The position numbers and the translations under genes were made by a program. Positions 1 to 42,893 of a stretch of 42,893 nucleotides of DNA are shown piece after piece. Numbering within the stretch: the first letter of the stretch is position 1; every line of letters begins with the position of its first letter. Where the stretch lies: the NCBI GenBank assembly GCA_013204605.1, contig JABMNI010000010.1, forward strand, positions 1 to 42,893. Reading direction: 5' to 3'. This stretch comes from Ignavibacteria bacterium (lineage in GTDB: Bacteria; Bacteroidota; Ignavibacteria; Kapaibacteriales; Kapaibacteriaceae). The notes beneath the pieces are model-generated. The model worked only from the letters and a program-made list of their open reading frames with translations. It was not told where the DNA came from and made no database searches.

Positions 1-552
1 CGTTGGGACGACCGCGACCGCACAGATTTTGCTACTGAAGGCAGGGTAATTGATTTATTTTTCGAGTCAAGTATTTTCAGTCTGTCAAACGGGCTCTCAT
101 TTACCAAGGCCTCAGCGCAGGTAAAAAGCATATTCAACTTCTATGGCATCATTCTCACTCCGTCATTCATGATCGGTGCTGCAGATCGCACCTTACCTTC
201 GCCTGAGCTTTTCAGTTTAGGGGGCCAAGAACTCTTTTACGGCATGCGCCAAGACGAAGAACGAGGTCGGCAAATCACCGTAGGCAACCTCGAAGTCCGT
301 TTCAAGATGCCCTTCAAGGTCATCTTCGACACCTACATATCTGCCCGCTACGACATTGGCGCCATCTGGGCCAACCCCGAGCAAATTCGTATCGGTGACA
401 TGCAACATGGTCTAGGCATATCTATCGGCCTCGACACCCCCGTCGGCCCCGCCCTCTTCTCCGTGGGACGTCGATTTTATTTCCTAGACAATCCCGCCGC
501 GGCCGCATGGGGAAATGTGTTGGCGTATTTTTCGATAGGAGCACACCTTTAA
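1..552 (+). CDS. C-terminal part of a patatin/Omp85-type outer-membrane barrel protein (5' end outside window)
   Basis: The frame is open from base 1 to the TAA at 550-552, so this is the last ~183 residues of a longer protein. The sequence alternates hydrophobic and polar residues as in beta-strands. It has the pattern HGLGISIGLDTPVGP followed by an SVGRRF strand, typical of the surface-antigen (BamA/TamA-like) barrel at the end of bacterial patatin-like phospholipases and Omp85 proteins. It ends in a short strand finishing with a hydrophobic residue (FSIGAHL), as barrels recognised by the BAM machinery often do. The enzymatic or POTRA part, if any, lies upstream, so patatin versus plain Omp85 cannot be decided here. 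The first in-frame ATG at 169 is internal. Confidence 0.75.
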   Translation, partial: RWDDRDRTDFATEGRVIDLFFESSIFSLSNGLSFTKASAQVKSIFNFYGIILTPSFMIGAADRTLPSPELFSLGGQELFYGMRQDEERGRQITVGNLEVRFKMPFKVIFDTYISARYDIGAIWANPEQIRIGDMQHGLGISIGLDTPVGPALFSVGRRFYFLDNPAAAAWGNVLAYFSIGAHL

Positions 553-555
553 TTC

Positions 556-585
556 GGAATTAAAAATTAAGGATTAAGGATTAAA
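556..585. repeat. AT-rich intergenic repeat starting 4 bases after a stop codon
   Basis: GGAATTAAAAATTAAGGATT and a further ATTAAGGATTAAA-like stretch follow the stop codon at 552. Almost the same 30 bases occur at 14361-14390, just after another stop codon, so this is a dispersed repeat associated with gene 3' ends. No coding or hairpin function is visible. Confidence 0.7.
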
Positions 586-592
586 GGAAATT

Positions 593-657
593 TGATGATT
601 TGATGATTTGATCATCAGAATGAAAATTTGATCATTTGGTGATTTGATCATCACAAT
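593..657. repeat. TGATTTGATCATCA repeat cluster
   Basis: The stretch contains two near-identical copies of TGATTTGATCATCA followed by an AATG-like tail, separated by related TGATGATTTGATGATT and TTTGATCATTTGG sequence. The TGATCA core is palindromic. It lies between the barrel gene and the J-domain gene. No ORF is present. Function unknown. Confidence 0.65.
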
Positions 658-746
658 GTCAATTATCCTATTGCTATTCCCTCATCAACAGATGATCAAA
701 TGCCCGCATTTGCTCTGCCGTAAATTTGAGTTTATCTAGAAACGCA

Positions 747-1208
747 ATGTCGCAAATATTTAACCGCATAAAGAACATTTTGTCGAGCCATGGGCAAGAC
801 GGGCCAACTGGAACCGAGTGGGCCGATGAGTTGATTAACTCCGACGACGAAGAGTTACGACGCGCGATAAACGAACTGGGTGGCGATAGCCAAACTGGTA
901 GATCCGCAGGTGGCGATAGCGCTAAAAGCAACGCGGGTGCAAATACTCGCTCGAAAAGTTCATTTGATTCGGGGCCAGCTTCAAATCAAAGTTTTCCTGA
1001 ATACGTCACTCGCGCCGCAAACGTGCTGGGTGTGCCGGCCACGGCCAGTGCCGCCGAGGTGAAAAAGGCGTATCGCGCTCAGGTGTCTAAGTGGCATCCT
1101 GATATGTTTGTACAAGACGGCACTGCACAACAAGCAGAAGCAAACAAGAGAACGCAGGAGATTAACGCCGCCTACATTATTATGAAGCAGTTCTCACAAC
1201 TACGGTGA
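747..1208 (+). CDS. J-domain (DnaJ-like) protein
   Basis: 153 residues from ATG 747. The last ~65 residues form a J domain: AANVLGVPATASAAEVKKAY, then the HPD signature in KWHPDMF that stimulates Hsp70 (DnaK) ATPase, then a final helix. The N-terminal half is polar and low in complexity (Ser, Gly, Asp, Asn) with no zinc-finger or substrate-binding domain, so it is a small specialised co-chaperone rather than DnaJ itself. A TTG at 726 would add seven residues; the ATG was preferred. The stop overlaps the possible GTG of the next gene, so the two are probably co-transcribed. The Hsp70 partner is inferred from the family. Confidence 0.85.
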   Translation: MSQIFNRIKNILSSHGQDGPTGTEWADELINSDDEELRRAINELGGDSQTGRSAGGDSAKSNAGANTRSKSSFDSGPASNQSFPEYVTRAANVLGVPATASAAEVKKAYRAQVSKWHPDMFVQDGTAQQAEANKRTQEINAAYIIMKQFSQLR

Positions 1209-1213
1209 TTGAA

Positions 1214-2362
1214 ATGAGTAAAACAGTTTTTGAGAAAATTATCGATCGCGAAATTCCAGCTACAATTGAGTTTGAAGATGATGAACTGATTGCAATACGC
1301 GATGTGGCTCCAACCGCTGCTGTGCATGTGTTGATAATTCCAAAGCGGGTTATTGCAAGTGTGAATGATTTGACGGATGACGATGCCGCCTTGGTTGGAC
1401 GCATTCATGTGGTGGCTAAAAACCTTGCTGAGAAATTCGGGATTGCTAATAGCGGCTACCGCGTAATTACAAACACAAATGCCGATGCCGGACAAACTGT
1501 TGCACACTTGCATTTTCATCTTATTGGTGGCGAACCCCTTGGACGCATGAACACGCGTCTTGCAGATACTGTTAGCGCTCTACCCAAAAGTTTTGCAGCA
1601 AGAATTGCTAACTCGTTTAAGATTTCTCTTCGTGAAACGGGCTTACTGGTGCTGATGAGTGTGGGACTCGCCATTGGTTTTAACATGATGAATTCGAAAT
1701 CCATTACTTGGATGAAAAAAGAATTTGAACGTGTGCAGGCGTCGGATAGTGATTTAGACAAATACGGAATCTCAGGTGGATCTACAACTGATCCTGCCTC
1801 GCGTCCGTCGGGAAGTGGAACGTCTAGTTTGAACACAAATGACGGACAGCAAGCAAACACGCAATTCAAAGGACAGCAAGCAAACGCGCAAATCAACGGA
1901 CAACAAGCAAACGCGCAACAAACTGGGCAGACAAAAAACGCTCAGGCAAATGCTCAGCAGACAAATACTCAACAGAACGGACAACAAGCAAACGCAAAAC
2001 AAACAGAACCCACACAGCCCCCTGCCTTTGTGCCTGAACCGGGAGTGGTGAGAGAAATAAATTTGCAGCAGTTCAAGAAGTTGATGTCGGCGGGGGCGTA
2101 CTATTTGATTGATGCGCGGACCGCTGAGAGTTTTGCAAAGGGGCATATTGGGAACGCGGTGAATTATTATGGCGGTGAAGTACAGGGGCAGATTCCGAAC
2201 ATAATGGCCAACGTGCCGAGGGATCGAGTTATTCTGATTTATTGCGATGGTGGCGAGTGCGAATTGTCGCATCATGTTGCCGATGTGCTGAAGCAATTTG
2301 GATATGGTCCGACGTTTATTTTTACGGGGGGATGGGCTGAGTGGATTAAGCAACCGAAGTAA
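1214..2362 (+). CDS. HIT-domain / membrane helix / repeat linker / rhodanese fusion protein
   Basis: 382 residues from ATG 1214 (a GTG at 1205 overlaps the preceding stop). Residues ~1-112 are a HINT-like HIT nucleotide hydrolase/transferase domain with the histidine triad HLHFHL at ~98-103. Residues ~139-157 are a hydrophobic helix (GLLVLMSVGLAIGF). Then comes a Gln/Asn-rich linker made of imperfect GQQANAQ units (~210-265). The last ~105 residues are a rhodanese domain with YLIDARTAESFAKGHIGNAV and a catalytic-type Cys in the loop YCDGGEC. Membrane-anchored rhodaneses are common alone; joining one to a HIT domain is unusual. If the helix spans the membrane once, HIT would be cytoplasmic and rhodanese periplasmic. 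The ATG within GRMN, near the end of the HIT domain, could also start a separate rhodanese. Domain calls are firm; the combined role is unknown. Confidence 0.85.
   Translation: MSKTVFEKIIDREIPATIEFEDDELIAIRDVAPTAAVHVLIIPKRVIASVNDLTDDDAALVGRIHVVAKNLAEKFGIANSGYRVITNTNADAGQTVAHLHFHLIGGEPLGRMNTRLADTVSALPKSFAARIANSFKISLRETGLLVLMSVGLAIGFNMMNSKSITWMKKEFERVQASDSDLDKYGISGGSTTDPASRPSGSGTSSLNTNDGQQANTQFKGQQANAQINGQQANAQQTGQTKNAQANAQQTNTQQNGQQANAKQTEPTQPPAFVPEPGVVREINLQQFKKLMSAGAYYLIDARTAESFAKGHIGNAVNYYGGEVQGQIPNIMANVPRDRVILIYCDGGECELSHHVADVLKQFGYGPTFIFTGGWAEWIKQPK
1843..2011 (+). repeat. Coding tandem repeat (27-bp units) in the HIT-rhodanese linker
   Basis: Three consecutive 27-bp units beginning GGACARCAAGCAAACRCGCA each encode GQQAN(A/T)Q plus two variable residues. 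A degenerate stretch and one more copy of GGACAACAAGCAAACGCA follow. All stay in frame. Such a repeat can change copy number without breaking the gene, altering only linker length. Confidence 0.85.
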
Positions 2363-2419
2363 GCCGGCGCGGTAAACGATTGATTCGACAACCTCTACTA
2401 TGATTCGACAAAATTTTAC

Positions 2420-3613
2420 ATGACTCGACAAATTCTAAAACAACTCACAACACGATTTGGCATTGTTGGCGATTCCGACCAGATGGTAACCGCCATGCAG
2501 CGTCTGATTCAGGTTGCGCCCACCGATCTCACAGTTTTGATAACGGGCGAAACGGGAACCGGCAAAGAAATTTTTGCGCACGCGTTGCATGATTTGAGTC
2601 TGCGGAAAAAAGCGGCCTTCGTAAGTGTGAACTGCGGAGCAATTCCCGAAACTCTTTTGGAAAGCGAATTGTTTGGATCAGAAAAAGGGGCCTACACCGG
2701 ATCCGTCGATCAGCGTAAGGGCTTTTTTGAAACGGCACACAAGGGCACAATTTTTCTCGACGAGATAGGTGAGATGCCCATAGGTACGCAGGTGAAGTTG
2801 TTACGCATTTTAGAAAATGGCGAATTCTCACGACTTGGTTCGTCTGACATTCGCAAGGTTGACGTTCGCGTGGTAACGGCAACTAACCGTGACCTGATGT
2901 ACGAGGTGAAGCAAGGCAGATTCCGTCAGGATTTGTTTTTCCGATTGAACAGCGTAACCATCCCGCTCCCCCCGCTGCGCCAGCACCCCGATGACGTGCA
3001 TCTACTTGCAAAGCACTTTGCCGATCGTGCGGCTGTGAAAAACGATTTCGAGTTTCAAGGCTTTAGTTCAAGTGCCATGCAAACCCTGGAAGAATATTCT
3101 TGGCCGGGAAATGTTCGAGAGTTGCGGAATATTGTTGAGACGATGGTTACTTTGGAAAGGGGCAATCTGGTAACCGACAGCATGCTGCTGAGGTACATGC
3201 CGGTTGCGCAAAAAAATGAGGTCCCTAAAATTGAAGTGAATGCACTTGCAAGAATTACAGATGTAGGTGGCGAACGGGGCGAAGCCGATGTTCAGATGTT
3301 GTACAGAACATTACTGCAGTTGTCTGCCGATGTGAGCGAAATGAAAACGGTGTTGCGTCATTTGCTTGCAATACGCTACGACGAAGCCCCCCCCGACGTT
3401 TCCTCTACTGCCGTGGCACCTATGCGCACGAGCAGCGCAACCACACAGCCCCCTACCGTAGAAGTTGATGACCTGAATATTGCAAAGTTGGAAAAGACGG
3501 CCATCGAAATGGCACTAAGAAAAACGCACGGTAACCGTAGAGAAGCTGCCGACATGCTGGGGATTAGCGAGCGTACCCTGTACAGGAAGATTACCGAGTA
3601 CGAACTGTTGTAG
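2420..3613 (+). CDS. Sigma-54-dependent transcriptional activator (no receiver domain)
   Basis: 397 residues. An AAA+ domain starts almost at the N-terminus: Walker A GETGTGKE (~43-50), the loop contacting sigma-54 as GAYTGS (~90-95), Walker B TIFLDEIGEM (~110-119), then FRQDLFFRLN and the WPGNVREL motif. After a variable linker, the last ~45 residues are a Fis-type helix-turn-helix (GNRREAADMLGISERTLYRK). There is no receiver, GAF or PAS domain, so activity must be controlled by a separate protein or by level. The loop ends in Ser where GAFTGA has Ala; Phe-to-Tyr is common but Ala-to-Ser is not. It opens an isochorismatase-unrelated, mixed neighbourhood, and its targets cannot be read from context. 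Confidence 0.92.
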   Translation: MTRQILKQLTTRFGIVGDSDQMVTAMQRLIQVAPTDLTVLITGETGTGKEIFAHALHDLSLRKKAAFVSVNCGAIPETLLESELFGSEKGAYTGSVDQRKGFFETAHKGTIFLDEIGEMPIGTQVKLLRILENGEFSRLGSSDIRKVDVRVVTATNRDLMYEVKQGRFRQDLFFRLNSVTIPLPPLRQHPDDVHLLAKHFADRAAVKNDFEFQGFSSSAMQTLEEYSWPGNVRELRNIVETMVTLERGNLVTDSMLLRYMPVAQKNEVPKIEVNALARITDVGGERGEADVQMLYRTLLQLSADVSEMKTVLRHLLAIRYDEAPPDVSSTAVAPMRTSSATTQPPTVEVDDLNIAKLEKTAIEMALRKTHGNRREAADMLGISERTLYRKITEYELL

Positions 3614-3627
3614 AGCTACCGTGAGTA

Positions 3628-3673
3628 TTTGGTTGCTGAATTGTTGTTTGGTTGCTGAATTGTTGTTTGGTTA
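3628..3673. repeat. 19-bp tandem repeat between convergent genes
   Basis: TTTGGTTGCTGAATTGTTG occurs twice back to back (3628-3646 and 3647-3665), followed by a third partial copy TTTGGTT. It fills the gap between the sigma-54 activator and the convergent cyclase gene and touches the latter's stop codon. No hairpin with a T-run was seen. Confidence 0.85.
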
Positions 3674-4426
3674 CCGAGAGTACATGGGTATGAAAAGCAC
3701 CGGACGCGATGGCACGGCATCGGCGTGAATTCCGCCCACGTTGAAAGCTATTGCGTAAAATTCATCGGGTACTTCATCGGGAATATAAACTAGCTCCGTA
3801 ATGGTTGCGTTTTCGCGCGGATTGTCGGGTATTCCCCAAAATATTTTATGCGCCGTTAACGCCCCGGCATCTTCTTCGGGATCGACGCTCGGAAAATCAA
3901 CCACCAAATGTTTTACCCCTCGTTCAACGATTAACTGCATTGCCTCGGGAGTAATAAAGGGCGGAGTATCTCCACTCCAGTTTCGGGTTCGCTTGCTTTT
4001 GGCATTCGGAAGAGTTCTAATAATTAGTGCGTCGGTTGTTTTTTCTTTCCACGCAAGGTTCAACGCCTGGGCTGTTACGCACGCGTAACAATCACCTTCG
4101 TCTTGTAGCGGCACAGTGACCAATTGAGCCAGACAAAGAATGTCACTCATACAGTTAAGAACTGAATAGCCCCTTCCCAAAATATGTCCGATACATTCGG
4201 TGTGGGTGCCATTTCCGTGCGGAGCAATGGTAAGTATCTCGCATCGCACCGGGCCGCCTTGCTCTACACTTCCAACAAAAGTTCCCATTTTGAATGGCTC
4301 GAACGTGGCGGGAGGGAGGTGAAAAGCATTTACGGGATTCGTGTCGGTGATCGGAATTGAAATATCGACAAAATGTTGCATGTCAAACAAGACCTGCTCA
4401 TTATTAATGAATTGGGTTAAAACCAT
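3671..4426 (-). CDS. Cyclase-family (KynB-like) metal-dependent hydrolase
   Basis: 251 residues. It shows the metal-binding signature of the cyclase/arylformamidase family, HGNGTHTE (~70-77), followed by GH in ECIGHI, and the late motif FPSVDPEEDAGALTAHK. Family members hydrolyse N-formylkynurenine or related amides or lactones; the substrate here is not known. The start at 4426 is supported by a clear AGGAG ribosome-binding site 5-6 bases upstream; an internal ATG at 4381 is less likely. The gene is isolated, facing away from ssb and converging with the sigma-54 activator. It is too long to be a fragment and has no signal peptide. Confidence 0.85.
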   Translation of the reverse strand: MVLTQFINNEQVLFDMQHFVDISIPITDTNPVNAFHLPPATFEPFKMGTFVGSVEQGGPVRCEILTIAPHGNGTHTECIGHILGRGYSVLNCMSDILCLAQLVTVPLQDEGDCYACVTAQALNLAWKEKTTDALIIRTLPNAKSKRTRNWSGDTPPFITPEAMQLIVERGVKHLVVDFPSVDPEEDAGALTAHKIFWGIPDNPRENATITELVYIPDEVPDEFYAIAFNVGGIHADAVPSRPVLFIPMYSR

Positions 4427-4627
4427 GGTTGCTCCTTTGTTCTAACATAAGAAGTTAGTTGGATACACAATGTAAAAAATAATTGCATACATAGTGTCAC
4501 ACTTTTCGGTTTAACACGCACGGTGAAAATAGTTGCGTGTGATGCGAAATGCTTCTGTATATTCGGAGGTCTCTTTTCAATCGCATCATCACGTGTTTTT
4601 GGAATCGATTTAATCTAAGGTGTCAAG

Positions 4628-5068
4628 ATGAGTAGAACTGTAAACAAGGTAATTCTGTTGGGGAATATCGGACGCAAGCCCGACGTTAATTATACGCCCA
4701 CAGGAATTAAGGTTGCCCACATGCGGTTGGCAACAGAAGATAATTGGGTAGATAAGGACGGCTCCTTACAAGGCCATACAGATTGGCATACGGTGGTTGC
4801 ATGGCGTGGCCTGGCCGACGTAGTAGAGCGTCTGGTTGACCGCGGAACGCGTATATACGTGGAGGGTCACATTCGCACCCGCACGTACGATGACAAGGAA
4901 GGTCGAAAAAAATATGTGGTTGAGATTGTAGCCGAGCAACTTTTAGTGCTCGATGCGCGCAAGGCCGACAAGGATCGCGCCAACGGCACGGAGGAACACG
5001 AGATTGCCGATGCAGATTCCGGTAACGAGATCGACGACCCAGATTCTTCCGCCGCACCGCCATTTTAG
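4628..5068 (+). CDS. ssb: Single-stranded DNA-binding protein
   Basis: 146 residues. Residues 1-110 form an OB fold with the standard SSB pattern (NKVILLGNIGRKPDVNYTPT, TDWHTVVAWRGLADVVERLV, GTRIYVEGHIRTR). A short acidic tail ends in SSAAPPF, matching the acidic C-terminal tip that recruits repair and replication partners. The protein coats single-stranded DNA during replication, repair and recombination. The linker is short compared with E. coli SSB. An AAGG precedes the ATG by about 8 bases. The gene diverges from the cyclase gene across a 200-bp gap that probably carries both promoters. Confidence 0.96.
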   Translation: MSRTVNKVILLGNIGRKPDVNYTPTGIKVAHMRLATEDNWVDKDGSLQGHTDWHTVVAWRGLADVVERLVDRGTRIYVEGHIRTRTYDDKEGRKKYVVEIVAEQLLVLDARKADKDRANGTEEHEIADADSGNEIDDPDSSAAPPF

Positions 5069-5099
5069 CTCGCGGAAGTTCAGTTGAAGCATACTCCCG

Positions 5100-5107
5100 T
5101 AACTTTG
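5100..5107 (+). promoter_or_regulatory. Candidate Bacteroidota-type -7 element
   Basis: TAACTTTG fits the TAnnTTTG consensus of the primary sigma factor in Bacteroidota and lies 25 bases before the ATG of the MlaD-like gene, a plausible 5' leader. A clear -33 TTTG at the usual spacing was not found, so this is tentative. Confidence 0.4.
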
Positions 5108-5132
5108 TGAATTGTATTCACTGAATTGAATT

Positions 5133-6080
5133 ATGGACATCACACGAAGTACCGAGATAAAAGTAGGCGTTGTTAGCATAGTGGCCCTAGCGCTGTTGGT
5201 GATTGGCATTATGATGGGTCAGGGATTTTCGTTTAGCCCAAACCGTCAGTTTGTGAAAATTAGAATGCCCATTTCCGGCGGACTCGAAGTTGGATCGCCT
5301 GTGGTTGTTAATGGTGTGAAAAGGGGCAAGGTGTTTAGTGTCGAAAATACCGACGGCTCCGTACTTGCCTTTGCGGAATTATCTGACGTCTCGGACCTGC
5401 GTTCCGATGCCACGGCCATCGTTACCATCCTTGAAATTACCGGTGGGAAAAAAATCGAAATCACGCCCGGTGTATCTCCTGAAAAATTTGACTTGAATAA
5501 GGAGCTGCAGGGTCGGGTTGCTGCCGACCTAAGCGTACTTATTGCTACAGTTGGTGACATAAGCGGAGACCTCGTGCGAATGATTAGACGCTTGGATACG
5601 TTGGCAGGCTCGGGGACTGAATTGTTTGCCGATGGTAAGGTGGTTAAAAACCTTCGTGTAATGTCTGACGAAGGCGCCGTGCTCATGACCGACGCTCGCA
5701 TGTGGTTGCAAAACAATGGCGGCAATCTTACCTCATCCATCAAGGACCTCCGGTTGCTTGTTGCGGAAGTACGAACTGCGGTTACCAACAACGAACCTAA
5801 ACTCAGCAACCTGTTAACAAGGTTGGATAGAACGTTGACAGAGGTTGATGGTACTCTAATGAAAACTGACAAGGCCATTGTAAATGCAGACACTCTTATT
5901 CAACGAGTGAATGGTGTGATAGCGGATGTTAAATCAAACCGTGGCACACTCAACGCCTTTTTGTACGACGAGAAATTCAGAGCTCGCCTGGATTCTACTA
6001 TCTACGCGTTGCGTGGTTTGCTAAGAGACGTCAATGCACATGGTGTAAATGTCAATGTCGGACTTGGTCATCGTCCATAA
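5133..6080 (+). CDS. MlaD/MCE-domain protein
   Basis: 315 residues. An N-terminal anchor helix (~10-30, VGVVSIVALALLVIGIMMG) is followed by an MCE domain (~38-115) with SGGLEVGSPVVVNGVKRGKV and the GKKIEITPG strand. The C-terminal half is predicted helical, resembling the helical barrel regions of MCE proteins. These proteins form periplasmic rings that carry phospholipids between membranes, normally with MlaE permease and MlaF ATPase. Neither partner is visible in the window, so they must lie elsewhere. It is followed after 6 bases by an O-methyltransferase gene, so the two are probably transcribed together, although the functional link is unclear. Confidence 0.9.
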   Translation: MDITRSTEIKVGVVSIVALALLVIGIMMGQGFSFSPNRQFVKIRMPISGGLEVGSPVVVNGVKRGKVFSVENTDGSVLAFAELSDVSDLRSDATAIVTILEITGGKKIEITPGVSPEKFDLNKELQGRVAADLSVLIATVGDISGDLVRMIRRLDTLAGSGTELFADGKVVKNLRVMSDEGAVLMTDARMWLQNNGGNLTSSIKDLRLLVAEVRTAVTNNEPKLSNLLTRLDRTLTEVDGTLMKTDKAIVNADTLIQRVNGVIADVKSNRGTLNAFLYDEKFRARLDSTIYALRGLLRDVNAHGVNVNVGLGHRP

Positions 6081-6086
6081 AACTCT

Positions 6087-6752
6087 ATGTCAACAACCAG
6101 TACGCCCCTTACCCCAAATTTAAACTCTTTCATCCGGAAAAACTTCAGCGCCGAGGATGATTTTCTGCGTCAATTGTTGTTAGAAGCCAAGGAACTAAAC
6201 ATCCCAGAAATCTCAATTGCTCCGGAACAAACGGGGTTTTTACAAGTGCTGTTGCGGGCAGTTAATGCGCGGAATGTTTTAGAGATTGGATCGCTGGCCG
6301 GGTATTCAGCGATATCCATGGCGCGGGCATTACCGCCAGATGGAACGTTGTATGCCTGCGAGTTGGATCCGAGATTTTGCGACTTCATCCGCAACAAGGC
6401 TGAACAAGCAAACTTGGCAAATGTGATTAAAGTGGTGGAGGGTCCTGCGCTTATCACCTACCCCGCCACACGTAAACTTTTCACTGAACCGCTCGACGTG
6501 GTTTTTATCGACGCAGACAAACTGAACTACACTCGGTATTTAGAAATGGTGTTACCTGATCTTCGTAAAGGGGGCTTGGTGATTGCCGACAATGCGCTAG
6601 CGTGGGGATTGGTGGCCGACGAAAATCCTATTTCCGAGCCTCAAAATGTAATTGCGTTGCGCACGTTTAACGAGCGCTTAAGTTCTCACCCCGAGCTGCA
6701 GGCCACCCTGGTTCCGCTTGGCGATGGGATGGCAATTGGAGTAAAACTATAA
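6087..6752 (+). CDS. SAM-dependent O-methyltransferase (catechol OMT-like family)
   Basis: 221 residues with class I methyltransferase motifs. The SAM-binding glycine loop is NVLEIGSLAGYSAISMA (~68-84). An acidic residue follows at YACELDP, and the metal-binding region is VVFIDADKLNYTRYLE with the later NALAWG. This pattern is that of the small metal-dependent O-methyltransferase family 3 (caffeoyl-CoA/catechol OMT-like). The substrate cannot be told. The gene starts six bases after the MlaD-like gene and ends 14 bases before the next lipoprotein gene, suggesting one transcript. Confidence 0.9.
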   Translation: MSTTSTPLTPNLNSFIRKNFSAEDDFLRQLLLEAKELNIPEISIAPEQTGFLQVLLRAVNARNVLEIGSLAGYSAISMARALPPDGTLYACELDPRFCDFIRNKAEQANLANVIKVVEGPALITYPATRKLFTEPLDVVFIDADKLNYTRYLEMVLPDLRKGGLVIADNALAWGLVADENPISEPQNVIALRTFNERLSSHPELQATLVPLGDGMAIGVKL

Positions 6753-6766
6753 CCTAGGCAGTACTT

Positions 6767-8167
6767 TTGCGGCGTTATTCAATTTTCCTTTTTCTCGTTT
6801 TGGTGCTGTCGGGCTGCAAAAGTTCCCACCAGTTGGGTCAGTTACTCGACCTCCGCGAAGGCGGCGAACGCACCACCCAGCACAGATTTACCGGTACACG
6901 CCACATTGACAGCGTAGATGTAAAGACGCTCACCGTTGATGTGTGGAAGGTGGAACATTACGCCTATCCCGACTCCATACGATTGTTTGTTCGCGTATTA
7001 GATACAACGGGCTTTGTGGTTACGCACATGGCCGATCCGTACAAGAAGGCAGGAGCACCAAATTACTTCCCCACTTTAGTAGAGCAACTTGGATCGAAGC
7101 GTAGAGTCAAACAAGCACCGGTTACAGAATTTAAAGTTCGTGAGTATGGGGAACAAGATTCTATTCCTACTTCGATTGCGTTGGCTATAGATTATTCCGG
7201 ATCGATGAAGGGTGTAAAAAGTTCCATCGATCAAGGCATTGAACTCTTTGTTGGAATGAAGCGCAAGTGCGACTTTATTTCACTCACTGCTTTTCACAAA
7301 ACCATCAAGACCGTGTTTCCACTAATGACAGATACGGTGGCAATGTTGGCTGAGTTCAGAGAGTTCAAGAAAACTGCACAGGGGTTGTTTACTTCATCAA
7401 TCGATGGAATTATGCAGTCGCTCACCACCTTAGAAAAAGTTTCTATCGAGCAGCCAAAGGTGTGCATAGTGTTTGCCGATGGAGATGAGAACACATCGAA
7501 GGCCAAGATGTCGGACCTCTTTGAGTACGCCGTAAAACACAATATTTCCATTTACTGCATTGGCTTTGCTTACGCGCAGGATGAGCCCCTTCAAAATTTA
7601 GCTCTCTATACCGGTGGAAAATATTATCGGGCCTATACCAAGGCTGATCTGATTTCGATTTTTTTGGACATTTATAGGTCGCTGCAGAACTATTATTTGG
7701 TGACGTATGTGCCGCCGCGGTACGACGGACTCCACCTTGCGAATGTGATTGTACGGGTGCCCGGTAGGGATGATATGACGGCGACAGGGACGTATGACAA
7801 GACGCCGCTCAATCCGCTCAGTCCGACGGATGAGTTTTCACGTCTGATTTTGTTTGCGTACAACAAGAGCGAAATCGATTCAGCATCGGCGCCGATTATC
7901 GACGAACTTGCCGACGCGTTGGAGCGCTTCGACCGCGTGATAATTGAAATCCAAGGACACACAGATAATGTTGGTGGCGAGGAATTCAACCAAATCCTTT
8001 CCGAAGCCCGTGCAAATTCCGTCCGCAACGCGCTTATTGCCAAGGGCATCGAGCCCGAACGCATGCGTTCACGCGGCTTTGGGTTCACTGTTCCCATAGC
8101 CCCTAACGACACCGACCAAAATCGTGCACGCAACCGTCGCACTGTCTTTAAAATTCTCCGTAAATAA
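6767..8167 (+). CDS. Outer-membrane lipoprotein with VWA and OmpA domains
   Basis: 466 residues from a TTG start. The N-terminus MRRYSIFLFLVLVLSGC is a lipoprotein signal with Cys17 as the lipid site. A von Willebrand A domain spans ~135-310 with the metal-ion-dependent adhesion motif DYSGS (~142-146) and a later VFADGDENTSK. The last ~115 residues are an OmpA peptidoglycan-binding domain (IEIQGHTDNVGG, SEARANSVRNALIAKGI, NRRTVFKI). The protein probably ties the outer membrane to the cell wall and exposes an adhesion or assembly module. No ATG exists before the signal peptide, so TTG is the likely start. The word TACTTTTG overlaps the start codon but is probably chance. Confidence 0.92.
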   Translation: MRRYSIFLFLVLVLSGCKSSHQLGQLLDLREGGERTTQHRFTGTRHIDSVDVKTLTVDVWKVEHYAYPDSIRLFVRVLDTTGFVVTHMADPYKKAGAPNYFPTLVEQLGSKRRVKQAPVTEFKVREYGEQDSIPTSIALAIDYSGSMKGVKSSIDQGIELFVGMKRKCDFISLTAFHKTIKTVFPLMTDTVAMLAEFREFKKTAQGLFTSSIDGIMQSLTTLEKVSIEQPKVCIVFADGDENTSKAKMSDLFEYAVKHNISIYCIGFAYAQDEPLQNLALYTGGKYYRAYTKADLISIFLDIYRSLQNYYLVTYVPPRYDGLHLANVIVRVPGRDDMTATGTYDKTPLNPLSPTDEFSRLILFAYNKSEIDSASAPIIDELADALERFDRVIIEIQGHTDNVGGEEFNQILSEARANSVRNALIAKGIEPERMRSRGFGFTVPIAPNDTDQNRARNRRTVFKILRK

Positions 8168-8242
8168 ATTTTGTTCCGCTCGATTTGTGATTCATGCAGG
8201 TTTTTCCAACTTTTGCAAATAACAAATCAAGGGACTGAAAAA

Positions 8243-8761
8243 ATGGATGCAGAAATCATTGTACTGCGATTACTTCATATAGTTTTCGGTGTTATTTGGG
8301 CGGGCTGGGCTGTATCGCTGTGGTTGTTTGTCGAGCCGGCAGCTCGTGCATCTGGTCCGGCCGGCGGCGTATTTATGCAGAACATTACCGGGAACACCCC
8401 ACTCCTCAAGGTGATGACCATTGCACCGCTCTTGGTGATTATCGCCGGAATTCGGTTGCTTTGGATAACGTCAGGGGGCTTTGACGGTGCGTAGATGGCC
8501 ACATCGCAGGGAATTATGCTTCTGCTAGGCAGCGCAAGTGGAATCGTAGTTTTCATATACGGGATGATGGTAATGCGTCCTGCCGGCATGCGTATGGGTG
8601 CAATTTCGCAGCAAATCCAGGCAGGTGGCGCACCACCCACTCCAGAGCAACAGGCTGAGATTGGCAAACTTCGCCAAACACTTAGCACTGGCGGACGCAT
8701 TGCGGCAATCGTATTGATAATTACCACCGCTCTTATGTCGGTGGCACGCTTCGTGGTGTGA
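8243..8761 (+). pseudogene. Four-helix membrane protein interrupted by an in-frame amber codon
   Basis: One continuous reading frame runs from ATG 8243 (GGGA eight bases upstream) to the TGA at 8761, broken only by TAG at 8492-8494. Before the stop are two hydrophobic helices (LRLLHIVFGVIWAGWAVSLW and a segment around APLLVIIAGIRLLWI); after it are two more (IMLLLGSASGIVVFIYGMMV and RIAAIVLIITTALM). The second half starts with ATG directly after TAG, so it could in principle be reinitiated as a separate protein. The simplest reading is a TGG-to-TAG change in a ~172-residue four-helix protein of unknown function. A sequencing error or readthrough are alternatives. Confidence 0.7.
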
Positions 8762-8807
8762 GTCGCGATAAGCGCGACGCCACCTTTTTCCTCCCTATCT
8801 TCGCCAC

Positions 8808-10343
8808 GTGTTTTCACCGCTAACTAAAATATTGCGTCGTGCCGTACGCGAGGCTGCAAAGACAGACGAGGCACGACGCACGTTTGTTAAAACGGCAGCG
8901 CTTGCGGCTGCTGCCACTGCCCTGCCCCCAATACTAATTCGGTGCACCAAGCCACAAGAAGTTTCCGTAGGCAAGGATTTTAACGTAGCTGTTGTGGGCG
9001 CGGGAATTGCCGGACTCAACGCAGCGCGTTATTTAAAAAACGGTGGCCTAAAAGTTAGACTGTTCGAAGCAACACAGCGCACCGGAGGCCGAATTCTATC
9101 GGCAGATAATTTATTGGTGAAGGGGGCTGTTACAGAACTTGGTGGCGAGTTGATAGATTCTAATCACGCCGAGATGTTGAGCCTTGCCCGCGAGTTCGAG
9201 TTGGATTTGATTGATTTGCAAGACGCAGATTATGCAACGCTGAAAGACACGTTCTTTTTCGACAACCGAAAAATTACTTCCGCCGATATTGCGAATGGGA
9301 TAGCCCCCTACCTGAAAACTATTGCGCATGACGCGTCAATGTTGCCGTTCGATTTGCGACACCTAAACAAGAGTCCGGCGCAGGCGCTTGATGACATGTC
9401 GATGGAAACCTACCTAACACAACTGGGCGTTACCGGCTGGCTGCGACGGTTTATTGAAGTGGCGTTCGTGACGGAAAATGGTACTGAGTTGGCTGATCAA
9501 TCGGCACTGAATTTTATTACGTTGGTGAGCACGGAGTTGAATAGTGGGGCGTTCCAGCCTTATGGTGAGAGCGATGAACGGTACAAGGTGCGCGGTGGCA
9601 ATCAGCAAATCACGGATATGCTTTCCGTTGAAGTGCGCGATGGAATTCACACCGGTATGATACTTGAGCGCATTGCAAAAGTTGGTGGCAGATTTCAATT
9701 GACGTTCCGAAAAGATGCAGCGATGGTTGAAGAAATTGCCGACGTAGTTGTGTTGGCAATTCCGTTTTCGATTTTGCGTTCAATTGAAATGGCGATGGAA
9801 TTGCCTAAAAACCTTCACAACATGATTCATCATTTGAACTACGGACAAAACAGCAAGATTGTAGTGGGATTTAGAAAACCGTTCTGGCATGAATCGGGCG
9901 CTAACGGTGTGATGTTTAGCGATGGTCCGGTGCAGCTTGCGTGGGACAACACGGCGCTGCAAAATGTTGATGGTGGCGGACTCACGTTTTTCCACGGCGG
10001 TAGTATGTGCAGAGCTATGGGCGCTGTGCAAAAAGACAAGGCCGCTTCGCAAATGATGGACTCCATTGCGCAGGCGTGGCCGGCCCCGGCTGCCGACATG
10101 GCAGTGGGGCGCGTTGAACGAATGTATTGGCCGGCAGCTCGGTTTGTAAAGGGGAGCTATTCGAGTTTTGGGCCCGGGCAATGGACGCAGATGTACGGCG
10201 TAGGTGCAACTAGCGTCGATGGATTGTACTTTGCCGGCGAACACACCAACGAAGAATTTCGCGGCTACATGAACGGCGCTGCATTGTCGGGCAAGACCTC
10301 CGCTGAAAAAGTTTTAGCTGCAATTGCGCGCGCAACATTCTGA
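8808..10343 (+). CDS. FAD-dependent amine oxidase with Tat-type signal
   Basis: 511 residues from GTG 8808. The N-terminus has a twin-arginine-like motif (ARRTFVK) before an Ala-rich hydrophobic stretch, suggesting export in folded form by Tat. A Rossmann FAD-binding motif follows (VAVVGAGIAGLNAARYL, ~61-77), then FEATQRTGGRI, and the C-terminal FAD motif GLYFAGEHTNEEFRGYMNGA typical of flavin amine oxidases (monoamine oxidase/L-amino-acid oxidase family). The substrate is unknown. The last 79 bases overlap the end of the convergent COG2509-type gene. Upstream ATG starts are lacking, so GTG was kept. Confidence 0.9.
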   Translation: MFSPLTKILRRAVREAAKTDEARRTFVKTAALAAAATALPPILIRCTKPQEVSVGKDFNVAVVGAGIAGLNAARYLKNGGLKVRLFEATQRTGGRILSADNLLVKGAVTELGGELIDSNHAEMLSLAREFELDLIDLQDADYATLKDTFFFDNRKITSADIANGIAPYLKTIAHDASMLPFDLRHLNKSPAQALDDMSMETYLTQLGVTGWLRRFIEVAFVTENGTELADQSALNFITLVSTELNSGAFQPYGESDERYKVRGGNQQITDMLSVEVRDGIHTGMILERIAKVGGRFQLTFRKDAAMVEEIADVVVLAIPFSILRSIEMAMELPKNLHNMIHHLNYGQNSKIVVGFRKPFWHESGANGVMFSDGPVQLAWDNTALQNVDGGGLTFFHGGSMCRAMGAVQKDKAASQMMDSIAQAWPAPAADMAVGRVERMYWPAARFVKGSYSSFGPGQWTQMYGVGATSVDGLYFAGEHTNEEFRGYMNGAALSGKTSAEKVLAAIARATF

Positions 10344-11875
10344 CCATCTAACGCCGCGCTAACTATTCCGCCCGCATAACCCGCGCCTTCGCCGCTAGGA
10401 AAAAGTCCAGCAAGATTTGTACTCTCGAATGTTTCTCTGCTTCGCGGAATTCGCACCGGACACGATGTTCTACTTTCCACTCCAACCACCACCGCATCTT
10501 CTGTAACGTATCCCTTCATCTGTTTTTCAAAATCTAACAAAGCCCCCTTCAGTCGACTAATAATTCCGGTTGGAAGAACGGTGCGCAAATCCGCGCTTGC
10601 AACGCCCGGTATGTACGAGGTGGGCGGCAACGAACTGCTAACTTTATTTACCATAAAATCAGTTACGCGTTGTGCGGGTGCCACTTGCAACGTGGTGCGC
10701 ACAGCGTTGAATGCGGCGTGTTCGATTTGCAATTGATATGCCACTCCCGCTAGTGCACCACGGGTTTCGTGTTGCGTCCAATCTCGCTCATCCACTGCCA
10801 CTACCACTCCCGAATTTGCAAACGGAGAATCGCGGCGCGACATCGACATTCCGTTTACAACAATTTCGCCGGGCGAAGTTGCCGATGGCACAATGAGTCC
10901 GCCGGGACACATGCAAAACGAAAAAACACCCCGATCTTTTTGTTGGCTTACTACGGCGTACGCAGCTGCTGGGAGAAAGGGGCTTCGTGGATTTTGACGG
11001 TACTGCAATTCATCGATTAACGCCTGTGGATGTTCAATGCGAACACCCATGGCAAATGCTTTTGGTTCGAGTGCAACGTTGTGCTTTAGGCAAATATCGA
11101 ACACATCGCGTGCGCTGTGTCCCGTGGCTAGAATCACGGCATCACCTTCTACGGTATTTCCGTTTTCTAAAATCACGCCATGAATGCGTTGCTGATTTTC
11201 TTTTGAGGAAACCAAAAAATCTACTACTCTACTATCGAATAACACCGAGCCCCCTAGCCGCTCAATAGTGCGTCGGATATTTTGAACCACTACCCACAGT
11301 TTATTCGAACCAATGTGCGGATGTGCGTCGATTAAAATGTCGGGGTTAGCGCCGTGCTCCACTAGCAAACGTAAGACGCTATCAATTTTGCCGCGCTTGT
11401 GCGAACGTGTGTAAAGTTTGCCGTCGGAATACGTACCCGCACCGCCCTCACCGTAGCAATAATTGCTATCGGGATTCACTTCGCCGAACTGCTGAATTGC
11501 CCGCAGGTCGCGTCGGCGCAACCGTGCATCCTTGCCGCGCTCCACCACCACCGGCGTTATGCCATGCAGCAAAAGTTCGAGGGCCGCGAAATATCCCGCC
11601 GGACCCGACCCTACAATAACCACACGCTTTTTCGGATCGGCCTGTTGTAGTTGTTCTGTCAAATTTGGTGGCGTGTCGAGCAACTCATCTACATACACTG
11701 TAGCACGAATTCTCACAATGGCATCGCGCGGTCGCGCATCGATACTTCGTTTTTCAATTACCACCTCAACATTTTCACAGTCGAACATTCCACACTCTTC
11801 CAGTATGGTCTGTTTTACAATGTCGTTGTTATAACCATCACGTGGCGGCAACACTATTTCTAAACTGTTTTGCAT
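10265..11875 (-). CDS. Uncharacterised FAD-dependent dehydrogenase (COG2509-like)
   Basis: 536 residues. After ~80 residues of an alpha/beta N-terminal region comes a dinucleotide-binding motif RVVIVGSGPAGYFAALELL (~84-102), then a conserved stretch NYCYGEGGAGTYSDGKLYTR and later FCMCPGGLIVPS, which mark the NAD(FAD)-utilising dehydrogenases of COG2509. The C-terminus carries the second flavin motif (GEGAGYAGGIVSAALDGQNV). The reaction is unknown for the family. The coding end runs 79 bases into the end of the convergent amine oxidase gene, so the last ~25 residues of each protein share DNA. Confidence 0.88.
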   Translation of the reverse strand: MQNSLEIVLPPRDGYNNDIVKQTILEECGMFDCENVEVVIEKRSIDARPRDAIVRIRATVYVDELLDTPPNLTEQLQQADPKKRVVIVGSGPAGYFAALELLLHGITPVVVERGKDARLRRRDLRAIQQFGEVNPDSNYCYGEGGAGTYSDGKLYTRSHKRGKIDSVLRLLVEHGANPDILIDAHPHIGSNKLWVVVQNIRRTIERLGGSVLFDSRVVDFLVSSKENQQRIHGVILENGNTVEGDAVILATGHSARDVFDICLKHNVALEPKAFAMGVRIEHPQALIDELQYRQNPRSPFLPAAAYAVVSQQKDRGVFSFCMCPGGLIVPSATSPGEIVVNGMSMSRRDSPFANSGVVVAVDERDWTQHETRGALAGVAYQLQIEHAAFNAVRTTLQVAPAQRVTDFMVNKVSSSLPPTSYIPGVASADLRTVLPTGIISRLKGALLDFEKQMKGYVTEDAVVVGVESRTSCPVRIPRSRETFESTNLAGLFPSGEGAGYAGGIVSAALDGQNVARAIAAKTFSAEVLPDNAAPFM

Positions 11876-12073
11876 GACCGCAAATTACGGGAACACCTAC
11901 GGTGAACCATCGAAGGTCTGTAGGTCTGCTTTGCGCTGTGTATATTTGAGACTATACAATTGGCTAATGATGCTTCAGCGTAGAACACTTAAATCCTCTC
12001 AATCGTTTGTTTAAAGTCAACACAACATGCAAGTGTGGTAAAGTCTAGCGAACACAAACCCCCTAACATTCTA

Positions 12074-12421
12074 ATGCCCAACGATCGCTACGAAATGATT
12101 TATGATATTGTCTGCCAAATACCGCGCGGCATGGTAACCACCTACGGTCACATTGCCGAGGTGATTGGGGTAAAATCTGGCGCACGCTTGGTGGGTTGGG
12201 CACTTAATTCCGTGGCGCATTCGGCTCGGATTGATATTCCGTGCCACAGGGTGGTGAATCGTCTGGGCGAGCTGAGCGGCAAAATGCACTTCGAAACACC
12301 ATTCGTCATGCGCGAACGCCTTGAGCAAGAAGGCGTGACATTTGTGGGGGAGGCCGTGGATTTGGAAAAACACCTATGGAAACCAGTCAATTGCGAGTTA
12401 CGAATTGCGAATTACGAGTAA
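12074..12421 (+). CDS. MGMT-family protein (small alkyltransferase-type, PCHR motif)
   Basis: 115 residues from ATG 12074; a GTG at 12035 would add 13 unconserved residues. The fold is the DNA-binding/active-site domain of O6-alkylguanine-DNA alkyltransferases: IPRGMVTTYGHIAEVIG, then RLVGWALNS and the active-site motif IPCHRVV. The reactive Cys is kept, unlike many alkyltransferase-like proteins that have Trp. The protein lacks the usual N-terminal domain, as do small Ada/MGMT paralogues. Role: recognition or repair of alkylated guanine. The last 11 residues (VNCELRIANYE) are encoded by a dispersed intergenic repeat, so the native end has probably been replaced. Confidence 0.85.
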   Translation: MPNDRYEMIYDIVCQIPRGMVTTYGHIAEVIGVKSGARLVGWALNSVAHSARIDIPCHRVVNRLGELSGKMHFETPFVMRERLEQEGVTFVGEAVDLEKHLWKPVNCELRIANYE

Positions 12422-12705
12422 TTTAGTAGTCTGGCTACTGTCATGCTCATGGTGCAAACACTCAGAGTGAATACTTAACGCAAATACTTAGGTTAAGTAA
12501 TCCAAGGCTGTTACCTCAGATTTCGTAATTCGCAATTCATAGCCAACAATTGCGAAAACTCGAATTCTATCTCGCTTACAGTGCGGATACTTAGGGAGAA
12601 TAATTCAAGGCCGGTGTCACGGATCTCTTAATTGCTAATTCGCAATTCATAATTGACTAATTCCGTATCTTTGTTGTCTATACTAAACACAAAACAGGAT
12701 TATAT
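12387..12705. repeat. Repeat-rich gap: AATTGCGAATTACGA family and a ~60-bp imperfect duplication
   Basis: From 12387 the sequence is the repeat CAATTGCGAGTTACGAATTG and its continuation, also seen at 23138 and 41662. Downstream, 12484-12540 and 12587-12650 are imperfect direct copies (ATACTTAGG..., CAAGGC, ...TTCGCAATTCAT), each ending in the reverse complement of the same repeat. No ORF is visible. The right end holds the FKBP gene's promoter region. Confidence 0.75.
12666..12673 (+). promoter_or_regulatory. Candidate Bacteroidota-type -7 element for the FKBP gene
   Basis: TATCTTTG matches TAnnTTTG and sits 32 bases before the ATG at 12706. A -33 TTTG at normal spacing is not clear, so confidence is moderate. 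Confidence 0.45.
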
Positions 12706-13401
12706 ATGAAGGTCATGTTGACCATGGCGCTTGCTGCAGTTGTAGCGATTGCTTGTAATGCTCAACCTAAGGTAGGCGAGATGAAACCGATGAACAAAAA
12801 AGACTCCACTTCATATGCAGTGGGCGTCCAAATAGCTACGTCGTTTAAAAATCAAGAGATGGACATGAACATCGAGATGGTTGCCGCCGGAATGCGTGAC
12901 CACTTGGGCGGTTCGTCTTTGTTTAACGAGGAACAAGTTAAAGCTTGTCTTCAAAGTATGCAGGAAGAATCAATGGCAAAAGCAACTGAAGTTCGCACTG
13001 AAAAAGGTGCCGAAGCCATTGAGAAAAGCGAAAAATTTCTTGCTGAGAACAAGTCTAAGCCGGGCGTTATGACAACTCCTTCTGGACTTCAGTACAAAGT
13101 AGTTAAAGAAGGCACTGGCAAAAAGCCAGGAAAAGACAACACAGTTAAAGTTCACTACAAAGGAACGTTAACTAGCGGAGATACTTTCGATAGCTCGTAT
13201 GATCGTGGCCAGCCGGCAGAATTCGGCGTTGGTCAAGTTATTCCGGGTTGGATTGAAGGTCTACAGTTAATGTCTGTAGGTTCTAAATACATGTTCTTCA
13301 TCCCACCAGCTTTAGCCTATGGCGAGCAAGGTGCGGGTGGTCAAATCGGACCTAACGAAGCTCTGATTTTCGAGGTTGAACTCCTCGACATCATTAAATA
13401 A
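12706..13401 (+). CDS. FKBP-type peptidyl-prolyl isomerase, probable lipoprotein
   Basis: 231 residues. The N-terminus (MKVMLTMALAAVVAIAC) is a signal peptide with a possible lipobox ending at Cys17. Residues ~30-110 form the helical dimerisation domain found in FkpA/FklB (SYAVGVQIATSFKNQ, VAAGMRDHLGG). Residues ~125-231 are the FKBP domain with VKVHYKGTLTSGDTFDSSYD, VIPGWIEGLQLM and IPPALAYGEQGAGG, all active-site positions kept. It should act as a periplasmic or outer-membrane folding catalyst and chaperone. A GGA lies 9 bases before the ATG. A desaturase gene follows 6 bases after the stop. Confidence 0.94.
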   Translation: MKVMLTMALAAVVAIACNAQPKVGEMKPMNKKDSTSYAVGVQIATSFKNQEMDMNIEMVAAGMRDHLGGSSLFNEEQVKACLQSMQEESMAKATEVRTEKGAEAIEKSEKFLAENKSKPGVMTTPSGLQYKVVKEGTGKKPGKDNTVKVHYKGTLTSGDTFDSSYDRGQPAEFGVGQVIPGWIEGLQLMSVGSKYMFFIPPALAYGEQGAGGQIGPNEALIFEVELLDIIK

Positions 13402-13407
13402 AACGTA

Positions 13408-14358
13408 ATGCAAAACTCTTTCAGCTATAAGCAGATCAACAACATACCCGTGGTTTTGTTGTTGGTTCTGCCCACCCTGGCCGTTGGCTACGGCATATAC
13501 ATGATAACGCAAGGAACAGTGTCAACACTCGATGTAATGATGCTGCTAATATTCGGTGCTCTTACTGAGTATGGCGTTACCATGGGATATCATCGAATTG
13601 TAGTTCACAAAGCAGTTGAAGCCCATCCGGCGCTAAAGGCTGTTATTCTTGCACTTGGCTCGATGGCTTGGCAAGGACCTGTAATTAACTGGGCTAGCGT
13701 TCACACCAAGCATCATGCAAAGTCAGACCAAGAAGGCGATCCGCATTCACCTACGGTCTCTGGATTTCTGTACGCACACTTTGAATGGCTTCTGGCTATG
13801 TCGAACAAAGATGTTGGCCAGGTTCGCGAAGAGTGGGGCAAGCGGTTCTACAAAGACCCAATGATCGTTTTCTTTAACAACACGTTTCTCTTTTGGAGCA
13901 TGTTCGGCTTGGCAATTCCCGCAATAATTGGATTTTTTGTAGGGGGCTGGTCAGCCGCACTAACCGGATTTATCTGGGGTGGTTTGATTAGACTTTTCCT
14001 TACGTCGCATGTAACGTGGAGTGTGAATAGTGTTTGTCACTATGTTGGGCGCCGCATGTTCACAACTACAGATAAGAGTCGTAACAACTTCATAGTTGGA
14101 ATCCTAGCCCTTGGCGAAGGATGGCACAACAATCACCACGCCTTCCCCGCTTCGGCCTTTCATGGTTTGAAATGGTGGCAGATAGACATTACAGGAATCT
14201 CAATTAGAATTTTTGAGAAACTTGGATGGGTGAAAAAAGTTGTTCGCGTTCCGCAGGCATATCTCGAACGTAGAATGGAAGAAGGGCGCAACGGAGTAAA
14301 CACCCCGATGATGGTCCAAACACTTGCTATGACCGAAGAGGTTCCCTCGGAGGTCTGA
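13408..14358 (+). CDS. Fatty acid desaturase (acyl-CoA/acyl-lipid delta-9 type)
   Basis: 316 residues with four to five membrane helices and the three histidine boxes of membrane di-iron desaturases: HRIVVH (~62-67), HTKHH (~99-103) and HNNHH in GEGWHNNHHAFP (~236-247). This is the delta-9 type that introduces a double bond into saturated acyl chains, adjusting membrane fluidity. It starts six bases after the FKBP gene, so the two may share a transcript, though the link may be only positional. The end is followed by a dispersed AT-rich repeat, a 14-bp triple repeat and a terminator. Confidence 0.93.
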   Translation: MQNSFSYKQINNIPVVLLLVLPTLAVGYGIYMITQGTVSTLDVMMLLIFGALTEYGVTMGYHRIVVHKAVEAHPALKAVILALGSMAWQGPVINWASVHTKHHAKSDQEGDPHSPTVSGFLYAHFEWLLAMSNKDVGQVREEWGKRFYKDPMIVFFNNTFLFWSMFGLAIPAIIGFFVGGWSAALTGFIWGGLIRLFLTSHVTWSVNSVCHYVGRRMFTTTDKSRNNFIVGILALGEGWHNNHHAFPASAFHGLKWWQIDITGISIRIFEKLGWVKKVVRVPQAYLERRMEEGRNGVNTPMMVQTLAMTEEVPSEV

Positions 14359-14360
14359 TT

Positions 14361-14390
14361 GGAATTAAAAATTGAGGATTAAGGATTAAA
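14361..14390. repeat. AT-rich 3'-end repeat, second copy
   Basis: This stretch begins GGAATTAAAAATTGAGGATT and is nearly identical to 556-585. As there, it begins just after a stop codon (TGA at 14356-14358). Confidence 0.7.
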
Positions 14391-14396
14391 AAATTC

Positions 14397-14438
14397 GCTG
14401 GGTGGAAACGACCGGGTGAAAAGCACCGGGTGAGATGA
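14397..14438. repeat. Three tandem 14-bp CCGGG-type units (locus 1)
   Basis: GCTGGGTGGAAACG, ACCGGGTGAAAAGC and ACCGGGTGAGATGA lie head to tail. The unit length and CCGGGNRAA-like core match two other loci in the window (39243-39284 and 41705-41746). Confidence 0.7.
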
Positions 14439-14447
14439 GTTGAATTC

Positions 14448-14489
14448 AAAAACCAATCTGCTTGCTTACAGCGTGTAGATTGGTTTTTT
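14448..14489 (+). terminator. Rho-independent terminator after the desaturase gene
   Basis: AAAAACCAATCT at 14448-14459 pairs perfectly with AGATTGGTTTTT at 14477-14488, with a 17-base loop, and the right arm runs into TTTTTTCTTTTTC. The left arm begins with A's, so it could stop transcription from either direction. Confidence 0.75.
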
Positions 14490-14548
14490 CTTTTTCTTGC
14501 ACAACGCGCATTTGCACAACGTGCTTAATTATACTGGCGGTAACTGTA

Positions 14549-16339
14549 GTGACAATCTTCTCGTGCAATAGTCTAACCAAGGCGTACTTCGAAAAAGTTC
14601 TTTTTAGGGGGGTGGCCTTTGGAATGCAGAGTGATGAACGTGTGGGAATTATCGGACGCAATGGGGCCGGTAAGACGTCGTTACTACGCATTGTTGCGGG
14701 CATCGATGAGCCCGACGAAGGAACGTTTGCCGTCAACAACGATGCCCGCATAGAATACCTCGAGCAGCTTCCATCGTTTGATGTTCACGATACTGCCCTT
14801 CATGCCGTAACCAAGGAATACAACCAAGAGCATGGCCACTTGGAAGATTGGGAAATTGAAACTCGAGCGCGTCTGTATCTCGGAAAGTTGGGTCTGGAGG
14901 ACGTACAAAAAGATGTTCACTCGATGTCTGGCGGGCAGCGCAAGCGCGTTGCCATTGCTCGCGCGTTAATGTCGGAACCCGACCTATTAATTCTGGATGA
15001 GCCTACTAACCACCTCGATGCCGATTCGGTTCAATGGCTACAAGATGAGCTTCAATCATCTTCGCGCGCCCTTCTGCTGGTAACGCACGATAGGTATTTC
15101 CTTGATGCTGTTTGCAATAGAATTGTGGAGCTGGATCAATTGCGTCTCATCTCGTACGACGGCGGCTACGAACGCTACCTTGAACTCAAGGAGCAAATGA
15201 TGTCGGTGCAGGATGCCACCGCCGAGCACGACCGCAACAAACTCCGCAAGGAGCTTGCATGGCTAGCCAAGGGAGCAAAGGCCCGCCGAACAAAACAAAA
15301 GAGTCGCATCGATTGGATTGCAAAAATGCAAGCCGAACCGGAACGCGTTGATATTCGTGATATCGAAATCGAAGTTGGAAACAAAAAGTTGGGCGGGAAA
15401 ATCATCGATGCTGTTGATGTCCAAGTGAGTATCAACGGCAAGGTGTTGTTTACCGATTTTACGTATCGTGCAAAGCCCCTTGACAAAATAGGAATCATCG
15501 GTCCGAACGGCGCAGGGAAATCTACGCTACTCAATACGCTGTGCGGGAAAATTCAAGCCGAAAAGGGCTACGCAAATATTGGTGAGACCGTACAAATTGG
15601 ATACTTTGCGCAAGAGGTAAAGGATTTGTCGGAAAACGAAACTGTGATTTGGAATGTGCGCGACATAGCGGAGTACATCGATGTAGGCGTTGGACGCGAG
15701 CGGTACATCACGGCCAAGGAACTCTGCGATCGATTTGCATTTTCATCCAAACAACAACACGCCTACGTACACACATTATCCGGTGGCGAGCGTCGGCGTC
15801 TGGCGCTGCTCCGCATTCTCATGGGCAACCCCAACGTCCTATTTCTCGATGAGCCTACCAACGACTTCGACATTGAAACGCTCGGCGCTCTCGAAGACTA
15901 CCTGCAATTTTTTAAAGGGGTCTTACTGGTTGTATCGCATGACCGTGCATTTCTCGACAAAACTGTCGATACAATTTGGAGCTTCGAAGAGCACGGAAAA
16001 ATCAAGGAGTACCCTGGAAATTATTCCGATTACCTAGAGAAAAAAGAGTCCAAGGGCAAGGCGAAATCGCGCAAGAAAGAAGCGGCCGAACAAGTTCGTG
16101 TTGATGCTAGCGCAAAAAAAGACGTGGTAAAAATCTCGTTCAGCGAGCGCAAAGAACTCGAAAAACTTCCCAAGCAAATCGAAAAGCTAGAGTCGCGAAA
16201 ATCCGAACTCGAACTACAACTCGGTTCAGGCGAAACCCCCTACATGCAACTCCAAAAACTCAGCGCCGAATTCGAAACCATCGGCAAGGAACTCGACACC
16301 GTCATGAAACGCTGGATGGAGTTGGTTGAGCGGAGTTAG
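14549..16339 (+). CDS. ABC-F family ATPase (Uup-like)
   Basis: 596 residues from GTG 14549, chosen because homologues begin close to TIFSCNSLTKAYFEK and because a terminator lies inside the longer ORF. Two ABC domains are joined by a linker: Walker A GRNGAGKT and GPNGAGKS, signatures MSGGQRKRVAIARAL and LSGGERRRLALLRIL, Walker B LILDEPTNHLD and LFLDEPTNDFD. There are no membrane helices. The charged, helical C-terminal ~80 residues resemble the coiled-coil DNA/ribosome-binding tail of Uup. ABC-F proteins act on ribosomes in translation, ribosome assembly or antibiotic resistance. GGCGG lies about 8 bases before the GTG. Confidence 0.9.
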   Translation: MTIFSCNSLTKAYFEKVLFRGVAFGMQSDERVGIIGRNGAGKTSLLRIVAGIDEPDEGTFAVNNDARIEYLEQLPSFDVHDTALHAVTKEYNQEHGHLEDWEIETRARLYLGKLGLEDVQKDVHSMSGGQRKRVAIARALMSEPDLLILDEPTNHLDADSVQWLQDELQSSSRALLLVTHDRYFLDAVCNRIVELDQLRLISYDGGYERYLELKEQMMSVQDATAEHDRNKLRKELAWLAKGAKARRTKQKSRIDWIAKMQAEPERVDIRDIEIEVGNKKLGGKIIDAVDVQVSINGKVLFTDFTYRAKPLDKIGIIGPNGAGKSTLLNTLCGKIQAEKGYANIGETVQIGYFAQEVKDLSENETVIWNVRDIAEYIDVGVGRERYITAKELCDRFAFSSKQQHAYVHTLSGGERRRLALLRILMGNPNVLFLDEPTNDFDIETLGALEDYLQFFKGVLLVVSHDRAFLDKTVDTIWSFEEHGKIKEYPGNYSDYLEKKESKGKAKSRKKEAAEQVRVDASAKKDVVKISFSERKELEKLPKQIEKLESRKSELELQLGSGETPYMQLQKLSAEFETIGKELDTVMKRWMELVERS

Positions 16340-16353
16340 GGCTTGGCGTTCTG

Positions 16354-16600
16354 CTATCTTGCAACCGTGATCTGAATTGTTGAACAGTCGTGTTTTGTAC
16401 GGTACTTTAGGAAATAAATTCCGTTCGAAATATTCGTCAGATTGAGTGGGAGAGTACTTGTTGCGGTGCCACTATCTACGGATGCCAAGGTTTGCATTTC
16501 AAATACTTTAACGCCGTAAAGATTGAACAATTCCACTAAAGCACCCTCATTAGATCTGGATTCGGCTGCCGAGTGGTCTACCTTTAGAGTTGCTACAGTT
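16354..16600 (-). pseudogene. 3' part of a T9SS-type secreted-protein gene, separated by the IS element
   Basis: This reads into the IS end and carries about 80 residues ending in a T9SS-like C-terminal sorting domain: VELFNLYGVKVFEM, LPLNLTNISNGIYFLKY and the final ITVAR. It has no start of its own. With 19159-19775 it forms one gene split by the IS21-family insertion; both parts lie on the same strand and in compatible order. Confidence 0.75.
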
Positions 16601-16709
16601 TGACTATTCCGGTCTAAACTGAGCCAGTGATTCCGGAGCAAACTGAGCCACTTTGCTGCATAAGAACTTCAGACGCTAGTCTGACATTCCGGCAGAAACT
16701 GAGCCACAC
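16601..16709. repeat. Left-end multiple terminal repeats of the IS21 element
   Basis: Three spaced copies of ATTCCGG followed by 3-5 bases and AACTGAGCCA lie at about 16605-16626, 16630-16650 and 16686-16707. They are typical IstA-binding repeats of IS21 elements. Confidence 0.85.
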
Positions 16710-16755
16710 GAATTTGCGAATTTGCCCCCAGATAATATTCATCCTGAGGGGTAGA

Positions 16756-18321
16756 GTGGCAAACAAACCTACTGCTATGTTGCAAATTCGTCGAATAATA
16801 CAGCTCTTGGAGGCAGGCAAGCCTCAGCGAGAGATTTCCCGCGCTCTCGGCATCAGCCGAAATACTGTTCAGCAGTATACGCAGCGCATAACAGAGTCGG
16901 CCCGTTTATCTAGCGAGTTACTTTCGCTTAGTGATGCTGAACTGAGTCAAGTGGTGTTCGTCCCGCCGCGGGCAGTGGCCAGAGATACCCGGTACGAGCG
17001 ATTGGCCCCAAATTTAGAGGAGTACTCAAGCCGCCTACAGAAGACCGGCGTAACGCGGCTGTTGCTGTGGCAGGAGTACCGGAGTTTGGAGCCCGAGGGG
17101 TATTCCTACCAACAATTCTGTGAGCATCTCAATAGGCGTAAGAAAATCAGTCAAGCAGTGATGCACTTCGAGCATGCCCCAGGGGCCTGCATGCAAATAG
17201 ACTATGCGGGCAAGAAGTTGCACTATACCGACCAACAGAGCGGTGAAGTGACTGAGTGTCCGGTTCTCGTTGTGGTATTGCCACACAGCGGCTACACGTA
17301 TGTCGAAGCGCTACGCAACTGTAGCATGAGTGAACTGATACCGGCATTGAACAAAGCCTTGCATCACTTTGGTGGTGTGCCTCACAAAGTATTGTGCGAC
17401 AATATGAGACAAACGGTAAAGGCAAGTAGTCGCTACGACCCTATGTTTACCGATTTAGCTGACCAGTGGTCCTTGCACTACAACACGTGTATGGCGGCCA
17501 CACGGGTACGAAAACCCAGAGATAAGGCTACCGTAGAGAAAGCAGTACACTTAACCTATCAACGCGTATTTGCTCCACTATCAAGAATCGTGTGCTATAG
17601 CTTGCAAGAGCTCAATCATCATGTCAATCTGCTTGTGGACGATCACAACAATGCCACGATGCAACGGCGCGAGCACAGTAGGTATGATCTATGGTTACAG
17701 GAAAAGAAGACGCTCATCAGACTACCGGAAAATGATTTTGAAATCACCTACCGTGTAAAAGCTAAAGTGCAGAAAAACTATCACGTGACGTTGGGGCAGG
17801 ATTGGCATCACTATAGCGTTCCATACAACTACATAGGCTCAAAAGTTTTCATCACGTACACTACTGAACACGTAGCTATTTACTACGGTCTAGACAGGAT
17901 AGCACTCCACACAAGAGATCGCCGTAAACAAGGGTACTCCACAATTAAGGAACATATGCCGGCGCATCACGCGGCATACCACCAGACGCAGGGCTGGGAC
18001 GCTGACTACTTCCTAGCACAAGCCCAATACGTTGGTCCACATGCAATTGAGACCATCAAAATAGTATTGGCCTCACGCTTCTTCCCAGAACAAACCTACA
18101 GGTCCTGCATTTGCATCCTGCGCCTCCGGGATCGCTATGGCAGTGACAGACTTGAATCTGCGTGTTTTAGAGCGCTACACGGAAATTCGATTCGCTATGC
18201 AACTATAGCCAACATACTTGCCAATGGTATGGATAAACTTCCCCTCAGCGAACCTTGTTCTACCTCATCGATTCCTGCTCACGACAATATCCGCGGCCCA
18301 CTCGAATATTCACAACTGTAA
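16756..18321 (+). CDS. istA: IS21-family transposase IstA
   Basis: 521 residues from GTG 16756, preceded by GAGGGG six bases upstream; an ATG at 16777 is also possible, while the longer frame reads back through the terminal repeats. The N-terminus has a helix-turn-helix (AGKPQREISRALGISRNTVQ). The catalytic rve (DDE) domain shows the first Asp in MQIDYAG, the second in VLCDNM and the Glu in KATVEKAV. It joins the element's ends to target DNA, with IstB as targeting ATPase. Length is normal for the family and no frameshift is present. Confidence 0.95.
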   Translation: MANKPTAMLQIRRIIQLLEAGKPQREISRALGISRNTVQQYTQRITESARLSSELLSLSDAELSQVVFVPPRAVARDTRYERLAPNLEEYSSRLQKTGVTRLLLWQEYRSLEPEGYSYQQFCEHLNRRKKISQAVMHFEHAPGACMQIDYAGKKLHYTDQQSGEVTECPVLVVVLPHSGYTYVEALRNCSMSELIPALNKALHHFGGVPHKVLCDNMRQTVKASSRYDPMFTDLADQWSLHYNTCMAATRVRKPRDKATVEKAVHLTYQRVFAPLSRIVCYSLQELNHHVNLLVDDHNNATMQRREHSRYDLWLQEKKTLIRLPENDFEITYRVKAKVQKNYHVTLGQDWHHYSVPYNYIGSKVFITYTTEHVAIYYGLDRIALHTRDRRKQGYSTIKEHMPAHHAAYHQTQGWDADYFLAQAQYVGPHAIETIKIVLASRFFPEQTYRSCICILRLRDRYGSDRLESACFRALHGNSIRYATIANILANGMDKLPLSEPCSTSSIPAHDNIRGPLEYSQL

Positions 18322-18349
18322 CCCATTCTTTCACTTTTTCATTGGACAC

Positions 18350-19090
18350 ATGAACACACAACAAACACTCGACCAATTCAAATCCCTGAAACTCAAAGGG
18401 ATGGCACAAGCCTATGAGGCTATCGTGGCACTACCGGTACACGAACAACTGACGTTGCATCAACTAGCGGCCAAGCTCGCCGAAGCTGAAACGCTGCATC
18501 GTGCCAACCAGAAGACCCAACTATTCCTGCGTTTGAGCAAGCTGCGCTACAACGCTTTACTGGAAAACGTCCACTGTTCAGACGAGCGCAATTTCAACAA
18601 AGATCAGTGCATGACCCTGTATGATTGCAGTTTCATCAAACGTGCTGAGAACATCCTGATCACGGGCTCCACTGGTTGTGGCAAGAGTTATCTGGCATGC
18701 GCCATCGGTAGGCAAGCATGCAGCATGGGGTACAAAGTCCTCTACGTAGGAATGACTCGATTCATCGACAAAATCAACCTATCAAAACTCGACGGTACAT
18801 TTGTTAAATGGCTCAACCACCTCCAAAAGCACCACCTCATTATCCTTGATGACTTTGGCCTACAACCTGTTAACGAAAACACACGCCTCACACTATTGCA
18901 ACTACTTGAAGATCGCTATGGTACAAAATCTGTGATGATTACATCACAACTGCCTCTTAATAAATGGTATGAATATCTCGACGAGCCTACTCTCGCCGAC
19001 GCTATTATGGACAGATTGGCAGCACGCGCTCACAAGATTGAACTCCGAGGTGAATCAAAAAGAAAATCTACAATTAACCTTTTATCGTAA
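18350..19090 (+). CDS. istB: IS21-family ATPase IstB
   Basis: 246 residues from ATG 18350, 28 bases after istA. It is an AAA+ ATPase with Walker A GSTGCGKS (~104-111), Walker B LIILDDFG (~165-172) and the helical IstB N-terminal region (LKLKGMAQAYEAI). It remodels target DNA and stimulates the IstA transposase; it is related to DnaC helicase loaders. The upstream in-frame extension overlaps istA and was rejected. The stop lies ~20 bases before the right terminal repeats. Confidence 0.95.
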   Translation: MNTQQTLDQFKSLKLKGMAQAYEAIVALPVHEQLTLHQLAAKLAEAETLHRANQKTQLFLRLSKLRYNALLENVHCSDERNFNKDQCMTLYDCSFIKRAENILITGSTGCGKSYLACAIGRQACSMGYKVLYVGMTRFIDKINLSKLDGTFVKWLNHLQKHHLIILDDFGLQPVNENTRLTLLQLLEDRYGTKSVMITSQLPLNKWYEYLDEPTLADAIMDRLAARAHKIELRGESKRKSTINLLS

Positions 19091-19108
19091 TTTCACTCTC
19101 GCAAATTC

Positions 19109-19158
19109 GGTGGCTCACTTTTCGCCGGAATGGTGGCTCAGTTTTATCGGAATATTCA
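19109..19158. repeat. Right-end terminal repeats of the IS21 element
   Basis: Two inverted copies matching the left end: GGTGGCTCACTTTTCGCCGG and then GGTGGCTCAGTTTTATCGG, the outer one ending in AATATTCA. Confidence 0.85.
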
Positions 19159-19775
19159 AATTGCTTCGACTTCACAACAAATCGACCATTGCCTATGTAT
19201 TGGTACGTCAAATCGTTGGGCACTTTCGGATTATCAGGGAAGGAAACCATCGACCAACTATTACCACAATCCGTTGTGTGAAGGTTATAGGATTTTGCGA
19301 ATCCATCCCCCGTCATCATCCATGAATCCCGACCGCTAACACCATCAAATTCGATTCCATTGATACTGTCACGAGGATATTTCTCCCACGAGTTACCGTT
19401 GTTTTGGGTCCATAACAGTGACCCATGAGAAGTAAGAGAATTGTCTGTGCCAGCAATAAGATAATTTCTTTCACAAAGAAACCCCAAGGCCGGAGAATGG
19501 GGAATCAAACTCCCATTTTCGGGCGACATTTTAGCCGAGAAACTAATCCCGAAATCCGTAGAGCTAATCACACCCATGTCACACGTTAACGCAAGTAGGA
19601 TCGAACCATTACTTGAACGAGACGAAACGCTGGAGTTAGCTACCTCCGAGCAGACAATATGGTTAGCCCAAACGAACTTTGCAACTTGCGCCTTTGAATC
19701 ATTACTAAACAACATCGACAATGACATAGTAAGCACTACAAGTAATTGAATTCTGTAACTACTCGAATCAATCAT
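19159..19775 (-). pseudogene. 5' part of the IS-split secreted-protein gene (BNR/sortilin-like)
   Basis: About 206 residues before the IS end. A signal peptide (YRIQLLVVLTMSLSMLFS, then KAQ) is followed by repeats like those in photosynthesis-stability/sortilin BNR proteins (SLLWTQNNGNSWEKYP, TTDCGNSWSMVSFPD). In the present DNA the frame reads ~28 codons into the IS and stops at 19074. The 3' part with the T9SS domain is at 16354-16600. The intact protein would have been ~285-290 residues if nothing was lost. Its style matches the gene at 42292-42893. Confidence 0.75.
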
Positions 19776-19861
19776 TATTCTCTCGCTTCAATATTATAGT
19801 CAGAAGGAACTTTTGTATACTATCATGAATCAAGCGCATTCGTCCTCGCAGCGTAAAATTA

Positions 19862-20188
19862 CTAGTACTGCGAACAACAGTTTAGCCCTTCCCAATTGTA
19901 GCACGGTACCTCTATACATTCCTCGGGGCAGGTAGGCAGGTTAACAGGCCAAGTAAAGTGGCCAGCGTTGCACGTCCAGCAAGGGTTAGTGCCTGGAAGT
20001 GCATTGCAGTCATAGCAATAGTCTCTCCAAATTATGCAATAGCTACATTGTGTGTTGCAAACTTCATAGCACAACCCCACAAGCCTCACACAGTGTGTGA
20101 GTGCAAGTGCATGACAAAAAGGCGCCAAGGTATTACACGGATAATTTGGATTGAATTCACACTGAGGGAAATCTATATGCCCCACCAT
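19862..20188 (-). CDS. Cysteine-rich ORF (17 Cys in 108 residues), unrecognised
   Basis: The ORF overlaps the last 32 bases of tspO in another frame and ends before the split BNR gene. Cysteines are spread through the whole length (for example CYEVCNTQCSYC, CYDC, CWTC, CPEEC and CC near the end), often in CxxC or CxxxC pairs, with many Trp, Tyr and Pro. There is no signal peptide at this start, no known metallothionein or zinc-finger signature, and no clear ribosome-binding site. It could be a real metal-binding or disulphide-rich protein, a remnant of a longer one whose signal lies in another frame, or a chance ORF. It is listed because the Cys content is hard to dismiss. Confidence 0.4.
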   Translation of the reverse strand: MVGHIDFPQCEFNPNYPCNTLAPFCHALALTHCVRLVGLCYEVCNTQCSYCIIWRDYCYDCNALPGTNPCWTCNAGHFTWPVNLPTCPEECIEVPCYNWEGLNCCSQY

Positions 20189-20630
20189 TCAAAACACTGG
20201 CAAAGGTTACCCACAATAGATATGGGTATTGGAGTATGGCTGCCGTACGATCGATCTTGTTGAAGACAACAATCATGGTTACAATGCTCACCCAGATCAA
20301 CAATATCTCTACAAACGCTAGTCCAATCATTTGATACTTGAAAAAGAGAAAACTCCAAACAAAGTTCAATGCTAGTTGCACACCGAAAATGCGATAGGCT
20401 GTTCGTTTTGCTTTCGATGTTGGAGATTGAGCAATCAGATACAACGATATTCCCATTAGTACATACAGTGCTGTCCAAACCGGTCCAAACAAATAGCTCG
20501 GTGGGTTGAAGAACGGTTTCTCCAGATCTTGAAACCAAACGTTCAGACCCGATGCGGTGGCTATTCCAGATATCCCACCAACAGACAATGGTATGAGAAT
20601 ACAGATGAACAGTTTAATGTATCTATTCAT
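20157..20630 (-). CDS. tspO: TspO/MBR family membrane protein
   Basis: 157 residues, five membrane helices, the usual TspO size. Conserved parts include WFQDLEKPFFNPPSYLFGPV and WTALYVLMGISLYL, AYRIFGVQLALNFVWSFLFF and the end YPYLLWVTFASVLN. TspO proteins bind porphyrins and take part in light- or stress-linked tetrapyrrole handling. The C-terminal GGAYRFPSV replaces the usual xxIWRLN-type end, a mild oddity. It lies 15 bases after the SDR gene and is the third gene of a minus-strand operon with SRPBCC and SDR/DUF2867 genes. Confidence 0.92.
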   Translation of the reverse strand: MNRYIKLFICILIPLSVGGISGIATASGLNVWFQDLEKPFFNPPSYLFGPVWTALYVLMGISLYLIAQSPTSKAKRTAYRIFGVQLALNFVWSFLFFKYQMIGLAFVEILLIWVSIVTMIVVFNKIDRTAAILQYPYLLWVTFASVLNGGAYRFPSV

Positions 20631-20645
20631 TTAATACTTTTCCTT

Positions 20646-22079
20646 TCAAAACACTTTTGCACTTGCAATCCTGTTCGCCATGCCTCTAAATATCAGCCCA
20701 TGAAATGGAAACACAGCGTACCAATATAGTCTACCAAAAACCCCAAGCGGTCTAAACGTTGCAGTTTGCGTTAATACTTGTTGTTCGTCGATTTTAAATT
20801 CTAACCAAGCTTCGCCAGGCAGTTTCATTTCAGCAAACAAAAGAAGTCGCTTTTCATTTCTATCGGCTAACAACACTCGCCAAAAATCAAGAGTGTCACC
20901 CTGAACTAATTCTGTGTCGCTCCTCCTGCCCCTTCTCATACCGACACCCCCAAACAGTTGGTCAATCATCCCCCGTGCTTCCCAAAGCCAGTTACCATAG
21001 TACCACCCATTTTTACCTCCAATACTCCAAATCCTATCAAGTGCCATCGAAGTATTTTCGACTTTAACTCTTCGGATGTCTTTGAAACATCCGTTAACGG
21101 GAACTTCTATAAACTTTGAAAGCCCCTCGCTTAATAGAGTACTTGTTTGCGCATCTTTCCAGCTAGACAGAACCTGATTTTGTTCTATTTTATCAAAGGC
21201 CATAGTGATAGCTTTGTCATAGCCAATCAGTTGGATGCCAAGAAGCTCCGCCAACTTATTAGGTGTACAGATGACTTCAATCTTCATACTCTTTACTAGG
21301 TTCTTTGCAAGTGCATACGATGTTGCCGTTACAAAGTACAGCCAGTATGATGAAATCTTGGGAGTCATGACTGGCACAATAATTATTCGTCTTTTTAGAC
21401 CTCGTATTTCTGCAAAACTCAATAGCATCTCTCGGTAGCTCAATATATCGGGTCCTCCAATGTCAAAGCTATGATCGAAAGTTTCCGTTCTACCAATTAC
21501 CCCAATCAAATACTGAATGACGTTGCGAATGGCAATAGGTTGGCATTTTGTTTCAAGCCAACGCGGAGCAATCATGAAGGGTAGTTTTTCTACTAAATCA
21601 CGAATAATCTCAAATGATGCGCTTCCAGAACCAACTATAATGCCAGCACGTAGCGTGGTCAGTCCATACTTCGAACTCATCAAAACCACTTCAACATTTC
21701 TGCGAGAATTCAAGTGCTTAGACAACTTATCCGCATTACTGATTCCACTTAAATAGATTACTTGAGTAGCACTAGTTTGTTCAATGCAATTCCTGAAATT
21801 GGAGGCGCACTGTTCTTCCATTTTTTCAAAATCACCCGACTCAGTTGACATCGAATGAATAAGATAGTAGGCTACGTCAATGTCCGCTGGAATCTGCTTT
21901 AACGTATCTGGTCGCAGGAAATCTACTTCAATCACAGTTAGTTTGAGAGAAGAAATGTTCTTCCATTGAAATCGGCTCTTATCTCGCACACAGCATATAA
22001 CCTCATGACCGCTATCCAATAATACAGGCAGCAATCTATGTCCGATATAACCCGTTACGCCTGTTACTAAAATTCTCAT
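20646..22079 (-). CDS. SDR-family oxidoreductase with C-terminal DUF2867
   Basis: 477 residues. The N-terminal ~280 residues are an atypical/extended short-chain dehydrogenase or epimerase fold: VTGVTGYIGHRLLPVLL as the NAD(P) site (~5-21), then YYLIHSMSTESGDF and SGISN. The C-terminal ~150 residues match DUF2867 (NGWYYGNWLWEARGMIDQLF, RRSDTELVQGDTLDFWRVL, MKLPGEAWLEF). The substrate is unknown. The start overlaps the stop of the SRPBCC gene by four bases (ATGA), which indicates translational coupling. The same three-gene set with TspO is often near light-response genes in other bacteria; no photolyase or LitR-type regulator is in view. Confidence 0.88.
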   Translation of the reverse strand: MRILVTGVTGYIGHRLLPVLLDSGHEVICCVRDKSRFQWKNISSLKLTVIEVDFLRPDTLKQIPADIDVAYYLIHSMSTESGDFEKMEEQCASNFRNCIEQTSATQVIYLSGISNADKLSKHLNSRRNVEVVLMSSKYGLTTLRAGIIVGSGSASFEIIRDLVEKLPFMIAPRWLETKCQPIAIRNVIQYLIGVIGRTETFDHSFDIGGPDILSYREMLLSFAEIRGLKRRIIIVPVMTPKISSYWLYFVTATSYALAKNLVKSMKIEVICTPNKLAELLGIQLIGYDKAITMAFDKIEQNQVLSSWKDAQTSTLLSEGLSKFIEVPVNGCFKDIRRVKVENTSMALDRIWSIGGKNGWYYGNWLWEARGMIDQLFGGVGMRRGRRSDTELVQGDTLDFWRVLLADRNEKRLLLFAEMKLPGEAWLEFKIDEQQVLTQTATFRPLGVFGRLYWYAVFPFHGLIFRGMANRIASAKVF

Positions 22080-22546
22080 ATTACGTACTTGCCGAATCTC
22101 TCTTCCAATACCCGAGTTCTATAATCAAAAATCCTTTTCAACTGATTTTTGATAATCAGGGAATTGGCAATTCTACCAAACACTCCAAACGGAGGTTGAT
22201 ATGTTACAATGTCCGTCATTAGAACTCCACCTTCAATTGGTTCAATCTTATGTTGGTGATGCCACATTTTGTACGGTCCAATTCTTTGTTCATCCACAAA
22301 ATATTCGTTGGCAGCAACGTGAGTGATTTCAGTTACCCAATCTAGTTTCAGACCCAAAAGTGGGCTTACCTTGTATGATATGATCATACCCGGATACATT
22401 TTATCATCACCCGTTTTGCTGGTAATCTCAAAACCCATATGCCGAGGAGTAATCTCCTTCAAATTCTTAGGTGAGGAAATGAAGTCCCACACTTCATGCA
22501 TGGTACTAGGTAATTTTTGCGTTGTATGTAATTGATAGAATGACAT
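22076..22546 (-). CDS. SRPBCC-family (START-like) lipid/ligand-binding protein
   Basis: 156 residues. It has the SRPBCC pattern: an opening strand QLHTTQKLPSTMHEVWDFIS, then FISSPKNLKEITPRHMGF, then WVTEITHVAANEYFVDEQRI and GPYKMWHHQHKIEP, and a closing C-terminal helix. Related to the CDC-like cell division/ligand-binding group within SRPBCC. It is the first gene of the minus-strand operon SRPBCC-SDR-TspO and is coupled to the SDR gene through ATGA. The ligand is unknown; a hydrophobic one is likely from the fold. Confidence 0.85.
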   Translation of the reverse strand: MSFYQLHTTQKLPSTMHEVWDFISSPKNLKEITPRHMGFEITSKTGDDKMYPGMIISYKVSPLLGLKLDWVTEITHVAANEYFVDEQRIGPYKMWHHQHKIEPIEGGVLMTDIVTYQPPFGVFGRIANSLIIKNQLKRIFDYRTRVLEERFGKYVI

Positions 22547-22699
22547 ATTGGAGTATGGGGTTATCAGATTTTTCGAAACAAATCAATTTCTACCGAGCAG
22601 TAACAAATCCACGTCTACCTCTAGCCGCCCTTAACGAAATCATTGAGTACAATTATACGTTTTTTGTCCGCGTCGTTGATATTCGCAACTGGGACGGCG

Positions 22700-22768
22700 G
22701 TACGCAGCAGTAGAGACGCAAGGCCTTGCGTCCCTACTGCGTACCACCTTGCGTTCCTACTGCGTCAC
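22700..22768. repeat. Palindromic GACGCAAGG repeat with a second half-copy
   Basis: The perfect palindrome GACGCAAGGCCTTGCGTC (22715-22732) sits inside a longer imperfect hairpin from GTACGCAG (22700) to GCGTAC (22744). Another half-copy, ACCTTGCGTTCCTACTGCGT, follows at 22745-22764 and covers the last codons of the SMR gene. The element belongs to a widespread class of intergenic palindromes. No long T-run follows on either strand. Confidence 0.8.
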
Positions 22769-23083
22769 AGCCCTAAGTCCGATTATCGATCCAATAAGCG
22801 TAACAATAAAGAAGAGTCGCCAGAAATCTGTCGGCTCTTTGAATATTACCATACCCAATAACACCGTGCCCACGGCGCCGATCCCCGTCCACACGGCGTA
22901 TGCAGTCCCAATTGGCAAACTCTGCACCGCTCGGTACAGCAAACCCATGCTGACCACCAAGCACACCGCAAAGCCAACCAGCCACCACATCATGGTTGCG
23001 CCGCTGCTCTCTTTCGCCTTCCCTAAACACACCGCAAAGCCCGTTTCGAAAAGGCCAGCTACAACTAATATTATCCAGTTCAT
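22757..23083 (-). CDS. Small multidrug resistance (SMR) exporter, SugE/Gdx-like
   Basis: 108 residues, four helices. The essential glutamate is at position 13 (AGLFETGFAV). The motif GTAYAVWTGIGAVGTVLLGM marks the SugE/Gdx branch, whose members export guanidinium rather than the broad drugs of EmrE. SMR proteins work as antiparallel dimers driven by protons. Only one subunit gene is visible, as expected for homodimeric Gdx. No guanidine riboswitch was recognised upstream. The 3' end lies in a palindromic repeat that supplies the last two codons and stop. Confidence 0.92.
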   Translation of the reverse strand: MNWIILVVAGLFETGFAVCLGKAKESSGATMMWWLVGFAVCLVVSMGLLYRAVQSLPIGTAYAVWTGIGAVGTVLLGMVIFKEPTDFWRLFFIVTLIGSIIGLRAVTQ

Positions 23084-23137
23084 CTTTTCAATACCATTTT
23101 CATAGGACTAAAATACGCAGCGACTCTCCCAGAAGTC

Positions 23138-23205
23138 AATTGCGAATTACGAATTGCTAACTGTTAATTACTAATTGTTAACTGTTAACTACTAATTGCA
23201 AAACC
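23138..23205. repeat. AATTGCGAATTACGAATTG repeat and AACTGTTAA-type tandem stretch
   Basis: CAATTGCGAATTACGAATTG matches the repeats at 12387 and 41662. It is followed by several short variants of CTAACTGTTAA/TTACTAATTG in tandem. It lies upstream of the SMR gene and near a terminator. Confidence 0.7.
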
Positions 23206-23229
23206 CGAGCACCTTACCCTGCGTAAAAA

Positions 23230-23281
23230 CAAAAAAACCATCACCCAAACACCGCTTGAAAGCGAATGTGTAGATGATGGT
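23230..23281 (-). terminator. Intrinsic terminator of the small membrane protein gene (minus strand)
   Basis: ACCATCA at 23237-23243 pairs with TGATGGT at 23275-23281, and an inner stem CGCTT/AGCG closes a loop. On the minus strand the hairpin is followed by TTTTTTTGTTTTT, the expected U-rich tail. It lies about 50 bases beyond the stop of the minus-strand gene at 23334-23525. Confidence 0.75.
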
Positions 23282-23333
23282 CGTGATTTGCGAAAAGAAC
23301 ATCAAATCTCTTTGACTTATCAGCCACTGAAAA

Positions 23334-23525
23334 TTAACGACTGGACTTTCTTTTTTTCAGTCCAAAGACGATAAGTACAGCACCACAAATTATCAGCAGT
23401 ATTGATCCCCAAACGTAGCCTTGTCCGTATGAAGTTAGTGAGTTATAGTCAAGCACGTACTTGCCACCTTGGTACAAACCAAGCAGCAATATTACAACAC
23501 CAACTATCATACTCAATTTCGACAT
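23334..23525 (-). CDS. Small two-helix membrane protein
   Basis: 63 residues with two hydrophobic helices (MIVGVVILLLGLY and VWGSILLIICGAVLIVFGL) and a basic end KKRKSSR, which predicts a cytoplasmic C-terminus. AAAGGG lies eight bases before the ATG at 23525, and a terminator follows, which makes it likely to be a real gene. No family was recognised. It is immediately downstream of the Bor-like lipoprotein gene on the same strand (16-base gap) and may be co-transcribed. Confidence 0.65.
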   Translation of the reverse strand: MSKLSMIVGVVILLLGLYQGGKYVLDYNSLTSYGQGYVWGSILLIICGAVLIVFGLKKRKSSR

Positions 23526-23541
23526 TAAATGGCCCTTTCTA

Positions 23542-23835
23542 TTACTTCCGCACTATTGTTGTTGTTGGCGTGTATATGCCAAAAGTTATGCCGTTCAATA
23601 AGCCGTCAACGAATGTATGCGTGATCGTCACCTCATAATCAGTTGCACCCCCGGCCATTTCTGTTGGGTTTGAAGTCGAGATTCCTGCTAAACCATAAAA
23701 CAGATAATGGTTCTTCTTCGTGACTTCAACGCCCGTTTTTGCGCCCTTTCCCACCGGGTAGGTTAGCGTGAAGCAAGATGTCATCACCACAACCAGAGTT
23801 GCAGCTATTGCCAGGTTGGAAAATCTATTTTTCAT
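23542..23835 (-). CDS. Bor/Iss-family lipoprotein
   Basis: 97 residues from ATG 23835, chosen because MKNRFSNLAIAATLVVVMTS and the following Cys form a lipoprotein signal. The C-terminal motif TFVDGLLNGITFGIYTP closely follows the conserved end of phage lambda Bor and Iss, lipoproteins linked to serum resistance in enterobacteria. Function here is unknown; Bor-like proteins also occur as chromosomal genes in other phyla. No other phage genes are near, so a phage origin is not supported. It precedes the small membrane gene on the same strand. Confidence 0.8.
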   Translation of the reverse strand: MKNRFSNLAIAATLVVVMTSCFTLTYPVGKGAKTGVEVTKKNHYLFYGLAGISTSNPTEMAGGATDYEVTITHTFVDGLLNGITFGIYTPTTTIVRK

Positions 23836-24378
23836 AAAAATGTTGTTATTCCTCACGTCAGACGCATGAACGAATACGTGTGTGGTTAAAAAAATGAGAC
23901 ACAATTAATTAGCAATTATCGCATTTCGAAAAACGGTCCCTCGTCGCTCGCAATCTACAATTATTTTAACTAACCATGACTAAACCAGCACACTCAGCTT
24001 CCTGTTTTCGCACGTTAGCACCTCCGTCAGCGCGCTGAATACAATTTATTTTCAGAGTTGCAACTATAATTTCTCCGTCCGTGCAGCGCTCCCATTAAAG
24101 GGTGTTAGCCCCCTATTTCGCGATCAGCGCTATGCAGGTTTGCATCCACGTATTGGTTCCAAACAGTATCCATGTGTCACTACTTTATGTGAAAACAAAA
24201 ACCGCATTTTAACTACCATCCTTCTACAGCGTTTTGATTGCGCTCGAGCTTACTCTCTTTCCGTGCACCCGGATCATCCTTGCCATTTCCGCAACAAAAC
24301 CAATACATTTGTATTCTATCAACTGACTAATTGATTGCATACCACACTTCCAAGATGTAACTGCCAACCCCAATTAAT
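23836..24378. other. Gap with no supported gene
   Basis: 543 bases between divergent genes. Short ORFs lack family signals and good starts. The only notable item is one copy of the over-represented word AGCCCCCT at 24107-24114. Promoters for the Bor-like and DUF3179 genes probably lie here, but none is clear. Confidence 0.5.
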
Positions 24379-25527
24379 ATGAATACTCTCTTTTACTCAG
24401 CACTCATCGGTCTTTTAATATTCGAGTTCCTGCACGTGTACTTCATCATGCCCATGCCTGGAAGCCAAACGATAGATAGCATTGACCTTGCATATTTCTT
24501 GCACGCATATAGGTGGATGTTTAGGATAGCACTTAGTGGGGCAATTGTTTGGGGAAGTGTGAGCGCGTTTAGCATCAAACACAAGTGGATACCGGTGTTG
24601 GTAATGTTGCTGGTAGCGGGCGTTACGTACGTGTTCAATTTTCGGATGTCGGCCGATCACATGTTTTTGCAGGCAGAAGACATTTCGTTCGCTTCAATCA
24701 CCGAGAACAGTCTACTGGGTAGCCGCTTAGTTATTGGCGTTGATATTAATGGCGAAGCGAAAGCGTATCCAATTGAATACCTCGCCTACCATCATCAGGT
24801 GCAAGATTCCATTGGTGGCAAAGCCGCCATCATCACCTACTGTAGCGTCTGCCGCACCGGCAGGGTGTATGCGCCCTACGTAAACGGCAAGTACGAAAAA
24901 TTCCGTCTGGTTGGCATGGACCACTACAACGCCATGTTCGAAGATGCCACAACCGGCAGCTGGTGGCGTCAAGCAACGGGCGAAGCTGTTACAGGAATTT
25001 TGAAGGGGGCTTCCCTACCTGACATCGAATCAACTCAAATGACAGTCGACAAATTCTTCGAACTTCATCCGAACGGAAAGGTAATGCTTCCCGATCCATC
25101 GTTTACCAACACGTATGATTCAAGCGCACGCTTCGAGCGTGGAAAGAGTTTGGACAGGCTAACACGTACCGACACCGCATCATGGCAAGACAAATCGTGG
25201 GTGGTGGGTATTCGCATTGGTGACGTGTACAAGGCCTACGATTGGAATGAGCTAAAAACGCAGCGCGTGATAAACGACAACGTAAACGGAATATCAATTG
25301 TACTTGCTTTGTCAGCCGATGGACAAAGTTTTGTGGCGTTCGAAAAGCCCCCTTCTCAAATATTCAGTCTGCAGCGCGATACGTTATTTGCCGACGGAGT
25401 ACCGTATAACTTTTCCGGCGCGAGTGTAAGCGGACCATCTGTTTCGTTGCGCAAAATAAAAGCTTACCAAGAGTTTTGGCACAGCTGGAAAACGTTTCAT
25501 CCTGCCACGTTACGGCATGGCTCGTAA
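24379..25527 (+). CDS. DUF3179-domain membrane protein
   Basis: 382 residues. Three N-terminal hydrophobic helices (~1-25, ~48-64, ~70-88) are followed by a soluble domain with FASITENSLLGSRLVIGVD, AYPIEYLAYHHQVQDSIGG, then ITYCSVCRTGRVYAP and a late WVVGIRIGDVYKAYDW repeat of the first motif, characteristic of DUF3179. The CSVCRTG motif suggests metal or redox chemistry but the reaction is unknown. The soluble part is likely periplasmic. It converges with the reductase gene four bases after its stop. Confidence 0.85.
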   Translation: MNTLFYSALIGLLIFEFLHVYFIMPMPGSQTIDSIDLAYFLHAYRWMFRIALSGAIVWGSVSAFSIKHKWIPVLVMLLVAGVTYVFNFRMSADHMFLQAEDISFASITENSLLGSRLVIGVDINGEAKAYPIEYLAYHHQVQDSIGGKAAIITYCSVCRTGRVYAPYVNGKYEKFRLVGMDHYNAMFEDATTGSWWRQATGEAVTGILKGASLPDIESTQMTVDKFFELHPNGKVMLPDPSFTNTYDSSARFERGKSLDRLTRTDTASWQDKSWVVGIRIGDVYKAYDWNELKTQRVINDNVNGISIVLALSADGQSFVAFEKPPSQIFSLQRDTLFADGVPYNFSGASVSGPSVSLRKIKAYQEFWHSWKTFHPATLRHGS

Positions 25528-25531
25528 CACG

Positions 25532-26197
25532 TCAGAATCCTTCTTTAACAATTCGATCTTCTGCGATATGCAATTGTTGAAGGATGCCTTCTACGGCCTT
25601 CATCATGGGCGGCGGACCGCACACGTACACGAATTTGCCGTCAGTTACAAATGGTTCTAAAATTTCTTTTGTTACATAGCCATGTTCGTAGCCCGGTTGG
25701 TCTTCATCGGAAAGTACATGAATAATTTCCGTGTGCAGAATATTTTCAAGTTCGTCTTTTAGTACAATGTCCTCGCGCGTTTTATTTGCGAACACTAACA
25801 CATTCTCGCCTATTTTGCCCGTTGCATTCAAGTGTCTTAGAATTGCAAGAAACGGGGTCAATCCGGCACCAGCCGCAATAAACACACCCTCGCCTTTGTA
25901 CTCAATATCTCCGTACACATCATGCAACAGCAACTCATCGTCAACCGAAAGTTGCAGCAACTGATTGGTAACTCCATTGTGTTCCGGATATGTTTTGATA
26001 TCAAATTCAATGAAGGGGGCTTCCGGGAGACTCGTCATTGTAAACGTTCGCAACTGGTCTTGCCATCCATCCTTGTTGATAGCCACGTCCGTTGCCTGCC
26101 CAGGAATAAAACTGAAACCTGACGGCTTTTCAGTTCTTATCTGTAGCACATCATGGGTAACCTTGGTAATCGACTTCACTTTGACTTGGTTCGGCAC
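25532..26197 (-). CDS. Ferredoxin-NADP reductase-like flavoprotein
   Basis: 221 residues. The N-terminal FAD-binding barrel has GFSFIPGQATDVAI and RTFTMTS (~50-56, the RxYS-like flavin motif). The NAD(P)-binding half has GVFIAAGAGLTPFLAILRHL (~104-123) and ends with KFVYVCGPPPMMKAVEGIL. There is no iron-sulphur ferredoxin domain, so it needs a separate electron acceptor. It resembles the single-gene flavodoxin/ferredoxin reductases of the FNR superfamily. The partner is not adjacent. Confidence 0.88.
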   Translation of the reverse strand: MPNQVKVKSITKVTHDVLQIRTEKPSGFSFIPGQATDVAINKDGWQDQLRTFTMTSLPEAPFIEFDIKTYPEHNGVTNQLLQLSVDDELLLHDVYGDIEYKGEGVFIAAGAGLTPFLAILRHLNATGKIGENVLVFANKTREDIVLKDELENILHTEIIHVLSDEDQPGYEHGYVTKEILEPFVTDGKFVYVCGPPPMMKAVEGILQQLHIAEDRIVKEGF

Positions 26198-26329
26198 GGC
26201 TCATCTCCTGAATAGTTTACGCTATGTTACCACTTTGAAATCAATAAACGAACATGGCATATATGGTTAAGCGTATTTTTGTCTGCAACGGCATGTATTG
26301 TGAAATGTAAAACCATATGAAAGCGTGAA

Positions 26330-27442
26330 TTGAATTTCATCACAAGTCTATGTGTGAAAGGCCTTATAGTAGTTCTTGGCATTTCGGTTTTGTTAGTTCT
26401 TGATTCGTGCGATTCAAAAAACGATTCAACAACCCCCGTTACTAAGGACATAACTGAGTCTGTATACGCATCGGGACAGATAAAGAGTAAGGGGCAATAC
26501 GAAGTGTACGCAACGGTCAGCGGTATAGTTGACAGCGTGTACGTAGAAGAGGGCGACGAGGTTGAAGCGAATGCCATCATCCTGACCACAGAGGATCAAG
26601 CCCAAGCACTTAATAAGGACAACGCCAGACTATCGTTGAAGTACGATGCGATAGATGCGAATCTTGGTAGACTAGCAGAAGCAAAACAGTCCATAGATGT
26701 TGCGCGGAGTAAAATGATTAGTGATTCGTTGATGTCTGTCCGACAGTACAATTTGTGGAAGAAGAGTGTTGGGAGTAAGGTTGAGGCAGAGCAACGCGAG
26801 TTGGCTTTTCAGAACGCGAAGTTAAACTATGTTTCAGTGCAAGAGCGTTACGACAACCTTAAGCGACAGTTAGAACTAACGGCATCGCGATCGAGGAACA
26901 ACTTAAAGCTAGCTAGTCAACTTAAAAGCGATTACACCGTGCGAAGTCTGCTTCGGGGGAAGGTGTATAATCTAAACGTAACAAAGGGAGAAATTATATT
27001 GCCGCAAAAGCCCCTTGCCATTATCGGAGATAGCAAGCAATTCATTTTGGAAATGCAGGTTGATGAACGTGATATCACAAGCGTTGAAAAAGGGATGCGA
27101 GTTGTAGTGTCGATAAATAGTCAGAGAAACCAAGCCTTCGAGGCCCTGGTAACCTCCATTACACCGTTCATGAATGCACAGAGCAAGAGCTTTTTAGTTG
27201 AAGCAGAATTTGTAGGCGACCAACCGGTAGTGTATCCTAATATCACGTTTGAGGCGAACATTGTTATACGTACTAAGAAGAACGCCCTGTTGATTCCACG
27301 GGAGTACCTTGTTGACGAGAGTTATGTTGTACGTTCGAATGGTGATAGAGCTAAGGTGCAAACCGGTTTGAAGGACTTCAACAATGTTGAAATTCTTTCG
27401 GGCATTTCTAGCAAAGACCAACTGAAAAAGCCAGACAAGTGA
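26330..27442 (+). CDS. HlyD/RND-type periplasmic adaptor, probable lipoprotein
   Basis: 370 residues from TTG 26330; a GTG at 26354 is an alternative start with a compact signal. The N-terminus is hydrophobic and ends LLVLDSC, a possible but imperfect lipobox. Then a biotinyl-lipoyl half (GQIKSKGQYEVYATVSGIVD), a coiled-coil hairpin (~85-205), the second lipoyl half (TVRSLLRGKVYNLNVTKGE), and a beta-barrel domain. This is the membrane fusion protein that joins an inner-membrane pump to an outer-membrane channel. It overlaps the permease gene by one base (TGATG) and the ATPase follows, forming a MacAB/DevBCA-like exporter without an outer-membrane channel gene here. Confidence 0.88.
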   Translation: MNFITSLCVKGLIVVLGISVLLVLDSCDSKNDSTTPVTKDITESVYASGQIKSKGQYEVYATVSGIVDSVYVEEGDEVEANAIILTTEDQAQALNKDNARLSLKYDAIDANLGRLAEAKQSIDVARSKMISDSLMSVRQYNLWKKSVGSKVEAEQRELAFQNAKLNYVSVQERYDNLKRQLELTASRSRNNLKLASQLKSDYTVRSLLRGKVYNLNVTKGEIILPQKPLAIIGDSKQFILEMQVDERDITSVEKGMRVVVSINSQRNQAFEALVTSITPFMNAQSKSFLVEAEFVGDQPVVYPNITFEANIVIRTKKNALLIPREYLVDESYVVRSNGDRAKVQTGLKDFNNVEILSGISSKDQLKKPDK

Positions 27443-28698
27443 TGAATAAACTCATTGTCAGTATTTCAATTTCGTTGATGATTGCCAGACTTAAACAAAC
27501 GCTTGTGGCTGCAATTGGCGTTACATTCAGCATTACGATGTTTATTGCGTTGTTGAGTTTTATGGCGGGTCTTAACGATCTGTTAGACAATTTAATTCTC
27601 AATCGAACTCCGCATGTAAGACTCTACAATGAAATACTTCCAAGCAAGAATCAGCCGGTTGATATAGCAAAGGGCACTGGAAGTGCATATAATTTTATAC
27701 GATCCATCAAACCAAAAAATCAGCCCATCGAGATTAGAAATAGCGCTGCCGTTATTCGCGCACTCGAATCTGATCCACGAGTGCTGGGTGTTGCTCCCAA
27801 AACTACTGTACCAGTATTCTACAATGTTGGAATGATAAGTTTGACCGGTGTTGTAAGCGGCATAGATGTCGACGCTGAAACAAGACTGTTTACTTTCTCA
27901 GACTATGTAGTTGAGGGCAGGCCTACCGATCTTAAAACCGTACCGAATAGTATTGTACTTGGTATAGGCGCCGCCGAAAAAATGATAGCAAAGATTGGAG
28001 ATGTGGTTCAAGTAACAAACAGCACTGGTCAGCAGTTCCCACTAAAAGTTGTGGGGATCTTTCAGTCGGGAATTCAGGATGTGGACAAGGTGCAGAGCTA
28101 CGCCTCGATTAGTACAACACAAAAGTTAATGGGGAAGTCCGCCAGCTACATTACGGATATCCAGGTCAAGCTCCACAATCTTGAAACAGCCCCTAAACTT
28201 GCCAAGGAGTGGTCGGCTCTTTTCGACGTCGATGCCATTGATATCCAAACGGCCAATTCTCAGTTCGAGACCGGTAGCTCTGTTAGAACACTGATTTCGT
28301 ATGCCGTGGGAATAACTCTTTTGATTGTAGCGGGCTTTGGGATTTACAACATCTTGAATATGATGATCTATGAAAAGATGGATTCCATTGCAATTCTAAA
28401 GGCAACTGGATTTTCTGGAAGCGACGTTAACAAGGTGTTTATCTACATTGCACTAAGCATTGGGATATTTGGCGGGACCCTAGGTTTGTTGTGCGGTCTT
28501 GGAGGTACATATTTCATTTCGCAGATTCCTTTTTCAACTGCCTCACTGCCAACTGTAAAAACGTATCCAGTGAATTACAACCCAATCTTTTATGTTATTG
28601 GTGGGGTGTTTTCAATTGTAACAACCTACTTGGCAGGTTACTTTCCTTCCAAGAAGGCTAGCAAGATTGATCCAGTAGAGATTATTAGGGGGAAATAG
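27442..28698 (+). CDS. ABC transporter permease (FtsX/MacB family)
   Basis: 418 residues from ATG 27442, overlapping the adaptor stop. One N-terminal helix (~15-40), a large periplasmic domain (~45-275), then three C-terminal helices (LISYAVGITLLIVAGFGIYN, IALSIGIFGGTLGLLCGLGG, YVIGGVFSIVTTYLAGYFP). The cytoplasmic motif YEKMDSIAILKATGFSGSDV couples to the ATPase, and the end PSKKASKIDPVEIIRGK is the standard MacB/LolC-type end. It is the membrane part of the three-gene exporter and its substrate is unknown. Confidence 0.92.
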   Translation: MNKLIVSISISLMIARLKQTLVAAIGVTFSITMFIALLSFMAGLNDLLDNLILNRTPHVRLYNEILPSKNQPVDIAKGTGSAYNFIRSIKPKNQPIEIRNSAAVIRALESDPRVLGVAPKTTVPVFYNVGMISLTGVVSGIDVDAETRLFTFSDYVVEGRPTDLKTVPNSIVLGIGAAEKMIAKIGDVVQVTNSTGQQFPLKVVGIFQSGIQDVDKVQSYASISTTQKLMGKSASYITDIQVKLHNLETAPKLAKEWSALFDVDAIDIQTANSQFETGSSVRTLISYAVGITLLIVAGFGIYNILNMMIYEKMDSIAILKATGFSGSDVNKVFIYIALSIGIFGGTLGLLCGLGGTYFISQIPFSTASLPTVKTYPVNYNPIFYVIGGVFSIVTTYLAGYFPSKKASKIDPVEIIRGK

Positions 28699-28699
28699 A

Positions 28700-29374
28700 T
28701 TGTCGCCGTTAGTAATTCAAGCCACGGGCATTACAAAGTACTTTCACGACCCTATGACGGTGAAAGTATTAGACAGCGTAGACATCAGCGTGGCAAAGGG
28801 CGAGTTTGTATCGGTGATCGGAAAGTCGGGTTGCGGCAAGTCCACATTATTGTACATTCTTTCAACCATGGATACAGACTTCGAGGGTACGCTGCGGATT
28901 GATGGCAATGATATGCGAAACCTTAAAGACAAACAACTTGCCAGCGTCCGTAATGATAAAATTGGATTCGTCTTTCAGTTTCATTATCTACTCAATGAGT
29001 TCTCCGTTATCCGCAACGTAATGCTTCCCGGACTCAAGCTTGGCAAACTAAAGGAAAGTGATCTTGAACAGAAAGCGTACGAGAAGCTCAAGATTTTGGG
29101 AATTGAAACCGAGGCACGTAAAAAACCAAATCAAATTAGTGGTGGCCAAAAGCAACGCGTCGCCATCGCTCGAGCGCTTATCAACGATCCACTCCTCATC
29201 ATGGGCGATGAGCCTACCGGAAACCTTGATAAAATGAATGGCGAAATTGTGTTCGACATCTTCCAAGAACTTGCACAGGTGTACAACCAGTCATTGCTTA
29301 TCGTGACACACGATATCGACTTCGCAAATCGCACTCACCGAACCATCGAAATGGAAGACGGCCGCGTTTTGTAA
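28700..29374 (+). CDS. ABC transporter ATPase (LolD/MacB type)
   Basis: 224 residues from TTG 28700, preceded by GGGGGA. Walker A GKSGCGKS (~42-49), Q-loop FQFHYLL, signature SGGQKQRVAIARAL, Walker B LLIMGDEPTGNLD (Met-Gly where many have Leu-Ala), and switch His in VTHDI. It energises the permease encoded 1 base upstream. Its size and the Thr-Gly-Asn-Leu-Asp end match the LolD/MacB class. A perfect inverted repeat overlaps its stop codon. Confidence 0.95.
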   Translation: MSPLVIQATGITKYFHDPMTVKVLDSVDISVAKGEFVSVIGKSGCGKSTLLYILSTMDTDFEGTLRIDGNDMRNLKDKQLASVRNDKIGFVFQFHYLLNEFSVIRNVMLPGLKLGKLKESDLEQKAYEKLKILGIETEARKKPNQISGGQKQRVAIARALINDPLLIMGDEPTGNLDKMNGEIVFDIFQELAQVYNQSLLIVTHDIDFANRTHRTIEMEDGRVL

Positions 29375-29381
29375 ACGCGGC
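29361..29381. other. Perfect 9-bp hairpin across the ATPase stop codon
   Basis: GCCGCGTTT and AAACGCGGC are separated by only TGT; the TAA stop (29372-29374) lies in the loop/right arm. There is no T-run on the + side, so it is not a standard terminator; it could protect the mRNA end or mark attenuation between convergent genes. Confidence 0.5.
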
Positions 29382-29437
29382 TCGTCGGTCGTGCAAAATA
29401 TTCCCAGTATATCGGTCAGTTTCGGCTTAGGCGTACT

Positions 29438-29689
29438 TCATTGCCTCCAAACCGTGGAACCGTCGGCTTGTTTCGACGGACACTTCACCTTGCCGTAGCT
29501 GCAGTACACGCAACAGTCGCCCACTTTAGGTTTCAGAACTTGCTTGCAATTTTCGCATTCGTAAAAATATTGGCACGCTTCAGTGGGCATAGTTTCCATT
29601 TTTTTATGGCCACAATTCGGGCATTGGACTTCTGATTGCAATACCACGCCACCACGAGAATGCTGAGCAATGGTTAAAGGTAGATTCAT
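29438..29689 (-). CDS. GDCCVxC-domain zinc-ribbon-like protein
   Basis: 83 residues from ATG 29689; a TTG at 29701 would follow the preceding stop directly. Two metal-type pairs, CPNCGHKKMETMPTEACQ and CENC, are followed by the motif GDCCVYCSYGKVKCPSKQ. That motif defines the GDCCVxC family, in which some members carry selenocysteine; here all positions are Cys. Mercury or heavy-metal roles have been suggested for the family; nothing here tests that. It directly follows the thioredoxin-like gene on the same strand, so the two may form a redox pair. Confidence 0.8.
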   Translation of the reverse strand: MNLPLTIAQHSRGGVVLQSEVQCPNCGHKKMETMPTEACQYFYECENCKQVLKPKVGDCCVYCSYGKVKCPSKQADGSTVWRQ

Positions 29690-29701
29690 AACGCTTTTCA
29701 A

Positions 29702-30259
29702 TTAATGCCGCCACTTTATATTACAACCGATACTAGGAAATTGCTCTGCTGGAACGGGATTACCTGACAACAATGCGTCTAGGACATTTCGGATGGAGTG
29801 TCCATCTAGCGGCTTGCCATTCTTCGGACGTGAGTCGTCGAGCTGTCCGTGGTACACGGCGTGCAAGTCCGAATCGAAAACGTAAAAATCCGGCGTACAT
29901 GCCGCATCATACAACCGCGCTATTTCTTGCGATTCATCATACAGGTACGGAAACGGATAACCCATCTGCTCGGCCGTTTGTTTCATTTGGTCGGGTCCAT
30001 CTTCTGGATACGTTTGAACATCATTACTACTGATAGCTACAAACCCAAAGCCCCTTACCCTATAATCGTTTGCAAGGCGCACTAATTCCGGGTTAACGTG
30101 CACAACAAACGGACAGTGGTTACAGATAAACATCACCACGGTGCCGTGCTTGCCGCTCACCTGGGCCAGTGAGAGAGTTTGGCCGCTCACCGTATCCGGC
30201 AACGAAAAATTCGGCGCCACGCGCCCCGTTTGAAAACTATTCGATTCTACTAATGCCAT
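29702..30259 (-). CDS. Thioredoxin-family (AhpC/TSA-like) protein
   Basis: 185 residues from ATG 30259, preceded by AGGGA. The thioredoxin fold shows VAPNFSLPDTVSGQTLSL and the active site VVMFICNHCPFVVHVNPEL. CNHC is a variant CxxC motif common in the redoxin-domain group of this family. Further marks are FVAISSNDVQTYPEDGP and later DAACTPDFYVFD. It is probably a cytoplasmic thiol redox protein; whether it reduces peroxides is unknown. The GDCCVxC gene starts 12 bases after its stop, suggesting one transcript. Confidence 0.88.
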   Translation of the reverse strand: MALVESNSFQTGRVAPNFSLPDTVSGQTLSLAQVSGKHGTVVMFICNHCPFVVHVNPELVRLANDYRVRGFGFVAISSNDVQTYPEDGPDQMKQTAEQMGYPFPYLYDESQEIARLYDAACTPDFYVFDSDLHAVYHGQLDDSRPKNGKPLDGHSIRNVLDALLSGNPVPAEQFPSIGCNIKWRH

Positions 30260-30319
30260 CTTTATTCCCTGCAAGTTTCAATGAAGATACGGCAGACGGA
30301 TTGACTTGGTCAGGTTACG

Positions 30320-30823
30320 TTACTGCGACATCCGGTAATTGGTAATCCCAATTCCGTTTTCCTGTTTGCGATTTTGCTTTACTACTCTGAGCCCCTTACT
30401 CTCAAAAAATGGACGCGCTGTTATACTCACATCGGCCGTCAATTGTTCGAATCCCATAAGTAGTGCGTGTTCTTGAAGTGCGTCGAAAATAGTGTCGGCA
30501 ATTCCCCTGCGCAGGAAGTCCTTGTGCACATACATTAGGTTCACATAGTTGCCTTTGTCCACCGATCCGAATCCGACAATCGCACCCTCAATCTCGGCCA
30601 CCAGAAAATGCTGGTCCGTAACAAACGCAGTCCATCTATCAACGTTTTTCGCCGACAGCGCCCAAACATCAATCTGCTCCGGCGTGTAATCATTCACGCA
30701 TGTGCTTCTAACCGTCCCGACAAATAGCGCCAAAATCTCCGCCACGTCGGCCGTAGTAGCCCGCCTTAACGATGTACTAGTGTGAATGCTTTTCCCAGTG
30801 GAATTTGGTTCAGTGAGATGCAT
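30320..30823 (-). CDS. GNAT-family N-acetyltransferase
   Basis: 167 residues. The acetyl-CoA-binding region reads YVHKDFLRRGIADTIFDALQ (~98-117), matching the R/Q-x-x-G-x-G/A motif of GNAT enzymes. N-terminal LRRATTADVAEILALF and the middle VAEIEGAIVGFGSV fit the fold; the end GLRVVKQNRKQENGIGITNY is of the YafP/ElaA-like group. The acceptor is unknown. It stands alone on the minus strand. Confidence 0.88.
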   Translation of the reverse strand: MHLTEPNSTGKSIHTSTSLRRATTADVAEILALFVGTVRSTCVNDYTPEQIDVWALSAKNVDRWTAFVTDQHFLVAEIEGAIVGFGSVDKGNYVNLMYVHKDFLRRGIADTIFDALQEHALLMGFEQLTADVSITARPFFESKGLRVVKQNRKQENGIGITNYRMSQ

Positions 30824-31249
30824 ATACCGTCCCCGTGTAAATGCATTTTGATGTGTGATGTCCCATGCTCATACCGCAATTTACGCGATACTCGGGTAGG
30901 GGGCTATCTGATCCGCATAAATTTCAATTTTCGGTCGCGCTAACTCGACGTAAAAACTGTGGTAATCTGCAGCGAATAACAGCACATTCAGCCAGAAACG
31001 GCGCTAACTCTGTGGTGAATTGCAGCTAACTCTGTGGCGAATCGCAAAAACCTCCGTATCAAATCAGCGTGGCTACGAGTTCTTCGTCTATGGACTTGTA
31101 ATCAACCGGAACATTCAGCACCTCGATTGGCTGTACTTACACCTCACTGAACTGACCCTTTCAAACTCGACCGATGTTTAGGTGCTTTTTGAATAGTTCG
31201 CTTTTCTAACATTAACTTGGTTTGTTTTCTAACATTACCTAAATTGTCA
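30824..31249. repeat. Gap with a 22-bp tandem duplication
   Basis: GCTAACTCTGTGG plus nine variable bases occurs at 31003-31024 and again at 31025-31046, with a degenerate earlier copy around 30939. Nearer the toxin-antitoxin genes, TTTTCTAACATTA occurs twice (31202-31214, 31226-31238). One AGGGGGCT word lies at 30898-30905. No supported ORF exists. Confidence 0.7.
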
Positions 31250-31265
31250 TATCAATAAATTGATA
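31250..31265. promoter_or_regulatory. Palindromic operator candidate for the toxin-antitoxin pair
   Basis: TATCAATAAATTGATA is a perfect inverted repeat (TATCAAT, two A's, ATTGATA), 21 bases before the antitoxin ATG. The antitoxin has an XRE helix-turn-helix, and such proteins usually repress their own promoter by binding this kind of palindrome. CATAAT (31267-31272) next to it may be part of the promoter. Confidence 0.55.
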
Positions 31266-31286
31266 CATAATGACTGTGAGAACAGA

Positions 31287-32141
31287 ATGAATACAAATAC
31301 AATACTAACGCAAATTCAGATCGGTTATAGGTTGTCTGAGCTTCGGAAAATGAAGGGTATGACTCAAGAAGATCTTGCCAGTCAGATTGATGTTTCCAGA
31401 CCAACGTTAGTACAAATTGAACAAGGGAACAGAAATGTCAATGTGCCGGAGCTGCAAAAACTATCCTTGGTTTTAGGATTCTCTTTGGATGAATTCGTCT
31501 CCAAGGTTTTTGTAGTTGACCATCCTGAAAACACAACGAAGGAATCACCAAAGAAGGACAGGTTGAGAAAGCAAAAGTCAGTGAAGGAAAAGTCAGTGAA
31601 TGAAATCGACGAGCGTATCTCATCTCCGCGGATACAAATCAAGAAATTTAAGAATGTCCTTCTATACATTCTGGAGAAATGCGCAGGTAAACCAAACGTT
31701 GGAGAGACCGTGCTATACAAGCTTCTTTACTTTTCTGATTTTAACTATTACGAATTGTACGAGGAGCATCTAACAGGCGCGATGTATAGGAAATTGCCGT
31801 ATGGTCCCGTTCCGCATGGCATCGACTCAGTGTTACAAAGCATGATTGCGGAAGGTCAGCTAAAGAAGGTGAAAACCGAGTTTCATAGCTACCCTCAAGT
31901 TCGCTACTTGCCCCTTGCAAAATCTGATTTGACCTCGATACTAGCTAGTGAAAAGGAAGTGTTAGATAAAGTAATTGATCAAATGGGCGATTGGTCGGCA
32001 AGCGCAATAAGCGGCTATTCCCACAAAGACATGCCCTGGTTAGCCACTAAAGAAGGCAAGTCCATCAATTATGAATTAGTCTTCTATCGCGAGCCTCCGT
32101 TTTCAGTTAGGAACTACGGCGAACAGAATGAAGTGCAATGA
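31287..32141 (+). CDS. Panacea-domain (DUF4065-type) antitoxin with XRE DNA-binding domain
   Basis: 284 residues from ATG 31287; the TTG start nine codons earlier lacks support. The N-terminal ~70 residues are an XRE helix-turn-helix (IGYRLSELRKMKGMTQEDLA, SRPTLVQIEQGNRNVNV). A charged linker (~85-110) leads to a Panacea/SocA-type domain with LYILEKCAGKPNVGETVLYK, LLYFSDFNYYELYEEHLTGA and YRKLPYGPVPHGIDSVLQ. This domain is known as a versatile antitoxin that neutralises many toxins by contact. It overlaps the toxin gene by four bases (ATGA), so the pair is translationally coupled. A palindrome upstream suggests autorepression. Confidence 0.88.
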   Translation: MNTNTILTQIQIGYRLSELRKMKGMTQEDLASQIDVSRPTLVQIEQGNRNVNVPELQKLSLVLGFSLDEFVSKVFVVDHPENTTKESPKKDRLRKQKSVKEKSVNEIDERISSPRIQIKKFKNVLLYILEKCAGKPNVGETVLYKLLYFSDFNYYELYEEHLTGAMYRKLPYGPVPHGIDSVLQSMIAEGQLKKVKTEFHSYPQVRYLPLAKSDLTSILASEKEVLDKVIDQMGDWSASAISGYSHKDMPWLATKEGKSINYELVFYREPPFSVRNYGEQNEVQ

Positions 32142-32482
32142 AGTTCGACGAGCTTGTCGAATTCAACAAGGATTTGAAGAAACTTGCAAAGAAGTACAGA
32201 ACTCTAATCGAAGACCTGAGAGTGGTGCGGCAGGTGTTAGAGTATGCGCCGGATGAACGACCTCCATTTAGCTATCGCATTGACAATCTGGGATTGAAAA
32301 CGTGCGTCATTAAGGTCAAGAAGATCGCCTGTAAATCCTTAAAGGGCAGGGGAGTGAATTCCGGACTTCGGTTGGTTTATGCGTATTTCCCAGAAAATTC
32401 TGCGATTGTATTCATTGAATTGTATCATAAGAATGACAAGGAAAACGAGGATCGAAAAAGGATTCTAGAAAACTTCGATTAG
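32138..32482 (+). CDS. RelE/ParE-family toxin
   Basis: 114 residues. It fits RelE/ParE-like toxins: an N-terminal helical hairpin (FNKDLKKLAKKYRTLIEDLR), then strands with KVKKIACKSLKGRGVNSGLR and the end IVFIELYHKNDKENEDRKRI. The KN/DKENEDRERI-type end is common in RelE-like toxins paired with Panacea or HTH antitoxins. Activity could be mRNA cleavage at the ribosome, but catalytic residues are not certain. It is coupled to the antitoxin gene by ATGA overlap and would be held in check by that protein. Confidence 0.82.
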   Translation: MKFDELVEFNKDLKKLAKKYRTLIEDLRVVRQVLEYAPDERPPFSYRIDNLGLKTCVIKVKKIACKSLKGRGVNSGLRLVYAYFPENSAIVFIELYHKNDKENEDRKRILENFD

Positions 32483-32524
32483 CGCTTTTCTGCGTGAATA
32501 GCACACCCCACGTAGCCCCCTTTA

Positions 32525-33148
32525 CTAAAAAAACACGCCCACCATTTTATCCAATACCCAACCAATGGGAAGAAGATGAAGGTCGGTGTAGCTGTCGGCA
32601 ATAAGGATTACAAATAAAGCGGTGCCGCCGTATTGAGTGGCCTTGATTTCAAATTCGCGCGACAACTTCAGGCTTCGAAAGACAACGTGGCTGCCGTCGA
32701 GCGGCGGAATTGGTATGAGGTTAAACACAAACAGCGCAAAATTTATATACATGAAAACGTACAGCAGTTGTGCCACCGTTTGCAGCACCACACTATCTGT
32801 ACCGGCTACAAAAAATATTAGGATGTGCAAAACAACCACGGCCCACAATCCCAACAGTAAATTTGAAATCGGTCCCGCAATCGAGATCAGAATACTGTCC
32901 CTGTCGGGATTTTTCAAATTCTCCGGATTAAACTGCACCGGCTTTGCCCATCCAAACCCAGCAAACAAAATGAACAGCATGCCAAACGGGTCGATGTGTT
33001 TGATTGGGTTTAACGTCAGCCGACCTTGATTTTTCGCTGTATCATCGCCCAACCAATATGCCACTATTCCGTGCGCAAATTCATGTACCGTAAACCCAAC
33101 AACAATCGCCGGAAGGGAATACAACATACTTTCGATGTCAAAATTCAC
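32525..33148 (-). CDS. Site-2 protease family (M50) membrane metalloprotease
   Basis: 207 residues with four to five helices. The zinc-binding HEFAHG is at ~22-27 (FTVHEFAHGIVAYWLG) and the second metal site is in NLIPIPPLDGSHVV (~158-171). This is the compact SpoIVFB-like form without PDZ domain, which cleaves helices inside membranes. The substrate is unknown. TATCTTTG on the minus strand at 33212-33219 may be its -7 promoter element (TAnnTTTG), 64 bases before the ATG. Confidence 0.92.
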   Translation of the reverse strand: MNFDIESMLYSLPAIVVGFTVHEFAHGIVAYWLGDDTAKNQGRLTLNPIKHIDPFGMLFILFAGFGWAKPVQFNPENLKNPDRDSILISIAGPISNLLLGLWAVVVLHILIFFVAGTDSVVLQTVAQLLYVFMYINFALFVFNLIPIPPLDGSHVVFRSLKLSREFEIKATQYGGTALFVILIADSYTDLHLLPIGWVLDKMVGVFF

Positions 33149-33478
33149 AGTAACTCAACTTTGCGTAACACCGCCAACAATGGAAAATTCACTCACGAAT
33201 TGATTTAGTATCAAAGATATAGTTTTCAATCCCCTATTCATCTAGATTTTTCGACGCGCTTTTAGTGCAATTTTATAGCGAAGGGGGCTTAGCCCCTTAC
33301 CCGCCAATTCACTTCGAACATCACCACTCTGCAGACAACTCTGCATGATACATCGTTCACTAAATTGCTTAAGTCCTCCTAATGTATGACAAGTCATTCA
33401 CGAACTACCTACTACGACTTGTGATTTAGTGTAGTAACCTCGCACTGAATTCTAAGAGCCGTTAGTATTATTGCGTTA
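33149..33478. other. Intergenic gap holding an inverted pair of the over-represented word
   Basis: The only structured item is AAGGGGGCTTAGCCCCTT at 33281-33298, two copies of the recurrent word facing each other. They can form a short hairpin with one bulged G. No T-run follows, and no gene was seen in the rest. Confidence 0.6.
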
Positions 33479-33784
33479 ATGAAACCCAACATGAATCCAA
33501 AACCAAGCCGACCTATCGAGTATCCGGCGTACCTGTACATGGCCTGCGATGCCTACAGCAGATTCGTTTTTCAACTGTTGATTCACGACAGCAAGTTTGC
33601 GCCGCTCATCAAAAACAATTTCACTTTGGTGTTGAGTGGATTCGAAGACATGCTGGAAGATATCACGGAGCTGATTGCCCCAATGAAAGGCAACGTTATG
33701 TATAACGAGGATTTTCACAAAGAGATTGTTCGTAAACCAGTGAGAACGCTGATGAAGATGGTGAGGAATAGACATGGACACTAA
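33479..33784 (+). CDS. Unrecognised small protein, first gene of a coupled pair
   Basis: 101 residues, no signal peptide. It has aromatic-rich PAYLYMACDAYSRFVFQLLI and an acidic helix-like middle (LSGFEDMLEDITELIAP), and a basic end (RTLMKMVRNRHGH). No family was recognised. Its last 11 bases overlap the start of the next gene on the same strand, which argues that it is a real, translated gene and that the two products are linked. Confidence 0.6.
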   Translation: MKPNMNPKPSRPIEYPAYLYMACDAYSRFVFQLLIHDSKFAPLIKNNFTLVLSGFEDMLEDITELIAPMKGNVMYNEDFHKEIVRKPVRTLMKMVRNRHGH

Positions 33785-34625
33785 GAACACAACCGATGAT
33801 TTTGCCTCTCGAATGAACAACAAAGGAATTCACGACTTCATGGGTCTGTCACCTAACCAGATGCGCCAAATTGTCCACTTTCCGTATAGTGAGAGCGCAC
33901 CGGTGCAGTTCAAAAGTCAGATACGCAACGAAGTGCTTGATAAAATTCCGCTCTTCCGAATTGCCGAAGAATATTGTAAAATTTTACAACGAGATAAGTT
34001 CGTCAAGCTAACACCACTTGGGGCACTTCCAAAAAAAGTAATGGTAGAACTTTATGCCATGAAATTTATTCTCGACGAGCACTTAGAAAGTGGTTTAACA
34101 AAGCTGTCAAGAGAACAAGATTGCATTTCAATCATGAGTGCTCGAATTACTGCCGAACATGCTGGGCTGGTAAAGAAAGCCAACGGCAAACTCACGCTCA
34201 CAAAAAAAGCCCTCGAGTTAATGCAACCCAATAACCGCCAAAAACTGTTCCAGCTTTTCTTTGAAACATTTACCAACAAATTCCGCTGGGGCTATTTAGA
34301 CGGTCACTCGGACGAACCTGTAGGGCAAACCGCTTGGATGTTCTCGCTTGTTATGTTAAACGGGCTTGGCGGAATAGTTACCACGGGTACTTTCTTTTCA
34401 ACCAGATATTTACGGGCAATCCCACGTTTCAGGGACACGTTTAAATCCGATTTCCTATCCTTCGAGGACGGCTTTCACCTTTGCTACGTAACAAGAACCT
34501 TCACTCGCTTTTTCGAATGGTTTGGTCTAGCTACCGTTGTGCAACTCGGAACGTACTACGAAGCCTCAACGAACTCCTACGTTCGCACAGATCTCGTGGA
34601 AGAAATTTTTGAGTTCAGGTTGTAA
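33774..34625 (+). CDS. Uncharacterised protein with a GLSPNQM-type N-terminus, second gene of the pair
   Basis: 283 residues. An early motif IHDFMGLSPNQMRQIVHFPY resembles a segment seen in SEC-C and pRiA4b ORF-3-related proteins. Then comes LTPLGALPKKVMVELYAMKF and a probable winged-helix-like stretch ending LVKKANGKLTLTKKALELM. Later come WGYLDGHSD and an aromatic-rich tail. No catalytic motif or membrane helix is evident. The start overlaps the upstream gene by 11 bases. It may be a DNA- or protein-binding component; function not assigned. Confidence 0.65.
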   Translation: MDTKNTTDDFASRMNNKGIHDFMGLSPNQMRQIVHFPYSESAPVQFKSQIRNEVLDKIPLFRIAEEYCKILQRDKFVKLTPLGALPKKVMVELYAMKFILDEHLESGLTKLSREQDCISIMSARITAEHAGLVKKANGKLTLTKKALELMQPNNRQKLFQLFFETFTNKFRWGYLDGHSDEPVGQTAWMFSLVMLNGLGGIVTTGTFFSTRYLRAIPRFRDTFKSDFLSFEDGFHLCYVTRTFTRFFEWFGLATVVQLGTYYEASTNSYVRTDLVEEIFEFRL

Positions 34626-34735
34626 GGGGGCGGTCTGTTTTGCGCTGAAGTTTGAAAGTCCACGCTAGTTAGTCTTTGGAGTTGCCGACGTGGACTCTTG
34701 CGTCCAGCACAGTGAGGGTCACTGTGTTCCCGAAT

Positions 34736-35179
34736 CTACTCGAAATGCGGCGCACTGGTAAGCCCCTTTAACCAATCGAAGCCACACTGAATTCGAATGT
34801 TGTGTCCGTCGAATAATTCCGGTAAATCATGTTGTGGAAACCACTGCACATCAAGTGCCTCGTCTGTATGCGTCGGTGTACCACCCACAATTTTCGCCGC
34901 GAACAGAATCTGCACCACCTCGTTATCGGTCCACTTATAGTAGTGGTACTTGTAGTTCAGCGAACTAAAAACGCCGAGCAGTTGCACCACTTCGATCTCC
35001 AATCCTGTCTCTTCCATCACCTCTCGCACAACGCCCGCAGCCGGCGTCTCACCAACATCCACAAACCCCCCTGGCGTTGCCCACACGCCACTATCAGCCC
35101 GCTTGATTAGCAGCACTTCGCCACTATCATTCGTAATAAACGCATCTACAGAAACGAGGGGTGTAATTGGTTTGGGCAT
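34736..35179 (-). CDS. Nudix hydrolase
   Basis: 147 residues from ATG 35179, taken because PLVSVDAFI opens the fold; the longer frame overlaps the upstream gene. The Nudix box is complete (GGFVDVGETPAAGVVREV then MEETGLE, matching GX5EX7REUXEEXGU), which binds the divalent metal and cleaves nucleoside diphosphate-linked substrates. The N-terminal KRADSGVWATPGG is typical. Substrate is unknown. It follows the membrane-protein gene with one base between stop and start, so they are likely one operon. Confidence 0.9.
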   Translation of the reverse strand: MPKPITPLVSVDAFITNDSGEVLLIKRADSGVWATPGGFVDVGETPAAGVVREVMEETGLEIEVVQLLGVFSSLNYKYHYYKWTDNEVVQILFAAKIVGGTPTHTDEALDVQWFPQHDLPELFDGHNIRIQCGFDWLKGLTSAPHFE

Positions 35180-35180
35180 C

Positions 35181-35519
35181 TCACGCCTTCTCCCTCGCCA
35201 ACGTCCAAATCCAGCCCACAATTGTAATGGTAAGCAGACCATACCCTGCGCCTGGAAGTGGTGATGTTGAAAGTACTTCGGTGCCCATGAAGATCTCCGC
35301 AGCTGCTAATGCAAATGGAATTGCAGCAAGTATTCCGGTGATTCGGACAAATATTGGGAAGCCCGTTGCCAATAAATCCTTCTGCAATCTGATATATTTT
35401 AAGGGTAACAACGCAAGCGCAGCAATTAATCCGATGCTGCTGATTTCATAAAAACGCAATTCAGAATGCTGCGCCAATACCGAGTCCACAATCGCTATCA
35501 ACTTTTCTGTTTTTCTCAT
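35181..35519 (-). CDS. Small three-helix membrane protein
   Basis: 112 residues with three hydrophobic segments (ISSIGLIAALALLPLKYI, FVRITGILAAIPFALAAAEI and GYGLLTITIVGWIWTLA). No family was recognised. The stop TGA is one base from the Nudix start codon on the same strand, so both are probably made from one mRNA. Confidence 0.6.
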   Translation of the reverse strand: MRKTEKLIAIVDSVLAQHSELRFYEISSIGLIAALALLPLKYIRLQKDLLATGFPIFVRITGILAAIPFALAAAEIFMGTEVLSTSPLPGAGYGLLTITIVGWIWTLAREKA

Positions 35520-35694
35520 GAGACTACCCTGGAATAGTTAAACGTGCAATCCAGCAAATGTAAGATGTTCATCTATTCATGCTGTGTTTCCATCGTAGTT
35601 ACCAATTCACCCATACACTTTTCGAGAGCTAATTCATCGTTGTCGACACAACAATAGATGCGTTTTCCTTTGGTGCATTTTGGTTAGCCCACCG

Positions 35695-36369
35695 TCACAT
35701 TAACAGCTGCTCGAAAAATCCGCCGATCTGTTTATCACGATCCACAAAATGAATTTCCAAAATCCATTCGCGTTTGTTTCCGTTGGCATCGGGCTGGAAC
35801 ATGTTGTTGGGGTTTTCGGGATGGACATATAGATTGTAATTTTTTGGTTCTAACTTTTCGTGAGGGAAGTGGCCAATGAGATGACCCGCAAGTTGACCAC
35901 CGTAACTCCAGCCGTATCTCTCTGCGACTCCTACAATGTACGAATGGAATTCGGCGCCAGTAAGACTTGTTTGTTCCATGTACCAATTACGACACTCGTG
36001 CCATGCCAACTCGATATCTGTTTTCAGTTTAAGTTTTAGCGGATCGTTGCCCAACACATACGTCCTACCATAGTCTGCTTCCCACTCTTCAATGATGGGA
36101 CCGAAGTCTAGAAATAAAATGTCGTCGGCTTGTAGAATCAAGTTTGGTGGATTCTCATCATAGGGGGCTAATGTGTTTGCGCCACTTCGAACAATTCGCT
36201 TATGCCAGTATTTTTTAATACCAAACAATTCATCAGCCAATTTGAAGACATCTTCGCTTAATTCGTGCTCAGATTTTCCAGGTGCAATTAACCCACGCTC
36301 TTCCATTGCAGTGAAGAGTTGTTGCGCGATTTTTTCCGCTTCGATTAGTTTTGATCTGGTACTACTCAC
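35695..36369 (-). CDS. M24-family metallopeptidase (aminopeptidase P/methionine aminopeptidase-like)
   Basis: 224 residues. The five metal ligands of the M24 pita-bread fold can be placed: Asp in ILFLDFGP, Asp in WEADYGRTY, His in HLIGHFPHE, Glu in WILEIHFVD and Glu in GGFFEQLLM. Binding residues around GHFPHE fit. The protein has the catalytic domain alone, with no N-terminal creatinase domain. It probably removes N-terminal residues from peptides; true specificity is unknown. It is a single-gene unit in its neighbourhood. Confidence 0.9.
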   Translation of the reverse strand: MSSTRSKLIEAEKIAQQLFTAMEERGLIAPGKSEHELSEDVFKLADELFGIKKYWHKRIVRSGANTLAPYDENPPNLILQADDILFLDFGPIIEEWEADYGRTYVLGNDPLKLKLKTDIELAWHECRNWYMEQTSLTGAEFHSYIVGVAERYGWSYGGQLAGHLIGHFPHEKLEPKNYNLYVHPENPNNMFQPDANGNKREWILEIHFVDRDKQIGGFFEQLLM

Positions 36370-36554
36370 GTGTTAGGTCCTTTTGTGAAGACGCTAAGTT
36401 AGTTCCAGCGTCTTTCGCACGCAACTCTCGATCCCCAATATCTGAGTTTGTTGTGATTTGTACTATGCAAAACCCCCACACCCGCCTCCCTGCCTTCTTT
36501 CCATACAATTAATGCTAAACTTTTCAATGACAGGGAAGGACGTCGTGAACCATT

Positions 36555-36866
36555 TTACATCATTACTTCGCTCACCTGAATTACAGCGTCGATGTTTGTG
36601 TAGTAGGGTCCATCGGCCATAATTTTTTCAGCGTGTGCACCGAATGCATTTTGGAATGCCTCCACCGAATCGAAGTACAGATTGCCTATGGCTGCGTATG
36701 TAGCTGGGGCGTCAGGTGCGCCGCCGCCCAAACCTTTTTAGATAGTTGCGCCCTTTACTGCATCGCCCAATAAACCGGCAACCATGGGCACGTGATTGTT
36801 GCTGTAGTAATCCATGTCGAAGGTTTTACCTGGACCATTTGGATATAGAACGCTTACTTTAATCAT
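36555..36866 (-). pseudogene. EthD-family gene interrupted by an in-frame ochre codon
   Basis: One frame runs from ATG 36866 to TAA at 36555-36557, broken only by TAA at 36738-36740. Before the stop it reads MIKVSVLYPNGPGKTFDMDY and LLGDAVKGATI; after it reads KGLGGGAPDAPATYAAIGNL, then YFDSVEAFQNAFGAHAEK and a normal end IQVSEVMM. Together they make the ~103-residue EthD family (small dimeric alpha/beta barrel). Family members usually have Glu-Lys-Gly at the break, so a GAA-to-TAA change is the simplest cause. A sequencing error cannot be excluded. Confidence 0.82.
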
Positions 36867-37093
36867 TTCTTTTTTTATAAAGAAATCTCCCTTGATTGTC
36901 CTACTCGTATGGCTTTTCGGATGCGCCCCGTTTGTTAAAGTGGTAGCTAGACTCCACTTTCGTGAGGCTGAACGTACGCAATTTTTAGTAAACGGTTTGA
37001 CAACGATTTTCAAATCGGTCGAGTATCACAAAATCAACACCTTGTTGTGTGCGAGTTATTGCGAACGAGTATGCTGTTTAACACGGTGATTTG

Positions 37094-38335
37094 CTATTCT
37101 TTCATCACTAACCGCGAACGAACATTTCCGTTTGAAATTATCGATACGATGTACAAATGGTCCGTATGATTTCTAAAATCAACGGCCACGTTGTTCCCTG
37201 AAACATTCTCGATGATTTTAATTTGTTGTCCTAACGAATTATATATCGCAATTCGAGAGTTAATAAAAGGCTTATCTGAATGTATGGTTATCTCATTTGT
37301 AAAGGGGCTAGGATAGATTTTGACTACATCGTTCTCGTAAGTAGAAGTTACACCTGTCGCTTTTGCACAATCATTGAGAAACCAAGAACAAGCAGTCGTA
37401 TCTGTTTGAAAAAAATTCGACAACAAATTCGCAACTTTGAGCCTGCCTGTTGTTGATGGATGAGTTCCATCGTTACTATAATCATCTGGACATGTCCAAG
37501 TAAGTCCATCACTTCGTGGCGTTGTTCCATCAGCCCACTGATACACACCCCACGACAGCCAAGGTGAATTTGCCGACGCACCTGAATGCTGAAGTTGCGG
37601 ATCGCCGTTTATCTGATCTTCAATTAGTTTCTTCATCGTCCAACCGTTTTGATACGCGTACGGTTCTGGGTTCAACTGCGACGAAGCATACCCCGCGTAG
37701 ATCCTACTCGCAATGTAGCACAGCTGCGCGTTCGGAAATCGAGTTTTGATTTCATTCATTATTCGTTTCGACTGTATAAGAAGGCTATCGTAATGTGCTT
37801 GAAGTGGTCTGTTATTAGCAGGGATATCATCTTTAAACCAGATTACCTGAACTTGGCTTGGCGAAAGTCCAGCGTTTGTAAGCCGTGTGTTGACAGTATT
37901 CCAATACGTATTGTAACCCGAGTTAGTAGGCGTAGAAATCATGTCGGTCGATTGTCCACCCACCGCTCCATCTATTAAAACCAATTTGGAATTTTTGTTC
38001 GGAAGTGCATTTGCTAACGGAATAAATGTCGATGCTTCTTGCGTTGTGTTCGAAAAACCAATACTCAACCAAACAATTTTTCCATTCATCAGATCGGGAT
38101 CACCGATTGAATTTAGCGGCTGCACCTGGGCTGAATGTGCCATACCCGCATTCATGTGCGATGCCGGCATGATGTTGGATCCATTCGGATAGAGTCCGCC
38201 AGTCCAACCATTATACGTTCCACTTCCCAGGTCATTAATTAGTATCAACCCCACCGAAGTCTTGGTGCAATTTGGCTGTGCAAAAACACTCACAGAAAAA
38301 AGTATTACGGAAAGCAGCGCGTAAATCGATTTCAT
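37094..38335 (-). CDS. SGNH-like secreted protein with T9SS sorting domain
   Basis: 413 residues from ATG 38335. Signal peptide MKSIYALLSVILFSVSVFAQ. The body looks like an SGNH/GDSL-type hydrolase: a loop at IDGAVGGQSTDMI (~), and DGTHPSTTGRLKVA with Asp-x-x-His near the end. The expected nucleophile block near the N-terminus is less certain. The C-terminal ~75 residues are a T9SS type A sorting domain: VVKIYPSPFTNEITIHSDKP, IYNSLGQQIKIIE, and YIVSIISNGNVRSRLVMK. It is therefore exported across the outer membrane by T9SS and probably processed at the cell surface. Substrate unknown. Confidence 0.85.
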   Translation of the reverse strand: MKSIYALLSVILFSVSVFAQPNCTKTSVGLILINDLGSGTYNGWTGGLYPNGSNIMPASHMNAGMAHSAQVQPLNSIGDPDLMNGKIVWLSIGFSNTTQEASTFIPLANALPNKNSKLVLIDGAVGGQSTDMISTPTNSGYNTYWNTVNTRLTNAGLSPSQVQVIWFKDDIPANNRPLQAHYDSLLIQSKRIMNEIKTRFPNAQLCYIASRIYAGYASSQLNPEPYAYQNGWTMKKLIEDQINGDPQLQHSGASANSPWLSWGVYQWADGTTPRSDGLTWTCPDDYSNDGTHPSTTGRLKVANLLSNFFQTDTTACSWFLNDCAKATGVTSTYENDVVKIYPSPFTNEITIHSDKPFINSRIAIYNSLGQQIKIIENVSGNNVAVDFRNHTDHLYIVSIISNGNVRSRLVMKE

Positions 38336-38406
38336 AATCATCACTAAGGCCAATGTGGAAATGTGAAAATTTGAGAATGCCAATTTTCAATAAATAATGG
38401 AGGAGT

Positions 38407-38841
38407 TCATGTGCCGGAATTCTGCTTTATCGAAGCGTCTATCAAGCCCCTTAACACCTTTAAATCTACATCCTCGAGTTTGTTGATGTACAGGCATCCC
38501 ACGCCGGTTTTGTGTTTGCCGAGTTTTTCGAGTGCGGTGGCGTATTTTTTAATGTCGACAGTGAGGTACAGCGACAGGTTTGCTTTGCGCGGCGAAAAAC
38601 CTATCACGAGCCAATCAACTTCCCTACCAGTGGTTGGACTCTTGTATCGCTTCTTGCCAAAACCAATTAATGAACTACTCCACAATACAGGTTGCTCTCC
38701 CGTGGCTTTTTGCATCATTTCCAAAAGAACAAAACTGTCGTTGCGCTTCTGCTCATCTTCGACGCTATTGATAAAATCCTCAACACTTGCCGCGGTGGGC
38801 TTAGTTTTTATCTCTACCAGTTTTGATATTTTCTCAGGCAT
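38407..38841 (-). CDS. DUF1801-domain protein (YdhG-like)
   Basis: 144 residues from ATG 38841; a GTG at 38850 would add three. The DUF1801 fold shows VEDFINSVEDEQKRNDSFVL, LWSSSLIGFGKKRYKSPTTG, FSPRKANLSLYL and a late GCLYINKLEDVDLKVLRGLI. Function of the family is unsettled; the fold resembles iron chaperone frataxin. It overlaps the upstream VOC-family gene by eight bases on the same strand, so the two are likely translated together. Confidence 0.85.
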   Translation of the reverse strand: MPEKISKLVEIKTKPTAASVEDFINSVEDEQKRNDSFVLLEMMQKATGEQPVLWSSSLIGFGKKRYKSPTTGREVDWLVIGFSPRKANLSLYLTVDIKKYATALEKLGKHKTGVGCLYINKLEDVDLKVLRGLIDASIKQNSGT

Positions 38842-39190
38842 TTTCACCAAACGTCAGCAAATTCGTGTCGGGATCCAACAGCGCAAACTCACGCTGTCCC
38901 CAGGGTTTGTTTTGAAGGGGGCCATTTGGATGTATGCTAACTTTTTTCTCGAGCAAAGATTTGTACAACTCTTCTATGCCTTCAACCCTGATGTAGACAC
39001 CGGCATAATTCTCTTTTGGGTTGAGTTCCTTGAATTCAAAAAAGTGCAGTTGAATTCGTTCTTTTTGCACTATGAGGTAATCGGGATATTCGACTGATCC
39101 AACTTCTCGAAAGCCAAGTTGATTTACGTAGTAATCTCGTGTGGCTTCTTTGTTACGCATCGGCAATCGTGGGTTGACATCTGTAAGCAT
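38834..39190 (-). CDS. VOC-family (glyoxalase/bleomycin resistance-like) protein
   Basis: 118 residues. It fits the paired beta-alpha-beta-beta-beta fold: NPRLPMRNKEATRDYYVNQL (a first metal side), GFREVGSVEYPDYLIVQKER, IQLHFFEFKELNPKE and REFALLDPDTNLLTFGE. A first-shell Glu is in FALLDPDTNLLTFGE. Such proteins bind metal, cofactors or drugs; the actual substrate is unknown. It overlaps the DUF1801 gene by eight bases on the same strand. Confidence 0.87.
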   Translation of the reverse strand: MLTDVNPRLPMRNKEATRDYYVNQLGFREVGSVEYPDYLIVQKERIQLHFFEFKELNPKENYAGVYIRVEGIEELYKSLLEKKVSIHPNGPLQNKPWGQREFALLDPDTNLLTFGENA

Positions 39191-39242
39191 GTTTTACCTC
39201 TGGAATTTGTGAGTTCCAAAACTATATAAATCCGCAGAATGT

Positions 39243-39284
39243 GCCGGGGAACTTTAGCCGGGGAACTTTAGCCGGGGAACAACC
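39243..39284. repeat. Three tandem 14-bp CCGGG-type units (locus 2)
   Basis: GCCGGGGAACTTTA is repeated at 39243-39256 and 39257-39270, then GCCGGGGAACAACC at 39271-39284, immediately before the stop codon of the large lipoprotein gene (read on the minus strand, just after its end). Confidence 0.8.
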
Positions 39285-41576
39285 TTACCGCACAATTACC
39301 ACGCGTGCAGTTCCTTGCGTGTTCACCACGCCCAGCACGTATGTTGTGCCGTCAGGTGAAAAGGCGGCTGATTGGATTTTTTCGAGGGGGTCGTTGCCAA
39401 TGAGCAGACGCAGCACGTTGCCCGATGGGAGTGTGCGGAGCGCTGCAACGTTGGTGGTTTGACCCTCGCCGCGTTGCGTGATGGCGTGCTCGCCGGCATT
39501 CGAAATTGCGAGTGGCGCAATTGGAAACCGGTACCGCGCGCTAGTGAGCGGCGTTACGTTGCCTGTGTTAGTTGCCGCTAAGGATTTTGCAGTTGCGCCG
39601 AATATTTGGAAGTCGCCGCTGCCTGAATTTGTGAAGGGGGCTAAGCCGAACTCGGGAGTGGAATACTCTACGCGAGGGGTGGTGGAACCGATATTGTAGA
39701 CGCGGGTTTGAGATCGGTCGGTGCCGATTCCGCCCACTACTACCGATGCGATTGGCTGTGAAATTATGGCGGAAATTTCTGCGCTGTCGCCGGCGAACTG
39801 CCGACTGTTTTCTGTGCCCGACAGAGCATGCACGAATACTAGAGTGTCTGCCGAGTTTGGTTTTTTCATAATCAACTGCTGACCGTCGGGCGTGAGCCAG
39901 GCGTTCAACGTACCGGCGTGACCGTACTTTTTCTTGGTTACAATGTCAACCACATAACCTCCGGTAGCGGCGTTGCCGGCGTTACGGAAAAACACCTTGC
40001 GGCTGTCCGTGCTCCACTGCGGAAATTGACCGTTATGCGTTGCCGTTCCACCGTCCGCGGTTGAAGCAAAAGCCACTTCCACTACTAATTGCAGCGTAGA
40101 AACATTGTACACAAATCCCTTGGTTTCGAGCGCCGACGCTTGACCAATTACAGCTAGATATTGTCCGTCGGGTGAAAAGGATAAGCCCCTTACCGACAAT
40201 AACTGAGCGGGCAAATAATCGCCCATTTTTTGTTGCGTAAAGGCAATCACTCCGCCGTCGATGATGGCGCCAGGAGTGGCCGGAGGGTTTGCTGACGATA
40301 CATTAATGTTGGCCGAAGCGTTAGTTGCCGTGAACGTATAAGCCTGATTTGCGGGGATGGTGAGCTGCGCCGATCCCGCCGGGCAAGCTCGGTACAAAAC
40401 GGAATTGCCATGCTGGATGCGCGCCACGCTAGGGGTTTGAATGCCGGCGTCGGTGACCGCGGTGAAGCCATACACAGCCGTTGCGCTGGTGGCGGTGACG
40501 TTCACTTGACGGTTTTCGGCCGCACCCAAGGCGTTTACATTTTGCGAAACGTCGATTTGCGATTCGTGGTTTGTGGCGGATTGCGGGGCACCCTGAATGG
40601 TAAGGGGCTTACCAGACGGCACATAGGCGAAAAATTCGCCGAGAGAGTCGGTAGTCACTGTGGCGTCGGCCACTAATAGTTCGACAAACGGAAGGGGAAC
40701 GGAATTCGAACCGATAAGGCGTCCGCTGATCGAAGCGGGCGGCAGAGCGGTGCCAAATACGTAGAGTCCGAACTGCGGTAGAGCCACTGTAAATGCATCG
40801 TTAGTCAACGCTGCCGTAGCAACGGGAACCCATGAATACTGGGCTACGTCGAACTGCCAAACCTGTATGGTGTCGGCAAATTCGGTGGTGTTAACGGCGC
40901 TTTTTGGGACCGTAAGTTGTATAGATTTGTTAGGTGCCATTTGTGCTGGAACCAGCGCTACATCAGTAGCTGCCAGCACTATATATGTAGCACCGCTGAT
41001 TGTTTGCAGATTGCCATTTTTCTTCGTCCAAAGTGTTCCATTAATGAACGAACTGGCAAGCCCCTTACCCGAAGCGCTCACACCCACCGACATATTTACC
41101 GTCTGCAGTTCGCTCCCAGCGGCTCCCAGCACCGATTTGGCTGGAATTCCCACGCGGAATTTCTCGCCCACAATGTTGAGTCCGTCGGTTAGGGGGCTTT
41201 GCAGCTCAAACACATCCGGCAGACGCGGGTTGAATTGGACGGTTTTGGCGTTGCGGGTGAACCCGGCGGTAAACACCACGGGCACGCCGCGTGGAGTGGT
41301 AGTTGTGGCGGTAATCGTATTGTTCAGTGTAGAAACCGAGGCGGAAATCATGCCCGAAGGCTGCGAAGTGACCGCGTTGGGTCCGAAATTCAGCACCGTT
41401 CCCGGCACCACCAACCCCGATTCCCCTACCACCACACCAATAATGTTTGCCGTTCCACGGGTTTCCGAGATACCCTCTACAGGGCCAGTATTTGTGCTAC
41501 AACTGCCCAAAATCAGCGCAAATAGGGTCAAAAACGACCCAAAACCACCAAAAACCACCAATTTTCTCGTATTCAT
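39285..41576 (-). CDS. Large lipoprotein with carboxypeptidase-like and WD40/PD40-like repeats
   Basis: 763 residues. Lipoprotein signal with LILGSC and Cys near 26. An N-terminal Ser/Thr/Gly-rich beta-structured half includes ASISGRLIGSNSVPLPFVEL and a carboxypeptidase-regulatory-like segment with DSLGEFFAYVPSGKPLTI. The C-terminal half has repeats with SFSPDGQYLAV, PQWSTDSRKVFF and AFSPDGTTYVLG, the WD40/PD40 propeller pattern. It is probably a surface or periplasmic protein, role unknown. It is isolated, with repeats at both ends. The over-represented word occurs several times inside. Confidence 0.85.
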   Translation of the reverse strand: MNTRKLVVFGGFGSFLTLFALILGSCSTNTGPVEGISETRGTANIIGVVVGESGLVVPGTVLNFGPNAVTSQPSGMISASVSTLNNTITATTTTPRGVPVVFTAGFTRNAKTVQFNPRLPDVFELQSPLTDGLNIVGEKFRVGIPAKSVLGAAGSELQTVNMSVGVSASGKGLASSFINGTLWTKKNGNLQTISGATYIVLAATDVALVPAQMAPNKSIQLTVPKSAVNTTEFADTIQVWQFDVAQYSWVPVATAALTNDAFTVALPQFGLYVFGTALPPASISGRLIGSNSVPLPFVELLVADATVTTDSLGEFFAYVPSGKPLTIQGAPQSATNHESQIDVSQNVNALGAAENRQVNVTATSATAVYGFTAVTDAGIQTPSVARIQHGNSVLYRACPAGSAQLTIPANQAYTFTATNASANINVSSANPPATPGAIIDGGVIAFTQQKMGDYLPAQLLSVRGLSFSPDGQYLAVIGQASALETKGFVYNVSTLQLVVEVAFASTADGGTATHNGQFPQWSTDSRKVFFRNAGNAATGGYVVDIVTKKKYGHAGTLNAWLTPDGQQLIMKKPNSADTLVFVHALSGTENSRQFAGDSAEISAIISQPIASVVVGGIGTDRSQTRVYNIGSTTPRVEYSTPEFGLAPFTNSGSGDFQIFGATAKSLAATNTGNVTPLTSARYRFPIAPLAISNAGEHAITQRGEGQTTNVAALRTLPSGNVLRLLIGNDPLEKIQSAAFSPDGTTYVLGVVNTQGTARVVIVR

Positions 41577-41704
41577 ACTTCCTCTTAAAAAGCCAAATCC
41601 ACGTCCGTTTATGCTATCGGAAGTGAGCGGAAGGGGATGTTATCAGTAACCGTACCAGAAAATCAATTACGAATTACGAATTGCGAATTACGAAACCCCC
41701 AGTT

Positions 41705-41746
41705 GTTTTCTCCCGGAGATTTTCTCCCGGTCATTTTCTCCCGGTC
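41705..41746. repeat. Three tandem 14-bp CCGGG-type units (locus 3)
   Basis: GTTTTCTCCCGGAG, ATTTTCTCCCGGTC and ATTTTCTCCCGGTC lie head to tail. Read on the other strand the unit is GACCGGGAGAAAAT, sharing the CCGGGNRAA core with the loci at 14397 and 39243. Confidence 0.8.
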
Positions 41747-41823
41747 ATTTCTTATGCGGGCGACGCATGCGTCGTCCCAACTTGAAGAAAGTTTGCGTGT
41801 ATCAGGACTTTGGCATTCTCACT

Positions 41824-41885
41824 GTCACCCTGAGCGTAGCGAAGGGCACATTAATCTTGTCACCCTGAGCATAGCGAAGGGCACA
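41824..41885. repeat. Two CCCTGAGCRTAGCGAAGGG intergenic repeats
   Basis: The copies start with GTCACCCTGAGC at 41824 and 41859 and end with GCGAAGGGCACA, 35 bases apart, differing by one base. This CCCTGAGC...GAAGGG motif recurs between genes in many bacteria. The CCCT/AGGG ends can pair. Confidence 0.8.
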
Positions 41886-41950
41886 TCGGGCTTGGGTTTT
41901 GCTTTAAGATTTCGCCCCTGGGTTTCGATTTCAGATTTCGCCCAACGTGT

Positions 41951-42295
41951 CTACATCTTAACTGCCTTTACCGTTGTCGTCTCATACAACGTTTCGATAA
42001 GCACAAAATAGATGCCCTGTGGTTGGTTAGTCAGTGGTTTAGTAATCACTTGAATGCCTCTATTTGCATTTTGAATATCCCTAGTAAAATCCTCAATAAC
42101 AATACCTTGGATGCTTGCTATACGTGCGCTTTTGATTCCCCCAGGAACGGTGTAGGCATTGTATATTTCTACAGAAATTTCTTCATGCACTACAGTCTGA
42201 GAAACACTTACCGTGAGCACCTCTACAGGGGTTGCTTGGGTTATATTCAAACAAATGAAAATAAATAGTATTCCAATTTGCACCTGGGTTCTCAT
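41951..42295 (-). CDS. Small secreted protein with a T9SS-like end
   Basis: 114 residues. Signal peptide MRTQVQIGILFIFICLNITQ with cleavage near ATP. The mature part is beta-rich (VEIYNAYTVPGGIKSARIAS) and ends like a type A T9SS sorting domain (NQPQGIYFVLIETLYETTTV followed by KAVKM). The body is so short that it may be almost only a sorting domain. The start overlaps the stop of the upstream gene (ATGA), so it is the second gene of a unit with the BNR-like gene. Function unknown. Confidence 0.7.
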   Translation of the reverse strand: MRTQVQIGILFIFICLNITQATPVEVLTVSVSQTVVHEEISVEIYNAYTVPGGIKSARIASIQGIVIEDFTRDIQNANRGIQVITKPLTNQPQGIYFVLIETLYETTTVKAVKM

Positions 42296-42893
42296 TCTTG
42301 TACCATTATTATTCGTTTGCCCAGACCTGCTGTTACGGCATACACGCCAACGGGAATTCGCGATGCCTGTTGAGCTGTTTCGGGAGTCAGTTGGAGGTTG
42401 GTTCCGTTAATGGAACTGAGGTTGATTTGTGTGTGTTCGGGGTTGGAGCGCATCCAGTTAATCAATGCTTGACGCGTTAACGCAACTGGAGTGAATTCAG
42501 ATTCTGACATTGTGGTTTGCTCGGAAAGAACCGACGTTGGTTTGTCCATGCGTTGCACGCCCGTGGTGCTGGAGATGAGCATGGTTCCACCTTTTCCGGC
42601 CGACAAACTAATCGGGATATTAGGATAGGTGTAGTTAAGATCTGGGTACCACGACACTCCGTCGTTGTTACTATGAAACAACCCACCCATTGTAGCAATA
42701 CTTAGTATTCCGTTGGTGTTCCATTGGTACACACTTCCTGCTCCAGCAATGTAGGGTCCATTGTAAAACACGTTGCCCGCCGATGTCCATGAAAGGCCAT
42801 TATCTGTCGACCGAATAATCGTGATATTATCACACGAATACGTCATGGGATTTGCTTCGGGGTTTTGCTCCACTCGCACGCACAATGCAATCA
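42292..42893 (-). CDS. 3' part of a BNR/sortilin-like T9SS-secreted protein (5' end outside window)
   Basis: The minus frame is open through the window end, so the start is outside. The visible ~200 residues hold two BNR-like repeats (IIRSTDNGLSWTSAGNVFYN, LFHSNNDGVSWYPDLNYTYP) followed by a domain with TPETAQQASRIPVGVYAVTA and the end GKRIIMVQE, a plausible T9SS-like end. It resembles the gene split by the IS21 element at 16.4-19.8 kb. Such proteins are usually exported to the cell surface. The substrate is unknown. Confidence 0.75.
   Translation of the reverse strand, partial: IALCVRVEQNPEANPMTYSCDNITIIRSTDNGLSWTSAGNVFYNGPYIAGAGSVYQWNTNGILSIATMGGLFHSNNDGVSWYPDLNYTYPNIPISLSAGKGGTMLISSTTGVQRMDKPTSVLSEQTTMSESEFTPVALTRQALINWMRSNPEHTQINLSSINGTNLQLTPETAQQASRIPVGVYAVTAGLGKRIIMVQE

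Follow-up and report, generated by a model that had tools for sequence, protein, structure and literature searches.

In the genome of an Ignavibacteria bacterium of the family Kapaibacteriaceae, the word A[AG]GGGGCT is hugely over-represented, strand-balanced and mostly genic. Among the genomes sampled it is rich in one family only, and related words replace it in some sister genera. Copies on the same strand are evenly spaced, the two strands look independent, and they seem to be read separately. Abundance, strand balance, placement in genes in all six frame/strand classes, conserved flanks, family restriction and dialects together make up an uptake-type signature, and in this respect the likeness to uptake sequences drawn in the initial annotation is upheld; a missing pilus ATPase, missing decayed variants and the strand-specific spacing set the word apart from the usual uptake sequences. 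The window analysed here, i.e. the whole stretch of 42,893 nucleotides, is an entire contig (C2) of this genome (2.69 Mb, 86 contigs) and holds 33 copies of the word (14 on the plus strand, 19 on the minus strand), two of which form an inverted pair at 33281-33298. Judged from sequence, we put the odds at about even that in this pair two copies of an uptake-type tag specific to the family have come together by chance or under a weak preference. Most simply, it would be a by-product of the high word density, and perhaps intergenic tolerance of such pairs helped to produce it.

The pair lies 135 and 182 bp from the two flanking gene starts, in the following setting.
33149-33478, no strand: gap between two gene starts, 330 bp
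33282-33289, plus strand: word AGGGGGCT, copy 1 of the inverted pair
33291-33298, minus strand: word AAGGGGCT, copy 2 of the inverted pair
33282-33298, RNA fold of the plus strand: hairpin with a 7-bp stem and a 3-base loop, made by both words
32525-33148, minus strand: M50 site-2-protease-like gene, reading away from the pair (Pfam PF02163, 2.3e-18)
33479-33784, plus strand: unrecognised ORF of 101 aa, reading away from the pair
33774-34625, plus strand: unrecognised ORF of 283 aa, overlapping the 101-aa ORF
32514-32521, minus strand: word copy, the nearest on the same strand to the minus copy of the pair, 777 bp off
30898-30905, plus strand: word copy, the nearest on the same strand to the plus copy of the pair, 2.4 kb off

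The sequence AAGGGGGCTTAGCCCCTT at 33281-33298 consists of two exact copies of A[AG]GGGGCT, inverted and separated by 1 base, which confirms the head-to-head pair that the initial annotation had placed in the gap between the M50 gene and the unrecognised genes. On the plus strand the pair folds at -10.4 kcal/mol into a 7-bp stem that contains one G-U and carries a UUA loop, and on the minus strand at -8.9 kcal/mol; of 200 shuffled sequences, 4 fold as well as the pair with its flanks. The bulge described earlier is not found in the best plus-strand fold, and the reported lack of a T-run holds on either side, the 10 bases beyond the pair containing 2 T on one strand and 4 T on the other. The flank scores of the plus and minus copies reach the 30th and 37th percentiles of 499 copies and the 92.8th and 94.9th percentiles of random sites, respectively. 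Searches of Pfam, NCBIfam and PADLOC gave no match for the 101-aa and 283-aa ORFs. Elsewhere in the window, one protein has a T9SS sorting domain (TIGR04183), which points to Bacteroidota, and positions 31260-32482 of the plus strand possibly encode a toxin-antitoxin pair, namely an antitoxin-type protein with HTH and Panacea (SocA-like) domains and, after it, one of 114 aa that matches RelE weakly, under the cut-off (E 0.03).

The abundance of the word was determined in a sample of 741,034 bases (the window and 39 stretches, about 27% of the genome, with 1803 N bases), which contains 500 copies against ~24 expected, i.e. 0.67 per kb, made up of 276 copies of AAGGGGCT and 224 of AGGGGGCT. These are split 245/255 between the strands, and their density shows only a slight downward trend with atypical genes (0.60 to 0.69 per kb). 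Aligned copies share loosely conserved flanks, roughly T-rich-GG-W-ARGGGGCT-TT-S-Y-G-G, and single-base variants of the word stay near background (0.4-1.7 times expectation, one at 2.5). According to a simple custom gene caller, 451 of the 500 copies lie within or overlap predicted genes (256 on the coding strand, 188 on the other strand and 7 straddling a boundary) and 49 are intergenic, the latter including two words of the window (9121 and 9302) that are probably coding, since the caller misses the ORF at 8808-10343. Genic copies use all six frame/strand classes, which rules out protein-coding constraint as the cause of the word. Two 200-kb blocks of opposite GC skew from the single-contig genome G004 have strand counts of 41/45 and 52/46, i.e. 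no replichore-oriented signal is seen in them; a third, 20-kb piece of this genome has 6/2. Separately, both the window and the sample show an excess of a second recurrent word group, AATTCGCAATT / CGTAATTCGC, which is AATTGCGAATTA-like.

Extended by one base, ARGGGGCTT occurs in 114-977 copies in 19 of the 23 family members among 60 genomes, in 16-48 copies in the remaining four and in 4-83 copies in the 37 genomes from other families of the order. Among 247 phylum-wide genomes, 8 are rich, all of them among the 10 members of the family of the window, and the highest genome outside the family has 153 copies, with 142 of the reversed control word. A few other non-family genomes top their control at low counts, chiefly G199 (another family of the same phylum), which has a small excess of 72 copies in its whole genome against 9 of the reversed control. 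Dialects were found in one genome each, sampled over 148-279 kb: ARGGGGCC in G006 (33 vs 7.6 expected), ARGGGGCA and ARGGGGCG in G005 (30 vs 8.1 and 20 vs 7.8), and ARGGCGGC(AAGG) in G002 (94 vs 24.6; control AYGGCGGC 74 vs 47.3). In G003, a weak carrier, the last bases of the word are mixed, and a search for a dialect in G008 detected none. The word types ACTCGTCACT/ACTTGTCACT are over-represented in stretches of G010 (L145-L149) and G002, an excess that possibly stems from a repeat array. Among the matches listed for the open-licence PMC literature, in which a mention could be missed, the word is unreported as a genomic repeat, and no established uptake sequence in Bacteroidota is reported.

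The arrangement of the copies depends on their orientation. Within 600 bp, the sample of the genome of the window (G000) has 38 same-strand and 109 opposite-strand pairs; with orientations shuffled, the mean for same-strand pairs is 71.8, and 0 of 2000 shuffles are as low as the observed value. The deficit fades out by about 1-1.5 kb. Opposite-strand pairs within 1 kb are at or slightly over random expectation (89 convergent and 101 divergent, each vs 82). Evenness is visible only after splitting the strands, the gap CV being 0.70 (plus) and 0.81 (minus) against about 1.0 for random positions, whereas both strands pooled give a CV of 0.96 vs 1.01, which is not significant. None of ten control words has a same-strand deficit; 7 of them, one a G-run, have a same-strand surplus within 300 bp, and the remaining 3 have at most 6 pairs each. 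The deficit is repeated in G004 (19 same-strand and 46 opposite-strand pairs within 1 kb, P = 5e-4) and in G013 (7 and 20, P = 0.01), and no exclusion is seen in G010, where pairs are too few to judge (3 same/4 opposite, and 5/6 within 1.5 kb). In a tag recognized as double strand, a second copy should be redundant in either orientation; exclusion on one strand thus implies, by argument, that the strands are presented singly to whatever selects the word. Such a strand-specific pattern fits single-strand transport, recombination after ComEC or a directional Chi-like reader.

The Chi sites of RecBCD/AddAB are short words read on one strand, the known ones are G-rich, and some of them are biased towards the leading strand. 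As a Chi-type recombination signal, A[AG]GGGGCT would be read on one strand and in one direction by a translocating AddAB-like helicase-nuclease, and each strand would need its own regular copies. The strand-independent even spacing suits such a directional reader, the word is G-rich, and the PDDEXK_1 nuclease domain (found in AddB) is present in all 23 family genomes, for the most part in frames of ~840-1260 aa. However, genera without the word possess this domain just the same, and neither G004 block has the strand skew that a leading-strand bias, as in some Chi sites, would give. We prefer an uptake-type tag, which we hold to be about an even prospect, to a Chi-type signal, which we consider unlikely, for three reasons: the word shows no bias around the chromosome, its conserved flanks run several bases to either side, and it changes among genera of one family that all possess the AddB-type domain. 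Even spacing per strand and presence in all larger stretches sampled would also suit a site bound inside the cell by a chromosome-organising or another protein, unrelated to DNA uptake, but replichore bias was not seen, and an orientation-dependent exclusion that ignores the other strand would be hard to explain with a double-strand binder, which makes this explanation very unlikely in our view.

Of the machinery for uptake, ComEC (PF03772) is present in 21 of 23 family genomes. PF00437 (type II/IV secretion ATPase) exceeds the cut-off in 13 of 14 control genomes but in none of the 23 family genomes, three of which have weak partial matches that fall short of it. On the strength of this ATPase search, a type IV pilus route was rejected as unlikely. 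Matches to PF11104 (PilM_2) in 21 of 23 family genomes, 20 of them over the cut-off and none in G000, were set aside as evidence for a pilus, as the best one, the one checked singly, is FtsA (TIGR01174, 387 bits).

To our knowledge, only two families, both proteobacterial and both with type IV pili, have established uptake sequences. The USS of Pasteurellaceae is a core with looser flanks, as is A[AG]GGGGCT. Like the word described here, the DUS of Neisseriaceae is short, non-palindromic and present in many copies in and between genes, with dialects in related genera (PMC3630211, available part). Nevertheless, word and phylum differ, and the family studied here is without a pilus ATPase above the cut-off. 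Moreover, same-strand copies exclude each other here, whereas orientation and spacing are not mentioned for the DUS in the available part of PMC3630211. According to the same text, inverted DUS pairs occur in all genomes with dialects and are linked to terminators (PMC3630211), whereas paired copies are not in overall excess here.

In density the word is similar to the USS, with 0.67 per kb compared with 1471 copies in the 1.83 Mb of H. influenzae (PMC1939737, available part). Both are free of a chromosome-wide orientation bias (USS: PMC1939737, same part), and in both one orientation is commoner in reading frames, by 256 to 188 here (USS: PMC2346458, available part). In H. influenzae, uptake is reported to be orientation-independent in that part of PMC1939737, whereas spacing is strand-specific here. 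Some mismatched forms are over-represented in H. influenzae (PMC1939737, available text), as is also reported for N. gonorrhoeae, in contrast to the variants of our word, which lie near background. An unpublished figure quoted in this source puts uptake sequences that occur as inverted repeats at about 10% only (PMC1939737). A phylum-level relative, Riemerella columbina (Flavobacteriaceae), is transformable and prefers its own DNA in competition tests, and its authors sought repeated words as putative uptake sequences, the function of which they left open; in the available part of PMC7965970, the words of Table 3 are A-rich low-complexity k-mers, none of them like A[AG]GGGGCT.

Close pairs were counted in the whole genome as GGGGCT copies with gaps of up to 30. 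There are 10 convergent pairs, arranged as the one at 33281, and 18 divergent ones (AGCCCC...GGGGCT), against 14.9 expected for each inverted kind, a value extrapolated from the word density of the 741-kb sample; direct pairs number 7+7 vs 14.9 expected per strand, i.e. about half. Inverted pairs are thus not in overall excess, and the possibility raised in the initial annotation that they are no more common than chance holds for the total, but not for the pairs between genes: 16 of the 28 are intergenic (5 convergent, 11 divergent), and one further divergent pair overlaps a predicted gene, compared with 49 of 493 sample words, pair members included (Fisher P = 6e-9). In a hand tally of full-word pairs, 5 convergent and 7 divergent ones are intergenic vs 1.1 expected each, and 3 of each kind lie inside genes vs 8.2 expected each (P = 0.003 for the deficit). 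The whole genomes of G003 and G005 have 64 and 30 direct GGGGCT pairs (gaps of up to 30), above most relatives and without a deficit. G004 has four near-identical convergent word pairs at ~6-kb spacing in C1:1121563-1140590, which suggests a repeated gene block.

Pairs were classed as terminator-like if a stop codon lies no more than 60 bp away and T makes up 5 or more of the 10 bases that follow on the transcribed strand, limits that were set after viewing the pair table. By these limits, 11 of the 28 pairs are terminator-like: 3 of the 10 convergent ones and, among the 18 divergent ones, 8, of which 3 are without one or both full words. The 33281 pair is not among the 11. The suggestion that paired words double as terminators therefore stands for some pairs elsewhere, located at gene ends with T-rich tails, but not for the 33281 pair itself, and the doubt already voiced that its hairpin terminates was justified. 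As in intrinsic terminators derived from paired uptake sequences, with likely examples elsewhere in the genome, the 33281 pair forms a stable hairpin from two inverted words, and both the excess of intergenic inverted pairs over chance and the 11 close pairs past a stop codon with a T-rich tail would suit a terminator or attenuator such as the paired uptake sequences of Neisseria provide. Unlike these, however, it is without a T-run and lies between two gene starts; an Rfam search gave no match there. With no T-run and with the two neighbouring genes reading away from the pair, we reject a terminator role, which appears highly improbable. A candidate cis-regulatory element, a DUF805 RNA (RF03081, 76.6 bits), lies elsewhere in the window, at 36894-36962 on the minus strand.

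The terminator-like pairs elsewhere in the genome would also agree with the pair being the remnant of the end of a lost or replaced gene, in which case the M50 gene, like the unknown gene pair, may have arrived later. The M50 protein has a best-segment identity of at most 53% to the 80 best of 169 homologues, mostly from Treponema at the top, a selection that may omit very near genomes. By contrast, inspection by eye of the short ORFs of 33149-33478 did not reveal any leftover gene, and an origin of this kind is quite unlikely.

Returning to the preferred uptake-type tag, we propose that cells would favour the uptake or recombination of DNA that bears the word, and that recognition would occur on one strand, e.g. 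while a single strand passes through ComEC or afterwards. A single copy in every 1-2 kb of the incoming strand would then suffice, so that more copies on the same strand would gain nothing and the other strand would be unaffected. The outer-membrane step would use something other than a type IV pilus. Biased uptake would spread the word, and the 33281 pair would have no role of its own. Several observations speak against an uptake-type tag: with PF00437 over the cut-off in none of the 23 family genomes the known uptake machine is apparently missing, and no receptor has been recognised; single-base variants are not enriched, although slow biased uptake might leave decay products; and a Chi-like site would give strand-specific exclusion, too. 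Additionally, G010 alone shows no exclusion, no dialect was detected in G008, and G199 has its small excess outside the family.

Taken together, we tentatively speculate that DNA self-recognition by a word read on one strand only may have arisen in a family of Bacteroidota, with no type IV pili involved and no common origin with the systems of Neisseriaceae and Pasteurellaceae, and that incoming strands of ~1-2 kb may have left the same-strand exclusion as their trace. As a simple signature across the genome, strand-specific spacing could distinguish double-strand recognition at the surface from later recognition on a single strand. If true, this family would provide a third, unrelated case of uptake sequences, one without the pilus ATPase, and would open the evolution of DNA self-recognition to comparative tests.
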